From positions 1 through 64,000 of the forward strand of contig NZ_LRML01000008.1 in the NCBI RefSeq assembly GCF_001647285.1: 64,000 nt of DNA, in the 5' to 3' direction. The stretch comes from Rufibacter roseus (GTDB taxonomy: Bacteria > Bacteroidota > Bacteroidia > Cytophagales > Hymenobacteraceae). The notes beneath the pieces are model-generated. The model searched no databases and had not been told where the DNA came from. It was given only the letters and a program-made list of their open reading frames with translations. Below, piece after piece: positions 1 through 64,000 of the stretch; position 1 is the stretch's first letter, and every line of letters starts with the position of its first letter. The position numbers and the translations under genes are program-made.

Positions 1-451
1 TGTTCTTGCTGAGCAGCGGGGATTTCCGTTTCAAGGTTAATTTTCAAAAAGTAAGGCTAAAACACATTCAAGCTTTACCTGAACATCAAACAGAGAGAAA
101 TAAATTTAAAGAGCTCTTCAGTCTCGCTGAGGGAGCAGCCGTTTATTCCAACGTATTTTCGAAATTTTCAAATGACTCTTCCAATCTAAAACGTATGGTT
201 CGATCCTTACATTTTTACGTGTCTGGAAGTCTGAACTTGAGAATTGGCTGAGTTCGTTTCCTTTTTCTTTTTTCTAGGCGTGGGTGAGTAACGATAAAAC
301 TCTTTCTCTGCTTCTGTCCATTCTCTTTCAATTACCAACAATCTACTCCGTTCTCCGCTCTTACTTTCTGGCATGTCCGTTACTCTTAAAAACTAAACTC
401 AAAGATACTGTTTTACCCCTTCTTTTGGAAAAATAGACCTAAAACAAGGCA
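1..451. other. Left-edge region with no recognised gene
   Basis: I see no convincing gene or RNA here. An 81-codon open frame on the plus strand (positions 6-251) has no recognisable domain and ordinary low-information composition, so I do not call it. The only structured element is a degenerate copy of the dispersed palindrome at 409-447, immediately after the thrC stop. Confidence 0.5.
409..447. repeat. Dispersed 40-bp palindrome, copy 1 (degenerate)
   Basis: The outer arms TGTTTTA and TAAAACA can pair, but the inner part has decayed. The copy lies 4 nt beyond the stop of thrC, which is on the minus strand, so it would form the 3' end of the lysC-thrB-thrC message. Confidence 0.55.
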
Positions 452-1771
452 TTATAATGTTCCCTCTTTATTTTTCTGCCGGAGCAGCATGGCCAAACCA
501 GCATAATCATTTGGCAAAATGGTTACCTGCTTTGTTCTGCCCAAGAAAGCCTGCAGTTGTTCAGGCAATGCCACCTCCTGACCCAGTACCTCTTCCATGC
601 TTTCTTTGAACTTAGCAGGGTGGGCGGTTTCTAAAAAGATGCCTTGTGTTTTTAGTTCTGGCAGAAGTTGCTTCAGGCTTAGGTAACCAATAGCGCCGTG
701 AGGGTCTAATAGATAGTTGTTGTTTTGGTACACCAGACGTATGGTTCCTTTGATCTCCTCATCATCGGCCCAAAAGCCTTTTACTACCTCGGTAAGTGCT
801 TCAAACTGTTGACCAAAAAGCTCCTGTATGCGGGGGAAATTGTTAGGGCTTCCTACGTCCATAGCATTGGCAATGGTGGACACAGAGGGGGCTGTTTTGT
901 AAGTGCCACTCTCCAGATAATCTGGTACAATTTTGTTTAAATTGGTAGCGGCTACGAAATAGGAGATGGGTAAGCCCATTTTGCGGGCCAGTAAGCCAGC
1001 TGCTAAATTGCCGAAATTGCCACTCGGTACTGAAATGGTCAGTTCTGTTACATCTTGGTTCAACTTCTTCCATTGCCCGAAAGCGTGGAAATAATACACC
1101 ATCTGCGGAAGCCAACGAGCCACGTTAATAGAGTTAGCCGATGAAAGATTCTGCTCCTGCGTCAGGGTCTCGTCAGAGAAAGCCTGCTTTACCAGTGCCT
1201 GGCAATCATCAAACGTTCCTTCAATGGCCACGGCGCTTATGTTCTGCCCCAGCGTGGTAAACTGCATCTCCTGAATAGGGCTCACGCCCCCCTGTGGGTA
1301 AAGTACTACCACGTCAATATTCTCCAGCCCCAGAAAACCATTTGCCACGGCGCTACCAGTGTCTCCGGAAGTAGCTACCAGCACGGTAACAGGTTTGTCT
1401 TTCTCGGCGAAAGCCTGCAGGCACCTTGACATAAACCGTGCTCCCACATCTTTAAACGCGCAGGTGGGGCCATGAAACAACTCCAAAGCATAAATTCCTT
1501 TCTCCACTTCCACCAGCGGTATAGGAAAGGTGAAAACCTCCTGGCAGATTTGCTGTAGGGTCTCTTTTCCAAGGTCTTCGCTGACGTATGGTGCCAGTAC
1601 CTGAGCAGCTATCTCAGGAAGTGTAAGGTCGGGCAACTGGGAAAAGAAAGTGTCTGGTAAGGTAGGTATTTCCTGCGGGAAAAAGAGTCCTTTGTCTTGT
1701 GGTAAACCTTTGATGACGGACTCTTTAAAACTGTGCTCAGCCGTTTGTCTGTTAGTGCTGTAGTAGTTCAT
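452..1771 (-). CDS. thrC: Threonine synthase
   Basis: Threonine synthase is a PLP enzyme that converts O-phosphohomoserine to threonine and phosphate in the cytoplasm, the last step of the pathway. The 439-residue product has the family's lysine motif (GPTCAFKDVGARF) and the phosphate-binding SGDTGSA loop. A longer reading frame reaches 1837 but overlaps the end of thrB by 65 bp. Starting at the ATG whose product begins MNYYSTNRQ leaves only 1 nt after the thrB stop, which is typical of translational coupling, so I chose it. It is the last gene of a lysC-thrB-thrC operon. The product name follows from the motifs and the neighbours together. Confidence 0.95.
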   Translation of the reverse strand: MNYYSTNRQTAEHSFKESVIKGLPQDKGLFFPQEIPTLPDTFFSQLPDLTLPEIAAQVLAPYVSEDLGKETLQQICQEVFTFPIPLVEVEKGIYALELFHGPTCAFKDVGARFMSRCLQAFAEKDKPVTVLVATSGDTGSAVANGFLGLENIDVVVLYPQGGVSPIQEMQFTTLGQNISAVAIEGTFDDCQALVKQAFSDETLTQEQNLSSANSINVARWLPQMVYYFHAFGQWKKLNQDVTELTISVPSGNFGNLAAGLLARKMGLPISYFVAATNLNKIVPDYLESGTYKTAPSVSTIANAMDVGSPNNFPRIQELFGQQFEALTEVVKGFWADDEEIKGTIRLVYQNNNYLLDPHGAIGYLSLKQLLPELKTQGIFLETAHPAKFKESMEEVLGQEVALPEQLQAFLGRTKQVTILPNDYAGLAMLLRQKNKEGTL

Positions 1772-1772
1772 T

Positions 1773-2735
1773 TTACACTGTTTGATAGATAGATTGTTCC
1801 ACCAGGCGTACCCCTTGCTCGGGTACTTTCGAAACATACGATTTTGTTTCTATACCGCTTCCGGCATAGACCTTCTCCATGGCATTCTTTATGTCATGAG
1901 CCACTTCAGCAGATGGTGAAAGCGCAAAAATAGATGGTCCCGAACCCGAGATTCCACAGCCTAGGGCACCAGCCTTTAAAGCAGCATCTTTTACTTGTTT
2001 GAACAGCGGGATCAGAACAGACCGTTCAGGCTCAAAAATCTCATCGTGCAGGCTGCGTCTTATAAGACCATAATCCTTCATGAGCAGGCCAGCCATTAAA
2101 CCAGCCAAATTGCCCCACTGCTTTATACCTTTTTTAAGTGGAATTTCCTGCTTCAGTATACTGCGGGAGAGAGAAGTTTTAAGCTCAATCTGCGGGTAAA
2201 GCACAGAGGCATATAAATCAAGCGGTACGCCCAAGGGAATAACATCTAGTGGGTCATACCCCCGCACCAGCACAAAGCCACCTAAAAGCGAAGGAGCCAC
2301 ATTGTCGGCGTGAGCCGATCCAGAGGCCAAGCGCTCTCCCTCCATGGCATATACCACCAGTTCTTGAGTGGTGAAAGGATTGCCCAGCAAGGCATTTACG
2401 GCAAAGGCGGCAGCGGCAGAACTGGCGGCACTACTTCCCAAACCACTTCCCACCGGCATACCTTTGTGTAGTTGCAGTTCCAGACCATGCTCTAAGTTTA
2501 GGTCTGTCAGCATTTTCTGAGCCACCACGCCAATAACATTCAGGGTAGGATCAGCGGAAAGTCCTTCTACTCCGGTTACCGCTGAGATTAGAATGCCTGG
2601 GGTTTCTTTCTTTCTGGCCCAGACTTCATCGCCGGGAGCGTCTAAGGCAAAACCCAGTACGTCAAAACCGCAACAGACATTGGCTACCGTAGCGGGGGCG
2701 TAGGCTTTTACAAATTGTTCTTCTTGCTTGTCCAT
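1773..2735 (-). CDS. thrB: Homoserine kinase
   Basis: Homoserine kinase uses ATP to phosphorylate homoserine, giving the substrate of the adjacent threonine synthase. The 320-residue protein is a GHMP kinase: the ATP loop GSGLGSSAASSAA is at about residues 96-109, and the C-terminal glycine-rich motif CGISGSGPSIFAL is near residue 260. Length is normal for the family. It starts 4 nt after the lysC stop and ends 1 nt before the thrC start, so the three genes are almost certainly one transcript. Regulation is not visible. Confidence 0.95.
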   Translation of the reverse strand: MDKQEEQFVKAYAPATVANVCCGFDVLGFALDAPGDEVWARKKETPGILISAVTGVEGLSADPTLNVIGVVAQKMLTDLNLEHGLELQLHKGMPVGSGLGSSAASSAAAAFAVNALLGNPFTTQELVVYAMEGERLASGSAHADNVAPSLLGGFVLVRGYDPLDVIPLGVPLDLYASVLYPQIELKTSLSRSILKQEIPLKKGIKQWGNLAGLMAGLLMKDYGLIRRSLHDEIFEPERSVLIPLFKQVKDAALKAGALGCGISGSGPSIFALSPSAEVAHDIKNAMEKVYAGSGIETKSYVSKVPEQGVRLVEQSIYQTV

Positions 2736-2739
2736 TGGT

Positions 2740-4149
2740 TTAGGCTAAAGTTGCCTGAGCTGAGGCGGGTACAGAAACAAAAAAGTGATCGTGGAGCAGG
2801 TTTACCGCTTTATGAGCATCATCAGTACTTAATACCACAGAAATGATACGTTCTGTGGCACCCTGTGCAATTGCCCTGATATTCAAATTATTTTCACCTA
2901 ATAAAGAGAAAGCTTTGCCGGCAATACCCGGTTGTTGGATCATACCGTTGCCCACAATGGCAACAATACTCATAGGCGTTTCCAAATTCACCGGGTTAAG
3001 CAGTTCCTGGGCTATGTCATCGGCAAATTCTTTAGTAAGGGCTTGAACGGCTTTAGGTGCGTCGCTTTCGGCAAAGGCAATGGTGATGCTCTGCTCAGAA
3101 GAAGACTGTGTGATAAAGTAAATGTTGATGTTCTCCTGGGCCACCGCTTTAAACATACGCATGGCCACTCCCGGTACACCCACCATGCCGCTACCGCTTA
3201 AAGTAAGTATGGCAATGTGGTCAATACAGGAAATACCTTTCACATTCTGCTTGGTTGGGGCAGGGGAAGAGGAGATTAACGTGCCTTTATGGGTAGGGTT
3301 GAAGGTGTTTTTGAGCACCAACGGAATTTTAGCGGCCACCAGCGGCGCAATGGTAGGCGGGTATAGAACCTTGGCACCGAAATAGGCCAGCTCCATGGCT
3401 TCTTCGTAACTTAACTCTTCAATAGAGAAAGCAGCAGTGGCCTTGCGCGGGTCAGTGGTGTACATGCCGTCCACGTCAGACCAAATTTCAAGCAGGTCGG
3501 CCTGCAGGGCGGCCGCGTAAAGCGAAGCCGTATAATCAGAGCCACCACGGCCCAGCACAGTGGTTTTGCCGTCAGCTGAGCGAGAGATAAAGCCAGGTGC
3601 TACAATGAGGTTGTCTTGTGGCAAACTGTCCTGCATGTTTTTATTGGTCACCGCTAGGTTAACTTTGGCATTCAGGTAATTGTTATCAGTAAGAATATAG
3701 TCGCGGCTGTCTACTAAAGCATTGGGTAGACCGTGTTGCTGAAACGCCACAGACACAATGTTCGACGAAAGGCGTTCGCCGTAAGACATGATGCGGGCCT
3801 TGGTGCTGTCACTAAGTTCATCTAGCAGGAAAATGCCGCGGCACACATCTTCCAACTCCCTGAATATCATTTTTATTTTGCCTTTGATGTCAATCTGGTG
3901 CCCCATGGGTACTAGCTGCTCAATAGCCTCCATGTGCTTTGCTTCCAAACGTTCCAACTCCTCTAGGTAAGAAGCATCTCTGTTAGAAGCTTTGGTATAG
4001 AGCCCAATGAGCAGATCGGTCACTTTAGACATGGCCGATACCACTACAATTTTTTTCTCAGCGGCATCTTTGCCCTGAATGATGGAGATTAATTGGCGAA
4101 TGGCGTCTGCGTTGGCTACAGAGGTGCCCCCAAACTTTAAAACAAGCAT
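2740..4149 (-). CDS. lysC: Aspartate kinase (monofunctional)
   Basis: This enzyme phosphorylates aspartate, the first committed step toward threonine, methionine and lysine. The 469-residue protein starts with the kinase signature KFGGTSVANADA and has RGGSDYTASL in the middle of the kinase domain. The final 150 or so residues form two ACT-type regulatory domains (around GVPGVAMRMF and IVGNGMIQQPGIAG), where feedback inhibitors bind in this family. It resembles the kinase half of bifunctional ThrA, but the reading frame stops before any homoserine dehydrogenase domain. It is the first gene of the operon, and no homoserine dehydrogenase gene lies in the window. Confidence 0.9.
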   Translation of the reverse strand: MLVLKFGGTSVANADAIRQLISIIQGKDAAEKKIVVVSAMSKVTDLLIGLYTKASNRDASYLEELERLEAKHMEAIEQLVPMGHQIDIKGKIKMIFRELEDVCRGIFLLDELSDSTKARIMSYGERLSSNIVSVAFQQHGLPNALVDSRDYILTDNNYLNAKVNLAVTNKNMQDSLPQDNLIVAPGFISRSADGKTTVLGRGGSDYTASLYAAALQADLLEIWSDVDGMYTTDPRKATAAFSIEELSYEEAMELAYFGAKVLYPPTIAPLVAAKIPLVLKNTFNPTHKGTLISSSPAPTKQNVKGISCIDHIAILTLSGSGMVGVPGVAMRMFKAVAQENINIYFITQSSSEQSITIAFAESDAPKAVQALTKEFADDIAQELLNPVNLETPMSIVAIVGNGMIQQPGIAGKAFSLLGENNLNIRAIAQGATERIISVVLSTDDAHKAVNLLHDHFFVSVPASAQATLA

Positions 4150-4490
4150 GGTTGAAATATGAAAATAAAGGTAAACACAGGAAAAGAAGCCTTACGAAAG
4201 GCTGAGATAGCCGGTATGGCAAAAGTGAATGGACGATATGTGCATGCAGACCCCCTTAGGGGTAATAATGATAGTCGTACCTGTAAAAGCAGAAGTCAAA
4301 ATAGCGGACGCACCTGTTTGCCCTTGCAAAGAAGAGAGAATGTGCGCTGATATGTTGCTATTTTGTATCATTTACTGGGGCAATATCTGAAAATATTTTA
4401 AAGATCAATCAATAAACCTGAAAAATTTTTATTTGTGTGGTGACACTGAACCCATCAAGGCTGATTGATATTAATGTAGATAGATATCCG

Positions 4491-4498
4491 TACCTTTG
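4491..4498 (+). promoter_or_regulatory. Candidate promoter -7 element for queE
   Basis: TACCTTTG matches the Bacteroidota -7 consensus TAnnTTTG. A TTG triplet lies 23 nt upstream, slightly further than the usual 19-21 nt. It is the best candidate for transcription into queE, which would give a long leader that includes the palindrome. Confidence 0.35.
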
Positions 4499-4603
4499 CT
4501 GATTGCGTACAGATTAAGTACCAAACTCCTTTATTTAGTTATACCTGGCCTTGTTTAAACTTATTGGCAGGCAGGTCTGTTTGTATTTTAACACAATAAA
4601 TAT

Positions 4604-4640
4604 GTTTTTGGCCTGTTTTCCTAAAAACAGCCCGAAAACC
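4604..4640. repeat. Dispersed 40-bp palindrome, copy 2
   Basis: The arms pair as GTTTT..GGCCTGTTTT against AAAACAGCCCGAAAAC. This is the only copy that does not follow the stop codon of a recognised gene. It lies upstream of queE, inside the longest possible queE reading frame. Confidence 0.6.
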
Positions 4641-4655
4641 CTAATACTTTCTGTT

Positions 4656-5309
4656 TTGGAAGATCTTTTAGAAATAAAAACCGCCTCTGTTCACACCGTT
4701 CCCCTTGATGGCACAAAGTTGCCCCTGATGGAACACTTCTATACCATACAAGGCGAAGGCTACCATACCGGTAAGGCCGCCTATTTCATCCGTTTAGGAG
4801 GCTGCGACGTGGGGTGCCACTGGTGCGATGTAAAAGAATCTTGGGATGCCAACCTGCACCCGCTAACCGATACCGATTGGATTGTACAGCAAGCCGAGCA
4901 GTATCCGGGCAAGGCGGTGGTGGTGACCGGCGGAGAACCGCTGTTGTATAACCTTGATTACTTAACGACCGAACTTCGTAAGCGTGGCATTGAAACGTAT
5001 ATTGAAACCTCGGGTGCTTATCCGTTAAGCGGCCTATGGGATTGGGTGTGTCTTTCTCCCAAGAAATTCAAATCTCCTCACCCCAACGTGATTCCGCATG
5101 CCGGCGAGCTTAAGGTTATTGTTTTCAATAAAAGTGATTTTGCCTGGGCCGAGGAACACGCCGCACAAGTGAATCCGGAGACTCGGCTGTTTCTGCAGCC
5201 GGAGTGGAGCAAACGCGATCAGATTATGCCCTTGATAGTGGAGTATGTGAAAGAAAACCCGAAATGGCGCATTTCTTTACAGACACACAAATACCTGAAT
5301 ATTCCTTAA
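4656..5309 (+). CDS. queE: 7-carboxy-7-deazaguanine synthase
   Basis: QueE is a radical-SAM enzyme that forms 7-carboxy-7-deazaguanine, an intermediate of queuosine and other deazapurines. The conserved core starts at LPLMEHFYTIQGEGYHTG, followed by the iron-sulfur cluster segment GGCDVGCHWCDVKESW and the SAM-binding TGGEPLL. The start is uncertain. An upstream ATG at 4551 would force translation of a palindrome copy. TTG at 4656 gives a 217-residue protein with a plausible N-terminus, and ATG at 4728 would cut into the conserved region. I chose 4656 on that basis. No other queuosine gene is nearby. The downstream ompA-type gene begins 4 nt later, so co-transcription is likely. Confidence 0.85.
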   Translation: MEDLLEIKTASVHTVPLDGTKLPLMEHFYTIQGEGYHTGKAAYFIRLGGCDVGCHWCDVKESWDANLHPLTDTDWIVQQAEQYPGKAVVVTGGEPLLYNLDYLTTELRKRGIETYIETSGAYPLSGLWDWVCLSPKKFKSPHPNVIPHAGELKVIVFNKSDFAWAEEHAAQVNPETRLFLQPEWSKRDQIMPLIVEYVKENPKWRISLQTHKYLNIP

Positions 5310-5313
5310 AGAC

Positions 5314-7239
5314 ATGCAGCTATTACAGCGCTTGGTAGTTCTGGTGGTTCTGTTTTTTGTAGGAGTGGCGGAAAGCTACGCCCAGCAGCCATCAGGAGGA
5401 ACTACAAATAAGCGGGCAGAAAAATCATTTCAGGAAGGCATACAGGCGGTGCAGGGAAGAAACTTTCCTAAGGCGCTAGGGCACTTCAATGAAGCCATTG
5501 AGCGCGATACCGCTTTTGGTGATGCATATATCAGGGCAGCCTCTCTGTACCGCATCACTCAGCAACAGGACAAGGCGTACCAGTATTATAAGCGCGGCTT
5601 TGCCAAAATAGAACCCACTGCTGCTCTGTCTACTGAATATATAGCCTTTGCTGACATGGCCTTTGAGCGTGGGCAATATAATGAAGCCGCTACTTATTAT
5701 CAGTTATACCTGAAGCTGGCGAACAAAAACAGCCGGTACTCGGCTCGTGCGCAACAGCAGTTAACTAACCTGCAGTTTGCTCAGAAAGCCATTGCCAATC
5801 CGGTTGCTTTCAATCCAAAGCCATTGTCAGACAAAGTAAACCGATTTGCACTTCAGTACTCACCAGTGCTGACGGCTGACCAAAAAGCATTGCTGTTTAC
5901 ATCACGTAACGGTAGCGGGCCTACCCATGATGAAAACCTGTACCTGTCGGTTTTGCAAGATGGTCAGTGGCAGACGCCTGCTTCAGTGTCAGATGCCATC
6001 AACACTCCCTTGAATGAAGGGGCAGCCTCTATGTCTGGGGATGGACGAATTTTGGTTTTTACCTCCTGTAATCGTCAAGATTCTTTTGGTAGCTGTGACC
6101 TGTACATCAGCTACCGCATTGGCGATAACTGGAGCAAGCCCCGCAACATGGGCAAAAATGTCAATACCACCGCCTGGGATTCCCAGCCTAGCTTGTCTGC
6201 CGACGGGCGTACTCTCTATTTCTCCTCAAACAGACACGGAGGGCAGGGGGCAGAAGATATTTGGGTTACACGCTACCAAGATGACAAAGGGTGGGGCGCG
6301 GCTGAAAATGTTGGCAAACCCATTAACACGCCTGGCCGGGATACCTCCCCGTTTCTGCATGCCAGCGGAAACACCTTGTACTATGCCACAGATGGTTTGG
6401 CAGGCATGGGCGGTTTAGATCTATTTATGACTGTTCGGCAGGGAGCAAAATGGCAGGCACCCCAAAATATGGGCTATCCGCTGAACACACACTTAGATGA
6501 AACGTCTATCTTCATCAACCCAGATAACACGTTGGGCTATTACTCTAGTCAACAGCCTCAGGGAAGCAAGGTGGAAGTAGCACTGGTGCAATTTGAGGTG
6601 CCGGATGTATGGAAAGGCAAAAGCATTAGTTCGTATGCCCAGGGTAAAATTTTTAGCGCCAAAACAAAAGAACCCCTGGCGGCGCAAATTCAAGTGTATG
6701 ACCTTGATTCAGTTGGGGTAGTGACTCAGCAAGTGAATTCAGATGCCAGTACCGGGGAATATACCATTGTGGTGAACAAAGGCCAGCGGTATGCCTTGTA
6801 CGTTACCTCTCCGGGCCACGTGCTGGAGAGCAGGCATATTTCAGCAGCCGCTACCGCAAAACCGCTGGCGCTTGATTTTTACCTGCAACCATTGAACAAA
6901 GGAGCCAAGGCAGTTTTAAGTAATTTGTTTTTTGATACTGGTAAAGCAACGTTAAGCCCAGAGTCCAGAACAGAATTAGATAAGTTGTTTCAGTTTCTGA
7001 AAGCAAATCCTTCTTTAAAAGTAGAAATTGCTGGCCATACTGATAATGTGGGACAGGCTGCGGCCAATCAGAAATTGTCTGAAGCCAGGGCAAAGGCGGT
7101 GGTGAATTATCTTGTTTCTAAAGGAGCTCCAGCCTCTATGTTCCAGGCCAAGGGGTACGGACAAACGCAACCCGCTGCACCCAATGATTCTGAGGAAAAC
7201 CGCCAGCTGAACCGAAGAATAGAATTACGTTTACTATAG
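5314..7239 (+). CDS. PorE-like OmpA-family envelope protein
   Basis: The 641-residue protein has a signal peptide (residues 1-23, ending ESYAQQ), TPR-like helices (about 28-140), a PD40/beta-propeller region (about 170-430) with repeated SADGRTLYFSSNR-like blades, a carboxypeptidase-regulatory beta domain (about 445-520) and a C-terminal OmpA peptidoglycan-binding domain (about 530-641; FFDTGKATL, AGHTDNVG, NRRIELRL). This domain order is that described for PorE, the T9SS protein linking the trans-envelope machine to peptidoglycan. Bacteroidota often carry several paralogues of this layout, so equivalence to PorE is inference. The presence of T9SS cargo elsewhere in the window is consistent with it. 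Confidence 0.8.
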   Translation: MQLLQRLVVLVVLFFVGVAESYAQQPSGGTTNKRAEKSFQEGIQAVQGRNFPKALGHFNEAIERDTAFGDAYIRAASLYRITQQQDKAYQYYKRGFAKIEPTAALSTEYIAFADMAFERGQYNEAATYYQLYLKLANKNSRYSARAQQQLTNLQFAQKAIANPVAFNPKPLSDKVNRFALQYSPVLTADQKALLFTSRNGSGPTHDENLYLSVLQDGQWQTPASVSDAINTPLNEGAASMSGDGRILVFTSCNRQDSFGSCDLYISYRIGDNWSKPRNMGKNVNTTAWDSQPSLSADGRTLYFSSNRHGGQGAEDIWVTRYQDDKGWGAAENVGKPINTPGRDTSPFLHASGNTLYYATDGLAGMGGLDLFMTVRQGAKWQAPQNMGYPLNTHLDETSIFINPDNTLGYYSSQQPQGSKVEVALVQFEVPDVWKGKSISSYAQGKIFSAKTKEPLAAQIQVYDLDSVGVVTQQVNSDASTGEYTIVVNKGQRYALYVTSPGHVLESRHISAAATAKPLALDFYLQPLNKGAKAVLSNLFFDTGKATLSPESRTELDKLFQFLKANPSLKVEIAGHTDNVGQAAANQKLSEARAKAVVNYLVSKGAPASMFQAKGYGQTQPAAPNDSEENRQLNRRIELRLL

Positions 7240-7254
7240 AAGAGAGGAACAACC

Positions 7255-7292
7255 TGTTTTCAGCCTGTTTTTTGAAAAACAGCTTTAAAACA
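7255..7292. repeat. Dispersed 40-bp palindrome, copy 3
   Basis: TGTTTTCAGCCTGTTTTT pairs with AAAAACAGCTTTAAAACA, with a few mismatches. It begins 15 nt after the OmpA-family stop and directly abuts a strong terminator hairpin. Confidence 0.65.
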
Positions 7293-7345
7293 ACACATAA
7301 AAAGAGAAGGCCGGGCAATTTGCCCGGCCTTCTCTTTTTATGTGT
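7293..7345. terminator. Bidirectional terminator between ompA-type gene and gltA
   Basis: A near-perfect long inverted repeat (ACACATAAAAAGAGAAGGCC pairing with its complement around a short TTTG-containing loop) has an A-rich left flank and T-rich right arm. It lies between two convergent genes and can terminate both. Confidence 0.85.
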
Positions 7346-7353
7346 TGCTAAGA

Positions 7354-8643
7354 CTAAGAACGGTCGCTTATAGATACGTAGTCACGCTCTGTAGAACCAG
7401 TGTACACCTGACGTGGACGACCAATTGGCTCTTTTGCTTCGCGCATTTCTTTCCACTGGGCTATCCAGCCAGGTAAACGGCCTAAAGCAAACATGACAGT
7501 GAACATTTCTGTTGGGATACCAATGGCGCGGTAAATAATACCAGAATAGAAGTCTACGTTCGGGTACAGTTTACGCTCCACAAAATAAGGATCAGTGAGG
7601 GCTGCTTCTTCCAGTTCCTTCGCAATGGTAAGAATTGGATCGTTTATACCTAAAGCAGTCAACACTTCATCAGCGGTTTTCTTGATGATAGTGGCGCGTG
7701 GATCAAAGTTTTTGTACACACGGTGCCCGAAGCCCATTAAACGGAACGGGTCATTTTTGTCTTTGGCTTTCTCTATATATTTCTTAGAGTCTCCGCCATC
7801 AGCCTTGATTGCCTCCAGCATTTCAATTACCGCTTGGTTCGCACCACCATGTAGCGGGCCCCACAGAGCGCTAATACCGGCAGACACTGAAGAATATAAG
7901 CTGGCATTGGCAGAACCAACCAAACGCACAGTAGAGGTAGAGCAGTTTTGCTCGTGGTCAGCGTGCAGGATCAGGAGCTTGTTCAAAGCGTCTACTACCA
8001 CAGGATTTATCTCATACTCCTCAGTAGGGTAGGCGAACATCATGTGCAAGAAGTTAGAGCAATAGTCTAACTTGTTTTTAGGGTAGTTCACTGGGTGCCC
8101 CACCGAGTTTTTATAAGACCAGGCAGCAATAGTTGACAGCTTTGCCATCAAACGGATGATAGACAAGTCTACCTCTTCTTTTGATTGGTTTGGGTTCAAA
8201 GACTCTGGATAGAAAGCCGTCAGAGAGCTTACCAATGCCGACAGAATTCCCATAGGGTGAGCTGTGTACGGAAAGCCGTCTAGAATCTTGCGCATGTCCT
8301 CGTTCACGAGGGTATGTCTTTTGATTCGGTCGCTAAATTCGTCCAGTTCTTTTGCTGTAGGAAGTTTATCGTAAATAAGCAGGTAAGCAACTTCAATAAA
8401 GCTAGATTTCTCGGCCAGTTGCTCAATCGGATACCCACGGTAGCGCAGAATTCCTTCTTCACCATCTAGAAATGTAATGGCACTCTCGGTAGCACCGGTG
8501 TTTTTATAGCCGGAGTCAAGGGTGATGTAACCGGTTTGAGCGCGCAAAGCACCAATATCTATGGCTTTCTCGTCTTCAGTACCCGTTACAATAGGGAACT
8601 TGTACGATTTGCCTTCCAGGATCAGTTCAGCAGAATCAGACAT
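7354..8643 (-). CDS. gltA: Citrate synthase
   Basis: Type II citrate synthase condenses oxaloacetate and acetyl-CoA to citrate at the entry of the TCA cycle. At 429 residues it has the usual length. The catalytic residues are visible in GPLHGGANQ (histidine), MGFGHRVYKNFDPRA (histidine and arginine) and PNVDFYSG (aspartate). The N-terminal beta-domain around LDSGYKNTGATESAITFLDG is typical of the hexameric, NADH-sensitive group, though NADH control is only inferred. It is monocistronic and ends on the shared terminator. Confidence 0.97.
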   Translation of the reverse strand: MSDSAELILEGKSYKFPIVTGTEDEKAIDIGALRAQTGYITLDSGYKNTGATESAITFLDGEEGILRYRGYPIEQLAEKSSFIEVAYLLIYDKLPTAKELDEFSDRIKRHTLVNEDMRKILDGFPYTAHPMGILSALVSSLTAFYPESLNPNQSKEEVDLSIIRLMAKLSTIAAWSYKNSVGHPVNYPKNKLDYCSNFLHMMFAYPTEEYEINPVVVDALNKLLILHADHEQNCSTSTVRLVGSANASLYSSVSAGISALWGPLHGGANQAVIEMLEAIKADGGDSKKYIEKAKDKNDPFRLMGFGHRVYKNFDPRATIIKKTADEVLTALGINDPILTIAKELEEAALTDPYFVERKLYPNVDFYSGIIYRAIGIPTEMFTVMFALGRLPGWIAQWKEMREAKEPIGRPRQVYTGSTERDYVSISDRS

Positions 8644-9053
8644 ATTACTTAGGTTATTGTGTTTAAATTAGGTTGTTGTGCCTTCGTGGCGAAGTTAGCC
8701 ATTGAGGCTTAAAAAGAAAAATGTTAAACTAACATACATACGTTATTCCCACCCTGTAAAGTATACCGTTCAGGATTTGTGTAGATAAAAGTGCTATAGT
8801 CACTTTGTAAAAACAGAAGCCGGCAGTAAAAGTTTTTGCATGACGGAAAGAAATGAGTCAGATATAAAACAATTGAAAATGAAATCTTTAGGTGAACCTA
8901 GATCTAAAGATTAAGGCTATTTTAAGTGGGAGGTGGGGAGTAGATTAGATTTGAAGATTTATTTGTTATCACCTTGTTAAATAGTATAAATATCAAAAGT
9001 CATTGAAAATTTAGGTGTGTTTTATGAATAAATATAAAATTTTGATAGAAATA

Positions 9054-9061
9054 TAATTTTG
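9054..9061 (+). promoter_or_regulatory. Candidate -7 element of the LacI-type regulator gene
   Basis: TAATTTTG matches TAnnTTTG. It lies 12 nt before the operator at 9074, which would therefore sit at or just after the transcription start. That suits autorepression. Confidence 0.35.
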
Positions 9062-9073
9062 ATTCACGTTATT

Positions 9074-9087
9074 TGCAAACGTTTGCA
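9074..9087. promoter_or_regulatory. LacI-type operator O1
   Basis: TGCAAACGTTTGCA is a perfect 14-bp palindrome with the central CG typical of LacI/GalR operators. It lies 12 nt before the chosen start of the LacI-type regulator, so the protein probably represses its own gene. The same 14 bp recur at 10243 and 12385. Confidence 0.85.
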
Positions 9088-9099
9088 TATGGTTTTGAG

Positions 9100-10143
9100 A
9101 TGAAGAAAGATTCCCCATACACAATTAAAGATATAGCTCAGGAACTTGGGTTGTCACCCTCTACGGTTTCTAGGGCTTTGAGCGGGCATCCGCACATAAG
9201 CCAGGAGACCAAAGACAGGGTGCAGGAGGTGGTGGAGAAGTCTGGTTACCGGCACAATGCATTGGCATCAAGTCTCCGTAACAGCAAGTCTAATATGATT
9301 GGGTTATTGGTACCGCGTATCTCCATGTATTTTCAGTCCACAGTGATTACCGCTATCCAAAACAAATTGCATGAATTTGGCTATAATTTAATGGTGTGCC
9401 AATCCAACGACTCGGTGGAAATGGAGAAGGAGCTGGTGAATGTGTTGTATAGCTCCCGGATAGAAGGCTTAATTGTTTCCCCCACCTTGTATACTACCGA
9501 CTTTTCACATTTCGATATATTCAACAAGTCTAAAATTCCATTGGTCTTTTACGACCGGGTACCTAAAACACATTCTGCTCACAAAATAGTAGGCGATGAT
9601 TACCAAGGAGGGTATTTGTCCACAAAGCATTTAATTGAACAAGGAAGTAGACGCATTGCCCACATAAGCGGACCTCTGTCCTGTAGTATTTATAGAGATA
9701 GATATGCTGGTTTTCAGGAAGCTATGCATGAAGCAGGACTGGAAGTGGAGAAATCGTTGGTTCATTTCCATGAGCTGAACAGAGAAAATGCCTTAGCTAC
9801 GTGCGAAAAACTTTATGCCTTAGGTGAATTTCCGAATGGAGTTTTTGCCTGCAATGACACCACCGCCATTGCGGTGATGGAATTTGCCAAAAAACACGGG
9901 ATTGCCATTCCCGCAGATGTCAAAATTGTTGGCTATTCCAATGACCCCAGGGCTGAAATCATAGAACCGGCTATAACTTCTATAGAGCAATTCCCTTATG
10001 AAATGGGAGAGCAGGCGGCTGATTTAATGATGAGCCTCATTCTGGAGAAGGTAAACCCAGGAAGAAATTTGATCTCCATGACCACACCAATTGAGTTGGT
10101 TATTAGAAAATCAAGTAGCCTAAGTTTGGCTTTGACTACCTGA
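9100..10143 (+). CDS. LacI-family transcriptional regulator of the glycan locus
   Basis: The 347-residue protein has an N-terminal LacI helix-turn-helix (YTIKDIAQELGLSPSTVSRAL, with its hinge helix ALASSLRNSKSN) and a periplasmic-binding-like sensor domain starting at IGLLVPRIS. Translation from a TTG at 9073 would begin inside the operator. ATG at 9100 gives the standard LacI N-terminus, so I chose it. Three identical operators flank it and the neighbouring uxuB-uxuA-susC genes, which strongly suggests it is the local repressor. The inducer is unknown; a uronic acid or uronate-derived metabolite is plausible from the target genes. Confidence 0.92.
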   Translation: MKKDSPYTIKDIAQELGLSPSTVSRALSGHPHISQETKDRVQEVVEKSGYRHNALASSLRNSKSNMIGLLVPRISMYFQSTVITAIQNKLHEFGYNLMVCQSNDSVEMEKELVNVLYSSRIEGLIVSPTLYTTDFSHFDIFNKSKIPLVFYDRVPKTHSAHKIVGDDYQGGYLSTKHLIEQGSRRIAHISGPLSCSIYRDRYAGFQEAMHEAGLEVEKSLVHFHELNRENALATCEKLYALGEFPNGVFACNDTTAIAVMEFAKKHGIAIPADVKIVGYSNDPRAEIIEPAITSIEQFPYEMGEQAADLMMSLILEKVNPGRNLISMTTPIELVIRKSSSLSLALTT

Positions 10144-10230
10144 AGAAAGAATTCTCACAAATTCCTGCGCTTATAAAGCTAAAAAATTTTAGAAAAATAT
10201 TTTTAGGGTATGTTTTTTTAAAATTTTATA

Positions 10231-10238
10231 TATATTTG
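10231..10238 (+). promoter_or_regulatory. Candidate -7 element of the uxuB-uxuA promoter
   Basis: TATATTTG matches TAnnTTTG exactly. It lies 4 nt upstream of operator O2, so a bound LacI protein would cover the transcription start. No clear -33 TTTG is visible at the usual distance. Confidence 0.45.
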
Positions 10239-10242
10239 GATA

Positions 10243-10256
10243 TGCAAACGTTTGCA
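10243..10256. promoter_or_regulatory. LacI-type operator O2
   Basis: TGCAAACGTTTGCA is identical to O1 and, together with the following GGT, shares 17 bp with O3. It lies 80 nt before uxuB and right after a -7 element, which is a typical repression site. Confidence 0.88.
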
Positions 10257-10336
10257 GGTAGAAGCTTTTTTATATTTCTTCCAGCAACTGCCTCTGAACA
10301 CATACCTGTATCCTTTGCTTCTTTTTTAAATTTAAA

Positions 10337-11158
10337 ATGACAGGATTAGAACAGTTTTCTCTTAACAGTAAAGTGATTGTGGTAACAGGTGCCACCGGTA
10401 TACTATGTGGTGCAATGGCTATGGACATAGCAGCAGCTGGCGCTAAGGTAGTGGTGCTGGGAAGAAACAAAGAAAAAGCTGAGGAAAGGGTAGAGGCAAT
10501 TAGGGCTGCTGGCGGAGAGGCTTTGGCTGTATTAGGTGACGTGCAGCAGGAAAACCAAATGCAGGAAGCCAAAGAGCAAATTTTACAGGCTTTCGGCACC
10601 ATAGACGGATTAGTGAATGGCGCCGGTGGCAATATGCCTGGAGCCACTGTTCTACCCACTCAAGATGTTTTTGACCTTAGCATAGAAGATACCCGGAAGG
10701 CAGTAGATCTGAATTTATTCGGAACAGTTATACCAACCAAAGTTTTTGGCAGGGTGATGGCTGAAAAAGGCAAAGGAGCTATTGTGAACATTTCATCTTT
10801 AACAGCTCAACGTCCTCTTACTCGAGTTTTAGGTTATACCATGGCAAAAAAAGCAGTGGAGGCCTATACACAATGGATGGCGGTAGAATTAGGCTTGCGC
10901 TACAATGGCCAAATTAGAGTGAATGCCATTGCCCCTGGTGTATTTCTAACAGAGCAGAATAAAGCGCTTATGCAAAATGAAGACGGAAGCTTCTCTGACA
11001 GAGCTAAAAAGTTCATTGAGCTTACTCCCTTTGGAAGGCTGGGCGAATCTAATGAATTGTCAGGAACCCTTATTTATCTTTTAAGTGATGCGTCAAAGTT
11101 TGTGACAGGCGAGACAATTTTAGTTGACGGTGGATTCAATGCCTATAGTGGGGTATAA
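10337..11158 (+). CDS. uxuB: SDR-type D-mannonate oxidoreductase (fructuronate reductase)
   Basis: The 273-residue protein is a classical short-chain dehydrogenase with cofactor loop [23 protein letters not shown], the catalytic serine in [10 protein letters not shown] and the YTMAKK pair (Y-x3-K). It closely resembles the SDR-type mannonate oxidoreductases (as in Bacillus UxuB) rather than the long-chain E. coli form. It would interconvert D-fructuronate and D-mannonate with NAD(P)H. Direct adjacency to mannonate dehydratase (5-nt gap) supports this substrate. Operator O2 in front makes it a likely target of the LacI-type protein. The exact substrate is inferred from family and context. Confidence 0.85.
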
Positions 11159-11163
11159 ACGAG

Positions 11164-12369
11164 ATGCAAATTGCTGATAGCATGAACAAATATTTACTCC
11201 TTCAAAGCTGGAGATGGTATGGCCCCAAAGACCCTGTCTCTTTGCAAGACATTCGCCAGGCTGGTGCCACAGATGTAGTGACGGCTCTACACCATATTCC
11301 TAATGGTCAAGTGTGGTCAGTGGAGGAGATAAAAATGCGCCAAAAGGAAGTAGCCGAGGCAGGACTAACCTGGAGCGTGGTAGAAAGCCTACCTGTACAT
11401 GAAGGCATTAAAACCCGATCCGGAAATTACCAGCAGTACATCCTCAACTACAAAGAGTCTTTGCAAAACCTAGCCAGCTGCGGGATTAAAATTGTAACAT
11501 ACAATTTCATGCCCGTATTGGATTGGACCCGAACTGATCTTGCCTACACGGTAGAAGATGGTTCTAAGGCCTTACGGTTTGAAAAAGCCGCCTTTAACGC
11601 TTTTGATCTTTTCCAGTTGCAAAGATATGGTGCAGAGGATGAATATACTCCTCAGGAAATAGAAAAAGCCAGAAAACGATTTGATGCTATGGATGATGCA
11701 GAAAAGCTTCAGCTTCAACGCAACATTATAGCTGGATTGCCTGGGAGTGAAGAAAGCTTTACGCTGGCGCAGTTTCAGCAGGCTTTAGATACATACGCTG
11801 GCATAGATGAAGCTGCTTTAAGAAGTAATCTTATATCCTTTTTGAAAGAGGTAATCCCGGTGGCAGAAGAGATGGACGTGAAAATGGTGATTCACCCAGA
11901 TGACCCGCCTTATAGCATTTTAGGCTTGCCAAGGGTGGTAAGTACGGCACATGATGTACAGGCCTTGGTAGATGCTGTGCCTTCCTTAAGCAATGGTCTC
12001 TGTTTTTGCACTGGTTCATTTGGTGTTAGGCCAGACAATGATTTGCCTGGCATTGTACGCCAGTTTGCAGACCGCATCAACTTTATACACTTGCGCAGTA
12101 CGGAGCGTGACGAAGAAGGTAATTTCTTTGAAGCTAATCACTTAGAAGGCGACGTGGATATGTATTCGGTTATGAAAGAGTTATTGGCTGTAATGGAGAA
12201 GAGACAGGTCCGAATACCTATGCGCCCAGACCACGGACACCAAATGTTAGATGACCTCCATAAGAAAACGAATCCTGGGTACTCAGCTATAGGCAGGTTA
12301 AGAGGGTTAGCTGAGTTAAGAGGTTTGGAGTTAGGGATTTTTGGGTCTTTGAACAACAAGGAGAATTAG
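11164..12369 (+). CDS. uxuA: Mannonate dehydratase
   Basis: UxuA dehydrates D-mannonate to 2-keto-3-deoxygluconate, continuing glucuronate breakdown after the preceding SDR enzyme. The 401-residue TIM-barrel protein has the family start [16 protein letters not shown] and conserved metal/substrate segments [31 protein letters not shown] and [10 protein letters not shown]. Translation may begin at ATG 11164 or 11182; the latter gives a start closer to homologues. It forms an operon with uxuB. The isomerase UxaC and the kinase KdgK that complete the path are not in this window. Confidence 0.95.
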
Positions 12370-12384
12370 TATTTTATCCATATC

Positions 12385-12398
12385 TGCAAACGTTTGCA
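12385..12398. promoter_or_regulatory. LacI-type operator O3
   Basis: TGCAAACGTTTGCA is identical to O1 and O2. It lies between the uxuA stop and the first susC start, 115 nt upstream of the latter, so the transport genes probably belong to the same regulon. Confidence 0.86.
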
Positions 12399-12513
12399 GG
12401 TGTATGTGCTTCTTCAGTTAGTGCTTTTCTGGCTGTTTCTACTTTGCTAAAGGGCATGGTGGTGCGATGTGACTTTTGTGATTTTATTCAGAATTTATAA
12501 ACCCATAGTGAAT

Positions 12514-15500
12514 ATGATAAAGTGTTTACCCTTACAATTTTGCTCCAGGAACTACAGGCGGGCAGCAGTAATGGTTTTGCTCTTTACTGTACCATCTGTA
12601 AAGGGGTTCAGCGCCACGGAGAACAGCTATTCAGGAGCCGAAAAGGCATCTTTGTTAGTAATGACTTCCAATGCTGACCTTTCTAAAGAAAAAGGTAAAG
12701 CGAAAGAATTGCAGCAACAGACAATACCTGTTACAGGTACGGTGAAAGATTCCAAAGGAGAGGCCTTAATAGGGGTAAGTGTATATGTAAAAGGTACCCA
12801 AACTGGAACCCTTACCGATCTGAATGGTAGTTTTTCCATTAGAGTGCCAAATGCCCAAAGCGTTTTAATATTCTCTTACATAGGCTATATCACTGTTGAA
12901 AGACCTGCAACAACTGGGGCAGATATGACCATAACCATGCAGGAAGAAGCCACAGGGCTGAATGAAGTAGTGGTGATTGGCTATGGCGAGCAGAGAAAAG
13001 CCACTCTTACAGGGGCAGTGAGCACTGTTTCTGGAGAGGAAATATTAAGATCTCCAACATCCAATGCCACCAATGCCCTGGTAGGAAGAATGCCTGGGGT
13101 AGGCGCTATTCAGCGAAGTGGTCAACCAGGGGCAAACGCAGCCGTGATCAATATCAGGGGAGCCTCAACCTACGGGAACAGCGGGGCTATTGTTGTAGTT
13201 GATGGCATTGAGCGCCCAGAGTTTGGAGACATTGACCCCAATGAGATAGAGTCTATCACTGTTCTAAAAGATGCAGCCACTACGGCCGTGTATGGGGTGC
13301 GGGGTGCCAATGGTGTGATAGTAGTTACTACTAAGGGAGGAAAAGAAGGGAAACCAAGAGTAAGTTACACCGGGAACTACAGTCTACAGACTTTTACTGG
13401 TATACCTAAATCTTTAGACGCATATTCAAACGCCTTCCTAATTAATGAGGCACGCCGTAACGATGGGCTGGGGCCAGAATTTGGCGATGATGAATTGCAA
13501 AAATTTCGCGACGGCTCTGATCCATATTTTTACCCCAACATTAACTGGTGGGAGTATGTAAGCCGTGATTTCTATTCCCAGACCCAGCACAATATAAATG
13601 TAAGCGGAGGTACCAAAAAAATTAAGTACTTCACCTCAGTCGGTTACCTTTTTGAAGACGGAATTTTCAAAGAATTCGAATCCCCTTATGGCTTCCGGAG
13701 TACGCCCTCTTTTAACCGGTACAACTTCCGATCCAATGTAGATATCAATCTTTCTGATGATTTCAAAGTTTCAGTACGGTTAGGTGGGCGAATGCAAAAG
13801 CGTTACCAGCCCGCAGGTCCGCAAGGTGCTTCTTTCTCTTTTGACAATGTGGAAGGCATGATCTCCAGAATCATGCAAACCCCTGCCTTTGCCTATCCTG
13901 TTTTTTTGCCAGACGGTAGAATTGCCCAGAATGCCAATGTGGGAACAAATATCCTGAACCCATACGCCGTGCTAACCCGCTGGGGAACCCGTGACGATGA
14001 TAACAATGCCATTGAAAGTACTTTCAACCTGAACTATAACCTCAGCAAAGCAATACAGGGTTTATCTTTTAGAACTACGGTAGGGTATGACTCTTATTTC
14101 ACCAGCACTACCCGCCGAAATGCGGTATGGGCAGCGTATAATATAGTAAACAGGAGAACCCAGGAAGTTGTCTTAGCCTCAGATCGCCCACGCGATGAGC
14201 CATTAAGTGGGCTGAACGTGTCTTATGGGGGGGTAATTTCACTTAATTTACAAACAGGATTTAACTACGACAGACAATTTGGCGATCACCAGATCAGTGG
14301 TTTAGCACTCTTTACCAGACTGCTTACAAGACAGAATGGTTCAGGCCTGAATGCGGCTCCTTATGCTTCACAAGGAGTGGTAGGTAGAGTAGGGTATAAC
14401 TACAGAGATAAATATTTCTTTGAATTAAACGGTGCCTATAACGGTTCAGAAAATTTTGTGGTAGGGCGGCAGTATGGATTTTTCCCTGCCGTATCGGCTG
14501 GTTGGACTTTAACCAATGAAGATTTTCTGGCAGATCTTGGGCCATTGTATCATCTGAAAATAAGAGGTTCCTATGGCTTAGTTGGAAATGATAAAATTGG
14601 CCAACGTTTCTTGTTTTTAGACAATTATACCCTTAACAGTGGAGGAGTAACCAATAATCCGCCCATTTGGTCGCAGCCAGGTAACGCCGTACAGTTTGGC
14701 GACCCAGGTAGCAGCCGCAACAACCCGGTTATTTTTCAAAGTTCAGTAGGGAACCCTTTAGTAACTTGGGAAAAAGGCTTAAAAAGAAACATAGGGGTAG
14801 AGAGTAGCTTTTTCAGAGGTGCTCTGCAGGTAAATGTAGATCTATTCGACGAAACCCGCTATGACATTTTAACTACCCGGGCCTCTGCCTTAAACACCTA
14901 TGGTTTACCAATTTATCCTGCCCTCAACATTGGGGAAGTGTATAACAAAGGGTATGAAGTAGAGGTGAACTACCGGGGTACCTCCGGAGATTTTACCTAC
15001 GGCCTTTATTCCCAAATTTCTTTTGCTAGAAACAAGATTATAAACCGCGATGAGCCGCCAGGAGCCCCGGCTCTGCAAAAGCAGCAAGGCAACAGGGTAG
15101 GGCAGTTTTATGGCTATTTAACTGACGGCTTTTATTCTTCTCAGGAGGATATCAATAACTCACCCACCAATATGTTAGGTACTCCTATCCCCGGAGATTT
15201 GAAGTATAGGGATATTAGTGGCCCAGACGGAGTGCCAGACGGTCTTATCACCGCTGACGATATTGCTCCCATAGGTTATTCGAGACTACCTGAATATACT
15301 TACAGCTTTTCACCTTCTTTTGGCTGGAAAAACTTCACTTTGAACATTTTATTTCAGGGAGTTGCCAATGTAAGTTCAGATGTAATATTAAACGAGCAGA
15401 ACAACGGCCAGCAGATGTATGAATTCCAGTTGGGTCGCTGGACACCAGAAACAGCTTCTACTGCCACTTGGCCGGCCTTGCACAGCAGGGGCAACGGGTT

Positions 15501-15777
15501 TATCAGCTACCGTCTGAATGATTTTATTCTGCAGGATGCCTCTTACCTGAAAATCCGAAACGTGGAGTTGTCTTACAACCTACCTGCGGTTTTGCTACAA
15601 CCCATGAGAATATCTTCTGCCCGTGTATTCTTGACTGGGCAGAACCTATACACATGGACTCCTTTCAAAATGTATTTAGACCCAGAGAACATCAATGTCT
15701 CCAACTCAGACTTCTCTCGCCAGTCAATTTACCCTACCGCCCGTGTCGTGAATTTAGGAGTGAACATTCAGTTTTAA
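12514..15777 (+). CDS. SusC-family TonB-dependent outer-membrane transporter 1
   Basis: The 1087-residue protein imports oligosaccharides through the outer membrane using TonB energy. After a hydrophobic N-terminal signal (about residues 1-35) and a linker of about 45 residues come a carboxypeptidase-like domain (VTGTVKDSKGEALIGVSV), a TonB-box/plug segment (YGEQRKATLTGAVS; DPNEIESITVLKDAAT; YGVRGANGVIVVTTKGG) and a large beta-barrel ending in VNLGVNIQF with the C-terminal aromatic required for barrel assembly. A GTG at 12469 is in frame, but ATG 12514 gives the better signal peptide. The paired SusD begins 9 nt downstream. Ligand specificity cannot be read from sequence; the surrounding genes suggest xylan fragments. 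Confidence 0.95.
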   Translation: MIKCLPLQFCSRNYRRAAVMVLLFTVPSVKGFSATENSYSGAEKASLLVMTSNADLSKEKGKAKELQQQTIPVTGTVKDSKGEALIGVSVYVKGTQTGTLTDLNGSFSIRVPNAQSVLIFSYIGYITVERPATTGADMTITMQEEATGLNEVVVIGYGEQRKATLTGAVSTVSGEEILRSPTSNATNALVGRMPGVGAIQRSGQPGANAAVINIRGASTYGNSGAIVVVDGIERPEFGDIDPNEIESITVLKDAATTAVYGVRGANGVIVVTTKGGKEGKPRVSYTGNYSLQTFTGIPKSLDAYSNAFLINEARRNDGLGPEFGDDELQKFRDGSDPYFYPNINWWEYVSRDFYSQTQHNINVSGGTKKIKYFTSVGYLFEDGIFKEFESPYGFRSTPSFNRYNFRSNVDINLSDDFKVSVRLGGRMQKRYQPAGPQGASFSFDNVEGMISRIMQTPAFAYPVFLPDGRIAQNANVGTNILNPYAVLTRWGTRDDDNNAIESTFNLNYNLSKAIQGLSFRTTVGYDSYFTSTTRRNAVWAAYNIVNRRTQEVVLASDRPRDEPLSGLNVSYGGVISLNLQTGFNYDRQFGDHQISGLALFTRLLTRQNGSGLNAAPYASQGVVGRVGYNYRDKYFFELNGAYNGSENFVVGRQYGFFPAVSAGWTLTNEDFLADLGPLYHLKIRGSYGLVGNDKIGQRFLFLDNYTLNSGGVTNNPPIWSQPGNAVQFGDPGSSRNNPVIFQSSVGNPLVTWEKGLKRNIGVESSFFRGALQVNVDLFDETRYDILTTRASALNTYGLPIYPALNIGEVYNKGYEVEVNYRGTSGDFTYGLYSQISFARNKIINRDEPPGAPALQKQQGNRVGQFYGYLTDGFYSSQEDINNSPTNMLGTPIPGDLKYRDISGPDGVPDGLITADDIAPIGYSRLPEYTYSFSPSFGWKNFTLNILFQGVANVSSDVILNEQNNGQQMYEFQLGRWTPETASTATWPALHSRGNGFISYRLNDFILQDASYLKIRNVELSYNLPAVLLQPMRISSARVFLTGQNLYTWTPFKMYLDPENINVSNSDFSRQSIYPTARVVNLGVNIQF

Positions 15778-15786
15778 GAAAAGAAA

Positions 15787-17442
15787 ATGAAGGCAAAATA
15801 TATACTACCTCTTATTACTCTTTGGCTGGGGTTTACCTCCTGCAACGACGACTTCCTGGATCGTGCCCCAAATGTGAATTTATCTGATGATGAAATCTTT
15901 GCTGATCCTTTATTGGCCTCACGCTTTGCTGATAATGCCTATAATCACCTGATAGATGACTATGCCCGTTTCAATTCACACCGTGGTACCACCTCCCAGG
16001 CATCAGACGAGGCTGTGTCAGGAAATAATGACGTTTCCGTCAGAACCCTTAACCTAGGAACGTACCATGATCATTATGAGCGCGGCGGTGCCCCATTGAA
16101 TGATATACGTGACGTATGGAACCGGGCATATTCTGGCATTAGGATTACTAATGTCATGTTGTCAAAGATGAACACTGTTCCTTGGACGGGAAATCCAGCT
16201 CCTGGAAGAGTGAAAGGTGAAATGCACTTCATCAGGGCTTTTCTTTATTTTGAATTAGCAAAAAGGTTTGGTGGGGTCCCCATCATTGAGCGTGCCTATG
16301 ATGTAAACGAATCTATTGACATTCCGCGCAGTTCTTATGAAGAGGTGGTAAATTTCATTTTAGCAGATCTAAAAGAGGCGGAAGTAAACCTGCCTGAAGA
16401 CTATCCAATATCTGATTACGGAAGAGCAACCCAAGGGGCAGCCATGGCACTAAAATCCAGGGTTTTGTTGTATGCGGCTAGTCCCTTGCATAACCCTACA
16501 AATAATACGGCTAAATGGGCCACCGCCGCCGCCGCCGCCAAAGCGGTTATAGATCTTGAAAAGTATTCTTTGCAAAGCACCTACGGCAATCTTTTAAATG
16601 TAAACCAGTCGCCGGAGTACATTATGACTAAAGTGAGGGGGCCACGGAGCCGCACTGGTTATTTAATAGATTTTTTGATGTCACCGGGTTCTGGAGGGGC
16701 ACAGGGTCAGTACAACCCTACCCAAAATCATGTGGACTTATATGAGATGAGGGCCACCGGCAAACCTATTTTGGAAAGTGGTTCCGGATATGATCCGCAA
16801 AAGCCTTATGAAGGTCGCGACCCCCGATTTTATGACAACATACTCTATAATGATGCACCCTGGCAAGGACGCAAAATGGAAATGTGGGATGGCGGCAGAG
16901 ACTATAGAGATGGAAACGCCACCTATACAGCCACCCGCTACTATGTTAAGAAGCTTTGGCCAGAGGTGTATACCAGCACATCCACCCAAACCGCGTTGGT
17001 CAACTTTGTATTCTTCCGGTATGCTGAAATTCTTTTAAACTATGCAGAAGCCCAAAATGAAGCGGTGGGGCCAGATGCCTCAGTGTATGCCTCCATCAAC
17101 CAGGTAAGGGCAAGACCGTCCGTTTCAATGCCTCCGTTACCAGAGGGGCTTACGAAAGAGCAGATGCGAGCCAGAATCAGAAATGAACGGGCTGTTGAAC
17201 TGGCTTTTGAAGATCACCGCTGGTATGACATCATGCGCTGGAAAGTAGGACCTGAGGTAGTAGCTCAGCCTATGTACGGTATGAACGTGGTCCGAAATGC
17301 TAACGGTACTTTTACCTACAACCGGGTATTGCTGCCCCAGAATATGCAGAAAGTATATCTGGATTACATGCACCTTTATCCTATTCCACGGTCAGAGGTT
17401 TACAAGAGCAACGGAATTTTGCAACAGAACCCAGGTTGGTAA
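15787..17442 (+). CDS. SusD-family glycan-binding lipoprotein 1
   Basis: This surface lipoprotein caps SusC transporter 1 and captures glycan. The 551-residue protein has a lipobox ending at Cys19 (LGFTSC) followed by the acidic NDD typical of surface-exposed Bacteroidota lipoproteins. SusD motifs include the helical TPR scaffold (FIRAFLYFELAKRFGG), the FRYAEILLNYAEAQNE segment and the C-terminal ERAVELAFEDHRWYDIMRWK. Length is usual for SusD. It is transcribed together with the SusC on either side (14 nt to the next start). Confidence 0.95.
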   Translation: MKAKYILPLITLWLGFTSCNDDFLDRAPNVNLSDDEIFADPLLASRFADNAYNHLIDDYARFNSHRGTTSQASDEAVSGNNDVSVRTLNLGTYHDHYERGGAPLNDIRDVWNRAYSGIRITNVMLSKMNTVPWTGNPAPGRVKGEMHFIRAFLYFELAKRFGGVPIIERAYDVNESIDIPRSSYEEVVNFILADLKEAEVNLPEDYPISDYGRATQGAAMALKSRVLLYAASPLHNPTNNTAKWATAAAAAKAVIDLEKYSLQSTYGNLLNVNQSPEYIMTKVRGPRSRTGYLIDFLMSPGSGGAQGQYNPTQNHVDLYEMRATGKPILESGSGYDPQKPYEGRDPRFYDNILYNDAPWQGRKMEMWDGGRDYRDGNATYTATRYYVKKLWPEVYTSTSTQTALVNFVFFRYAEILLNYAEAQNEAVGPDASVYASINQVRARPSVSMPPLPEGLTKEQMRARIRNERAVELAFEDHRWYDIMRWKVGPEVVAQPMYGMNVVRNANGTFTYNRVLLPQNMQKVYLDYMHLYPIPRSEVYKSNGILQQNPGW

Positions 17443-17456
17443 TTCTTGAGATAGCC

Positions 17457-20400
17457 ATGAAAACATCTTTAAAGAAACGCAGCATGAATTGCATATATAA
17501 AGTGTTCGCATTAAGCCTTGTTTGTCTTTTAGTGGCAACTGTTGGCTATGCTCAAAAGCAGCCAGATGCTCCCATTACCGCCTCTGGGCAGGTAGTGGAT
17601 CAAAATGGAAACCCTGTAGAAGGGGTAGTGATCTCCGCTTTGGAAAATACCTTGGAGGTAACAACAGGTCCTGATGGTCGGTTCGAATTAGAGTGTACAA
17701 CAAATGATGTGGTCATTTTCCGGAAAGATGGCTACAACACCCTCCGCAGGCCAGCCATTGATTTAGAGGATGCCTCAGTGGCTCTGGTTCCTACATTGAT
17801 AGAGGCCGGCGACGAAGATAACATTGAGATACCCTTCGGGACTCGCAAAAAAAGAGCGGTTTCTGCCTCGGTAAGTTCTGTAAGCGCAAGTGATTTACCT
17901 CAATTGCCTTTGTCTACCCTTACCAATGTGCTGGCAGGCAGAATCCCGGGGTTGTACATTCAGCAATTAGGCTCCAGACCTGGTACCGATGACGCTTCTA
18001 TGTTGATCAGAGGCCGTTCTTCTTATAACAGCAACCAGGCTCCGCTGGTACTGATTGATGGAGTGCAGCGCGATTTTGTGGACATGGATCTGAATGAGAT
18101 TGAGAGTATAAGCGTGTTGAAAGACGCCGCTACTTTGGCTTGGTACGGAATGACGGGTGCCAACGGAGTAGTGTATGTGACCACCAAAAGAGGAAGCTCC
18201 ACCAGCACCAGAGTGACTTTAGATGCGCAAGGCGGAGTGCAAACTCCGGTGAACGTGACGGCACCATTAGATGCCTACACCTATGCTACACTTTACAACA
18301 GAGCCCGCACTGAAAACGGCGAGCAGCCCTTGTATGACCAAGCTGCTTTACTTGGCTACCAGACCGGATCAGACCCCTTCAGATACCCTAACAATAACTT
18401 TGTAGATCTTTTCCTTAAAAAGGCAGCCCCTGTGCAACGTTATGTAACCACCGTAAGCGGAGGAAATGCTTACGTGCAATATTTTACCCTGCTTAGTTAT
18501 TACAACCAGGACGGTTTATATAAATGGGCCTCTAACCCAAGATACGACGCCAACACCAATTTTCAACGCTACAATTTCAGAACCAACCTGAACATGCACA
18601 TCAACAAAAACCTTGATGTGGCTTTGGATGTGAATGGTAGGGTAGAAGATTTAAAATATCCTTTTTCAGGCAACGGCAGCTTTTTAAATACCATTTACAA
18701 TACACCGGCCAATGCGTTCCCTATCTACAATGAAGACGGTACGTACGGCGGCTCAGGACAGTTCCGCAATAACCCTTTGGCTATGCTTAATGAAGACGGG
18801 AATATCTCTGATTTAACCCGCTCCATGATGTCTACCATTGATGCACGCTACAAACTGAACTCTATTCTGGAAGGCTTATCTCTCCATGCCTTTTTCACTT
18901 ATGATGTCACCGGCCTTTTTAAATCTGGTTTCAACCAATCATATGAAGTGTATGAATACAATGGGGCTGGTGGGTTTACACAGTTTGGTACGAGAGCACC
19001 AATCACTTACGCCAACAGTGCTTTTAGCGGAAGTGTCCGGAATAACGAGTTTTGGGGTGGTTTAGATTACAACAGGAGCTTTGGAGAACATAGTATCATG
19101 TTTTCGACCAGAGGTCAGTGGGCACTGAGTGCTTCACCTGGTAGATTAGACAACAGACGTCAGGGAGTTTCAAACCGAGTGTCTTACGGCTTCAAAGACC
19201 GGTACTATGCTGACATTGTGGCAACATACTCACAATCTCAAAATTTTGCCCCTGGTCGTCGTGCTGGCTGGTTCCCAGCTATTTCCGCCGGTTGGATCAT
19301 ATCTGACGAGAGTTTTCTTTCATCAGTTAAGGTGATGGATTACCTTAAACTGAGAGGTTCAATTGGTATAGTGGGAAATGATGGGGTAAGCAGCCGCCGG
19401 TTTGGGTTCAATAATTATTGGACACGCGGTGGTTCACAATACGCCTTCGGTACGGCTTATTCCCCTTCGCCTAACAGCAGTGAGCTGGAGTTGGCCAATC
19501 CGTATCTTACCTGGGAGAAAGCCAGAAAAGCAAGCATAGGTTTTGATTCCAAGTTTTTCAACGAAGCACTGTCCCTCTCCATGGATTGGTTCTATGAAAA
19601 TCGGACAGACCTGATGACAGCCGACATACTGCCTAATATTTTGGGTCAAAACAAAGTGCAGGTGAACGCCGGAGAAGCGCAATACAAAGGAGTAGAGGCT
19701 GGCATGAATTTTTCTAAGTCTTTTGGTAAGCTGCGTGTAAGCTTGAATGGTAACTTTACCTATGCCCAAAGTGAAATCCTAGCCATCAATGAAGAAGCAG
19801 GCACACTCCCTTACCAAAGCCAGATTGGTTATAATATTGGGGGCGTGCGACAAGGCGATGCATTTGTGCGCCGGTTCCTTATTTCTGAAGGGATTTTCCA
19901 AAACCAAGCCGAAATAGACGCCGCCCCCGTGCAGCGCTTCTCAGGAATAGTAAAACCTGGGGATATCCGGTACAGAGACATAGGTGGCCCTAACGGTGTG
20001 CCAGACGGCGTTATCGACAACTTCGATTTTCTTCAGTCTGATTATTCTGATATTCCCAAGGCTTACTACGGATTTGGAGCTACCCTGCAATACGGTGGGT
20101 TTGATGTAACTACCCAGTTTTTAGGAGTGTATGGCCGCACTATTCAGATAAATAACCTTATAAACTCTGGTTCTTTAGCAAGTGGCTACATCAACCAGTT
20201 TAGTGTAGACAGTTGGACCCCAGCTACAGCCCAAACTGCCCTTTACCCACGTATGGCCATCTCAGACCGTGGTAATAACACTCAAAATTCTGACTTCTGG
20301 CTCCGCTCCGGAGATTTTCTGAAGTTAAAACAGGCAGAAATAGGTTACTCATTGCCGGCCAGCATTACCCGGTATGCCAGAGTGAATTCTATGCGTGTGT

Positions 20401-20537
20401 ACTTGAGCGGCTTCAATTTGCTCACATTTAGTAAAGTAGAAGATCTTCCTATTGATCCGGAAATGCCTATGGCCGGATATGGTGCAGAGTATCCTTCGCT
20501 ACGCACGTGGGCAGCAGGGGTAAACATCAGGTTTTAA
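17457..20537 (+). CDS. SusC-family TonB-dependent outer-membrane transporter 2
   Basis: This is a second SusC-type transporter of 1026 residues. The signal peptide ends VATVGYAQK, followed by a carboxypeptidase-like domain (ASGQVVDQNGNPVEGVVISA), a plug containing FGTRKKRAVSASVSSV and MDLNEIESISVLKDAATLAWYG, and a barrel ending VNIRF. The usual ALYGxRGANG motif appears as LAWYGMTGANG, a mild divergence. Overall sequence is clearly different from transporter 1, so the pair probably handles different ligands or fragment sizes. A start at 17436 would overlap the preceding stop, so I chose ATG 17457. Its SusD partner starts 24 nt downstream. Confidence 0.94.
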   Translation: MKTSLKKRSMNCIYKVFALSLVCLLVATVGYAQKQPDAPITASGQVVDQNGNPVEGVVISALENTLEVTTGPDGRFELECTTNDVVIFRKDGYNTLRRPAIDLEDASVALVPTLIEAGDEDNIEIPFGTRKKRAVSASVSSVSASDLPQLPLSTLTNVLAGRIPGLYIQQLGSRPGTDDASMLIRGRSSYNSNQAPLVLIDGVQRDFVDMDLNEIESISVLKDAATLAWYGMTGANGVVYVTTKRGSSTSTRVTLDAQGGVQTPVNVTAPLDAYTYATLYNRARTENGEQPLYDQAALLGYQTGSDPFRYPNNNFVDLFLKKAAPVQRYVTTVSGGNAYVQYFTLLSYYNQDGLYKWASNPRYDANTNFQRYNFRTNLNMHINKNLDVALDVNGRVEDLKYPFSGNGSFLNTIYNTPANAFPIYNEDGTYGGSGQFRNNPLAMLNEDGNISDLTRSMMSTIDARYKLNSILEGLSLHAFFTYDVTGLFKSGFNQSYEVYEYNGAGGFTQFGTRAPITYANSAFSGSVRNNEFWGGLDYNRSFGEHSIMFSTRGQWALSASPGRLDNRRQGVSNRVSYGFKDRYYADIVATYSQSQNFAPGRRAGWFPAISAGWIISDESFLSSVKVMDYLKLRGSIGIVGNDGVSSRRFGFNNYWTRGGSQYAFGTAYSPSPNSSELELANPYLTWEKARKASIGFDSKFFNEALSLSMDWFYENRTDLMTADILPNILGQNKVQVNAGEAQYKGVEAGMNFSKSFGKLRVSLNGNFTYAQSEILAINEEAGTLPYQSQIGYNIGGVRQGDAFVRRFLISEGIFQNQAEIDAAPVQRFSGIVKPGDIRYRDIGGPNGVPDGVIDNFDFLQSDYSDIPKAYYGFGATLQYGGFDVTTQFLGVYGRTIQINNLINSGSLASGYINQFSVDSWTPATAQTALYPRMAISDRGNNTQNSDFWLRSGDFLKLKQAEIGYSLPASITRYARVNSMRVYLSGFNLLTFSKVEDLPIDPEMPMAGYGAEYPSLRTWAAGVNIRF

Positions 20538-20561
20538 GTAGAATATTTTTAAGCTAAAAAT

Positions 20562-22220
20562 ATGAAGAAGTTACAGGTAAAATGGATGCTGTTCTTACTC
20601 CCCCTCGGCTTTTGGGGGTGTCAGGACTTTTTGGAGGATGGCTCCACCACCGAAGGTCCAATTACTGAGGAACAGGTGTGGTCAAATGATAACTACGCCC
20701 GTGGTGTTTTGAATAATGCTTACTTTCATGTAGCAGAGGGCTATAATTTGGACGGAAACGGCGCTATGTTGGCGTCTGTCTCAGATGAAGCGGTTAACTC
20801 TAATCCCAACTCGGCCATCAACATTTTTAATAACAACACCTGGGCACCAAACCGCACCTTTGACGATGTGTACTCGGCCATGTATGAAGGTATCAGAAAA
20901 GTAAACCTTTTTATAGACAAGTCTCCTACCAGTGCTATTATTCCGCAAAATGGATTAACTTTTGAGCAGGAGCTAGATCGGTTAAATGGCCAGGCTTATT
21001 TTCTTAGAGCCTACTTTTATTTTGAATTACTGAAGCGTTACGGAGGCGTTCCTCTTATCACTAGACCGCTCGACCGTTTTGAAAATCTTAATCTTCCCAG
21101 AAACAGCTTTGAGGAGATTAAAAACCAAATAATCGCCGATTGCGACTCAGCTTTCAAAATGCTTCCTACAGGCATGAACGATTGGCCTGCCGGAGATAGA
21201 GGAAGGGCTACCGGCACTTCCGCTCTGGGTTTAAAGTCAAGGCTTTTATTGTATGCTGCCAGCCCACTGCACAATCCATCTGGCGACGTTATTAAATGGC
21301 AAGCCGCCGCAGATGTGGCAAAACAGCTGATTGACCTGAACAAGCACTCTCTGCAAAGCACGTACACCAACATCTTTAATTATGGTGCTGCCCAATACAA
21401 CTCTGAGGTATTGTTTGCAACACAAGCGCTTAACCGCAATGATATTGAAATGTTTCATGCGCCAATCAGTTACAATGGGGCCTTGGGCAGAACTAACCCT
21501 ACTCAAGAGTTAGTAGATGCTTTTGATATGTCTAACGGGAAGCCTATCACAGATCCCACCTCAGGCTACAATCCTGCCAATCCTTATAATAACCGTGATC
21601 CTCGGTTTGCCATTGTGATCAACCATAACGCAAGGTCTTTCAAAAGTATTCCGGTAGAAACCTTCGTGGGTGGGAAAGATGGTTTGGGCCGTACCGTAAA
21701 TGCTACCAGAACTGGATATTATATGCGCAAGTTCCTGAGTGAGTTTGCCGTTTGGAACCAAACTAACAATACCTTGGCGCGTCGGCCTTGGGTGGTGATT
21801 CGATATGCGGAGATATTGTTGAATTATGCTGAAGCCCTCAATGAAGCTCAGGGTCCGGTAGCCGATGTGTACGCAAAACTTAACATGGTACGCACCCGGG
21901 CAGGATCCAACATGGTGATTCCGGCAGGCTCTATCACCTCCAAAGAGGCCATGCGGGAGCGAATTCACAAAGAGCGGCAGGTAGAACTTTGTTTTGAAGG
22001 ACACCGGTTCTTTGATGTGCGCCGCTGGAAAAAAGGGGAGGAGGAATTTAACAGTCCGGTCACTGGTATGCGAATAACGGTGAACAATAACGGTACCTTG
22101 AATTATGAGCGTTTTGTGGTGGAGAACCGAGTGTTCCTTCCAAAACATTATCTGTTCCCATTCTCCCAAACCGAGATAAACCGCACGCCGGCACTGGTGC
22201 AAAACCCAGGCTGGCAATAA
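20562..22220 (+). CDS. SusD-family glycan-binding lipoprotein 2
   Basis: This is the 552-residue partner of SusC transporter 2. The signal peptide ends at Cys20 in GFWGC. SusD hallmarks are visible: AYFLRAYFYFELLKRYGG, VVIRYAEILLNYAEALNE and the C-terminal ERQVELCFEGHRFFDVRRWK. The final residues NPGWQ match the usual family C-terminus, so the gene is complete. A well-preserved palindrome copy follows 7 nt after the stop, which suggests the susCD messages end here and the glycosidases form a separate or processed unit. Confidence 0.95.
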   Translation: MKKLQVKWMLFLLPLGFWGCQDFLEDGSTTEGPITEEQVWSNDNYARGVLNNAYFHVAEGYNLDGNGAMLASVSDEAVNSNPNSAINIFNNNTWAPNRTFDDVYSAMYEGIRKVNLFIDKSPTSAIIPQNGLTFEQELDRLNGQAYFLRAYFYFELLKRYGGVPLITRPLDRFENLNLPRNSFEEIKNQIIADCDSAFKMLPTGMNDWPAGDRGRATGTSALGLKSRLLLYAASPLHNPSGDVIKWQAAADVAKQLIDLNKHSLQSTYTNIFNYGAAQYNSEVLFATQALNRNDIEMFHAPISYNGALGRTNPTQELVDAFDMSNGKPITDPTSGYNPANPYNNRDPRFAIVINHNARSFKSIPVETFVGGKDGLGRTVNATRTGYYMRKFLSEFAVWNQTNNTLARRPWVVIRYAEILLNYAEALNEAQGPVADVYAKLNMVRTRAGSNMVIPAGSITSKEAMRERIHKERQVELCFEGHRFFDVRRWKKGEEEFNSPVTGMRITVNNNGTLNYERFVVENRVFLPKHYLFPFSQTEINRTPALVQNPGWQ

Positions 22221-22227
22221 TAGATCC

Positions 22228-22271
22228 TTCTGTTTTAGGGCTGTTTTTGAGAAAATAACCCTAAAACAGAA
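22228..22271. repeat. Dispersed 40-bp palindrome, copy 4
   Basis: TTCTGTTTTAGGG pairs with CCCTAAAACAGAA, and the inner CTGTTTTTGA..GAAAATAA pairs partly. It begins 7 nt after the second susD stop. Confidence 0.8.
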
Positions 22272-22361
22272 GAGCCTAAGCAGACAAAATAATATGCCCC
22301 TTTTTGGTGAAGTATAGATTTCTGGTCTACCCAAACTTAAACTAACAAGCAGCTTGAACAA

Positions 22362-24188
22362 ATGAATAAATTCTCCTTTTCCTTTTTACTGTTTTTACTT
22401 CTTCTAACCTCCAGTGCATTTGCCCAGCAGCTAAACCTGATTCAGAACATTAAGGGTCGGGAGTTCACTAGCCTGAACGGACAGTGGAACTACATCATGG
22501 ATCCTTATGAAATGGGCTACTATGACTACCGTCATATGCCGTTTGACCAGTCCGCCTCTGGCAAGGGTGGGTTCTATGACGACCGTGAACAGAAAAACAA
22601 GTCAGAACTGATTGAATACAATTTCGAGTATGCTCCCCAACTGGTAGTGCCAGCAGACTGGAACTCACAGGGCGACATTTTCAAGTTTTATGAAGGCACC
22701 ATCTGGTACCGCAAGAAATTCTCAGCCGCCCCTAAAACAGATAAAAAGTACCTGTTGTATTTCGCGGCGGTAAACTATGAGGCGCATGTGTACCTGAATG
22801 GCAAAAAGCTGGGCGTGCACAAAGGCGGTTTCACTCCTTTTCAGTTTGACGTGACCGGTAAACTGAACCAGGGCGACAACGTGGTGGTGGTAAAGGCAGA
22901 TAATACCCGCAAGCAAGACGAGGTGCCTACCGTGAACACTGACTGGTGGAACTACGGCGGCATCACTCGTGATGTGCTTTTGGCCGAATTACCGCAAACC
23001 CACATCAACGACTACAAAATTCAGTTGGCCAAGAACAACCTGAACCGCATTGAGGGGTACGTGCAATTAGACGGTAAAGACTTAGCGCAACAAATCACAG
23101 TTTCTATTCCTGAATTGAAAATTAAAACCACTGCCAGGGCAGACGCCTCAGGCCGTGTGAATATTTCCATTCCGGTAAAGAAAATGACCTACTGGTCGCC
23201 GGAAAACCCCAAGCTGTATGATGTGGTGGTAAGCAGCGGCACTGATGAAGTAAAAGACCGCATTGGCTTCAGAACGATTGAAGTAAAAGGCACTGATATA
23301 TTGCTGAACAACAAATCCGTTTTCTTCAGGGGTATTTCCATCCATGACGAAAATCCGCTGTTGCAGGGCCGCCTGAGAAACCGCGGCGACATGCGCATGA
23401 TGCTGCAGTGGGCCAAAGAACTCAACTGCAACTACGTACGCCTGGCTCATTACACCCACAACGAAGAAATGATCAGGTTAGCTGATGAAATGGGTTTAAT
23501 GGTATGGGCCGAGGTGCCCGTGTACTGGACTATCTCCTGGGAAAATCCAGAAACCTACAAAAACGCCCAGCAACAAATGACCGATATGGTGGTGCGTGAT
23601 AAAAACAGAGCCAGTGTGGTGGTTTGGTCTATCGGCAACGAAACCCCATTGAGCGAGCCTCGCCACAAATTTATGGGTAATATGGCCGCCTACACGCGCT
23701 CCCTTGATGATACCCGCCTGGTAGCCGCCGCTCTGGAGATACACCGCGAAGGGTATGACTTGATTGTAGATGATCCGCTGGGTGAAAAACTCGATCTGGT
23801 ATCATTCAACCAATACGGCGGCTGGTACTGGGGCGCACCAAAAGACTTGCCCAAGTACAGCTTCAAAATCAAATACAATAAGCCAGTAGTAATCACCGAG
23901 TTTGGAGGCGAGGCCGTTGCCGGATACCATGCCGACGACGAAACTCGGTGGTCAGAAGAATATCAGGAGTCTATGTACAAGTACCAGCTGGACATGCTCA
24001 GCAAAGTAGGCGCCTTAAGAGGCATGACCCCTTGGATCTTAGTAGACTTCCGCTCACCCCGTCGTCAGCACCCAGTGTACCAGAATTTCTGGAACCGCAA
24101 AGGCGTGTACTCAGACACCGGCGAGAAAAAGAAAGCCTTCTTCGTGCTGAAGAACTTCTATGACCAAATGCAGCAAAAATACAAGTAG
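22362..24188 (+). CDS. GH2 glycoside hydrolase, probable beta-glucuronidase
   Basis: The 608-residue exported enzyme (signal ending SSAFAQQ) has the GH2 order: sugar-binding jelly-roll (about 85-215), immunoglobulin-like domain (about 218-305) and catalytic TIM barrel (about 310-600). The acid/base is Glu427 in WSIGNETPL and the nucleophile Glu513 in ITEFGGEA. An N-x-K motif (Asn578, Lys580 in FWNRKGVYS) matches the residues that bind the substrate carboxylate in beta-glucuronidases, so glucuronidase activity is favoured over galactosidase. Released glucuronate would feed the uxuB-uxuA path encoded upstream. The next gene starts 1 nt after its stop, indicating an operon. Confidence 0.88.
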   Translation: MNKFSFSFLLFLLLLTSSAFAQQLNLIQNIKGREFTSLNGQWNYIMDPYEMGYYDYRHMPFDQSASGKGGFYDDREQKNKSELIEYNFEYAPQLVVPADWNSQGDIFKFYEGTIWYRKKFSAAPKTDKKYLLYFAAVNYEAHVYLNGKKLGVHKGGFTPFQFDVTGKLNQGDNVVVVKADNTRKQDEVPTVNTDWWNYGGITRDVLLAELPQTHINDYKIQLAKNNLNRIEGYVQLDGKDLAQQITVSIPELKIKTTARADASGRVNISIPVKKMTYWSPENPKLYDVVVSSGTDEVKDRIGFRTIEVKGTDILLNNKSVFFRGISIHDENPLLQGRLRNRGDMRMMLQWAKELNCNYVRLAHYTHNEEMIRLADEMGLMVWAEVPVYWTISWENPETYKNAQQQMTDMVVRDKNRASVVVWSIGNETPLSEPRHKFMGNMAAYTRSLDDTRLVAAALEIHREGYDLIVDDPLGEKLDLVSFNQYGGWYWGAPKDLPKYSFKIKYNKPVVITEFGGEAVAGYHADDETRWSEEYQESMYKYQLDMLSKVGALRGMTPWILVDFRSPRRQHPVYQNFWNRKGVYSDTGEKKKAFFVLKNFYDQMQQKYK

Positions 24189-24189
24189 T

Positions 24190-25617
24190 ATGAAAAAGCA
24201 GATGCTTCGGTTATTTTTTCTCTCTGCGATGGTTTCCCCCTGGGCTTGTAAAGCCCAGCAGAAATCACCGGAGCCGTTGATCGTGCAAGCCAAGCGAGGC
24301 CTTACCACTTCAGATGCTACTCTGGGCTATGGGGAATGGAAAGACTATGAGACCAGAAGCCTGGCACACCTCACAGATTTCAAACCAAAGAATTCAGTGA
24401 AGCTCAGCAAGTACGGCGGCAGAAAAGACAAGCGCACCCAAGCCACTGGTTTCTTTCATGTAAAACAGCTGGATGGCCGGTGGTGGGCTATTGATCCGGA
24501 AGGGTATTACTTTCTGCACACCGCTGTGAACACGGTGAGCATGGGCGGATCGACCCGCAACAAAGAAGCGCTCAAGGAAAAATTCACAGATACTAAAGGC
24601 TGGGCTCAAGGCACGCACCAGATGCTGTTAGACCACGGGTACAACGGGTTGGGTTCCTGGTCAACCGTGAAGGAGTTCCGTGAGACGCCCTTGCAGGAAA
24701 AGTCGCCCTTGGCCTATACTATTAACCTGGACTTTATGAGTGCCTACGGCAAGAAGCGGGGCGGCACTTACCAGAAGCCCGGGCATCGCGGGTATCCCAA
24801 TGACTGCATCTTCGTTTTCGACCCAGATTTTGAAACCTTCAGCGACGAGCACGTTAAACAGTTGGTAGCCTATAAAGACGATAAAAATCTCTTCGGCTAT
24901 TTCTCTGACAATGAAATGCCACTCCTGCGCCGCAACCTGGAGGGTTACTTAAAACTAGACCCGAAGGAGCCAGGGTACCAGGCTGCCAAAAAGTGGATAG
25001 ACGAAAAAGGTATTTCCCCAGAGCAAATCACTGAGGCACACAAAAAAGAGTTTCTGCAACTGGTGACGGAACGCTATTTCTCTATTGTTTCCAAAGCCAT
25101 CCGGAAGTACGACCCTAACCACATGTACCTGGGCTGCCGCTACTACGGCCCCCAGCGTGATTATCCAGAGATGATGGAAGCCGCCGGTAAATATGTTGAT
25201 ATTGTATCTATCAATTACTACAACGTTTGGACTCCCGAAGCCAAGAAAATGGAGGAATGGGGCAAACTGGCCAATAAACCTTTCATGATCACGGAATGGT
25301 ACGTGAAAGGGGAGGACTCAGGCTTACCCAATAAAACCGGAGCTGGTTGGATGGTGAAAACCCAAGAAGACCGAGGTCTTTTCTACCAAAATTTCACCTT
25401 AAGCCTACTAGAATCTAAAAATTGTGTAGGCTGGCACTGGTTCCAGTACCAAGACAACGACCCCACCAAAGAGGGAGCCGAACCCTCTAACATAGATGCT
25501 AACAAGGGCATTGTAGACAACTACTACAACGTGTATGCCCCGCTAGCCGAGAAGATGAAAGAGATCAACAGAAACAAGTACCAGTTGGCAGATTATTTTA
25601 TAAAGAAGAAGAATTAG
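24190..25617 (+). CDS. GH50-like (agarase-related) glycoside hydrolase
   Basis: The 475-residue protein has a probable lipoprotein signal (Cys20 in SPWACK). It is a clan GH-A barrel enzyme: a likely acid/base Glu242 in GYFSDNEMP and nucleophile Glu369 in FMITEWYVKG, followed by SGLPNKTGAGWMVKTQ and GLFYQNF. That segment is characteristic of GH50 beta-agarases and related uncharacterised proteins. Agar degradation is doubtful here because the neighbours act on uronic acids and xylan, so a different beta-linked substrate is likely. It starts 1 nt after the GH2 stop and ends 8 nt before the xylanase start. ATG 24190 was chosen over an upstream in-frame start that would overlap GH2. Confidence 0.75.
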   Translation: MKKQMLRLFFLSAMVSPWACKAQQKSPEPLIVQAKRGLTTSDATLGYGEWKDYETRSLAHLTDFKPKNSVKLSKYGGRKDKRTQATGFFHVKQLDGRWWAIDPEGYYFLHTAVNTVSMGGSTRNKEALKEKFTDTKGWAQGTHQMLLDHGYNGLGSWSTVKEFRETPLQEKSPLAYTINLDFMSAYGKKRGGTYQKPGHRGYPNDCIFVFDPDFETFSDEHVKQLVAYKDDKNLFGYFSDNEMPLLRRNLEGYLKLDPKEPGYQAAKKWIDEKGISPEQITEAHKKEFLQLVTERYFSIVSKAIRKYDPNHMYLGCRYYGPQRDYPEMMEAAGKYVDIVSINYYNVWTPEAKKMEEWGKLANKPFMITEWYVKGEDSGLPNKTGAGWMVKTQEDRGLFYQNFTLSLLESKNCVGWHWFQYQDNDPTKEGAEPSNIDANKGIVDNYYNVYAPLAEKMKEINRNKYQLADYFIKKKN

Positions 25618-25625
25618 GAGGCCGT

Positions 25626-26696
25626 ATGAAAATCAGAATCTTAACAGTACTATTCTTTGTGGTGGCACTCACCGCTTGTGAAAACGAAGGGGAATTCCCG
25701 AAACCGGTAAGAACCGTACCGCCCAGTACCACCACTGGGTTGCACACGCACCTTCCTTTCCCATTTGGGGCTGCAGTGAGCGTGAACCTCATGAAGAACA
25801 ACCCTAAGTACCGGGCAGTGGTGACAAATGAGATGAACAGCATTACGGCAGAAAATGCCATGAAAGTATCAGCTCTGCATCCATCTAAAGATGTGTTTAC
25901 CTGGGCAGACGCCGATTATCTGGTGGATTTTGCCCAGCAACATGGCAAGCGGGTGCACGGCCACACCCTCATCTGGCACCAATCGCTCCCACCTTGGATT
26001 GAAAACTTCAGTGGGACAAAAGAGGAATTTGAGCTGATTTTCAAAAATCACATCCAAACCATCGTTACTCACTTTAAGGGTAAGGTGGTATCTTGGGATG
26101 TAGTAAACGAGGCTTTTGAAAACGACAGCCCCGCCTTGCGTAACAGCGTGTGGAGAAGAATTTTAGGCGATGATTATATTGCCCGCGCCTTCCAGTATGC
26201 CCACGAGGCAGACCCTGAAGCCCTTCTCTTTTACAACGACTACGGCCATGAATGGGGGCCTACTAAAAGAACTGCCATCATTAATCTGGTCACTAGCCTG
26301 AAACAACGCGGAATTCCCATTCATGGAATTGGCATGCAAATGCACACGCGCTACAACCAATCAGACGCCAACCTGGCCGCTGCCATTAATACTGCCGCCG
26401 CCACAGGGTTGCTGGTGCACATTTCTGAATTGGATATCTCTATGAACCCAGAAAAGGTGCAAGGGATTGCCTTAACCCCGGCTCTGGCTCAATTGCAGGC
26501 CAACCGGTACAAGTTCATTGTACAAACCTACAACGCTATTCCTAAGGCCCAACAGTTTGGCATCACCACCTGGAACGTAGGCGATGCTGACAGCTGGGTA
26601 CCGGGCTTCAACGGAGCCCCAGATTGGCCATTGCCTTTTGACCGCGATTATCTGCCGAAGCCTGCTTATCAGGGCATAATAGATGGTGTTCAATAA
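25626..26696 (+). CDS. GH10 endo-1,4-beta-xylanase (lipoprotein)
   Basis: GH10 enzymes cleave the beta-1,4-xylan backbone. The 356-residue protein has a lipoprotein signal (Cys18 in VALTAC) and an otherwise single catalytic barrel with no carbohydrate-binding module. The acid/base is Glu162 in WDVVNEAF and the nucleophile Glu268 in VHISELDIS. HGHTLIWHQSLPPW is the conserved substrate-site motif, and the C-terminal FGITTWNVGDADSW and KPAYQGI are also typical. It is the last gene of the GH2-GH50-GH10 operon and is the strongest sign that the locus acts on xylan. A perfect palindrome copy follows. Confidence 0.97.
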   Translation: MKIRILTVLFFVVALTACENEGEFPKPVRTVPPSTTTGLHTHLPFPFGAAVSVNLMKNNPKYRAVVTNEMNSITAENAMKVSALHPSKDVFTWADADYLVDFAQQHGKRVHGHTLIWHQSLPPWIENFSGTKEEFELIFKNHIQTIVTHFKGKVVSWDVVNEAFENDSPALRNSVWRRILGDDYIARAFQYAHEADPEALLFYNDYGHEWGPTKRTAIINLVTSLKQRGIPIHGIGMQMHTRYNQSDANLAAAINTAAATGLLVHISELDISMNPEKVQGIALTPALAQLQANRYKFIVQTYNAIPKAQQFGITTWNVGDADSWVPGFNGAPDWPLPFDRDYLPKPAYQGIIDGVQ

Positions 26697-26702
26697 GTTA
26701 CC

Positions 26703-26746
26703 AGCTGTTTTAGGCTTGTTTTAACTAAAACAAGCCTAAAACAGCT
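26703..26746. repeat. Dispersed 40-bp palindrome, copy 5 (perfect)
   Basis: This is a perfect inverted repeat with 21-bp arms (AGCTGTTTTAGGCTTGTTTT plus A) around a 2-nt AC centre. It begins 6 nt after the xylanase stop and is the cleanest copy in the window. Confidence 0.92.
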
Positions 26747-26809
26747 TTAAAAATATCCCCCAGTTTCTAAAACTGATTTCAATTAATTTTCACCTTTTGC
26801 CTTATCATT

Positions 26810-29800
26810 ATGAGAAAAGTACTTTTACTCTTTTTAGGCGTCTTCTTACTTATTAGTGCGGTGCAGGCGCAAAGTATCGTGGTAAATAAGTTGTTGAATG
26901 GCTCCAATGACGCAGATGGGAATACTGATGCGGTAGAACTACTGGTTATTCAGGATCATCTGGACATAACAGGCCACACCATCAAAGACTTTGAAAATAA
27001 CTTGGCCGCAGAAGGTGGAAGGTTTGAATTCAAAGATCATCCGCTTTGGAAAAACCTCAGAAAAGGAACTACCATTGTTTTGCGCAATGCAAGGGCACCT
27101 TTTGCCGGTTACGAGCAAGACACTGACCCCTCAGATTTCACCATTGACGTACTTCTTCAGAACACCACCTATTTTACAAATAGAGGAGGGTCTGCTGTTT
27201 TCAATTTGACCAGTAACGACATGGTGATGATCAAAACAGGTGACCCTTCAGGCACCGCCGGTTCTATCCATGCTTTTGCCTTTGGTAGTGAGGCCAATAT
27301 TAATGCATCTGCGCATTTCAATGCCACTGCTTCCCCAAAAATTAAGTTAGTATATGCTAGCCCGGGTGGCGGATATTTCTATCATACTACAAACCCTACC
27401 CAAACCGTAGCCGACTACAACGGAACGGATGCCTTAGCCAATAATTCTATCAACAATGCCAATGACGCACAACGCCAGTGGCATTATGGATTTGGAGCTG
27501 GAAATAGAAACTATATAGCCTCTCTGCGCCGCTCGGTTTTACAGGAAAGTCCTGTTTCCGCACCAGTGGTGGTCAATAAAATGTATAATGCTTCTGAAAC
27601 CGGAGATGGAAAATCAGATGCCGTGGAGCTGTTAGTGGTACAGGACCATTTTGACATGCGTAACCTTATTATCAAAGACTACAATGATAATGTAGTAAAT
27701 GATACGGGAGGGAAATATAGATTCAACAACATAGATTTCTGGTCAGATTTAAGAGCCGGAACCACCATTGTATTACGCAAAACAGAGTCTCAGTTTGAAG
27801 GTTATGTGCAGGACACCGACCCTTCTGATTACACCCTAGATCTATTATTGAATGATGCCTCTACCTATCTGACCAGGGTTTCTGCTGCCGGGCATGAGTT
27901 CAACCTTACTAACACCGATATGGTGGTGCTAAAGCGGGGTGACATGAACGGAGCCGGAAATGCTATCCATGCCATGGCTTCCAACAGTGGAAATGCTTCT
28001 ACCGCAGGCTCTTTCTTTAATGCAGTTTACAGCCCACGGCTATGGACAACTGGTGGTAATGGAGCGGCTGGTACTTTCGTGTACCCCAACAACCCCACCA
28101 AAAGTATTGCAGATTTTGACGGTGAAAAGGCTTCTACTTCTACAGAACCAAATAAAAACTGGGGCTATGGCTTTGGTGAAAATAATATTGCCTTTATCTC
28201 CTCCCTGCGTCCATCAGTAGCCCCTGCAGCACCAACAGGTTTAACGGCTACTGCGGCTTCTAGCAGTGCTATTACCTTAAGCTGGACAGATGCTTCTGAT
28301 GACGAGACTGGCTTTGAAGTAGAGCGCTCCATCAATGGCACTGATTTTACCAGCCTTGCTTCGGTTGGGGCCAATGTGGTTACCTACCAGGACAATTCCT
28401 TAGAAGCGAGCACCCGTTATTATTACCGTGTCCGGGCCACTGGTGATCAGGAGAACTCGGCGTATTCTAACATAGCGGATGCCACTACCTTAGAGGCCAC
28501 TCCGGCAGCCCCCAGTAACTTAACTGCCACAGCTATCTCTAATACAGAGATCAACCTGGCCTGGACAGACAACTCTACCAATGAAACCGGATTTGAAATA
28601 GAAAGATCAAGTGACGGCGAAAACTTCACTTCGCTGCACACCACAACTGCCGGAGTAGTCACCTACCCCGATCAGCCTCTTACAGCCACTACCCGCTATT
28701 ATTACCGAGTGCGGGCATTAGGCAATGCGGCAAATTCAGGTTATTCTAACATAGCAGACGCCACTACCTTAGAGCCAAAACCACTGGCACCTACCGGTTT
28801 GACGGCCACAGCTGCTTCCAGCAGTACCATCAACCTAAGCTGGACCGACAATTCCACTAATGAGACAGGCTTTGAACTGGAGCAGTCATTGGATGGCACC
28901 ACCTTCGCCGCTTTAGCAACGGTAGGGGCCAATGTCACCACCTATGAAAATACGAACCTAAGTGCCTCTACCCAATATTTCTACCGGGTAAGGGCAGTAG
29001 GAACCGGGGGAGTTTCTGAATATTCATCAGTGGCCAATGCTACCACCAATGCCGGAGCGGTATTGGCACCGAGTAATCTAACAGCAACGGCCGTTTCCAC
29101 TACTCAAATTGATTTGGCTTGGGCTGATAATTCAAACAATGAAACTGGTTTTGAAATAGAGCGGTCTGCTGACGGAGTAGCCTTTACTTTGTTGACCAGT
29201 GTTGCGGCAGATGTAACAACATACTCAAACACTGGTTTAACTTCGTCTACCCAATACCACTACAGAGTAAGAGCTACGGGTGCAGAGAGCAACTCGGCCT
29301 ACACCAACGTGGCCAACGCTACAACCTTAGAAGCGGTACCGGCTAATCCCGGCACACTAGCGGCAGTAGCGGTTTCTCATGAGCAGATTAATTTAACCTG
29401 GGCTGATAATTCAGTGAATGAAACCGGTTTTGAGATTGAACGCTCTACTGACGGCACATCCTTTACCTTGGTTACCACCACGGCTGCCAATGCAACCTCT
29501 TTTTCTAATACTGGCTTAACTCCAAACACACAATATCACTACCGAGTGAGAGCGGTGGGGGCACCTGGTCCGTCAGGATATACCAACGTCGCCAATGCCA
29601 CTACTACCACAGGTATTCCGGTCGCGCCAACTGCCTTAACTGCAACGGCGACTTCCTTTAACCAGATTAACTTAACATGGACTGATAACTCGGTTATTGA
29701 AACTGGTTTTGAGATTGAGCAGTCTACCGATGGTACAACTTTTGCAGCTCTTGCTACAGTTGGTGCCAATGTAACCACCTATTCTAACACAGGCTTAAAC

Positions 29801-32236
29801 CCCGCTTCCAGATATTATTATAGGGTAAGGGCAGTTGGGCCAGTAGATAATTCTGTTTATTCTAACGTAGCGGATGCCACCACCCAATCAGGTATTCCGG
29901 TAGCACCGTCTGCATTAACGGCTACGGTCGCTTCCTCTTCACAGATCAACCTCTCCTGGACAGATAATGCTTCAATAGAAACCGGTTTCCAGATTGAAAG
30001 GTCTACTGACGGCATTACTTTTGCGGCATTGGCAACGGTTGGTTCTAACGTGACCAACTATTCCAACACCGGCTTAACAGGTTCTACCACCTACCATTAT
30101 CGGGTGAGCGCAGTAGGGCCAGGTGGGTCTTCTGCTTTCTCTAATGTAGCTCAGGCTACTACGTCGGCTCCGGTTCCGGTACCAAGTATTGTGATCAACA
30201 AGATTTATAATGCCACCTCTGTTTGGGAAGGTACTTCAGATGCGGTAGAGTTACTGGTAATTCAAGACCATTTAGACATGCGCGGCATGATCGTGAAAGA
30301 CCTGGAGGCAAATGCCACCAGTGACAACGGCGGTAAATACCAATTCAACAACATTGACTTCTGGAAAGACATGCGTTCCGGTACCACAATCGTTTTGCGG
30401 AAAACCCAATCACAGCAAGCGGGATATGTGCAAGACACTGATGCCTCAGACTTCACTATAGATTTGCTGCTGACTGATGCTTCTACGCTCATCACCCGAG
30501 TGTCACCAAACGGCCATGAATTCAATTTCACCGGTACGGACATAGCCATTATTAAGACAGGCGAGCGCTATGGTTTTGACAATGTAATTCATGCCTTTGC
30601 TACAAACAACGGGGGAAATACTACTCTCTTCCAAGCTATCACGGCACCTATGCTAATTTCACCAATGGTTACCAATTCAGGAGCGTTCCAATATCCATTG
30701 GCTCCGGAAAGAACTGGTGCTGATTATATAGGCGTGAAAGCCGAAGAAAACAGAGGCCCTGACAGAGGCTGGGGAGTTGGGTTTGGAGAAGGCAACATGG
30801 CCTTTATCGCAGCCCTGCGGGAAGCGGTTCTCTTAGTAGCTCCTACAGATTTGGCGGCCACTGCGGTTTCTGTGAATCAGGTAGACCTTACTTGGACAGA
30901 TAACTCCAACATTGAGACAGGCTTTGAAATTGAGCGCTCTTTTGATGGTACAACCTTTACAACATTAGCCACTGTTGGAGCCAATGCAACTTCATACACT
31001 GATAATAGCGTGCAATCGGGTACGCAATACTATTACCGGGTACGTGCTGCGGGTAATGTGGTGTTTTCTGCTTATACAAATGTAGCAGGGGCAAGCACTA
31101 ACATTGCCTATGTAACCTCCATTTCCTTAGCACCGCAACCACTTTATGAAAATGCAGCCATTGGTACTGTGGCGGGCACTTTGACCTCTACTTCAGAAAA
31201 TCCTACCGCCACGTTTAGCTATTCCTTGGTGAGCGGCGCCGGTGACACAGACAATGCCTTGTTTACCATTGCCGACAACCAATTACGTACGGCAGCGGCT
31301 TTAAACTATGAAGCCAAATCAAGCCACAGTGTAAGGGTAAGATCTACCTCGTCTTCCGGTCATTTCTTAGAAGAAACTATCGTGGTGCAGGTACTGGACG
31401 TAAATGAAGCACCTACCATGGCAGCTATAGAAAACCAAACCGTCTGCAGCACCATTGCCCAGCAGACAGTGAACCTAACAGGTATAACCGCTGGCCCAGA
31501 AGTAAACCAGACCGTTACGTTGTCAGTTGCCTCTTCTAACAGCGCCATGTTTGATGCTTTAAATGTAAACTTAGGTGCGAATGGAACTGGGCAGGTTACA
31601 TACAGTCTCAGAGCCGGAGTTTTCGGGACAGCAACTGTAACAGTTACTGTGCGTGACAATGGTGGTACTGCCAACGGCGGTGTAGATGAATTCAGCCGCA
31701 CCTTTACCGTGAACAGCGTTGAATTGCCTACTATAGCCATCACTTCTGACCAAGGTAATCAGCTCTCAAAAGGCCTCACCGCCACCCTCACCGCCACCGG
31801 CGGTACCAGCTACGTGTGGGCCAATGCTGACGGTATCATCAGCGGGCAGAACAGTGCTTATATTACCGTACGGCCGGAAGCCACTACCACGTACTCAGTT
31901 ACCGCCACCAACGCCAGCGGTTGCGCCGCCACCCAAAGCTTCACCGTTACTGTGTCTGAAAACTACAGTGTGCTGGAGACAGCGAACATTCTGAGCCCGA
32001 ACAATGACGGCGTGAATGATACTTGGGTAATCAAGAACATTGATTTCTACCGCAACAATGAAGTTAAAGTCTTTGATAAGGCGGGTCGTGTGGTGTTTAG
32101 TCAGAGAGGTTACAATAACACTTGGAACGGTACTTATCAGAATGCACCACTAGCCGAAGGTACTTACTACTACATTGTAGATTTCGGCAATGGGCAACCT
32201 TCATTTAAAGGCTTCATTACCATTGTAAGACAATAA
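26810..32236 (+). CDS. Giant T9SS type B surface protein with fibronectin III repeats
   Basis: The 1808-residue exported protein has a signal peptide ending ISAVQAQS, two lamin-tail-like beta domains (about 25-245 and 260-465; each with DAVELLV and TTIVLR), seven tandem fibronectin III domains (about 470-1120), a third lamin-tail-like domain (about 1125-1340), an eighth fibronectin III domain, a cadherin-like stretch, beta-sandwich modules and a C-terminal gliding-motility/type B sorting domain (ILSPNNDGVNDTW ... GTYYYIVDF). The sorting domain directs secretion through T9SS, and cargo of this type is usually next to a PorP/SprF gene, as here. The function is not known; adhesion or polysaccharide attachment is plausible. 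The fibronectin III units are similar enough to suggest recent duplication. Confidence 0.88.
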   Translation: MRKVLLLFLGVFLLISAVQAQSIVVNKLLNGSNDADGNTDAVELLVIQDHLDITGHTIKDFENNLAAEGGRFEFKDHPLWKNLRKGTTIVLRNARAPFAGYEQDTDPSDFTIDVLLQNTTYFTNRGGSAVFNLTSNDMVMIKTGDPSGTAGSIHAFAFGSEANINASAHFNATASPKIKLVYASPGGGYFYHTTNPTQTVADYNGTDALANNSINNANDAQRQWHYGFGAGNRNYIASLRRSVLQESPVSAPVVVNKMYNASETGDGKSDAVELLVVQDHFDMRNLIIKDYNDNVVNDTGGKYRFNNIDFWSDLRAGTTIVLRKTESQFEGYVQDTDPSDYTLDLLLNDASTYLTRVSAAGHEFNLTNTDMVVLKRGDMNGAGNAIHAMASNSGNASTAGSFFNAVYSPRLWTTGGNGAAGTFVYPNNPTKSIADFDGEKASTSTEPNKNWGYGFGENNIAFISSLRPSVAPAAPTGLTATAASSSAITLSWTDASDDETGFEVERSINGTDFTSLASVGANVVTYQDNSLEASTRYYYRVRATGDQENSAYSNIADATTLEATPAAPSNLTATAISNTEINLAWTDNSTNETGFEIERSSDGENFTSLHTTTAGVVTYPDQPLTATTRYYYRVRALGNAANSGYSNIADATTLEPKPLAPTGLTATAASSSTINLSWTDNSTNETGFELEQSLDGTTFAALATVGANVTTYENTNLSASTQYFYRVRAVGTGGVSEYSSVANATTNAGAVLAPSNLTATAVSTTQIDLAWADNSNNETGFEIERSADGVAFTLLTSVAADVTTYSNTGLTSSTQYHYRVRATGAESNSAYTNVANATTLEAVPANPGTLAAVAVSHEQINLTWADNSVNETGFEIERSTDGTSFTLVTTTAANATSFSNTGLTPNTQYHYRVRAVGAPGPSGYTNVANATTTTGIPVAPTALTATATSFNQINLTWTDNSVIETGFEIEQSTDGTTFAALATVGANVTTYSNTGLNPASRYYYRVRAVGPVDNSVYSNVADATTQSGIPVAPSALTATVASSSQINLSWTDNASIETGFQIERSTDGITFAALATVGSNVTNYSNTGLTGSTTYHYRVSAVGPGGSSAFSNVAQATTSAPVPVPSIVINKIYNATSVWEGTSDAVELLVIQDHLDMRGMIVKDLEANATSDNGGKYQFNNIDFWKDMRSGTTIVLRKTQSQQAGYVQDTDASDFTIDLLLTDASTLITRVSPNGHEFNFTGTDIAIIKTGERYGFDNVIHAFATNNGGNTTLFQAITAPMLISPMVTNSGAFQYPLAPERTGADYIGVKAEENRGPDRGWGVGFGEGNMAFIAALREAVLLVAPTDLAATAVSVNQVDLTWTDNSNIETGFEIERSFDGTTFTTLATVGANATSYTDNSVQSGTQYYYRVRAAGNVVFSAYTNVAGASTNIAYVTSISLAPQPLYENAAIGTVAGTLTSTSENPTATFSYSLVSGAGDTDNALFTIADNQLRTAAALNYEAKSSHSVRVRSTSSSGHFLEETIVVQVLDVNEAPTMAAIENQTVCSTIAQQTVNLTGITAGPEVNQTVTLSVASSNSAMFDALNVNLGANGTGQVTYSLRAGVFGTATVTVTVRDNGGTANGGVDEFSRTFTVNSVELPTIAITSDQGNQLSKGLTATLTATGGTSYVWANADGIISGQNSAYITVRPEATTTYSVTATNASGCAATQSFTVTVSENYSVLETANILSPNNDGVNDTWVIKNIDFYRNNEVKVFDKAGRVVFSQRGYNNTWNGTYQNAPLAEGTYYYIVDFGNGQPSFKGFITIVRQ
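28216..30170 (+). repeat. Seven tandem fibronectin III-coding units
   Basis: Units of about 93 codons (279 bp) repeat seven times inside the T9SS gene. Shared blocks include the W-x-D-N-S..ETGFEIE strand and YYYRVRA. Several units share identical phrases such as FAALATVGANVTTY, pointing to duplication or gene conversion rather than old divergence. The eighth unit is displaced by the third lamin-tail-like domain. Confidence 0.85.
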
Positions 32237-32275
32237 GTTTCTCAATGTCTGTCACCTATTTAAAAAAACAGCATT

Positions 32276-33211
32276 ATGAATTTAGTAAATAATATATCTA
32301 AGCGATTTGCTTTGGCAGTGGTAGGAAGCGCGTTGGCGTTGGCATTACCTGCATTAGTAGGGGAAAATCAAGCCCAGGCCCAGCTGAACCCAATGGGTAC
32401 CATGTATTTTCAGAACCAGTACCTGGCTAACCCTGCCATGGCAGGCCTGGAGGCAGGAGTGAAGCTCAACGTGGCTTACCGGCAGCAATGGAATTCTTTG
32501 CCCGGTGCGCCCAGGTCTCAGTCTTTTACCGGCGAGTACGGGTTTGGAAACAACGTGGGAGTAGGGGTAAATGTGTATAACACCAAAACCGGTCTTATTC
32601 AGCAAACCAGTGTGCAGGCTACCTATGCCTATCATTTTCAGGTAGCTGAAGACCAGAAGTTGAATCTGGGATTATCACTTGGAGCGTCCAGGCAAAGCAT
32701 CCGGCAATTAGATATCACCGGCGATAACTTTGACCCGAGCGTGAACCGATTTAATGACCGTGGTGTGCAGGTAGACGGTGATGTGGGAGCAGCCTACAAC
32801 TTTTCTAAGCTTCAGGTACAGGCAGCCATTTTAGGACTTCGTAACCTTTTAGTCTCTGACCCTAACCAGGAGGATTATGTGAACTACCCAACTTTCTTTT
32901 CTTCGGTGAGTTACCGTTTTGATTTGGAAGTGGGTGGCCAGACCATAGGTTTAGAACCTAAGGTAGCCTACCGTGGAATTCGCGAGACGGATAACATCTT
33001 AGATGCGGGTGCTAATGTTTCCTTTTTAGATAACAACCTGCAGGTGTTTGGTCTATACCACAGCACCAAGGCTGCCACTTTAGGTTTTTCAGTGGGCTAT
33101 AAGTCTAGAGTTGCCATAACAGGAATCTACACTACTTCCAATCCGGAAATAAAAGACTACACAGGCGGCGGATTTGAAATAGGTCTTCGCCTGGCGCTTC
33201 AAAAACAATAA
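32276..33211 (+). CDS. PorP/SprF-family type IX secretion membrane protein
   Basis: The 311-residue outer-membrane beta-barrel has a signal peptide ending ENQAQAQ and the family start MYFQNQYLANPAMAGLEAG, followed by amphipathic strands and a C-terminal GFEIGLRLALQKQ. PorP/SprF proteins are needed for secretion or anchoring of specific T9SS type B cargo and are often encoded directly after it. Here the gene begins 39 nt after the giant type B protein, so that protein is its probable dedicated client. Orthology to PorP itself versus one of many SprF-like paralogues cannot be settled by reading. Confidence 0.9.
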   Translation: MNLVNNISKRFALAVVGSALALALPALVGENQAQAQLNPMGTMYFQNQYLANPAMAGLEAGVKLNVAYRQQWNSLPGAPRSQSFTGEYGFGNNVGVGVNVYNTKTGLIQQTSVQATYAYHFQVAEDQKLNLGLSLGASRQSIRQLDITGDNFDPSVNRFNDRGVQVDGDVGAAYNFSKLQVQAAILGLRNLLVSDPNQEDYVNYPTFFSSVSYRFDLEVGGQTIGLEPKVAYRGIRETDNILDAGANVSFLDNNLQVFGLYHSTKAATLGFSVGYKSRVAITGIYTTSNPEIKDYTGGGFEIGLRLALQKQ

Positions 33212-33253
33212 AAACAGAGGGCTTAGAACGGCGGTGGGTATAGATAACCCTCC

Positions 33254-33295
33254 GCTGTTTTAGGCCTGATTTCTGAAAAACAGCTCTAAAACAGT
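33254..33295. repeat. Dispersed 40-bp palindrome, copy 6
   Basis: GCTGTTTTAGGCCTG pairs with CAGCTCTAAAACAG, with small mismatches. It lies 42 nt after the PorP/SprF stop. Confidence 0.7.
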
Positions 33296-33411
33296 AGCCC
33301 TTCATGGTTTCGCTCCAGAATTTACTGGTGCCTTGTCATTCTCTTGCCCTTAGGTTTCCCTCTATTGTTTTACCAATTCATTCCAATTCTTTTTCTATTA
33401 TTCAAGTACTC

Positions 33412-35640
33412 ATGACCAGCAAACATTTCTTGCCGCTTACCCTGTTCTTAAGTTTCCTCCTTGTGGGCTCGGTTCAGGCCCAACAAAAACCAATTGAGCA
33501 GCGCGTAGAAGACCTTTTAAAGCAAATGACCCTTGAGGAAAAAGTGGGTCAGTTAAATCAATATTCCGGCAAAGCTGTAACAGGTCCGGTGAGTGAGGTG
33601 AAAACTAACCTCATTAACGACATTAAAAGCGGCTGGGTAGGGTCTATGCTCAATGTGAAAGGAGTGAAAGACACCCGTGAGATTCAGTCAGTGGCGCTAC
33701 AGTCAAGACTGAAAATTCCGCTTTTGTTCAGCCTTGATGTAATTCACGGTTATAAAACAGTTTTTCCCATTCCCTTGGCTGAAGCCGCTTCCTGGGATCT
33801 GGAAGCCATCCGGTTATCGTCGCACATAGCAGCTAAAGAAGCGGCGGCAGCGGGCATTCACTGGACCTTCGCGCCTATGGTAGACATTTCCCGTGATCCG
33901 CGCTGGGGAAGGGTAATGGAAGGTGCCGGCGAAGACACCTACCTTGGTTCTTTGATTGGTGCGGCCCGCGTGAAAGGATTTCAGGGCGAGAAGCTGGGTG
34001 CAACGGATGCCGTAATGGCTTGCGCGAAGCACTTTGCCGCCTACGGGGCCGCTCAGGGTGGACGTGACTATAATACCGTAGACATGAGTTTGCAAACGCT
34101 GCACGAAACGTTTTTGCCTCCTTTTAAAGCTGCCGTTGATGCAGGGGTAGCCACCTTTATGAACTCATTCAACACCCTCAATGGTATTCCGGCTACGGGT
34201 AACAGTTATCTGCAGCGCGACATATTAAAAGGGAAGTGGGATTACAAAGGCTTTGTGGTAAGTGACTGGGGATCCATTGGTGAAATGATTGCTCATGGAT
34301 TTGCCAAAGACAACGCCGAAGCCGCCCTGAAAGCCATTACCGCCGGTAGCGACATGGATATGGAAAGCCGGGCTTACAAGCAAGCGTTGGTGAAACTAGT
34401 AAAAGAAGGCAAGGTGAAAGAAGAATTAGTGGATGATGCCGTGCGCCGGATCTTATACAAAAAATTTGAGATGGGCTTATTTGATGACCCTTATCGTTTT
34501 TCTGATCTGAAGCGCGAACAGAAAGTTCTGAACGACCCACAGCACCGCCTCATTGCCCGCGACGTAGCCCAAAAATCCATCGTGCTCCTGAAAAATGAAA
34601 ACAATGTATTGCCTCTGAATAAAAAGGCAAAAACCATTTCCGTAATTGGGCCATTGGCCAAAGCCAAACGTGATCTTGACGGCAGCTGGACTGTAGCCCC
34701 AGACACCACCTTAACCGTGAGTTTGTTTGAAGGAATCCGACAGAAAGTAGACAAGAAAACCAATGTTCTTTACGCCAAAGGCTGTGACGTGCAAGGCAAC
34801 TCTCTCACTGGTTTTGAAGAAGCCGTTCGTACTGCCCAACAAGCCGATGTAGTGGTGTTGGCCGTAGGTGAGACTTGGGACTTGAGCGGCGAAGCCAAAT
34901 CTCGTACCAACATTGATTTGCCTGGCGTGCAACAAGAGCTGTTTACTGCCCTTAAAGCTACCGGCAAACCAATAGTAGTAGTGATGATGGCGGGCCGTCC
35001 GCTGGTGTTTGACCAGATTGCCGACAATGCCCCTGCTATTCTGTACGCCTGGTGGTTAGGCTCTGAGGCCGGGAACGCCATCGCCAATGTGCTCTTCGGC
35101 GACTATAACCCATCTGGCAAACTGCCTATGACCTTCCCCCGGAACGTAGGCCAGATTCCGCTTTCCTACAACTACTACAATACAGGGCGTCCTGTGCTGA
35201 ACGAGAACAATATTATTTACCGTTCGGCTTACATTGATGCACCAAACACTCCTAAATATGCCTTCGGATATGGCCTTAGCTATACCACTTTTGGGTATTC
35301 TGACCTGAATATCAGCAAGCCACAAATGTCAGCTAATGAAAAACTGGAAGTAAGCTTTACCCTCACCAACACCGGAAAAGTAGCTGGCGAAGAAGTAGTG
35401 CAGCTTTACCTGCATGACAAAGTAGCTTCACTGGCCCGCCCTTTGAAAGAATTGAAAGACTTCCGGAAAGTGATGTTGAAGCCCGGCGAAAAGAAGACCA
35501 TTACCTTCACCATTGATAAAGAGAAGCTTTCATTCTTCAATAATGAACTTCAATGGGTAGCAGAACCCGGTGAGTTTAAAGTAATGCTTGGGACTGCCTC
35601 TAATGATATAAAGTTGGAGGGTAATTTTACATTGCTGTAA
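33412..35640 (+). CDS. bglX: GH3 beta-glucosidase / beta-xylosidase (BglX type)
   Basis: The 742-residue periplasmic enzyme (signal ending GSVQAQQ) removes terminal beta-linked glucose or xylose. The first (alpha/beta) barrel contains the KHFAAYGAAQGGRDYN motif and nucleophile Asp285 in FVVSDWGS. The second domain has AGRPLVF and the PTNPSGKLP-like region (NPSGKLPMTFP), and a C-terminal fibronectin III-like domain spans about 655-740. An earlier in-frame ATG at 33304 gives no signal peptide, so I chose ATG 33412. It is separated from the xylan locus by the T9SS pair but lies on the same strand and would finish oligosaccharides released there. GH3 specificity is not readable from sequence, so the symbol is provisional. 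Confidence 0.9.
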   Translation: MTSKHFLPLTLFLSFLLVGSVQAQQKPIEQRVEDLLKQMTLEEKVGQLNQYSGKAVTGPVSEVKTNLINDIKSGWVGSMLNVKGVKDTREIQSVALQSRLKIPLLFSLDVIHGYKTVFPIPLAEAASWDLEAIRLSSHIAAKEAAAAGIHWTFAPMVDISRDPRWGRVMEGAGEDTYLGSLIGAARVKGFQGEKLGATDAVMACAKHFAAYGAAQGGRDYNTVDMSLQTLHETFLPPFKAAVDAGVATFMNSFNTLNGIPATGNSYLQRDILKGKWDYKGFVVSDWGSIGEMIAHGFAKDNAEAALKAITAGSDMDMESRAYKQALVKLVKEGKVKEELVDDAVRRILYKKFEMGLFDDPYRFSDLKREQKVLNDPQHRLIARDVAQKSIVLLKNENNVLPLNKKAKTISVIGPLAKAKRDLDGSWTVAPDTTLTVSLFEGIRQKVDKKTNVLYAKGCDVQGNSLTGFEEAVRTAQQADVVVLAVGETWDLSGEAKSRTNIDLPGVQQELFTALKATGKPIVVVMMAGRPLVFDQIADNAPAILYAWWLGSEAGNAIANVLFGDYNPSGKLPMTFPRNVGQIPLSYNYYNTGRPVLNENNIIYRSAYIDAPNTPKYAFGYGLSYTTFGYSDLNISKPQMSANEKLEVSFTLTNTGKVAGEEVVQLYLHDKVASLARPLKELKDFRKVMLKPGEKKTITFTIDKEKLSFFNNELQWVAEPGEFKVMLGTASNDIKLEGNFTLL

Positions 35641-35668
35641 CGACTCTCTTAGTCATAATTGATGTCGT

Positions 35669-35708
35669 CTGTTTTGGCCCTGTTTTTAAGAAAACAGGGC
35701 CAAAACAG
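35669..35708. repeat. Dispersed 40-bp palindrome, copy 7
   Basis: CTGTTTTGGCCCTGTTTT pairs fully with AAAACAGGGCCAAAACAG. The core GGCCCTG/CAGGGCC differs from copy 5 on both arms, so pairing is kept. It lies 28 nt after the GH3 stop. Confidence 0.9.
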
Positions 35709-35893
35709 TTTTTATGGCAGATTTAATTTATAAACGGATAAGACTCAATATTACCTCTGGGTGTTATTACCAGCCCTTATACTAAAGGAGAATTCTGCAT
35801 AACGAAAGGTTATTTTGAAAATCTTGCCGCATGCTCTAATCTTGAATCTGAAACAACGAATAACCAAGGTTTAACCACCTTAACGTCACCCAC

Positions 35894-37546
35894 ATGGAAG
35901 TAGAAGAATACACCCAACAAATCACCCAACAAGACCTACAGAAGATCTTTGTATGCGAAGACCTGGTACCCACAGAATACGCCTTAGCTCAGGAAATTCA
36001 CCAGCGGGAGTACCTGTCAAACGGCCAGATGCTGGCATGGGATGGAGCGTCGCATAACGTTTTCTCGCCAGTTGCCTTTCAACAAGAGGATGGTTCTTAT
36101 ACCCGAAAATTAATTGGCTCTTACCCCATTTGTACAGAGGCCGAGGCACTGATTGCCTTAGATGCGGCCGTGGCTGCCTATGACAACGGACGTGGACAAT
36201 GGCCAACTATGAGCGTAGATCAGCGCATAAAATGCGTAGAGCTGTTCACGCAGAAGATGATCGGGCAGAAAGACCTTGTGGTGAAGTTGATCATGTGGGA
36301 GATCGGGAAATCCTTCGCTGATTCTGTGAAAGAGTTTGACCGCACGGTAGAATATATTTACGCTACCATTGACGCGCTTAAGAACCTGGACCGTCAGTCT
36401 TCAAAATTTGAAATTGAACAGGGAATAGTGGCGCAGATCCGGCGGTCTCCGCTAGGGGTGGTGCTGTGCATGGGGCCATTCAACTATCCGTTGAATGAAA
36501 CTTTTACCACTCTTATTCCAGCCCTGATCATGGGCAACACCATTTTGTTCAAGCCACCGAAGCACGGCACTTTATTGTTCTACCCCTTGCTGAACGCGTT
36601 CAAAGAAAGCTTCCCAGCTGGGGTGGTGAACACCATCTACGGACGTGGCCACGCCATTGTGCCGGCCTTGATGCAAAGCGGTAAAGTGAACGTGCTCACC
36701 CTGATCGGATCAAGCAAAGTAGCCGATGAACTGAAAAAGCTGCACCCAAAAGTGAACCGTTTGCGGGCTATTTTAGGATTGGATGCCAAGAACGCTGCCA
36801 TCATTACCGAAAATGCAGATCTTAAACAATCAGTAGAAGAAACGGTGCTAGGGGCGCTGTCTTTCAACGGGCAACGTTGTACCGCATTGAAGATCATTTT
36901 CGTGCACCGCAGCAAAGTAGACGCATTTCTTGAAGGCTTAACAGAAGCTGTTGGAAAGCTGAAATATGGAATGCCTTGGGAGAAAGGAGTGAACCTGACC
37001 CCGCTTCCTGAGCCGCACAAACCCGCTTATTTAAAAGCGTGTATTGATGAAGCTGTAGCCTTGGGTGCCAGTGTGGTAAACCCAGGCGGAGGTACTTCTT
37101 TTGAATCTTTTGTGTATCCGGCCATTGTATACCCTGTCACTCCGGAAATGAAGTTGTACCGCGAGGAGCAGTTCGGGCCAGTGATTCCGGTGGTGCCGTT
37201 TGATGATCTGGAAGAACCAATCCAGTACCTCATTGAGTCAGAGCACGGCCAGCAGGTGAGCATCTTCAGCCAGGACCATGAGGAAATCTCCACTCTCATT
37301 GATCCACTGGTAAACCAGGTGAGCCGCGTGAACATCAACTGCCAGTGCCAGCGCGGACCAGACGTGTTCCCGTTCACTGGTCGTAAAGACAGCGCGGAGG
37401 GAACTCTGTCGGTAGTAGATGCCCTACGTTCGTTCTCTATTCGTTCTTTGGTAGCCACCAAACTAAACGAGAACAACAAGCAATTGCTCAACCAGATTGT
37501 CTCTGACGGCAATTCCAACTTCCTGAGCACCAAGTTTATTTTCTAG
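35894..37546 (+). CDS. gapN: NADP-dependent non-phosphorylating glyceraldehyde-3-phosphate dehydrogenase-like ALDH
   Basis: The 550-residue aldehyde dehydrogenase resembles the GapN group, which oxidises glyceraldehyde-3-phosphate to 3-phosphoglycerate with NADP and makes NADPH. The catalytic cysteine is Cys329 in FNGQRCTALK, with MGPFNYPLNET and LFKPPKHG in the cofactor region. The general-base motif normally written ELGG reads LGLDAKN here (about residues 294-300), so the usual glutamate seems replaced. It is longer than streptococcal GapN (about 475), with an N-terminal extension of some 60 residues. It is monocistronic with a strong terminator behind it. The substrate call rests on family resemblance and needs care given the changed motif. 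Confidence 0.75.
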   Translation: MEVEEYTQQITQQDLQKIFVCEDLVPTEYALAQEIHQREYLSNGQMLAWDGASHNVFSPVAFQQEDGSYTRKLIGSYPICTEAEALIALDAAVAAYDNGRGQWPTMSVDQRIKCVELFTQKMIGQKDLVVKLIMWEIGKSFADSVKEFDRTVEYIYATIDALKNLDRQSSKFEIEQGIVAQIRRSPLGVVLCMGPFNYPLNETFTTLIPALIMGNTILFKPPKHGTLLFYPLLNAFKESFPAGVVNTIYGRGHAIVPALMQSGKVNVLTLIGSSKVADELKKLHPKVNRLRAILGLDAKNAAIITENADLKQSVEETVLGALSFNGQRCTALKIIFVHRSKVDAFLEGLTEAVGKLKYGMPWEKGVNLTPLPEPHKPAYLKACIDEAVALGASVVNPGGGTSFESFVYPAIVYPVTPEMKLYREEQFGPVIPVVPFDDLEEPIQYLIESEHGQQVSIFSQDHEEISTLIDPLVNQVSRVNINCQCQRGPDVFPFTGRKDSAEGTLSVVDALRSFSIRSLVATKLNENNKQLLNQIVSDGNSNFLSTKFIF

Positions 37547-37567
37547 TCAACGTTGTGTTTTTGTTTC

Positions 37568-37600
37568 AGCCGCCGAAGGTTCTCCTTCGGCGGCTTTTTT
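37568..37600 (+). terminator. Rho-independent terminator of gapN
   Basis: The GCCGCCGAAGG / CCTTCGGCGGC stem has a short TTCT loop followed directly by TTTTTT. It starts 22 nt after the gapN stop. Confidence 0.92.
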
Positions 37601-37611
37601 CTTTAGAATTT

Positions 37612-37650
37612 TGTTTTAGCCCTCCTTTTTGAAAATCAGCTCAAAAAGGC
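37612..37650. repeat. Dispersed 40-bp palindrome, copy 8 (degenerate)
   Basis: TGTTTTAGCCCTCCTTTTT..GAAAATCAGCTCAAAAAGGC keeps the family pattern, but the outer arm has decayed. It follows the gapN terminator. Confidence 0.5.
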
Positions 37651-38009
37651 ACATTAGTAACGCGCGGAAGAAGCAGTATATAGTCTCTTCAATCAAGAAA
37701 AGAAAAAGTAATGCGCGTAAGCGCGAGAGACTCTACCCAGGAACTAAAGAAGCAGAAAGCTAAAAGCAACATTTCCAAGAGCAACAGCCAAAGCAGAATT
37801 GGAACCTCTTCCAGCCGTGGGGATGAGCGCCTCGCTTTGAGCGGTGCCGCATTAGCGGCAAGACCGAAGGTCTAGTGAAAAGGGCAGTGCGAATCCACAG
37901 GGCGGGGCCTCGCGGCCGTGAGCGCACGGAGCCTCCAAAACGGAGAAGGTGGTCTTGTAGGGCTTTGGATAAGCTAAAGCCACGTCAGCTCGGAAGCAAA
38001 AAAAAGTAC

Positions 38010-38029
38010 GGACAGGTCGCGACCTGTCC
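38010..38029. repeat. Perfect 20-bp palindrome
   Basis: GGACAGGTCGCGACCTGTCC is fully self-complementary and GC-rich, preceded by an A-rich run. It is unrelated to the dispersed 40-bp palindrome and has no T-tract, so it is not an obvious terminator. It could be a REP-like unit or a protein-binding site. Confidence 0.7.
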
Positions 38030-38118
38030 TAAGGGGTGGCAGAAGCATTATCGCCTGCTATAGGTGGTCTTCGTTAGATCCTTCGGCTAGCGCTCAGGAT
38101 GACCGTTGAAGAGTGGGA

Positions 38119-38181
38119 CCAGGAAGGGGTGGGTCTACATGTGTAAACATCCCCCTTCGCCCCCTACAAAGGGGGAGTATC
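38119..38181 (+). repeat. Solo copy of the DUF559-element terminal repeat
   Basis: The core 38140-38181 (TGTGTAAACATCCCCCTTCG..AAAGGGGGAGTATC) matches the right end of the element at 42865-42905 with only a few changes. The similarity continues about 20 bp further left (GGGTCTAC region). It is in the same orientation as the right end. No nuclease gene is attached, so it is either a non-autonomous copy or the remnant of an excised one. Confidence 0.85.
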
Positions 38182-38345
38182 AACAATACCAACAATCCAG
38201 GTTCTTTCTCTTTAAAATCAAAATCTAGATATTTTTTAATATTCAAACACCTCTAATACATACCAAAGTAAGAGTTTTCCGTACATGGTAGCCGAGGAAA
38301 TCCTGCGTCAGGAAAGTACTGTTCTACACAGACCTTAAAAGAACT

Positions 38346-40490
38346 ATGAGCACCATCACTTATCCAGGTAACCCATTCCCATTGGGCGCCACCTGGGACG
38401 GCAGAGGAATCAACTTTGCCCTATATGCCGATAACGCCACCGGCGTAGATCTTTGCCTCTTTCACAACCCAGAAGATGAGAAAGAATATGACCGGATTCC
38501 TATGCAAGAGCGGTCATACCAGGTTTGGCATACCTACATTCCTGATCTGAAGCCTGGACAATTGTATGGCTACCGCGTGCATGGACCATATGAACCAGAA
38601 GAGGGACACCGCTTCAACTCCAACAAATTGCTCATTGACCCTTATGCCAAAGCCATAGCGGGCACCATCAACTGGCATGAGTCGCTGTTTGGCTACCAAT
38701 TTGGACACGAAGACGAAGACCTTAGTTTTAGTGAGTTAGACAGCGCACCCTATATTCCTAAATCAGTGGTCATAGACCCTAGTTTTAATTGGGAAGACGA
38801 TAAGGCGCCAAAAACTCCGTATTATATGTCGGTGATTTATGAGGCGCATGTAAAAGGCTTTACGCAGCTGCACCCAGACATACCGGAGGAAATAAGAGGC
38901 ACCTATGCCGCCATAGGGCACCCTGCTACCATAAATTATCTAAAAGACCTGGGCATTACCGCAATTGAGTTGCTGCCCGTCCACCACTTCATCACCGACT
39001 GGTACCTGCAGGAAAAAGGCCTCACCAACTATTGGGGCTACAACACCATCGGGTTCTTTGCGCCAGATGTACGTTACTCCAGCAGCGGAGCACTGGGCCA
39101 GCAGGTAAATGAGTTCAAGCAGATGGTCAAGGAGCTGCACAAAGCGGGTATTGAGGTCATTCTGGACGTGGTGTACAACCACACCGGCGAAGGCAACGAA
39201 AAAGGGCCGACCCTTTCGTTCAAAGGCGTGGACAATGCATCTTACTACCGCCTGGTGGAAGATGACAAGCGCTACTATATGGACTACACCGGCACGGGCA
39301 ACACTCTCAATGCCAACCTTCCTAGCGTACTTCGCCTCATCATGGACAGCCTGCGCTACTGGATTACAGAAATGCACGTTGACGGCTTCCGGTTCGATTT
39401 GGCTTCGGCATTAGCACGCGAACTGCACGGCGTTGATAAGCTGAGTTCCTTCTTCGATATTATACACCAGGACCCAGTTATCTCACAGGTGAAGCTGATT
39501 GCTGAGCCATGGGATGTGGGCGAGGGTGGCTACCAAGTGGGGAACTTCCCGCCAGGCTGGACCGAGTGGAACGGTATGTACCGTGACTGCATGCGTGATT
39601 TTTGGCGCGGCGAGGAAAGTATGTTGGCCGAGTTCGCTAATAGATTCACCGGCTCTTCCGATTTGTATTTTGACGATTACCGCCGTCCCACGGCCAGTAT
39701 CAACTTTATTACGGCCCACGACGGTTTCACGCTGCATGACCTGGTATCTTATAACGAGAAGCACAATGAAGCCAACGGCGAGGACAGCAAAGACGGGGAA
39801 GACCACAACCGCTCCTGGAACTGTGGTGCCGAAGGTCCTACAGATGACAAATGGATAATAGACTTGCGAGACCGTCAGAAACGCAATTTTCTGACGACGT
39901 TGTTCCTTTCGCAGGGGGTGCCAATGCTGGTGGCAGGTGACGAAATGAGCCGTACCCAAGGCGGGAACAACAACGCATACTGTCAAGACAACGAAATATC
40001 CTGGCTTAACTGGCCTACCGCCGATTCCAGCCTGATGGAGTTCACCAAAAAACTGATCCACTTCCGGAAGAACCATCCCGTGTTCCGCCGTCGCCGCTGG
40101 TTTCAGGGGCAGCCCATCAAAGGGCACGGACTGGAGGATATTGCTTGGTTTCTGCCTAACGGCGAGGAAATGGAGTACGAGCATTGGGAGCAGGACCACG
40201 CCAAGTCGCTGGCCATCTTCCTGAATGGCCGTGGCGTGCACAGTCGGGGCGGCAGGGGTGAAGTGGTGCTGGATGATTCCTTCTACCTCATCTTCAACGC
40301 TTACCATGACTCTCTTGAATTCCAGACGCCGCCGGAGAAATACGGTGCCCAATGGACGGTGGTCATTGACACATTCCGAAATCAAATAGAGGCCGAAGAT
40401 GCCCCCACCTATGCACCCGGAGAGAAGTTTCTGGTAGAAGGCCGATCGATTTTATTGTTGAAAAACCCAATTTTTGAAGCCGAAGCATGA
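38346..40490 (+). CDS. glgX: Glycogen debranching enzyme (isoamylase type, GlgX/TreX)
   Basis: The 714-residue cytoplasmic GH13 enzyme hydrolyses alpha-1,6 branches of glycogen or limit dextrin. An N-terminal CBM48 domain (about 1-150; FPLGATWDGRGINFALYA) precedes the barrel. Catalytic residues are Asp in VDGFRFDLASAL, Glu in LIAEPWD and Asp in FITAHDGFT. GDEMSRTQGGNNNAYCQDNE is the usual GlgX/TreX segment. It overlaps treZ by 4 bp (ATGA), indicating coupled translation. With treZ and the TreY-MalQ fusion it makes a TreX-TreZ-TreY route that turns glycogen chains into trehalose. Confidence 0.95.
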   Translation: MSTITYPGNPFPLGATWDGRGINFALYADNATGVDLCLFHNPEDEKEYDRIPMQERSYQVWHTYIPDLKPGQLYGYRVHGPYEPEEGHRFNSNKLLIDPYAKAIAGTINWHESLFGYQFGHEDEDLSFSELDSAPYIPKSVVIDPSFNWEDDKAPKTPYYMSVIYEAHVKGFTQLHPDIPEEIRGTYAAIGHPATINYLKDLGITAIELLPVHHFITDWYLQEKGLTNYWGYNTIGFFAPDVRYSSSGALGQQVNEFKQMVKELHKAGIEVILDVVYNHTGEGNEKGPTLSFKGVDNASYYRLVEDDKRYYMDYTGTGNTLNANLPSVLRLIMDSLRYWITEMHVDGFRFDLASALARELHGVDKLSSFFDIIHQDPVISQVKLIAEPWDVGEGGYQVGNFPPGWTEWNGMYRDCMRDFWRGEESMLAEFANRFTGSSDLYFDDYRRPTASINFITAHDGFTLHDLVSYNEKHNEANGEDSKDGEDHNRSWNCGAEGPTDDKWIIDLRDRQKRNFLTTLFLSQGVPMLVAGDEMSRTQGGNNNAYCQDNEISWLNWPTADSSLMEFTKKLIHFRKNHPVFRRRRWFQGQPIKGHGLEDIAWFLPNGEEMEYEHWEQDHAKSLAIFLNGRGVHSRGGRGEVVLDDSFYLIFNAYHDSLEFQTPPEKYGAQWTVVIDTFRNQIEAEDAPTYAPGEKFLVEGRSILLLKNPIFEAEA

Positions 40491-42325
40491 GCCGAACAGA
40501 TATCCGTAAACGCTGCCTGGGCGTAAGTTATGCCCCTACCGGTGAAGCCGAAGTATTGGTGTGGGCCCCAAAAGCTGATCTGCTGGAAATCACCATGAAC
40601 GATGGCAACACCATCATTCCGCTGAAGAAACAAGAATATGGCTATTGGTCCTTAACAACAGATCAGATTCAACCCGGCGATACCTATAAATTCAGAATAA
40701 ACGAAGATCAGGAATACCCAGACCCAGCTTCCTTGTCGCAGCCCCAGAGCGTACATGGCCCCTCACAGGCTGTTGATGTAGAAGCGTTCCAGTGGACCGA
40801 TCAGAATTGGAAGAATATTCCGCTGGAAGACTACGTGCTGTACGAGTTGCACACCGGTACCTTCAGCCCGGACGGCACCTTTGCCGGACTAGAGGAAAAG
40901 CTGGATTACCTGAAGGAGCTGGGGGTGAATGCCATTGAAATTATGCCCGTGGCACAGTTCCCCGGCGACCGCAACTGGGGCTACGACGGCGTTTTTCCGT
41001 ACGCCGTGCAGAACAGTTATGGCGGCCCCGAAGGCTTACAGCATTTGGTAGATGTATGCCACCAAAAAGGACTGGCGGTGGTGCTGGATGTGGTGTACAA
41101 CCACCTCGGCCCCGAAGGAAATTATTTGGGCGTGTACGGCCATTACTTCACCGAGAAATACAATACGCCTTGGGGACAAGCTCTCAACTTTGACGATGCC
41201 TGGTGTGACGGTGTGCGCCGCTACTTCACCGAGAACCTCTTGATGTGGTTCCGCGATTTCCATATTGATGCCGTCCGCATGGATGCCGTGCATGCCATCA
41301 AAGATTTCAGTCCCGTGCACATACTGCGTGAGATGAAGCAGCAGGTAAACCAACTCATGGAAGAAACTGGCCGCACGCACCACATGATCGTGGAGCTGGA
41401 CCTGAACGACACCCGCTTCATCAATCCGCTGAAGGAGGGAGGGTACGGCATGGATTCCCAGTGGGTAGATGAATTTCACCACGCTCTCCGCGTTACCACC
41501 ACCGGTGAGAATACTGGCTATTATTCCGATTTCACGGGCATTTGCGACCTGGCCAAAGCCTACCGCGATGCCTACGTGTACGACGGACAATTCTCGCCGC
41601 ACCGGAACAAGCACTTCGGCATCAAAGCAGAAAACAACCCGGGCAAACAATTCATTGTCTTCACCCAAAACCACGACCAAGTGGGCAACCGCATGTTAGG
41701 GGAGCGGCTGGGCGAACTGGTAAGCTTTGAGATGCAAAAGCTCGCTGCCGGCGCCGTCATTTTCAGTCCGTTCCTGCCTATGCTCTGGATGGGCGAAGAA
41801 TATTCAGAACCCAACCGCTTCATGTACTTCGTGAGCCACACTGACCCAGAACTGGCCGAGGCGGTACGTAAAGGACGCAAAGCGGAATTCGCCGCCTTCC
41901 ACGCGCAAGGCGAGGCGCCGGACCCAATGGCCGAGGAAACCTTTAACAACTCAAAACTGCAATGGGATCTGGTGAAAAAGGAGCCGCACCAAACCATGTT
42001 CAAATACTACCAAACCCTGCTGCGCCTTCGCCGCGAAATTCCAGCCTTGAAAAGCCTGGACAGAAAAGCGGTGGAGGTAGAGGAAAATGAAGGAAACAAA
42101 ACTTTAATTCTCAGAAGAGGTCAAGGGGAACAGCAAGTGGTGATTCTAATGAATTTCTCACAAGAGCCGCAAAAAGTAACAGTGCCTTTAGGCGCTAAAA
42201 ACTGGCAACTGCTCATAGATTCAGCCGCCCCAGAATGGAAAGGCCCTCAAGCCGCGGTAGCATCTGTTGCCGGTGGGGCAGAAGTTACTTTGCAGCCAGA
42301 GAGTATGGTGGTGTACCAAGGGTAA
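40487..42325 (+). CDS. treZ: Malto-oligosyltrehalose trehalohydrolase
   Basis: TreZ releases trehalose from the end of malto-oligosyltrehalose. The 612-residue GH13 protein has an N-terminal beta domain (about 1-95), then a barrel with the nucleophile in VRMDAVHAI, acid/base Glu in HHMIVELDLNDTR and the third acid in TQNHDQVGNRM. LPMLWMGEEYSE is a TreZ signature. It starts within the glgX stop (ATGA). Downstream, a palindrome copy and the DUF559 element separate it from its usual partner treY. Confidence 0.96.
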   Translation: MSRTDIRKRCLGVSYAPTGEAEVLVWAPKADLLEITMNDGNTIIPLKKQEYGYWSLTTDQIQPGDTYKFRINEDQEYPDPASLSQPQSVHGPSQAVDVEAFQWTDQNWKNIPLEDYVLYELHTGTFSPDGTFAGLEEKLDYLKELGVNAIEIMPVAQFPGDRNWGYDGVFPYAVQNSYGGPEGLQHLVDVCHQKGLAVVLDVVYNHLGPEGNYLGVYGHYFTEKYNTPWGQALNFDDAWCDGVRRYFTENLLMWFRDFHIDAVRMDAVHAIKDFSPVHILREMKQQVNQLMEETGRTHHMIVELDLNDTRFINPLKEGGYGMDSQWVDEFHHALRVTTTGENTGYYSDFTGICDLAKAYRDAYVYDGQFSPHRNKHFGIKAENNPGKQFIVFTQNHDQVGNRMLGERLGELVSFEMQKLAAGAVIFSPFLPMLWMGEEYSEPNRFMYFVSHTDPELAEAVRKGRKAEFAAFHAQGEAPDPMAEETFNNSKLQWDLVKKEPHQTMFKYYQTLLRLRREIPALKSLDRKAVEVEENEGNKTLILRRGQGEQQVVILMNFSQEPQKVTVPLGAKNWQLLIDSAAPEWKGPQAAVASVAGGAEVTLQPESMVVYQG

Positions 42326-42334
42326 AGACCTATA

Positions 42335-42376
42335 TGCGTTTTGGGTCTGCTTTCTGGAAAACAGACCCAAAACGCA
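42335..42376. repeat. Dispersed 40-bp palindrome, copy 9
   Basis: TGCGTTTTGGGTCTG pairs fully with CAGACCCAAAACGCA. Outer TGCG/CGCA and inner GGGTCTG/CAGACCC both differ from other copies, with compensating changes. It begins 9 nt after the treZ stop. Confidence 0.9.
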
Positions 42377-42406
42377 ATTCAAATAAACATTGCAGGAGCA
42401 CTACCC

Positions 42407-42471
42407 GATACTCCCCCTTTGAAGGGGGCAAGGGGGATGTTACACAAGCAGATCCAAGCGTTGCTGAACAA
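42407..42471 (-). repeat. Left inverted repeat of the DUF559 element
   Basis: The 40-bp core 42407-42446 (GATACTCCCCCTTTGAAGGG and on to TGTTACACA) is the reverse complement of the right end with one gap and one main difference. Weaker similarity runs on to 42471, stopping 3 nt before the nuclease ATG. CCCCCTT can pair with either of two AAGGGGG copies. Confidence 0.85.
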
Positions 42472-42474
42472 AAG

Positions 42475-42843
42475 ATGCCCAACAAAATCATTCCATACCG
42501 GCCAGACCTTAAGGAACGAGCGAAAGAGCTGAGGAACAACAGCACGTTGGGAGAAATACTGCTCTGGAATGAACTGAAAGGAAAATCGCTAGGAGTTGAA
42601 TTCCACCGTCAGGTGCCACTATTTGATTATATTGTTGATTTCTTCTGTCATGAACTGCTATTGGCTGTTGAAGTGGACGGTGACAGCCATGACCATAAAA
42701 TAACCTATGATGAAAATCGGCAGAGAGCACTACAGGCGTATGGTGTGAAATTTCTCCGCTTTACCGATAAAGAGGTAAAGCAAGAGATGCCGTATGTGGT
42801 GGAAACCTTATGGCATTGGGTGCAAGAGAATCGGCAAATGTAA
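42475..42843 (+). CDS. DUF559-family (PD-(D/E)XK-like) endonuclease-domain protein
   Basis: The 122-residue protein is a stand-alone DUF559 domain, a Vsr-like member of the PD-(D/E)XK nuclease fold. Visible features are the helix ELRNNSTLGEILLWNEL, FHRQVPLFDYIVDFFC with Asp55, and LLAVEVDGDSH with Glu66 and Asp68, followed by the conserved tail VKFLRFTDKEV. The active-site acids look intact. The reading frame extends upstream into treZ, but ATG 42475 gives a start typical of the family and sits just inside the left inverted repeat. No methylase or partner gene is near, so a restriction role is unlikely. Its biochemical role is not known; cutting at the flanking repeats is inference. Confidence 0.88.
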   Translation: MPNKIIPYRPDLKERAKELRNNSTLGEILLWNELKGKSLGVEFHRQVPLFDYIVDFFCHELLLAVEVDGDSHDHKITYDENRQRALQAYGVKFLRFTDKEVKQEMPYVVETLWHWVQENRQM

Positions 42844-42905
42844 TCCGCAATGCGTGGACACTCCTGTGTAAACATCCCCCTTGCCCCCTTCAAAGGGGGA
42901 ATATC
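42841..42905 (+). repeat. Right inverted repeat of the DUF559 element
   Basis: The core 42865-42905 (TGTGTAAACATCCCCCTTGC and on to AATATC) mirrors the left end. Similarity extends inward to the nuclease stop codon, so the gene fills the whole space between the ends. Confidence 0.85.
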
Positions 42906-42949
42906 TGGAATGCATGGGAAAGAAGGATATCTCTAAATATTTGGGAGAT

Positions 42950-42985
42950 GTTTTCAGCCTGTTTTCTCAAAACTAGCTCCAAAAC
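42950..42985. repeat. Dispersed 40-bp palindrome, copy 10
   Basis: GTTTTCAGCCTGTTTT..AAAACTAGCTCCAAAAC is a moderately conserved copy 106 nt after the nuclease stop. Copies 9 and 10 thus bracket the DUF559 element. Confidence 0.6.
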
Positions 42986-43074
42986 GGCAACAAAAATTCT
43001 TCTGCTCCGTGAGAGAAGGCGGGGCTGAAAAAATTCCCCAATCTCCTTATAATCAAATCTTCAAATCATAAAAT

Positions 43075-46000
43075 ATGCACAATCCTGTCGCAACGTACCG
43101 CTTGCAGTTTCACAAGGAGTTTTCCTTTGCTGACTTTGAGCGCATTATACCATATTTACAGAAACTGGGGGTGAGCACGATCTATGCCTCGCCCATTTTA
43201 GCGGCAACTCCGGGCAGTACCCACGGCTACGACGGCGTGAACCCGCACCGCATTAACCCCGAGATTGGCACCGAGGAGCAGCTGAAAGAACTGACGGCCT
43301 TCCTCAAAGAAAATGGCATTAGCTGGCTGCAGGACATCGTGCCCAACCACATGGCCTTCCACCCAAACAACCCGTTCCTGACGGATGTGCTGGAGAAGGG
43401 GCCGCTGAGCCTGTACTATAACTTCTTTGATATTGGCTGGACCAGCTCGTTGTACCAAGGGCGCGTGATGGTGCCGTTCTTGGGTTCAAAGCTGGAGGAC
43501 GTGGTGCAGAAGGGCGAACTGAAACTAGCCTTTGACCCAACACAGCAGCGGCTGGTGTTCCGGTACTACGACAGCGCCTATCCACTTAACCCTAAGTCGT
43601 ATGAAACCATCTTGCGGGGAGAAGGTGAACCGAGTCAGGCAGTTGACCAATTGCTTAACAAACTAGGGGAAGTGCACCGCGATGAGGACCCTAAAGGCTT
43701 TTTTCTGAAGTGGGAAGAGTTCCGGCAGCAACTGACCTCGCTCATGAAAGGCAGTTCAGTAGGGGCAGAGGTGGAAAAGAATCTGGAGGCGTTCAATGGT
43801 AATCCAGAGAAATTATTGAAACTGGCGGAGCAGCAGATTTACCAGCTGTGCCACTGGCAGGAAACCGATTATCAAATCAACTTCCGGAGGTTTTTCACGG
43901 TTAATGGTCTCATTTGCCTCAATATTCAGGACCCAGAGGTATTCCAGATTTACCACCAGTACATCAAGCAACTGCAGGACGAGGGCGTGTTTCAAGGGCT
44001 GCGTATTGACCACGTAGACGGCTTGTATGACCCCACCGGATATCTGCAGCAGCTAAGAGAATTAGCAGGCGAGGAAACCTACATTGCCGTGGAGAAAATT
44101 CTGGAGCCGGGCGAGCAGATGCCGAAGCAGTGGCCAATCCAAGGCAACACCGGCTATGATTTCCTGTCGTATGTGAATAATCTGTTTACCTATAAACCCG
44201 GCGAGGAGGCATTTAATCAGCTCTACCACCAGTTGGTAGGCGAGGGTGCCGCCGTGCATGACCAGATTCACGAGAAGAAGGCTTTTATTCTGAATGAGAA
44301 TATGGCCGGTGAGCTGGAAAACCTGTACCAATTGTTTCTAGAGCAGCGGCTGGTGGACGAGGAGGTGCTGAGCAGCGTGCCCAGTGAGCAATTGAAAGCC
44401 GCCATAGGTGAGTTTCTGGTGCAGTGTCCGGTGTACAGATATTATGGTAACCAGATGCCGCTGGACGGCGAAGAAGCCGAGGCGGTGCAGAACATCTTCA
44501 ACAGCATCAGGGAAAGCAAGCCTGACCTGACAGGGCCGGTAGAGATTCTGGAGAGAGCCATTTTGGGCGCAGCGCCCGAAGGGGAGGATGGCACCTATTT
44601 GCAGCGGTCGCAGCGGTTTTACCAGCGGCTTATGCAGTTCAGCGGACCTATTATGGCCAAAGGCGTGGAAGACACCATCATGTACACCTACAACCGTTTT
44701 GTGGGGCACAACGAGGTGGGCGATTCGCCGGAGGCATTTGGGGTGAGTCCGCAGGAGTTCCACCAAATCATGCAAGACCGGCAGCAGAACTGGCCGCTGT
44801 CTATGAACGGCACCTCCACGCATGACACCAAGCGGGGCGAAGACGTTCGGGCACGCCTGAACGTGCTGACGGAATTAGCCGACGATTGGGCGACCGCGGT
44901 GCAGGAATGGCGCGAAATGAACGCCGACCTGAAGCAGAACAATCTACCCGACGTGAACGACGAATACCTCATTTACCAGACCTTGCTGGGCGCCTACCCA
45001 ATGCCGGGGCAGGACGAGGACGATTTCGAGAACCGGGTTCAAGAGTATTTGCAGAAGGCGCTGCGCGAAGCCAAAGTCAATTCCAACTGGACATCGCCTA
45101 ACGAAGAATACGAGGCCGCTACCAAAGCCTTCACCGTGAAGCTGCTGGACAAGAGCCGGCCGTTTTGGAGCAGTTTTGAGAAATTCAGGGCAAAAACGAC
45201 TGACTTCGGCATTGTGAACTCGCTAAGCCAGGTGCTGCTCAAGTTCACCGCGCCGGGTGTGCCCGATGTGTACCAAGGCACCGAACTCTGGGACTTCAGC
45301 CTGGTGGACCCAGATAACCGTCGGCCCGTGGATTACGAGAAGCGGCAGGCTTGGCTGGAGGAAATGGACAGCTACGACCTGAACAAGCAGGAAAACCTGT
45401 GGGAAGAGCTATGGGAGAACCGTTACGATGCTCGCATTAAACTGTACCTCACCCGCACGCTTTTCACTGAGCGCAAAAACAAAGCCGACCTCTTCGCCAA
45501 AGGAACTTATCTGCCGCTGGAGGTAGAAGGGGAACACAAAGAACATGTGCTGGCCTTTGCCCGAAAATACCTGCACACTTGGTACGTGGTGGCGGTGCCG
45601 CTGCATCTGGCTGCGCTGGCCAAACAGCAGGGCGTAGACAAGCCAGGGGACATCGACTGGAAAGACACGAAAGTGATTATTCCGCAGGAGGCGCCCAAAG
45701 AATGGCAGGACATGCTCATCCGGAGCACCGGAAACTATGCGCATGAGCTCAGGGTGGCCGATTTGTTCGGGATTTTCCCGCTAGCCATGCTCAAACTGGA
45801 GGCCCAGAACGAGCGCGGTGCCGGTATTCTGCTGCACATCACGTCGTTGCCATCAGATTTTGGTATTGGCGACATGGGGCCGGAGGCGCGGAAGTTTGCC
45901 GATTTTTTGGCGGCCAGCAATCAGAAGTTCTGGCAGCTGCTGCCGCTCAACCCAATTGAGGCGGGGCAGGGGTACTCGCCCTACAGTTCCATCTCCAGCC

Positions 46001-47307
46001 GGGCGGGAAATCCGTTGCTCATCAGTCCGGTGGCGCTGGCCAAAGAGGGGCTCTTGCCCGAAAATGAGCTGTCAAACTACCACTTGCCGCAAACCGGCAG
46101 CGTGGACTATGACCAAGCCCAAAAGGTGAAAGACGAGCTGCTGGAGAAGGCCTGGCAGAACTTCAAGTCCGGCGATTTTCCTACGCTGCAGCAGCAGTTC
46201 ATCGACTATTGTGGAACGGAGGCTGGCTGGCTGCATGATTTTGCGTTGTACGTGCTCCTGAAGGCCCAGAACGGCGGCAGCGCCTGGTTCCAGTGGCCCG
46301 ATGAATACAAGCAGCGTGACGCAGCCGCACTAGAGCAGCTGGCGCAGGAAAATGCCGAGGCCGTGGAGAAAACCAAGTGGGTGCAGTTCATCTTCAACAA
46401 GCAATGGAAGCGCCTGCGCACCTATTGCAACAACCGCGGCATCCAGATGTTCGGCGACATGCCGTTCTACATTAGCTACGACAGCGTAGATGTGTGGGGC
46501 AACCGAGAGATTTTTGCGGTGGATGAAGACGGTAAAATGACCGGCGTGGCCGGCGTTCCACCCGATGCGTTCAGCGACGAAGGTCAGCTTTGGGGCATGC
46601 CTGTGTTTAAGTGGGATGTGCTGAAAGAGCAGGACTACGGCTGGTGGATGGGCCGCCTGAGAAAGAACATGGAGCTGTTTGACATTGTGCGGCTAGATCA
46701 CTTCCGCGCCTTCGCCGATTACTGGGAAGTGCCCGCCGATGCTGAAACCGCTAAAAACGGTGAGTGGAAATTAGGCCCCGGCGCCGACTTCTTCACCTTC
46801 GCAGAGAAGGAGCTGGGCAGCCTGCCGTTCATTGCCGAAGACCTGGGCGAAATAAACGACCTGGTGCTGAAGCTGCGCGACGATTTCAACCTGCCGGGCA
46901 TGAAAATTCTGCAGTTTGCGTGGGGAAACGAGATGCCGCAGAACCACTACATCCCGCACAACTACATCCGGAACTCCATTGCCTACACCGGCACCCACGA
47001 CAACAACACCACGTTGGGCTGGTACCGCCAGGAAGGCAAACCGCACCACCAGCAGATAGAGCATTACGTAGGCCGTCAGCTGGGCGAGCAGGATATTTGG
47101 TGGGTAATGGCGCGTCTGGCTTACGCCTCGGTGGCCAAAACCGCCATCCTGCCCATGCAAGACGTGCTGGGCATAGACGAACAAGGCCGCATGAACACCC
47201 CTGGTACGAACCAAGGCAACTGGGGCTGGCGGTTAATGCCGGGGCAGATTACTAAGCAGACGGAAAACCAGCTAAAGGAATGGACATGGTTGTATAATAG
47301 AGGGTAA
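43075..47307 (+). CDS. Fused malto-oligosyltrehalose synthase and 4-alpha-glucanotransferase (TreY-MalQ)
   Basis: The 1410-residue protein joins two enzymes. Residues 1 to about 890 are TreY (GH13), which converts the reducing end of maltodextrin to a trehalose unit: VATYRLQFHKEFSF, GVSTIYASPILAA, acids in GLRIDHVDGLYD, IAVEKILE and GTSTHDTKRGED. Residues about 895-1410 are MalQ (GH77), which shuffles maltodextrins: GAGILLHITSLPSDFGIGD, acids in FDIVRLDHFRAF, PFIAEDLG and YTGTHDNNTTLG. The fusion would lengthen short dextrins left by TreZ so TreY can use them again. It works with glgX and treZ, from which it is separated by about 750 bp holding the DUF559 element. No frameshift is apparent. 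Confidence 0.95.
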   Translation: MHNPVATYRLQFHKEFSFADFERIIPYLQKLGVSTIYASPILAATPGSTHGYDGVNPHRINPEIGTEEQLKELTAFLKENGISWLQDIVPNHMAFHPNNPFLTDVLEKGPLSLYYNFFDIGWTSSLYQGRVMVPFLGSKLEDVVQKGELKLAFDPTQQRLVFRYYDSAYPLNPKSYETILRGEGEPSQAVDQLLNKLGEVHRDEDPKGFFLKWEEFRQQLTSLMKGSSVGAEVEKNLEAFNGNPEKLLKLAEQQIYQLCHWQETDYQINFRRFFTVNGLICLNIQDPEVFQIYHQYIKQLQDEGVFQGLRIDHVDGLYDPTGYLQQLRELAGEETYIAVEKILEPGEQMPKQWPIQGNTGYDFLSYVNNLFTYKPGEEAFNQLYHQLVGEGAAVHDQIHEKKAFILNENMAGELENLYQLFLEQRLVDEEVLSSVPSEQLKAAIGEFLVQCPVYRYYGNQMPLDGEEAEAVQNIFNSIRESKPDLTGPVEILERAILGAAPEGEDGTYLQRSQRFYQRLMQFSGPIMAKGVEDTIMYTYNRFVGHNEVGDSPEAFGVSPQEFHQIMQDRQQNWPLSMNGTSTHDTKRGEDVRARLNVLTELADDWATAVQEWREMNADLKQNNLPDVNDEYLIYQTLLGAYPMPGQDEDDFENRVQEYLQKALREAKVNSNWTSPNEEYEAATKAFTVKLLDKSRPFWSSFEKFRAKTTDFGIVNSLSQVLLKFTAPGVPDVYQGTELWDFSLVDPDNRRPVDYEKRQAWLEEMDSYDLNKQENLWEELWENRYDARIKLYLTRTLFTERKNKADLFAKGTYLPLEVEGEHKEHVLAFARKYLHTWYVVAVPLHLAALAKQQGVDKPGDIDWKDTKVIIPQEAPKEWQDMLIRSTGNYAHELRVADLFGIFPLAMLKLEAQNERGAGILLHITSLPSDFGIGDMGPEARKFADFLAASNQKFWQLLPLNPIEAGQGYSPYSSISSRAGNPLLISPVALAKEGLLPENELSNYHLPQTGSVDYDQAQKVKDELLEKAWQNFKSGDFPTLQQQFIDYCGTEAGWLHDFALYVLLKAQNGGSAWFQWPDEYKQRDAAALEQLAQENAEAVEKTKWVQFIFNKQWKRLRTYCNNRGIQMFGDMPFYISYDSVDVWGNREIFAVDEDGKMTGVAGVPPDAFSDEGQLWGMPVFKWDVLKEQDYGWWMGRLRKNMELFDIVRLDHFRAFADYWEVPADAETAKNGEWKLGPGADFFTFAEKELGSLPFIAEDLGEINDLVLKLRDDFNLPGMKILQFAWGNEMPQNHYIPHNYIRNSIAYTGTHDNNTTLGWYRQEGKPHHQQIEHYVGRQLGEQDIWWVMARLAYASVAKTAILPMQDVLGIDEQGRMNTPGTNQGNWGWRLMPGQITKQTENQLKEWTWLYNRG

Positions 47308-47327
47308 AAGGAGGAAGAGGAGAGAGG

Positions 47328-47361
47328 AAAAAAAGCCATAGAGGATTCTATGGCTTTTTTT
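47328..47361 (+). terminator. Terminator after treY-malQ
   Basis: AAAAGCCATAGA..TCTATGGCTTTT forms a stem, with A-run before and T-run after, 20 nt beyond the stop. It is the evident end of the trehalose transcript. Confidence 0.88.
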
Positions 47362-47406
47362 GTTATATCATTTTTGATTTATACTTTATAATATTTATAA
47401 GATTGC

Positions 47407-47414
47407 TACATTTG
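47407..47414 (+). promoter_or_regulatory. Candidate -7 element for the kelch protein
   Basis: TACATTTG matches TAnnTTTG, 122 nt before the start codon, in very AT-rich sequence. The -33 element is not clear. Confidence 0.3.
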
Positions 47415-47536
47415 CTTAGTTGTACAAAAAAGTTTTATGTGTTAGATTAAAGAAACACGAAGTAGGTTCGTGGATGCTTAGTTTGCTTTACAATAAATTA
47501 GAAAATTTTTCTTAATCAATAAACCAAAATTTAATA

Positions 47537-48748
47537 ATGATGAGAGCTACAATTGTATTGCTTAGTCTCCTTTTTAATTCACTGTTGTTGTGTGCTCAAA
47601 ACTTAGAGTTTCAAGATTTGGCTAATATGGGACTTGCACGTGGTGGTGTATCTGCTACTGAAAATGGAAACCATATTTATGTTTCAAATGGTTTTTCCCA
47701 AAATGAATTTGAAACAAGTTTAGTCGAGAAATATAATATTACAACAAACTCATGGTCAATTCTTACAAATGCAACTATTGCTAAGAAATGGGCTTCCTCA
47801 GAAATTGTAGGTGATTATTTATATATAATAAATGGAGATTATTTCAATGGCCAACGCCTATACAATAATAAAGTAGAAAAAATCAATACCACTACTGGGG
47901 CAATTACATACGGTGCAAATAATCCACACCCTGCCAGATCCTCTGGCTCGGCAGTACTAGGAAACAAAATTTACATCTTTGGTGGGAGAAGTGCTTCTTC
48001 AACCTTTTCTAATAAACTTCTTTCCTATGACACCTCTACTGATACATGGACAGTACTCGCCGATATGCCTGTAGCTAAGGAAACTGCAGGCGAAATTGTA
48101 AATGGAAAGTTATATGTTATTGGTGGCTTTAATGAAACATCTTCTAACCAAGTAAATATCTACGATATAGAGAGTAACACTTGGAGTAATACTTCCATTA
48201 CTCTACCTGTAAGTATTTCTGCACATGCTACAACGGTTGTGGGAAACAATATATGGATCATCGGGGACCATCAGGATGAAACATTCATTGGCTATTTTGA
48301 CACTGTCACAAATCAGTTAGTGGAGGTGGAAAATAATATGATCCCTAGAAGGCATGCCGGAGCAGTGGTAGTAAATGGTAAGTTATATGTTATGGGGGGT
48401 AACCAACACAAAGAGGGTGAAACACAATCTCCTCTTCTTTCCACTTCCTTGGCAAGTCTACAATCGGCTAATATTCCAGAAGTTTTATCAGTAGATGACC
48501 AACTGGTGGATGGACAAATTTCTGTTTATCCTAATCCTTTTGTTGATAAAGTTAACGTAGTTTTATCAGAAAATAGGCGGGGTAATTATGAATACCATAT
48601 TACAGATATTTTTGGGAAATTTTTAAAAAGAGGAAGAACTGATATAAATGGAGAAATAGTGTTGTCAGAATTAAAAAGCGGCAATTATGTGTTGAAATTA
48701 ATAGGCGCTAATGGAGAAGTAATACGAAAGAAAGTAATTAAACTTTAG
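47537..48748 (+). CDS. Secreted kelch-repeat protein with T9SS type A sorting domain
   Basis: The 403-residue protein has a signal peptide ending LLLCAQN and about six kelch beta-propeller blades (for example GSAVLGNKIYIFGGRS, GEIVNGKLYVIGGF, GAVVVNGKLYVMGGN). The C-terminal 80 residues form a type A T9SS sorting domain (ISVYPNPFVDKVNVVL ... GNYVLKLIGANGEVIRKKVIKL). It is therefore exported by T9SS and probably attached at the surface. The function is unknown. The gene is visibly AT-richer than its neighbours and flanked by AT-rich spacers, which suggests separate ancestry. ATG at 47540 is an equally good start. Confidence 0.85.
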   Translation: MMRATIVLLSLLFNSLLLCAQNLEFQDLANMGLARGGVSATENGNHIYVSNGFSQNEFETSLVEKYNITTNSWSILTNATIAKKWASSEIVGDYLYIINGDYFNGQRLYNNKVEKINTTTGAITYGANNPHPARSSGSAVLGNKIYIFGGRSASSTFSNKLLSYDTSTDTWTVLADMPVAKETAGEIVNGKLYVIGGFNETSSNQVNIYDIESNTWSNTSITLPVSISAHATTVVGNNIWIIGDHQDETFIGYFDTVTNQLVEVENNMIPRRHAGAVVVNGKLYVMGGNQHKEGETQSPLLSTSLASLQSANIPEVLSVDDQLVDGQISVYPNPFVDKVNVVLSENRRGNYEYHITDIFGKFLKRGRTDINGEIVLSELKSGNYVLKLIGANGEVIRKKVIKL

Positions 48749-48837
48749 TTGCTGACTTTCTGAACAGCTTCTTAAGTCACGGAAGTAAATCCGCGCCATA
48801 GAAATAATCCCAGACTTAAAATTGCTTTATCTAAACA

Positions 48838-48845
48838 TATCTTTG
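48838..48845 (+). promoter_or_regulatory. Candidate -7 element for the DUF2911 gene
   Basis: TATCTTTG matches TAnnTTTG, 48 nt before the start codon. The -33 element is not clear. Confidence 0.4.
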
Positions 48846-48893
48846 AACCTGAAAATCCTTTACATTTAGACCCACAACTAATTAAAGACAATA

Positions 48894-49427
48894 ATGAAAA
48901 CGCCAAACAAAAATTTCCTCTTCACCCTCTTCTTCCTGTTCACCATGACTGCCTCTGTCTTCGCGCAGGATGCCAAGCCGGTAGCAAGTCCAGCGGCAAC
49001 AGCTACTGGGAAAGTGGGCGGAGCCAACATCACCGTTAACTACAGCAGCCCAGCGGTGAAAGGCCGTACTATTTGGGGAGAGCTGGTGCCGTATGGAAAA
49101 GCTTGGAGAGCTGGTGCCAACAAAGCCACTACCTTCACCACTGACAAAGACATTAAAGTGGAAGGAAAAACGCTGAAAGCCGGTTCTTACTCAGTGTTTA
49201 TGGTGCCTGGTGAGAAGGAATGGCAAATCATCTTCAACTCAGAAACCGGCCAAGGGGGCACCAAACAAGGTGGAGTTGCCAATTTTGACCCGGCCAACAA
49301 TGTGCTGGTGGTAAACGTGAAGCCAAAGAAGTCGGCTACCATGAATGAGCGGTTGGTGTATGAAATCACGAACAAAGGTTTTGCCCTGAAGTGGGAGAAC
49401 CTGGAAGTTCCGGTGGCTATCAAGTAG
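48894..49427 (+). CDS. DUF2911 exported protein
   Basis: The 177-residue exported protein (signal ending ASVFAQD) consists of one DUF2911 beta-sandwich domain: VNYSSPAVKGRTIWGELVPY, KAWRAGANKATTF, LKAGSYSVFMVPG and WQIIFN are the conserved segments. DUF2911 proteins are frequent in Bacteroidota and their role is unknown. It stands alone, with its own candidate promoter and a strong terminator shared with the convergent qorB. Confidence 0.9.
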   Translation: MKTPNKNFLFTLFFLFTMTASVFAQDAKPVASPAATATGKVGGANITVNYSSPAVKGRTIWGELVPYGKAWRAGANKATTFTTDKDIKVEGKTLKAGSYSVFMVPGEKEWQIIFNSETGQGGTKQGGVANFDPANNVLVVNVKPKKSATMNERLVYEITNKGFALKWENLEVPVAIK

Positions 49428-49447
49428 AAAAAAGCTGCTTTAATAAA

Positions 49448-49490
49448 AACAGAAAAGCCTGCTCCGTAATTGGGGCAGGCTTTTCTGTTT
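49448..49490. terminator. Bidirectional terminator between DUF2911 gene and qorB
   Basis: AACAGAAAAGCCTGC pairs with GCAGGCTTTTCTGTT, with CCGTAATTGGG in the loop region. It lies between convergent genes and can serve both. Confidence 0.9.
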
Positions 49491-49531
49491 CTAAGGTAAT
49501 TCTAAATAAGAATCGGAAAGAATAAGTGGAA

Positions 49532-50389
49532 TTACTGCGCCCCTTTCAATGCCTGAGCTACGGCCTCAGACAGGGGAGTAGTGGGGCGGCCAATGAGTTT
49601 TGACAATTGGCGGCTGTCGTCATACAAGGCCCCATTTGACGCCGATACATCCCAGCTGGCAATGCCGTGGGCAAATCCTTCAGGCACCCCGAAGCTGGCT
49701 AGCGCGGCAGCATAGTCGGCTGGTGGTAAGTTTTTGTACGGAATGTCTTTGCCGGTCTGGCGGGAGATTTCGGCGGCATATTCGGCTAGCGTGAACGCTT
49801 CGTCTCCGGCCAATTCATAGGTTTTGCCTTGATGTCCTTCACCTGTCAGCACGGCTACGGCGGCATCGGCGAAGTCTTCGCGGGTGGCGGCAGAAATTTT
49901 GCCTTCTCCGGCGCTTCCAATCACGGCGCCTCCGGCCAAAGCACCGCCAATAGAACCGGTGTAGTTCTCAGTGTACCAGCCGTTGCGCAGGAGCGTGAAC
50001 GGAATGCCTGAATCTTGCAGAGCGGCTTCGGTGGCTTTGTGCTCATCGGCTAAGCTAATGTCAGTGGTGTCAGCATGGAGGATGCTGGTGTACACAATCC
50101 ATTTTACTCCGGCTTTCTTTGCCGCTTCAATCACGTTTTTGTGCTGTGTGGCGCGTTGGCCTACTTCACTCGAAGAAATGAGAAGTAGAGAATCAACGCC
50201 AGTCAAAGCGCTTTGCAGGGTGTCGGGTTGGCTGTAATCTGCTTCACGGGCTTCTACGCCCAAGTCAGAAGCTTTTTCAGGGGCTCTCACCAGCGCAACT
50301 ATATTTTCAGAAGATACTTTCTCTTTGAGCTTGTCTACCACTATGCGACCCAATTGTCCGGTTGCTCCTGTAATGCCTATTTTCGTCAT
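49532..50389 (-). CDS. qorB: NAD(P)H:quinone oxidoreductase, QorB/NmrA type
   Basis: The 285-residue protein is an atypical SDR of the NmrA-like QorB group, which reduces quinones with NADPH. Visible are the cofactor loop GITGATGQLGR, ALVRAPEKA, LLLISSSEVGQRATQH, the substrate-side segment IVYTSILHADTT and LLRNGWYTENY. These match E. coli QorB closely by memory. It is monocistronic, and its 3' end meets the DUF2911 terminator. Confidence 0.88.
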   Translation of the reverse strand: MTKIGITGATGQLGRIVVDKLKEKVSSENIVALVRAPEKASDLGVEAREADYSQPDTLQSALTGVDSLLLISSSEVGQRATQHKNVIEAAKKAGVKWIVYTSILHADTTDISLADEHKATEAALQDSGIPFTLLRNGWYTENYTGSIGGALAGGAVIGSAGEGKISAATREDFADAAVAVLTGEGHQGKTYELAGDEAFTLAEYAAEISRQTGKDIPYKNLPPADYAAALASFGVPEGFAHGIASWDVSASNGALYDDSRQLSKLIGRPTTPLSEAVAQALKGAQ

Positions 50390-50710
50390 AAGTTCTATTC
50401 GTTTTATGTGATGACTTTTTAAAGGTATTGGTACTTCTTTTACTTCGTACCTCTCAGTAAAGGTTCACAAAGTGCCACGAGTATCAAATAATAGGCTGGT
50501 TTAATGCAGTAAACCGTTGCTGCATGAAGTCAAGAGAGATAACGGTTTTCATGAAAGATCAAAGTGGAGATCTCTAACAGAAAAGTCCATTTAAAAGGAA
50601 GAGCCTCTAGAAAAAAGAAGCGGCTGTTTTCGGCCTGTTTCATGAAAAACAAACCGAAAACAGCCGCCAAAGTCTTGAGTCTTACCTCTTGAATCTTGTT
50701 TCTAAAAAGA
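50390..50710. other. Spacer between qorB and the COG2426 gene
   Basis: About 320 bp hold the qorB promoter (no clear consensus found) and palindrome copy 11 near its right end. No gene or RNA is recognised. Confidence 0.5.
50621..50666. repeat. Dispersed 40-bp palindrome, copy 11
   Basis: CGGCTGTTTTCGG pairs with CCGAAAACAGCCG, and inner CTGTTT..AAACA also pairs. The outer CGG/CCG and the C:G at the variable stem position are compensated changes. It lies 44 nt past the stop of the minus-strand COG2426 gene. Confidence 0.88.
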
Positions 50711-51175
50711 TCACAGGCTTTTCCAGCCCAGGTTTCCGTAATAAGAGCCTATCGCCATGACGATGCAGGAGACAAGCACGCCTAAACTGGTTGCCAAGAA
50801 TGCTTTTTTGCGTTCAATTTTAAGCACATAAGCCGCAATGGTGCCCATATAGGCTCCGGTGCCGGGCAACGGAATCATCACAAAAACCATGAGGCCCCAA
50901 AAACCATATTTCTGCACCTCGGCACCCACGGTTCTTTTGGCGCGTTTAGAGAAGTGAATCACGCCTCGGCGGTAGCGGCGGCTAGGCCAGAGTTTGTTGC
51001 TGAACGTGTCAATGAGCCACATGAGCAACGGAAACACGAGCAGGTTACCTATCAGGCCCACTAAAAATGCCCAGCCAACGGGGAAGTCGTTTAGCACGGC
51101 GTAGGGTATGCCGGCTCTGGCTTCTCCCAACGGGGAGATGCTCAATAAAAAGGTGTAAATCAGAACTTCCAGCAT
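50711..51175 (-). CDS. COG2426-family small membrane protein (putative small multidrug export protein)
   Basis: The 154-residue integral membrane protein starts MLEVLIYTFLLSISPLGEAR and has about four hydrophobic segments, with conserved SPLGEARAGIPYA and FGLMVFVMIPLPGTGAYMGT-like stretches (here GLMVFVMIPLPGTGAYMG). It belongs to the DedA-like COG2426 group often labelled small multi-drug export protein; that function is weakly supported for the family. It is divergent from mgtC. Confidence 0.82.
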   Translation of the reverse strand: MLEVLIYTFLLSISPLGEARAGIPYAVLNDFPVGWAFLVGLIGNLLVFPLLMWLIDTFSNKLWPSRRYRRGVIHFSKRAKRTVGAEVQKYGFWGLMVFVMIPLPGTGAYMGTIAAYVLKIERKKAFLATSLGVLVSCIVMAIGSYYGNLGWKSL

Positions 51176-51299
51176 GGGGAATAAAGGAGAAATACAAAGT
51201 TCGGAATTTGTGGCATTACTTGGTGCTGCTCAGGCAAACTTTTACTTCTGTTGGCAGTAAAGGGAAAGACTCACCTGTAAACAAGCTCGAACGCTTTAT

Positions 51300-52001
51300 A
51301 TGGACTTTATTGTACTCGACACCACGGAAATTTCTTCCCAAACCATTGTCCTCCGGCTTTTTCTGAGCACTCTCTTAGGAGGTTTGCTGGGCTGGGAACG
51401 CGAATCAAGAAGGCAGCAAGCCGGTTTGCGCACGCACATGGTCATTAGTGTGGGCGCCTGTTTGCTCATGCTCATCTCCATCTACATTCCGCAGACCTTC
51501 TCACAGTACCCTAACGTAGATCCGGGCCGAATTGCGGCGCAGGTAGAGTCCGGGATTGGTTTTCTGGGGGCGGGAGCTATTTACAGGTTAGGCGCCAACA
51601 CCCACGGCCTCACCACGGCGGCTACCATTTGGGCAGTGGCGGCCGTGGGTTTAAGTGTGGGCGTGGGTATGTATGAGGCGGCCGTGGTAGTGACCTTGCT
51701 GCTGCTGTTTGTGCTGTCTATTCTGGATAAAGTAGGGAAGAAATTCTTTGTTGGCGGCTCCTTTAAAACCCTGAAAATCAGTTTTCAGTCCGCTAAGATT
51801 GAAACAAATAAGGTGTTTGCTATTTTAGAGAAGTATAAGATCACCACCCGTAACGTGAACGTGGTGCAGTCGCAGAACAAGCATAACGCCAAAATTCAGC
51901 TGTATGTGTTTGTGCCAGACAATTTAAATCTGAAGAACTTCTACAAAGATCTGAACGAGCTAAAGAACGTGGGGCAAATCTCATTGGGGCAGGAGTTTTA
52001 G
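51300..52001 (+). CDS. mgtC: MgtC/SapB-family membrane protein
   Basis: The 233-residue protein has an N-terminal MgtC domain with four to five membrane helices (LLGGLLGWERESRRQQAGLRT, VISVGACLLMLIS, RIAAQVESGIGFLGAGAI, LTTAATIWAVAAVGLSVG) and a soluble C-terminal domain of about 90 residues. MgtC proteins are linked to magnesium homeostasis and ATP synthase control in other bacteria. Whether this one acts so is inference. It is transcribed away from the COG2426 gene. Confidence 0.9.
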   Translation: MDFIVLDTTEISSQTIVLRLFLSTLLGGLLGWERESRRQQAGLRTHMVISVGACLLMLISIYIPQTFSQYPNVDPGRIAAQVESGIGFLGAGAIYRLGANTHGLTTAATIWAVAAVGLSVGVGMYEAAVVVTLLLLFVLSILDKVGKKFFVGGSFKTLKISFQSAKIETNKVFAILEKYKITTRNVNVVQSQNKHNAKIQLYVFVPDNLNLKNFYKDLNELKNVGQISLGQEF

Positions 52002-52060
52002 GAACAAGTGTTGTGGTCAGAGCAAAAGTAGAAAGGTGCCAACTAGGATTTAATGGGGCA

Positions 52061-52096
52061 GTTTTTCGCCTCTTTTCCAGAAATCACGCCTAAAAC
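52061..52096. repeat. Dispersed 40-bp palindrome, copy 12 (degenerate)
   Basis: GTTTTTCGCCTCTTTTCC..GAAATCACGCCTAAAAC keeps the family layout with several mismatches. It lies 59 nt after the mgtC stop. Confidence 0.5.
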
Positions 52097-52167
52097 GCAA
52101 TGACAGCATTTCAATATTTGATGTTGATTGAAGACGAATAAAAGATCAGGAGCAAAGCCAGAGTTGT

Positions 52168-52713
52168 ATGGAAGAAACCCTACGTTTATTTGTAGCTGCC
52201 GCCTTGCCTGCGGAGGTGAAAGACTATCTGGTGCAGGCGCGGGACCAATACCAGGACCCGAACAGCAGATCCGTGCCAGAGCAAAACCTGCACCTCACGC
52301 TTTACTTTATCGGGAATGTGCCAGCGTTTGAGGAAGAAACCAACAAGCAGAAAATAGCTGAGGTAGCGAAGCGGCACCAGCCTTTTACGCTGGCTTTGGA
52401 GCAACTGGAGCCGGGGCCAAAGCCTAAATCGCCCAGATTAATTTGGGCGCGTTTCCGGCAACATGAAGCCTTTACGCAATTAAGTCAGGAGCTGACGGAG
52501 GCCTTGTCCTCCGAAACATCAAAGCAAAAGGAATTTATACCGCATGTTACGGTGGCGCGTTTCAAGAAAGAAGTACGGGTGAGGCATAATCTTTCTGTGG
52601 TGTCACCTCCCGAAGAAATTCTGTTTCCGGTTAGTTCTATTGCGCTGTGGCAGTCTAAGCTGGCATCGCCGCATCCGGTGTATTCGGTGGTGGAGGAGTT
52701 TTCATTGGGCTAA
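52168..52713 (+). CDS. thpR: RNA 2',3'-cyclic phosphodiesterase
   Basis: The 181-residue 2H phosphoesterase has both HxT signatures: HLTLYFIG near residue 47 and HVTVARFK near residue 128. The N-terminus LRLFVAAALPAEVKDYL is typical of ThpR (formerly LigT). The enzyme opens 2',3'-cyclic phosphates on RNA ends. It is a stand-alone gene ending before an inverted repeat shared with tyrS. Confidence 0.93.
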   Translation: MEETLRLFVAAALPAEVKDYLVQARDQYQDPNSRSVPEQNLHLTLYFIGNVPAFEEETNKQKIAEVAKRHQPFTLALEQLEPGPKPKSPRLIWARFRQHEAFTQLSQELTEALSSETSKQKEFIPHVTVARFKKEVRVRHNLSVVSPPEEILFPVSSIALWQSKLASPHPVYSVVEEFSLG

Positions 52714-52812
52714 TGAGTTGCACAATCTTACTATAGACCAGCTGAAAGAGGTTCATCTATTGAAGTACTGCGGTCATGTGAGGGTAGATAAGGTTTAAAG
52801 TATACCCCTTAA

Positions 52813-52852
52813 ACAGCAGCAGCAGGCAAAATCATTTGCCTGCTGCTGCTGT
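52813..52852. terminator. Long hairpin between convergent thpR and tyrS
   Basis: ACAGCAGCAGCAGGCAAA pairs perfectly with TTTGCCTGCTGCTGCTGT around ATCA. The stem is 18 bp, but neither side has a clear T-tract, so termination is likely by position and stem strength only. The CAG/CTG triplet content is unusual. Confidence 0.65.
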
Positions 52853-52870
52853 AGAGTGTTTATAAAAAGG

Positions 52871-54175
52871 TTATACCGCTTTTACCAGGTAGTAATTCTT
52901 CTTTCCTTTCTGCACCACCAGATACTTACCCTGCAGTAAGTCTGACGTGACAGTCTCAGCTACGTTGCCTACTTTCTGGCGGTTAATGCTTACGCCGCCA
53001 TTCTGGATCATTTTTTTGGCTTCGCTTTTAGAGTCGAAAATTTGGGCTTGCGTTAGCTCAGAAAGTAAATCAACGGCAAGGGTATCACTGGTCAATTGAT
53101 CTTTTGGAACATCAATTTGAGGAACTCCTTCAAAAACAGCCAATAAAGTAGCTTCAGGTAAGTTTCTTAATGTTTCTAAGTCACCTTTACCAAATAAAAT
53201 CTGAGAAGCCTCTACGGCACTTTCATATTCCTCGGCGGAATGTACGGTGGTGGTTACCTCTTTAGCCAGGGCTTTCTGCAGAACGCGCAGGTGCGGCGCT
53301 TGCTCATGTTCGGCAACAAGGGCAGCAATTTCCTCTTGGTTGAGCAGGGTAAAGCGCTTGATCAGTTTTTCCGCTTCCTCATCGGCTACGTTCAGCCAGA
53401 ACTGGTAAAACTTGTAAGGGCTGGTCATAGTAGGATCTAGCCACACGTTGCCGCTCTCTGACTTTCCGAACTTGCTGCCGTCGGCTTTGGTTACCAGTGG
53501 GGTAGTCAAAGCAAAGGCCTTTCCGCCTTCCATGCGTCTGATCAGCTCAGTGCCCGAGGTAATGTTACCCCACTGGTCAGAACCGCCCATCTGCAGTTTT
53601 ACATTCTTGTTTTTGTAAAGGTGGAAGTAGTCATACCCTTGCAGTAACTGGTAAGAGAATTCCGTGAAAGAAAGTCCTTCGGCACCGTTTTCACCTTCCT
53701 GAGCCGTGATCCGCTTCTGCACCGACTCCTTTTTCATCATGTAGTTCACCGTGAGGTGCTTACCCACATTCCGAAGAAAGTCCAAGAAAGAGAACTCTTT
53801 AAACCAGTCGTAGTTGTTCACGATCTCCGCGGAGTTGGCCCCCCCGTCAAAAGAAAGGAATTTCTCCAGCTGCTTTCTAATGCCTTCTTGGTTTGCTCTC
53901 AATACTTCTTCAGACAAGAGATTGCGCTCCGCAGATTTACCAGAAGGGTCACCAATCATACCGGTAGCCCCACCCACCAAAGCGATGGGTTTGTGCCCAG
54001 CCCGCTGAAGGTGTACCAGTAACATAATAGTGGCCAGGTTACCTATATGTAGAGAAGAGGCGGTAGGGTCAAAACCCACATAGCCCGTTGTCATTTCCGC
54101 TTTCAGTTGCTCTTCCGTGCCTGGCATGGTGTCTTGCAACATGCCCCGCCAACGCAGTTCTTCAATCAAATTCAT
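52871..54175 (-). CDS. tyrS: Tyrosyl-tRNA synthetase
   Basis: This enzyme charges tRNA-Tyr. The 434-residue class I synthetase has the HIGH-type motif in [10 protein letters not shown], the tyrosine-binding [23 protein letters not shown] and the KMSKS-type loop [11 protein letters not shown]-terminal S4 RNA-binding domain (about 365-430; [15 protein letters not shown]) completes it. Length is normal. Confidence 0.97.
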
Positions 54176-54197
54176 GTATCATCGGTTTTTGCTGCGC

Positions 54198-54205
54198 CAA
54201 AGATA
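54198..54205 (-). promoter_or_regulatory. Candidate -7 element of tyrS
   Basis: On the minus strand this reads TATCTTTG, an exact TAnnTTTG match 22 nt upstream of the tyrS start, which would give a very short leader. The -33 element is not evident. Confidence 0.45.
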
Positions 54206-54282
54206 CACCTCTTGCTTATTCGGTGCTAGTTATTCGTTTGTAGTTGTTCGCCTGAGTGAAAGTGATGGGGCATTCTATACTC

Positions 54283-54320
54283 TCTTTTACGCCTGATTTT
54301 CTAAAAACAGCTCCAAAACA
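54283..54320. repeat. Dispersed 40-bp palindrome, copy 13 (degenerate)
   Basis: CTTTTACGCCTGATTTT..AAAAACAGCTCCAAAACA lies 11 nt after the stop of the minus-strand lipoprotein gene and behind the tyrS promoter. Confidence 0.55.
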
Positions 54321-54331
54321 CTGTTGAACTT

Positions 54332-54718
54332 TTAACGTTCTGGCTTTAGGTCGTTTTTGAAGGTGACAAAAGAATCCGCAGTTTCTAAATCTTTTTCTTT
54401 AGTAAATCTTACCTCTATATAGTCTAGTTCTTTAAATCCGGGATAGCTGGTCTGTACGCTTTGTTGAACCTGGTTTGCCATTTCCTCTAGTTCTGGATAA
54501 GAAACAGAATCAATGGGGTAATCATAAAACGTTACACTTACATTATTTTCTCCTTCAGTAGTACTCCAATTATAGCTTGTATTTATTTTCTCATGTTGAA
54601 AAGCAGAGATCAAGCTTTCATTTACAGCTTTATACTGTTCGAACTTCTCTTTGAGGTGGCAGGAGGGGAAGCAGCAGAGTATTAACAGAATGCAGAGAAT
54701 GGCACTTGGTTTTTTCAT
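54332..54718 (-). CDS. Hypothetical small lipoprotein
   Basis: The 128-residue protein has a clear lipoprotein signal (hydrophobic ILCILLILCC, lipobox FPSC with Cys20). The mature part is mixed charged with no repeat or motif I recognise; segments such as NVSVTFYDYPIDSVSYPELEE suggest a small alpha/beta fold. It has its own palindrome copy behind it, as other genes here do, supporting that it is real. The function is unknown. It is divergent from holA. Confidence 0.75.
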   Translation of the reverse strand: MKKPSAILCILLILCCFPSCHLKEKFEQYKAVNESLISAFQHEKINTSYNWSTTEGENNVSVTFYDYPIDSVSYPELEEMANQVQQSVQTSYPGFKELDYIEVRFTKEKDLETADSFVTFKNDLKPER

Positions 54719-54864
54719 TGAATAAAGATGGTTGCTATAAATTTTATAATGTTACTTTAAATGATGTATCATCAATAAGCCCTTTGAAAATATTATCGGG
54801 CAAATGAATTGGGCTGGAAAAGCTATTTGAAAGGCAAGATAGTGGTTTCATCTATTAAGTATGG

Positions 54865-54872
54865 TAACTTTG
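54865..54872 (+). promoter_or_regulatory. Candidate -7 element of holA
   Basis: TAACTTTG matches TAnnTTTG, 27 nt before the start codon. The -33 element is not evident. Confidence 0.45.
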
Positions 54873-54899
54873 GGTCTCAGACAATATTGAACCAGTTAC

Positions 54900-55952
54900 A
54901 TGGCGCTGACCGCAGAAGACATTCTCAAGCAACTTAAGAACCGCGAATTCGCTCCTGTGTATTTCTTGCAGGGCGAGGAGCCTTACTATATTGACAAAAT
55001 CTCTGATTATATAGAGCAGCACGCCCTCAATGACATGGAAAAGGGTTTTAACCAGGTGGTCATGTACGGCAAAGACACTGATGTGCCTACCGTTCTGCTG
55101 CAGGCCAAGCGTTTTCCGATGATGTCTGAACGTTCAGTGGTCATTGTGAAGGAGGCCCAGAACCTGCCCAACCTAGAGGCCGACCCAGAAAAAGACTCTG
55201 CCGCTAAACAATTGGAGGCGTATCTGAACAATCCGTTACCTTCTACCATACTGGTGTTCTGCCACAAGCACAAGGTGCTGGACGGGCGTAAGCGGCTGGC
55301 GAAACTTTTGACAAAACAGGCGGTTTTACTTACAACTAAAAAGCTGTACGAGAACCAGGTGCCCGGCTGGATCAATCAGTTCATCAAAAGCAAGAACCTA
55401 CAGGCCACCCCGCAGGCGGTCATGATGCTGGGAGAGTTCATTGGGTCAGACCTTTCAAGGTTGGCCAACGAGATAGAAAAGTTAGCCATCAACCTGAAAC
55501 CGGGGCAAACCATAGACGAGGGGCTGGTGCAGGAAAACATTGGCATGAGCAAGGAATACAACATCTTTGAGCTGCAAAATGCCCTTACCCGTCAAGATGT
55601 ACTAAAGGCCAACCGAATTCTCAATTACTTTGAGTCAAACCCCAAAGACAATCCGCTGATCCCCAACCTGGTGCTGTTGTTTTCTTTTTTCACCAAACTC
55701 ATGACGCTGCACCTCTTGCCACAAATTACGGAGCAGACGGTGGCTAAGAGTTTGGGGAACCGGGGCTTTCTGGCCAAAGAATACATGCAGGCATTGCGGG
55801 CATATCCGTATGGGCGGGTGCTACAGATTATAGGTTTCATTCATCAGGCTGATTTACAGAGTAAAGGTATTGAAGGGGGCAATTTGTCTGATGCCGCCAT
55901 TTTAAAAGAATTGGTGTTTAAAATTTTGCACCCGATACCTATTTTGGTTTAA
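54900..55952 (+). CDS. holA: DNA polymerase III subunit delta
   Basis: HolA is the clamp-loader subunit that opens the beta sliding clamp. The 350-residue protein has the family N-terminus APVYFLQGEEPYYIDKIS, the clamp-binding region around AKRFPMMSERSVVIVKEAQ and the C-terminal helical collar with GSDLSRLANEIEKLA and MSKEYNIFELQNAL. Length is usual. A palindrome copy begins 1 nt after its stop. Confidence 0.93.
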   Translation: MALTAEDILKQLKNREFAPVYFLQGEEPYYIDKISDYIEQHALNDMEKGFNQVVMYGKDTDVPTVLLQAKRFPMMSERSVVIVKEAQNLPNLEADPEKDSAAKQLEAYLNNPLPSTILVFCHKHKVLDGRKRLAKLLTKQAVLLTTKKLYENQVPGWINQFIKSKNLQATPQAVMMLGEFIGSDLSRLANEIEKLAINLKPGQTIDEGLVQENIGMSKEYNIFELQNALTRQDVLKANRILNYFESNPKDNPLIPNLVLLFSFFTKLMTLHLLPQITEQTVAKSLGNRGFLAKEYMQALRAYPYGRVLQIIGFIHQADLQSKGIEGGNLSDAAILKELVFKILHPIPILV

Positions 55953-55998
55953 TTCCTGTTTTTGGGCTGTTTTTCAGGAATCAGCCCAAAAACAGGAA
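55953..55998. repeat. Dispersed 40-bp palindrome, copy 14
   Basis: TTCCTGTTTTTGGGCTG pairs with CAGCCCAAAAACAGGAA, both outer and inner stem changes being compensated. It starts directly after the holA stop codon. Confidence 0.88.
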
Positions 55999-56166
55999 AT
56001 TAAGCAGAGGGTGAAACGCTAAATCCGGTTGGCCTTCGTTGAACTCTCATAAACAGCCGATAAAATCGGTGTCTCTTCCACGCATTTTTTTTAATTTTGA
56101 AGGACGGGCTTTCCAGTCGGGTTCTGATTTCCGGAAAACCTGATGGTTGCCTTAATCCAGTAAACT

Positions 56167-59100
56167 ATGAAATTACCTCACAAGATAGCCTTGGCTACGG
56201 CTTTGCTGGGGGGAGCCCACGCCGCACAGGCACAGTTCCCTCAAACCTACCGTTCAGAAGAGCGTTTTTTCCAGGAGGGTCTGGAGCTGTATGATCGGGA
56301 GAAGTACGGCGCGGCTCAACAGGCCTTTGCGCAGTACATCAGGTTGATCAATGAACCGGCCAAAACCGCCGACGCCCAATACTATTACGCCATCAGCGGT
56401 CTGCACCTTTTCCATCCGGATGCGGAACAGCTGGTGCTGCAGTTTGCCGAACGTTATCCGGCTCACCCAAAAGCGGCCGTCGCTTTCTTTGAACTAGGTA
56501 CCTCTTTCTTTGACAAGAAAAATTACGACAAGGCGATAGAGTACTTGGAGAAAGCTCCGGCTGACCGTTTAGACGAGGCTCAGATAAAAGAGATGGAGTT
56601 TAAACTGGCTTACTCCTATTTCTCAAAAAAGAATTTTAACAAGGCTAAAACCTTGTTTGACCGTAACAAAAGGGGCAACCACCGCTATAGCTACGCCTCT
56701 AATTACTATGCCGGTTACCTGGCTTACCGCGAGGGAGACTACATAGGGGCCAAGCTAGATCTTAAAGTAGCGGAGCAGGACGAAAACTACCGTACCATTG
56801 TGCCTTACATGCTCACAGAGGTGCTGTACAAAGAAGGAAACTTTGCCGAGGTGATCACATACGGGGAGAAATCTTTGAGCATGACGCCAAAGGTGCAGAA
56901 CCCTGATGAAATTGAGCTGCTGGTGGGAGACGCCTATTTTCAGCGGAACGATTTCAAGAAGGCGGCGGAATATTTTCAAAAGTATGCCGAAGGTAAAAAG
57001 CCGCTCGACAAAACGGTGCAGTATAAAATGGGCTTCGCCGATTACAAGAACAACGATTTTAAGAATGCCATACAGAACCTGAAAGCCGTTGCTATTCACT
57101 CTGATTCTCTGGGCCAGAATGCCGCATATCATTTAGGTCTAAGTTACCTGAAGGATGATAACAAGCAGTTTGCCTTAGGGGCCTTTGACCAGGCTCGTAA
57201 GCTTAATATAGACAAGAATGTAAAAGAGGGGGCTACTATAAAGTATGCCCAACTGAACTACGAGTTAGGCAACTTCTCTGAGGTAATCAACTCTCTGGCT
57301 AATTACAACCGCGATTTCCCAGATTCAAAACTTAGCGGGGAGGCAGATGATTTGCTGAGCGAAGCATACCTGAACTCCAGTAACTTTATGGAGGCTATTC
57401 AGCACATTGAGAAACTGCCGCGCCGTAGCCACCGCATCAATGAAACGTATCAGCGGGTAACGTACTACCAAGCTGTAAAGCTGTACAATGATCAGTTCTT
57501 TGCCCAGGCAGTTCAAATGCTTGATAAGTCTTTGAACTTCCCGTATGACAAAGAAATTCAGGCGGCCAGTAACTTCCTGAAAGGTGAGGCCTATTCAATA
57601 GGGCAGCGCTGGCCGCAAGCTATTGCCAGCTACTCGGCCGTTTTCCAGACGCCAAATTCCGGCCGTACAGAATATTACGTGAAGTCTCGGTACGGCATTG
57701 GCTATGCTTATTATAATGAGAAGCAGTATGACAAGGCGCTGGTGCACTTCAAGGCTTACCTGAACGACAATTCCATCCGGAGTAATAACCCAAATTACGC
57801 CGATGCCATGGTGCGTTTAGCAGATACGTACTATGTCAATAAAGATTATGCCGCTGCCCTTAATTGGTACGACCAGGCTTTAACCAACAAAACCCCCGAT
57901 GCAGATTATGTGCATTTCCAGAAGGGGGTGGTGTATAATCTGACCAACCGACGCGAACAGGCCATTCAAAGCCTCAATACATTAATTAAGAACTTCCCAA
58001 AATCTAGATACGCAGATGATGCCGTGTACCAAAAGGGTGTAATTGATTATGAAGATTCTAACTATGCGCCTGCCATTGCTTCTTTTAGCCAGTTGATAGA
58101 TAACTTCCAGAGCAGTACGCTGGTGCCTAATGCATTGCAGAAGCGGGGTAATTCATATGTTAACCTAAAAAGAACAAACGAAGCCATTAACGATTTCAAA
58201 CGGGTAATTGATCAGTACCCAACGTCAGCGGTGGCGAATGAGGCAATCTTCAGTTTACAGGAAGCCTTAGGTTCTTCAAACCAGACAGATCAGCTAGACA
58301 ATTATCTAGCGAAGTTCAGAGCGGCCAACCCAGAAAGCGGGGCTTTAGAAAGTGTAGAATTTGAGGCAGCTAAAACATTGTACTTCAATGAGAAATACAA
58401 TCAGGCTATTCCTAGGTTTGAAAAGTTTCTGAAGAGTTATCCGGCCAGCTCGTCAGTGCCTAATGCGCGTTACTTTTTAGGTGACTCTTATTTCAGAATA
58501 GATGATAAGCAAAATGCGCTAAGAAGCCTGAAGGAAGTGGCGCTGGAAGGGAAATCTGAATATTTGTCCAGAGCGGTGCAACGGGTGGCAGACCTTGAGT
58601 TTGAAGGAGGAAACTATGGTGAGGCTGCTGCTTTCTACTCGCGCCTGCGTGATTTGGCCACTAACAAGAAAGAGCAAGCCAATGCCTTGATGGGGTTAAT
58701 GAAGAGTTTCTACTTCACCAATGACTTCAACAACACCATATTGATAGCCGATGAACTAATTGCCCGCGGCAACGCCACGCTCAATGCTTATAATTCGGCT
58801 ATGCTTTTCAGAGGCAAAGCAAGTTACGCCTTAGGTAGGTTAGACCAAGCTGTGAAAGAATTCACGACAGCAGCCACCTCAGCCACAGATGTAAATGGGG
58901 CAGAGGCGCACTATCTGGTATCTGAGATACTATTTAAACAGCAGAAATACAAAGAGGCGTTAGATCAGGCGTTTAGCTTCAGCAATTCATTTGCCAATTA
59001 TGATTACTGGTTAGGAAAAACCTTCCTGCTAATAGCCGATGTGTACATGGCGCAGAATGAAGATTTCCAGGCAAAAAGCACTTTGGAGTCTATCATCAAT

Positions 59101-59202
59101 CATTCACCAGAAAAAGAGATTGTGGAGGCAGCCAAACAAAAACTGGCTGATTTAGAAAGTAAAGTAAAAGCTCCGGCTCCAGCTTCCACTCCAAAAAAAT
59201 AA
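56167..59202 (+). CDS. Large TPR-repeat exported protein
   Basis: The 1011-residue protein has a signal peptide (ALLGGAHAAQAQ) followed by tetratricopeptide repeats over nearly its full length (blocks such as DAYFQRNDFKKAAEYFQKYAEG and ALVHFKAYLNDN), ending in a short proline/alanine-rich basic tail. It is probably periplasmic or outer-membrane associated. The architecture resembles very long YbgF/CpoB-like TPR proteins, but no single function can be assigned. It starts a cluster with a beta-barrel gene 4 nt downstream and, further on, an HU/SPOR protein and ExbB-ExbD-TonB, suggesting a role in envelope organisation or energy-coupled transport. Confidence 0.85.
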   Translation: MKLPHKIALATALLGGAHAAQAQFPQTYRSEERFFQEGLELYDREKYGAAQQAFAQYIRLINEPAKTADAQYYYAISGLHLFHPDAEQLVLQFAERYPAHPKAAVAFFELGTSFFDKKNYDKAIEYLEKAPADRLDEAQIKEMEFKLAYSYFSKKNFNKAKTLFDRNKRGNHRYSYASNYYAGYLAYREGDYIGAKLDLKVAEQDENYRTIVPYMLTEVLYKEGNFAEVITYGEKSLSMTPKVQNPDEIELLVGDAYFQRNDFKKAAEYFQKYAEGKKPLDKTVQYKMGFADYKNNDFKNAIQNLKAVAIHSDSLGQNAAYHLGLSYLKDDNKQFALGAFDQARKLNIDKNVKEGATIKYAQLNYELGNFSEVINSLANYNRDFPDSKLSGEADDLLSEAYLNSSNFMEAIQHIEKLPRRSHRINETYQRVTYYQAVKLYNDQFFAQAVQMLDKSLNFPYDKEIQAASNFLKGEAYSIGQRWPQAIASYSAVFQTPNSGRTEYYVKSRYGIGYAYYNEKQYDKALVHFKAYLNDNSIRSNNPNYADAMVRLADTYYVNKDYAAALNWYDQALTNKTPDADYVHFQKGVVYNLTNRREQAIQSLNTLIKNFPKSRYADDAVYQKGVIDYEDSNYAPAIASFSQLIDNFQSSTLVPNALQKRGNSYVNLKRTNEAINDFKRVIDQYPTSAVANEAIFSLQEALGSSNQTDQLDNYLAKFRAANPESGALESVEFEAAKTLYFNEKYNQAIPRFEKFLKSYPASSSVPNARYFLGDSYFRIDDKQNALRSLKEVALEGKSEYLSRAVQRVADLEFEGGNYGEAAAFYSRLRDLATNKKEQANALMGLMKSFYFTNDFNNTILIADELIARGNATLNAYNSAMLFRGKASYALGRLDQAVKEFTTAATSATDVNGAEAHYLVSEILFKQQKYKEALDQAFSFSNSFANYDYWLGKTFLLIADVYMAQNEDFQAKSTLESIINHSPEKEIVEAAKQKLADLESKVKAPAPASTPKK

Positions 59203-59206
59203 TACC

Positions 59207-60907
59207 ATGAGAAAGAGCATAAAAGGAGCGGGAATTTCCGCACTGTTTCTGTTAGGTTTACTTCCGGCTACCCACGCCCAAACAGGTTGGGGTGAAGGAA
59301 ACAAACTGGAGAGCACGGAGATTGTGGTAGAGAAGAACCGCATTATAGAATTGCCCGAAGCAAACCGAAACTTTCAGCAGTTCCGCATTGATCCGCCGGA
59401 ATTGGCCGAGCGCAACGTGACCTACAGGTTCAATGAATACCGCCTGCCAGAGCACTTTATCAATATGCCTATGCGGGTGCTTACTATCCGTCAGGAAGAA
59501 CTGGCGAAGTTGTACGGCAATTACCTGAAAGCTGGCTTTGGTAATTATGGAACTGTCTATGCGCGTGGGTACTTCCACAACAAGCGCAGCGACAAATCTT
59601 CCTTTGGGGCGCAGGTGGGGCACCTTTCCTCAGCCAACGGTCCGGTTGATGAGTCAGGGGCAGCTACCAGTTACGTGCAGGCGCAGGGAGATATGTACCA
59701 GGGTCCATATACCTTTGGGGGAAGGGTTCGCTATGAACGTGACATGAGGCATTTCTACGGGTACGACCGTAGCATAGCATTGCCTGAGGGAGATGAGCGC
59801 CAACAGGTGTACAACCGTTTTCTGGCCGAGGGGCATATGAACAACATTTCAGACCGAGGGCCGCTGAAATACACGGGAAAGATTGGCCTTACTTACACCG
59901 GTGAAAGCTTTGATGCCAAAGAAACCAATGTGTATGGCAACTTTGAAACCAGCTATGAACTTGGTAAGAACTCCCGATTTCTGGTAGATGTAGACGTAGC
60001 TTATACTAACTTGAACGTAATGGCTCCCTCAGATGCGGGTGTGCCTACGGAAGAGTCTTATGGAAGAGGTTTCTTTAAAGCTAAACCGGCCTATGCAGGA
60101 CAAATGGACAAACTGAGCTATGTGTTAGGCGGTACCGTTGCCTACACTGGTGACACCATTAATGCTTCCCGCAAATTTAGCATTTATCCTGCGCTGGAGG
60201 CATCATACCAGGTTATAGAGAACGGCTTGGTTGTGTTTGCGGGCGCAGGCGGCGATTTAGAGCGCACAACCTTGTTCGACCTGAGCCGGGAAAATCCATT
60301 TCTGCGCATTAGCAAGCCCATTGCCGATGTGAACAAAGGCATTGAGGTATATGCCGGGGTAAACGGTAGCATCAGCAAATTTGTGCAGTTCACTGGCCGA
60401 GTAGCGCATCAACGAATAAGAAATCTGTATTTCTTCAACAATGCCGTTAGCGATTCTTCTAAGTTTGAGGTAGTGTATGATGATGGGGTAACAAAAGTTC
60501 TTCAGTTGTACGGTGAATTAACTTTTAACCAATCTGAAGAATTACGCATTGGATTAAAAGGGGAGGTGAACAATTATACAACCGCCTCGCTGCCTGAGCC
60601 TTTCCACCGGCCATCGGTAAAAGTAACGGCTTTTGGTACATATAATCTTTATGATAAGATTCTCTTCAACACTGAACTTTACTATATTAGCAGTTCGTTT
60701 GGGCAGATTACCCGACCAGATGGCACTGCAATGCTTCGTGAAACCGATAATATCATAGACTTGAACCTAAAAGCAGATTACCGGTTTTCACAGCGTTTTT
60801 CTGCCTTCCTGATGGGAAACAACCTGTTGAACAGCCAATACCAGAGGTTAGTAAATTATCAGAGCCAAGGTATTTCAGTACTGGTAGGGGCAACCTATTC
60901 TTTCTAA
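59207..60907 (+). CDS. Outer-membrane beta-barrel protein (TonB-receptor-like barrel, no plug)
   Basis: The 566-residue protein has a signal peptide ending PATHAQT, a short N-terminal segment (IIELPEANRNFQQFRIDPPEL) and then alternating amphipathic strands ending in VGATYSF with the C-terminal Phe expected for barrel assembly. C-terminal strands resemble TonB-dependent receptors (DLNLKADYRFSQRFSAFLMGNNLLN), but no plug domain is present. It may act as a structural or export barrel paired with the preceding TPR protein, from which it is separated by only 4 nt. No specific function is recognised. Confidence 0.8.
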   Translation: MRKSIKGAGISALFLLGLLPATHAQTGWGEGNKLESTEIVVEKNRIIELPEANRNFQQFRIDPPELAERNVTYRFNEYRLPEHFINMPMRVLTIRQEELAKLYGNYLKAGFGNYGTVYARGYFHNKRSDKSSFGAQVGHLSSANGPVDESGAATSYVQAQGDMYQGPYTFGGRVRYERDMRHFYGYDRSIALPEGDERQQVYNRFLAEGHMNNISDRGPLKYTGKIGLTYTGESFDAKETNVYGNFETSYELGKNSRFLVDVDVAYTNLNVMAPSDAGVPTEESYGRGFFKAKPAYAGQMDKLSYVLGGTVAYTGDTINASRKFSIYPALEASYQVIENGLVVFAGAGGDLERTTLFDLSRENPFLRISKPIADVNKGIEVYAGVNGSISKFVQFTGRVAHQRIRNLYFFNNAVSDSSKFEVVYDDGVTKVLQLYGELTFNQSEELRIGLKGEVNNYTTASLPEPFHRPSVKVTAFGTYNLYDKILFNTELYYISSSFGQITRPDGTAMLRETDNIIDLNLKADYRFSQRFSAFLMGNNLLNSQYQRLVNYQSQGISVLVGATYSF

Positions 60908-61002
60908 ACGGAGAGCAATAAAATTTAAACAAACGACTAATGAACAAGGGCGAGGAAGATACTTTATCAACCTCCCTCTCATCATTCAGTCATTTTAGAA
61001 AT

Positions 61003-62223
61003 ATGATTCAAAGGCACATTAAAAACCTGTTGTACGCGTATGATTGTGTCATCATTCCAGATTTTGGAGGATTGATTACGCATTATGCCCCGGCAAAAAT
61101 CCATCCTGTAAAACACACTTTTTCACCGCCCTCTAAGCATATAGCGTTTAATGAGCAACTGAAAGTGAACGACGGGTTGCTGATTTCTACCTTAGCCAAA
61201 CAGCAGCAGTTGCCTCTGAACCTAGCGCAGCAGGCTGTAGCTGAGTTTGTACAGGACCTGAAGGCACAGCTGTTGCAACAGCACAGATTTGAACTGCAAG
61301 ACATAGGAGTTTTCCGTTACAATGCTGACCGCCAACTGGTTTTTGAAAGCATAGAGAGCGACAATTTTCTGGAGCAGAGTTTCGGTTTGCCTGATTTGGT
61401 ATCTAAACCAATTGCCGGCAAGGAATCTTTGATTCTGCGTGGTAAGTACAAAGACCAAACCCCTGGTACTGACAATAACAGAAAGCAGCCAGTGGGCCGT
61501 TTCAGAAAATTATACCGCATTGGAGCAAGTCTGGTGATAGGTACCTTAACTGTGTCTGCTGTGTATCTGTTCTCTTTGCAGCAAGATGTGGCCTTAAGCT
61601 CTCTGAACCCGTTTGCGTTGTTAACGCCCACGGAAACAGCTGTGCCAGCAATTGATGCAGAGGCTACCTTAAGAGAGTCTGAAGAGATCAACTCTTATGT
61701 AAATGGTACAGCAGAAGATTCTTTTAATCAGGAAGCAGAGTTTGTAGACGCACCGGCGGAAGAAGACAATTGGGGTGACACTGATGTAACTAATTCAGAG
61801 GTTTCTACTGTTGCAGAAACTGCCCTAGAGAAAAAGCCATCTGAAGAAACAACTGTGGCTGCAGAAGCTAAGGTGACTGCTCCTGAACCTGCCAAACCGG
61901 TGAAGGCAGAGGCTGCTGTTAAAAAAGAAACTGTTGCCACTGCTACCAAAGCAGCAGCTAAATCAGTTGAAGGAGCTACAATTAAACAAAAAACTGGTCG
62001 TTTCTACGTTATTATGGGGGTATTCTCCCAAGAAGGATACGCTGAAAGAAACCAGAAGCAGTTGCAAAGAAAAGGCTATGACGCCAAAATTCTGCAGCCT
62101 TCTCATGACACTAAACGTGACCGGGTATCGGTAGCGGATTTTGCCACCGCTCAGGAGGCGCAGAACGCCTTGCCGGAACTCCGGAATAAGATTAACAATG
62201 AACTTTGGGTATTTAACTATTAA
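61003..62223 (+). CDS. HU-CCDC81 and SPOR domain protein
   Basis: The 406-residue protein has an N-terminal HU-CCDC81 region (MIQRHIKNLLYAYDCVIIPD, then LQQHRFELQDIGVF), one membrane helix (about 170-192; ASLVIGTLTVSAVYLF), a long acidic/alanine-rich periplasmic linker and a C-terminal SPOR domain (last 75 residues; GRFYVIMGVFSQEG). SPOR domains bind denuded septal peptidoglycan, so a cell-division role is likely. An ATG at 60940 would add 21 residues without domain support; ATG 61003 matches the family start. ExbB begins 1 nt after its stop. Confidence 0.9.
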   Translation: MIQRHIKNLLYAYDCVIIPDFGGLITHYAPAKIHPVKHTFSPPSKHIAFNEQLKVNDGLLISTLAKQQQLPLNLAQQAVAEFVQDLKAQLLQQHRFELQDIGVFRYNADRQLVFESIESDNFLEQSFGLPDLVSKPIAGKESLILRGKYKDQTPGTDNNRKQPVGRFRKLYRIGASLVIGTLTVSAVYLFSLQQDVALSSLNPFALLTPTETAVPAIDAEATLRESEEINSYVNGTAEDSFNQEAEFVDAPAEEDNWGDTDVTNSEVSTVAETALEKKPSEETTVAAEAKVTAPEPAKPVKAEAAVKKETVATATKAAAKSVEGATIKQKTGRFYVIMGVFSQEGYAERNQKQLQRKGYDAKILQPSHDTKRDRVSVADFATAQEAQNALPELRNKINNELWVFNY

Positions 62224-62224
62224 C

Positions 62225-62929
62225 ATGAAGTCACTACTGCTCCAGTTTACGAACACTGCCGCCGCAGATACTACTGCCACCGCGGCAGGCGCTGAAACTG
62301 CTCAAGAATCTATTTCGCTGCTGGATCTGGCCATGAATGGCGGGTGGGCTATGATTCCACTGGTTCTTTTATCATTAGTGGCCATTTACATTTTCGTAGA
62401 GCGCTATCTTACTATTAAGAAAGCCTCTCAGAACCCAGCAGGTTTTGTGCAGCGCCTGAAGAGCCTGGTTTTAGCCGGTGATGTGCAAGGCGCCAAAATG
62501 CTGTGCGCCCAAACCAATTCACCCATTTCCAGAATGCTGGAGAAAGGGATCTCAAAAATAGGTCAGCCCCTGAACAACATTGAAGCCTCTATTGAAAACG
62601 TAGGTAAAATTGAAATTGCCAACCTTGAGAAAAACCTTTCTGGTTTGGCAACGGTGGCCGGTGCCGCTCCAATGCTGGGCTTTCTGGGTACAGTAACGGG
62701 TATGATTGGTGCCTTCATTGCCATTGCCCAGGCCGAGGGTTCTGTTAGTCCGCAGTTATTATCTGGCGGTATTTATGAAGCCATGGTCACAACCGCTACC
62801 GGTCTTATTATCGGGTTACCAGCTTACGTGGGGTATAACTTCTTGGTGTCTAAAATTGACAGCATTGTGCATGACATGGAGTACAGCTCCATAGAATTTA
62901 TTGATTTACTTCAGGAACCGCAAGCCTAA
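62225..62929 (+). CDS. exbB: MotA/TolQ/ExbB proton channel family protein
   Basis: The 234-residue inner-membrane protein has three hydrophobic helices, the first in MIPLVLLSLVAIYIFVERY and the others in the conserved GAAPMLGFLGTVTGMIGAF and TATGLIIGLPAYVGYN. It forms the proton-driven motor with ExbD and TonB (or TolR and TolA). ExbB versus TolQ cannot be decided, though the tonB-like gene after exbD and the many TonB-dependent transporters in the region favour ExbB. ATG 62225 is 1 nt after the SPOR gene stop; its own stop overlaps the exbD start. Confidence 0.92.
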   Translation: MKSLLLQFTNTAAADTTATAAGAETAQESISLLDLAMNGGWAMIPLVLLSLVAIYIFVERYLTIKKASQNPAGFVQRLKSLVLAGDVQGAKMLCAQTNSPISRMLEKGISKIGQPLNNIEASIENVGKIEIANLEKNLSGLATVAGAAPMLGFLGTVTGMIGAFIAIAQAEGSVSPQLLSGGIYEAMVTTATGLIIGLPAYVGYNFLVSKIDSIVHDMEYSSIEFIDLLQEPQA

Positions 62930-63327
62930 TGAATTTACGTTCTAAAAACAGAGTCAACCCAGATTTCAACATGTCCTCTATGACGGACATTATCTTTCTG
63001 TTGTTGATTTTCTTCATGCTTACTTCCAGCTTTGTGGTACCTACCGGTATGCCCGTTAATTTACCGTCCAGCAAGTCGGGTGGTAAGGTTATGCAAAAGG
63101 TAACGGTTTCCATTAATGAGGACTTACAGGTGCAGGTAAATGAAAAGCAATCATCGCTTGAAACCTTAGAGGCTGACCTGGCGCAGGCGCTGGCTGGAAC
63201 TGAAGAGGGGCAAGGGGTTGTTCTATTGAACGTAGACAAAGCCGTGCCCGTAGAACACTTTGTAAGAGCGGCCGGAATTGCCAATGAATTGAAAGCAAAA
63301 GTGTCAATTGGCACTGTTGTTGACTAA
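62929..63327 (+). CDS. exbD: ExbD/TolR biopolymer transport protein
   Basis: The 132-residue protein has a single N-terminal membrane helix with the essential aspartate (MTDIIFLLLIFFMLTSSFVV) and a periplasmic domain with the LPSSKSG and VSINEDLQVQVNEK strands. It partners ExbB in using proton motive force. The start ATG overlaps the exbB stop (TAATG), showing translational coupling. Confidence 0.94.
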   Translation: MNLRSKNRVNPDFNMSSMTDIIFLLLIFFMLTSSFVVPTGMPVNLPSSKSGGKVMQKVTVSINEDLQVQVNEKQSSLETLEADLAQALAGTEEGQGVVLLNVDKAVPVEHFVRAAGIANELKAKVSIGTVVD

Positions 63328-63336
63328 GAATTAACC

Positions 63337-64000
63337 ATGATAGCAGTTACCCCACAAGAACAAAAGAACAAGCGTATTGCTGCCGGTGTGAGCCTGGCAA
63401 TACACATCCTGTTGCTTTTATTTCTGTTTTGGATGCTGGTGTGGCAAGAAGAAAACCCGCCACAGCAAATAGGGGGAATTGAAATGTCTTTTGGTACCAC
63501 TGATGCCGGAGGGGGTGAAGTGCATAGCAAAGCTACTCCCAATGAATCTAAGAACACAGAAGATAGCCGACCACCTGCCGAAGCCGAAAAAGTAACGCCA
63601 CAGCCAGAGGTAGTGCCGGTGACGCAGCCCACTCCGCAACCACAGGTTGAAAAAGTGGTGACTACTTCACAGGAGTCGCCGGTAGTGGTAAAAGAAGAGC
63701 CAAAGCCTCAGCCCAAACCAGAGCCGAAAGAAGAGGTAAAGAAAGTAGATAGCCGTGCCATGATGCCAGTGAAGTCAAAAGACGGTGGCGGTAACGGTAC
63801 CGACGGAAAGAGCAACAACCCAACCGGAAATAACAACGGCGAGGAAGGCAAAACGGGTGACAAAGGTAATCCGGCCGGACTTTACCCTGGAACTAAAACA
63901 GGAGCCGGAGGCAGTGGCGGTGGACCGTTAAATATGCCAGGCTGGCGTTTTGACTTAGAACCCCGCACCGACCCATATAACAATGAAACCGGCAAAGTGG
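63337..64000 (+). CDS. TonB-like energy transducer, partial at window edge
   Basis: The reading frame starts at ATG 63337, 9 nt after the exbD stop, and runs off the window (221 codons visible). It has one N-terminal membrane helix (GVSLAIHILLLLFLFWMLVW), then a long proline/lysine/glutamate-rich linker (PQPEVV, PKPQPKPEPKEEVKK) and a glycine/asparagine-rich stretch. This is the usual TonB/TolA layout; the C-terminal receptor-binding domain lies beyond the end. It completes an exbB-exbD-tonB set. Confidence 0.88.
   Translation, partial: MIAVTPQEQKNKRIAAGVSLAIHILLLLFLFWMLVWQEENPPQQIGGIEMSFGTTDAGGGEVHSKATPNESKNTEDSRPPAEAEKVTPQPEVVPVTQPTPQPQVEKVVTTSQESPVVVKEEPKPQPKPEPKEEVKKVDSRAMMPVKSKDGGGNGTDGKSNNPTGNNNGEEGKTGDKGNPAGLYPGTKTGAGGSGGGPLNMPGWRFDLEPRTDPYNNETGKV

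Follow-up and report, generated by a model that had tools for sequence, protein, structure and literature searches.

DUF559 nuclease genes framed by inverted hairpin units suggest a little-recognised kind of minimal mobile DNA

A nuclease gene and its flanking units between treZ and treY

The window analysed here, a stretch of 64,000 nucleotides, lies on contig 38 of a 5.1-Mb genome whose nearest named DUF559 relatives (among the best 80 of 476 loci) belong to Rufibacter. In the intergenic DNA between treZ and treY, it carries a DUF559 nuclease gene of 122 codons (42475..42843, forward strand) that is enclosed by two copies of a short hairpin-bearing repeat, here called the A-type unit. The left arm is one such unit on the reverse strand (42407..42468), and the right arm is another on the forward strand (42843..42905); both edges were taken from the consensus of 26 genomic copies. 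Bounded in this way, the arms reach about 62 nt each, close to the inverted repeats of about 65 bp that the initial annotation had placed around the gene. Matched pairwise, the two sides form an inverted repeat over 38 nt (42404-42441 with 42871-42908, 95% complementary). Read outward from the gene, the left arm consists of a box (CATCCCCC), a linker, the hairpin CCCCCTT-CA-AAGGGGG and the ending AGTATC. The right unit overlaps the last base of the stop codon (42843), and so the right repeat does start at the stop codon as first described, while the distance from the left repeat to the ATG, first given as 3 nt, becomes 6 nt with the consensus boundary. The frame of the gene is open further in the 5' direction (202 codons from 42235), and its start was set at 42475 after its relatives. 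There is no second gene between the arms.

A third copy without a gene, initially put at 38119-38181, is indeed present. It is a solo A-type unit on the forward strand, in the orientation of the right arm, with its edge at 38118..38181. Directly before it (38078-38117), as before many other A copies, sits another repeated module, CGCTCAGGATGACCGCAAAAGAGAAGG or similar, and together they make up compound repeats.

The Vsr-like PD-(D/E)XK fold that the initial annotation had ascribed to DUF559 agrees with both profile and structure searches. The window protein matches PF04480 (DUF559) with an E-value of 5.7e-27 and 94.2 bits, against a gathering cut-off of 20.6. Its profile matches to solved structures are PDB 3hrl (E 8.7e-22), an endonuclease-like protein of N. 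gonorrhoeae, and 3r3p (E 4.5e-4), the catalytic domain of the homing endonuclease I-Bth0305I. The same two structures are the top Foldseek matches (3r3p_B, E 5.4e-4) of an AlphaFold model with a mean pLDDT of 88.3, in keeping with a Vsr/EDxHD-like form of the fold. Four positions (D55, E66, D68 and H72) are invariant in all 23 aligned rows, and we take the putative catalytic residues to be among these conserved acidic and histidine positions. The model also weakly resembles mitoribosome proteins of T. gondii and Tetrahymena (Foldseek ranks 5, 9, 10 and 13-15), a likeness that we presume may be to the Vsr-like, RNA-binding RAP domain.

Within the genus, the treZ-treY gap could be read in 15 of 16 genomes, the window's own included. 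A DUF559 gene sits in the gap in two of these (G000 and G013), A-type units without a gene are found in three (G010, G003 and G014), and the remaining ten gaps are free of the four unit types. Divergence of the intergenic DNA keeps the precise joints from being read, and no base-exact empty site was seen among the 15 readable gaps. Other dispersed repeats fill treZ-treY gaps (L152-L154, L156, L157, L159 and L160), e.g. those of the CCAGTTTGTAACTGGC and CGGACACGAGC types. In several gaps the CGGACACGAGC-type repeat is preceded by AGGAATGCGTG or a near match, and AGGAATGCGTG also starts the A unit.

Repeat units and nuclease genes within and across genomes

The 26 copies with a TTCG linker in the window's own genome share the conserved stretch ATCAGgAATGCGTGGACctGCtgGTGTAAACATCCCCCTTCG-CCCCCTTCAAAGGGGG-AgTaTC. 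In these copies, conservation ends about 6 nt to the right of the hairpin, and leftward it fades about 42 nt before the hairpin. The A core pattern has 58 exact matches in the 5.1-Mb genome, against none for the reversed pattern, and a second core has 10 copies, again against none for its reversed control; the arms and units are therefore not due to chance. In other words, the genome holds many extragenic palindromic units, both solo and in inverted pairs. Of the 12 close pairs seen in own-genome loci, 11 are arranged like the arms of the gene, with hairpins pointing outward and boxes inward, and two of these pairs are themselves the arms of genes. Among the BLAST matches listed, gene-less pairs share their arms, not their interiors, with each other and with the gene-bearing elements.

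Two further DUF559 genes are present in this genome. The first of these (59% identical) has the same framing architecture with the second core, CTCCCCT-CA-AGGGGAG, and the box ACACCCCTCT; copies of this core include two gene-less pairs. The other (44%) has a unit pair downstream only. Read by eye, the foot of the hairpin is without a GTAG/CGTC tag in A and C units; in B units the sequence is CGTC-CCCCTTT, and the CGTC there may be a coincidence.

Framing of DUF559 genes by inverted units is general. We located 152 genes: 80 from named genomes (the best 80 of 476 confirmed DUF559 loci), 69 from the window's family and the three of its own genome. Usable flanks were available for 149 loci, some of them fetched twice, which correspond to 137 distinct genes. 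In 51 of the 78 testable named loci, an inverted repeat common to the two 300-bp flanks outscores all control placements within that locus, and in 33 of the 78 (from the best 80 of 476) the inverted-repeat score is at least 18. Across all loci, 85 of 149 reach this score, or 77 when the 137 distinct genes are counted. Of 503 other ORFs from these loci, 7 do so; this control set was not made distinct, and at least one of its seven high scorers (L091, 366 bp) is the DUF559 gene itself. The remaining 64 of the 149 loci fall below the threshold.

The arms share one format, i.e. a box with a C-run, a short linker and a hairpin with a C-rich 5' arm. The cores found in them are CCCCCTT, CTCCCCT, GTCCCCT, CCCCTCC, CCCCTCT and CCCCCCT, and in one Acidobacteria and two Ignavibacteria loci (L106, L107 and L130) the linker is itself a hairpin. 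Eight of 31 matching records in a plasmid collection were examined; inverted units stand on both sides of the gene in Deinococcus (score 48.5), Pseudanabaena (53) and Picosynechococcus (17), the repeats beside the N. gonorrhoeae gene are direct, and the other four of the eight have no two-sided match.

Other arrangements were also seen. In a B-type group of eight labelled loci (L033, L217, L223, L232 and L241-L244), the unit lies just downstream of the gene, not around it, and is a pair where checked (L033, L241 and L242). Several DUF559 copies contain stop codons (L084 and L095, with matches in G017, G028, G035, G038, G041, G042, G051, G058 and G060), as expected of decaying mobile genes. Some DUF559 domains (L234, L238 and others) are part of much longer open frames, of 450-1440 codons, apparently as fusions to larger proteins.

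Each nuclease kind tends to carry its own matching repeat. Among 60 typed loci, the left and right arms agree in core in 57 (49 of 52 when counted by distinct gene), where the chance value is 0.20. On a FastTree phylogeny of 129 proteins, of which 99 typed rows were used (27 untyped and 3 mixed rows were dropped) and in which 51 of 126 inner branches are open, the core type changes 14 times, against a mean of 58.8 and a minimum of 51 in 300 shuffles. The window's own genome holds two framed genes with different cores together with further units of each core. Cores can nevertheless switch, since the window gene and its sister L070 are A-type, while most other genes of their clade are C-type.

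Unit numbers in related genomes and variation among E. coli strains

Units were counted in a set of 60 genomes of the family, with A and B units taken together and CT-type units left out. At least five units occur in 23 of the 25 genomes with a close DUF559 gene, against 6 of the 35 without one (Fisher 6e-9), 'close' meaning E <= 1e-33, a limit that was set after a gap was seen in the list. When two arms are subtracted for each close gene, the figures are 22 of 25 against 6 of 35 (4e-8), and over the 60 genomes the number of units follows the number of close DUF559 genes with a rho of 0.81. Within one genus (g3) alone the association is weak (Mann-Whitney p 0.028), and part of the family-wide signal may thus be shared ancestry.

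For single types the threshold was three units, since one unit could be satisfied by the gene's own arms. GT-type units reach it in all 5 genomes with a GT-clade gene and in none of the other 55. C-type units do so in 9 of 11 genomes with a C-clade gene against 7 of 49 without one found, a clade being called absent when it is not among the loci fetched. These number 72, namely one per genome, the window genome's own three and 40 picked, mostly the closest, from at least about 160.

Together, the 22 genomes of genera g5 and g6 contain 4 units, though most of these genomes have more distant DUF559 genes and Y1 genes. Six genomes are rich in units without a close gene: G006 (54 units), G034 (31), G004 (28), G050 (25), G022 (14) and G027 (6). 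For G004 no DUF559 match was obtained at E 1e-10, and G006 holds just a distant DUF559 gene, flanked by an inverted repeat of its own (L271, score 41). In such genomes the nuclease may have been lost while the units stayed, or the units may come another way. The initial annotation had counted two patterns against a mobile element: nuclease and repeats at the same place in all relatives, and repeats in genomes lacking the nuclease. The combined pattern is not what was seen: the place is not shared, as 2 of 15 readable gaps have the gene, and the other half occurs in part, in that the six of 35 genomes just named have repeats without a close DUF559 gene.

A DUF559 gene of E. coli K-12, ycjD, is followed by a unit and contains part of another in its 3' end, with units on one side only. 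Of 5426 genomes, 3362 match the sapF-ycjD-fabI stretch over 80% or more of its length. When the unit served as a permissive query (E up to 10), each genome gave between 1 and 34 places (median 18), and in 5377 of the 5426 one of these spans at least 80% of the query. The median is 20 places in 25 chromosomes with a full-length ycjD-adjacent match and 7 in 14 without, in a comparison of 40 evenly drawn rows (one plasmid row was dropped) in which the query came from that very locus and kinship was ignored. Genomes without ycjD were considered as empty sites and rejected; upstream of fabI, the three looked at have an RND efflux subunit and a TetR-type regulator instead (L189, L190 and L193).

Other sites in the species can be compared between strains. 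The unit-bearing allele is covered to at least 80% in 2089 of the 5426 genomes at pstA-pstB, 1623 at recX-recA, 785 at rhaD-rhaA and 4545 at tusA-zntA. Alleles with and without units are found at the first three of these four readable sites, and tusA-zntA gave no clean empty allele; units therefore come and go within the species. Two empty alleles were read at pstA-pstB, each 92 bp shorter than the filled one; an 8-bp direct repeat, ACACGGTT, borders the additional DNA and could also mark a deletion. At recX-recA, the filled allele has 190 nt in place of 16 nt in the empty one (read in K-12 and one other strain). Strains with the short allele include K-12, BL21, O157 and O2:K1, and for this reason insertion appears more probable here than repeated loss. 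The rhaD-rhaA comparison pairs one short allele with a filled allele that has two units. No common target duplication or single joint signature was found at the E. coli sites read. A unit at wcaA-wzc (5 of 5426 genomes) was rejected as a recent insertion because the other listed genomes matched the unit only, not its flanks.

The ycjD-adjacent unit is probably BoxC, judging by the placement of BoxC near fabI and pst and not by compared sequences. BoxC is seemingly 56 bp long and present in 32 copies, according to the consulted part of PMC2267715.

A candidate mobile element and its alternatives

The framing of the genes, the matched cores of their arms, the agreement between core type and clade, the dosage of units with the gene and the polymorphism among E. 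coli strains are direct support for a gene-unit pairing. We consider it probable that this pairing is a minimal mobile element of the REP/RAYT kind, in which a DUF559 nuclease, framed by its own inverted units, takes the place of the HUH transposase. As such, it suggests a little-recognised kind of minimal mobile DNA, with movement that would be driven by the nuclease. What we infer is that the nuclease recognises and cuts the unit and that the host copies it, along with the order of these steps. In particular, the nuclease would recognise a folded or duplex form of its own unit (C-rich box, short linker and C/G-rich hairpin) and would nick or cut at the unit's foot. A new site would then receive either a lone unit or the DNA lying between two cuts, copied by host repair or replication. 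Copies bearing the gene would be autonomous, and solo units and gene-less pairs would spread in trans by means of the type-matched nuclease, as RAYTs are thought to do for REPs and BIMEs. A repeat-spreading element with a nuclease and MITE-like solo copies had been proposed from the window alone; the repeat family tied to the nuclease, the solo units and the MITE-like pairs are borne out, and spreading by the nuclease is the part that we infer.

The nuclease might act differently, as a free-standing homing endonuclease that cuts gene-less unit pairs, after which gap repair copies the gene between the arms and the units spread by some other means. This seems unlikely to us, even though the second-best fold match is the homing endonuclease I-Bth0305I, gene-less pairs of the same geometry exist and six unit-bearing genomes are without a close gene. 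The consulted part of PMC9403480 also places a DUF559 gene in the EDxHD homing family. Under homing, however, unit numbers need not track the nuclease gene and its type, yet they do. Moreover, in two unit-poor genomes of genus g4 the gene is present and the units are little more than its arms: G035 has two CC-type units, which frame its gene, and G039 has three of the A type, of which two are arms and one is extra.

A second alternative keeps the nuclease close to the units without making it the agent of their spread, i.e. it would guard or process them in repair, replication or silencing. Vsr-type nucleases can serve in repair. A Caulobacter DUF559 Vsr-like protein, too, is tied to the SOS response in cells without a methyltransferase, according to the consulted part of PMC12907096. 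We nonetheless find guarding improbable, as it does not predict exact framing by inverted arms, the patchy presence of the gene in the readable treZ-treY gaps (2 of 15) or genes with stop codons that look like decaying mobile copies.

We likewise find it improbable that RAYT or IS200/IS605 transposases spread the units and that the DUF559 gene is a passenger caught between two of them. The window's genome has six Y1 genes, unit number correlates weakly with Y1 genes over the 60 genomes (rho 0.32, p 0.012), and the consulted part of PMC3733652 attributes the movement of known GTAG REPs to RAYTs. Yet a search of up to 600 bp from the matched domain gave no unit at any of the 35 Y1 loci examined (of 145 matches), while 45 of the 72 family DUF559 loci fetched have one at this distance, 23 of them on both sides. 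A looser scan of 1.5 kb on each side of the six own-genome Y1 loci found no units either. Y1 genes are, in addition, present in 25 of the 31 genomes with fewer than five units, and core type tracks the DUF559 tree. A RAYT origin of the units was rejected on this Y1-locus control. A terminator function alone was set aside, as it leaves the framing and the type matching unexplained.

The proposed nuclease-driven element can be set beside several known systems. With REP/BIME repeats and their RAYTs it shares short palindromic extragenic units, which occur solo and in inverted pairs at high copy number, and one small nuclease-type gene with units of its own on either side. In RAYTs, transposase and repeat types are matched, as nuclease and unit are here. 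The enzyme differs, being of the Vsr-like PD-(D/E)XK type and not an HUH tyrosine enzyme, and the 35 Y1 loci examined are without these units. EDxHD homing endonucleases (I-Bth0305I, PDB 3r3p) have the same catalytic fold, but the DUF559 gene stands between hairpin repeats of which there are tens of copies, and the window gene is intergenic (treZ-treY) rather than in an intron or intein. MITEs and insertion sequences also have terminal inverted arms and gene-less derivatives, whereas here there is no transposase, and the E. coli sites read lack a consistent target duplication. CGTC-tagged REPs, including dRS3 of Neisseria, are likewise palindromic repeats. A dRS3-like inverted framing of the Neisseria DUF559 gene was not found; the flanks of the N. 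gonorrhoeae gene share instead a direct repeat of about 113 nt.

Intergenic palindromic repeats are common in many bacteria, and some families have no known moving agent; the consulted part of PMC3733652 describes CGTC REPs as being without a dedicated transposase. The DUF559 link gives one set of repeats a candidate enzyme and a testable rule of matched specificity, with ycjD of E. coli K-12 as a test system. If the nuclease alone moves the units, the element would be a very small autonomous one, in which an endonuclease and host repair do the work of a transposase. We entertain more tentatively, at slightly less than even confidence, the broader possibility of a separate class of autonomous mobile DNA. 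Here, a lone Vsr-like nuclease, with no transposase, recombinase or reverse transcriptase, would spread hairpin units across phyla and would be the missing agent of abundant C/G-rich palindromes, including the ycjD-adjacent one (probably BoxC). A literature search that mostly missed subscription journals found no published link between DUF559 and palindromic repeats, and an earlier description is possible. In the same literature, no paper had DUF559 in its title or abstract, and nothing relevant was found on rhizobial RIME repeats.

A smaller observation concerns the form of the unit itself. The box before the hairpin approximates a mirror image of the hairpin's 5' arm. This rule had been noticed before it was tested, and in the resulting post hoc test the observed combination was the best of 720 pairings of six types, while a direct-repeat model of box and hairpin arm was equalled by 99 of the 720. 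In the predicted single-strand DNA fold of the A unit, the G-rich arm pairs with the box, not with the hairpin's own 5' arm, at a stability similar to that of shuffles (z -0.28). Judged by this post hoc test, the mirror box hints that a folded, three-stranded structure may be what is recognised.
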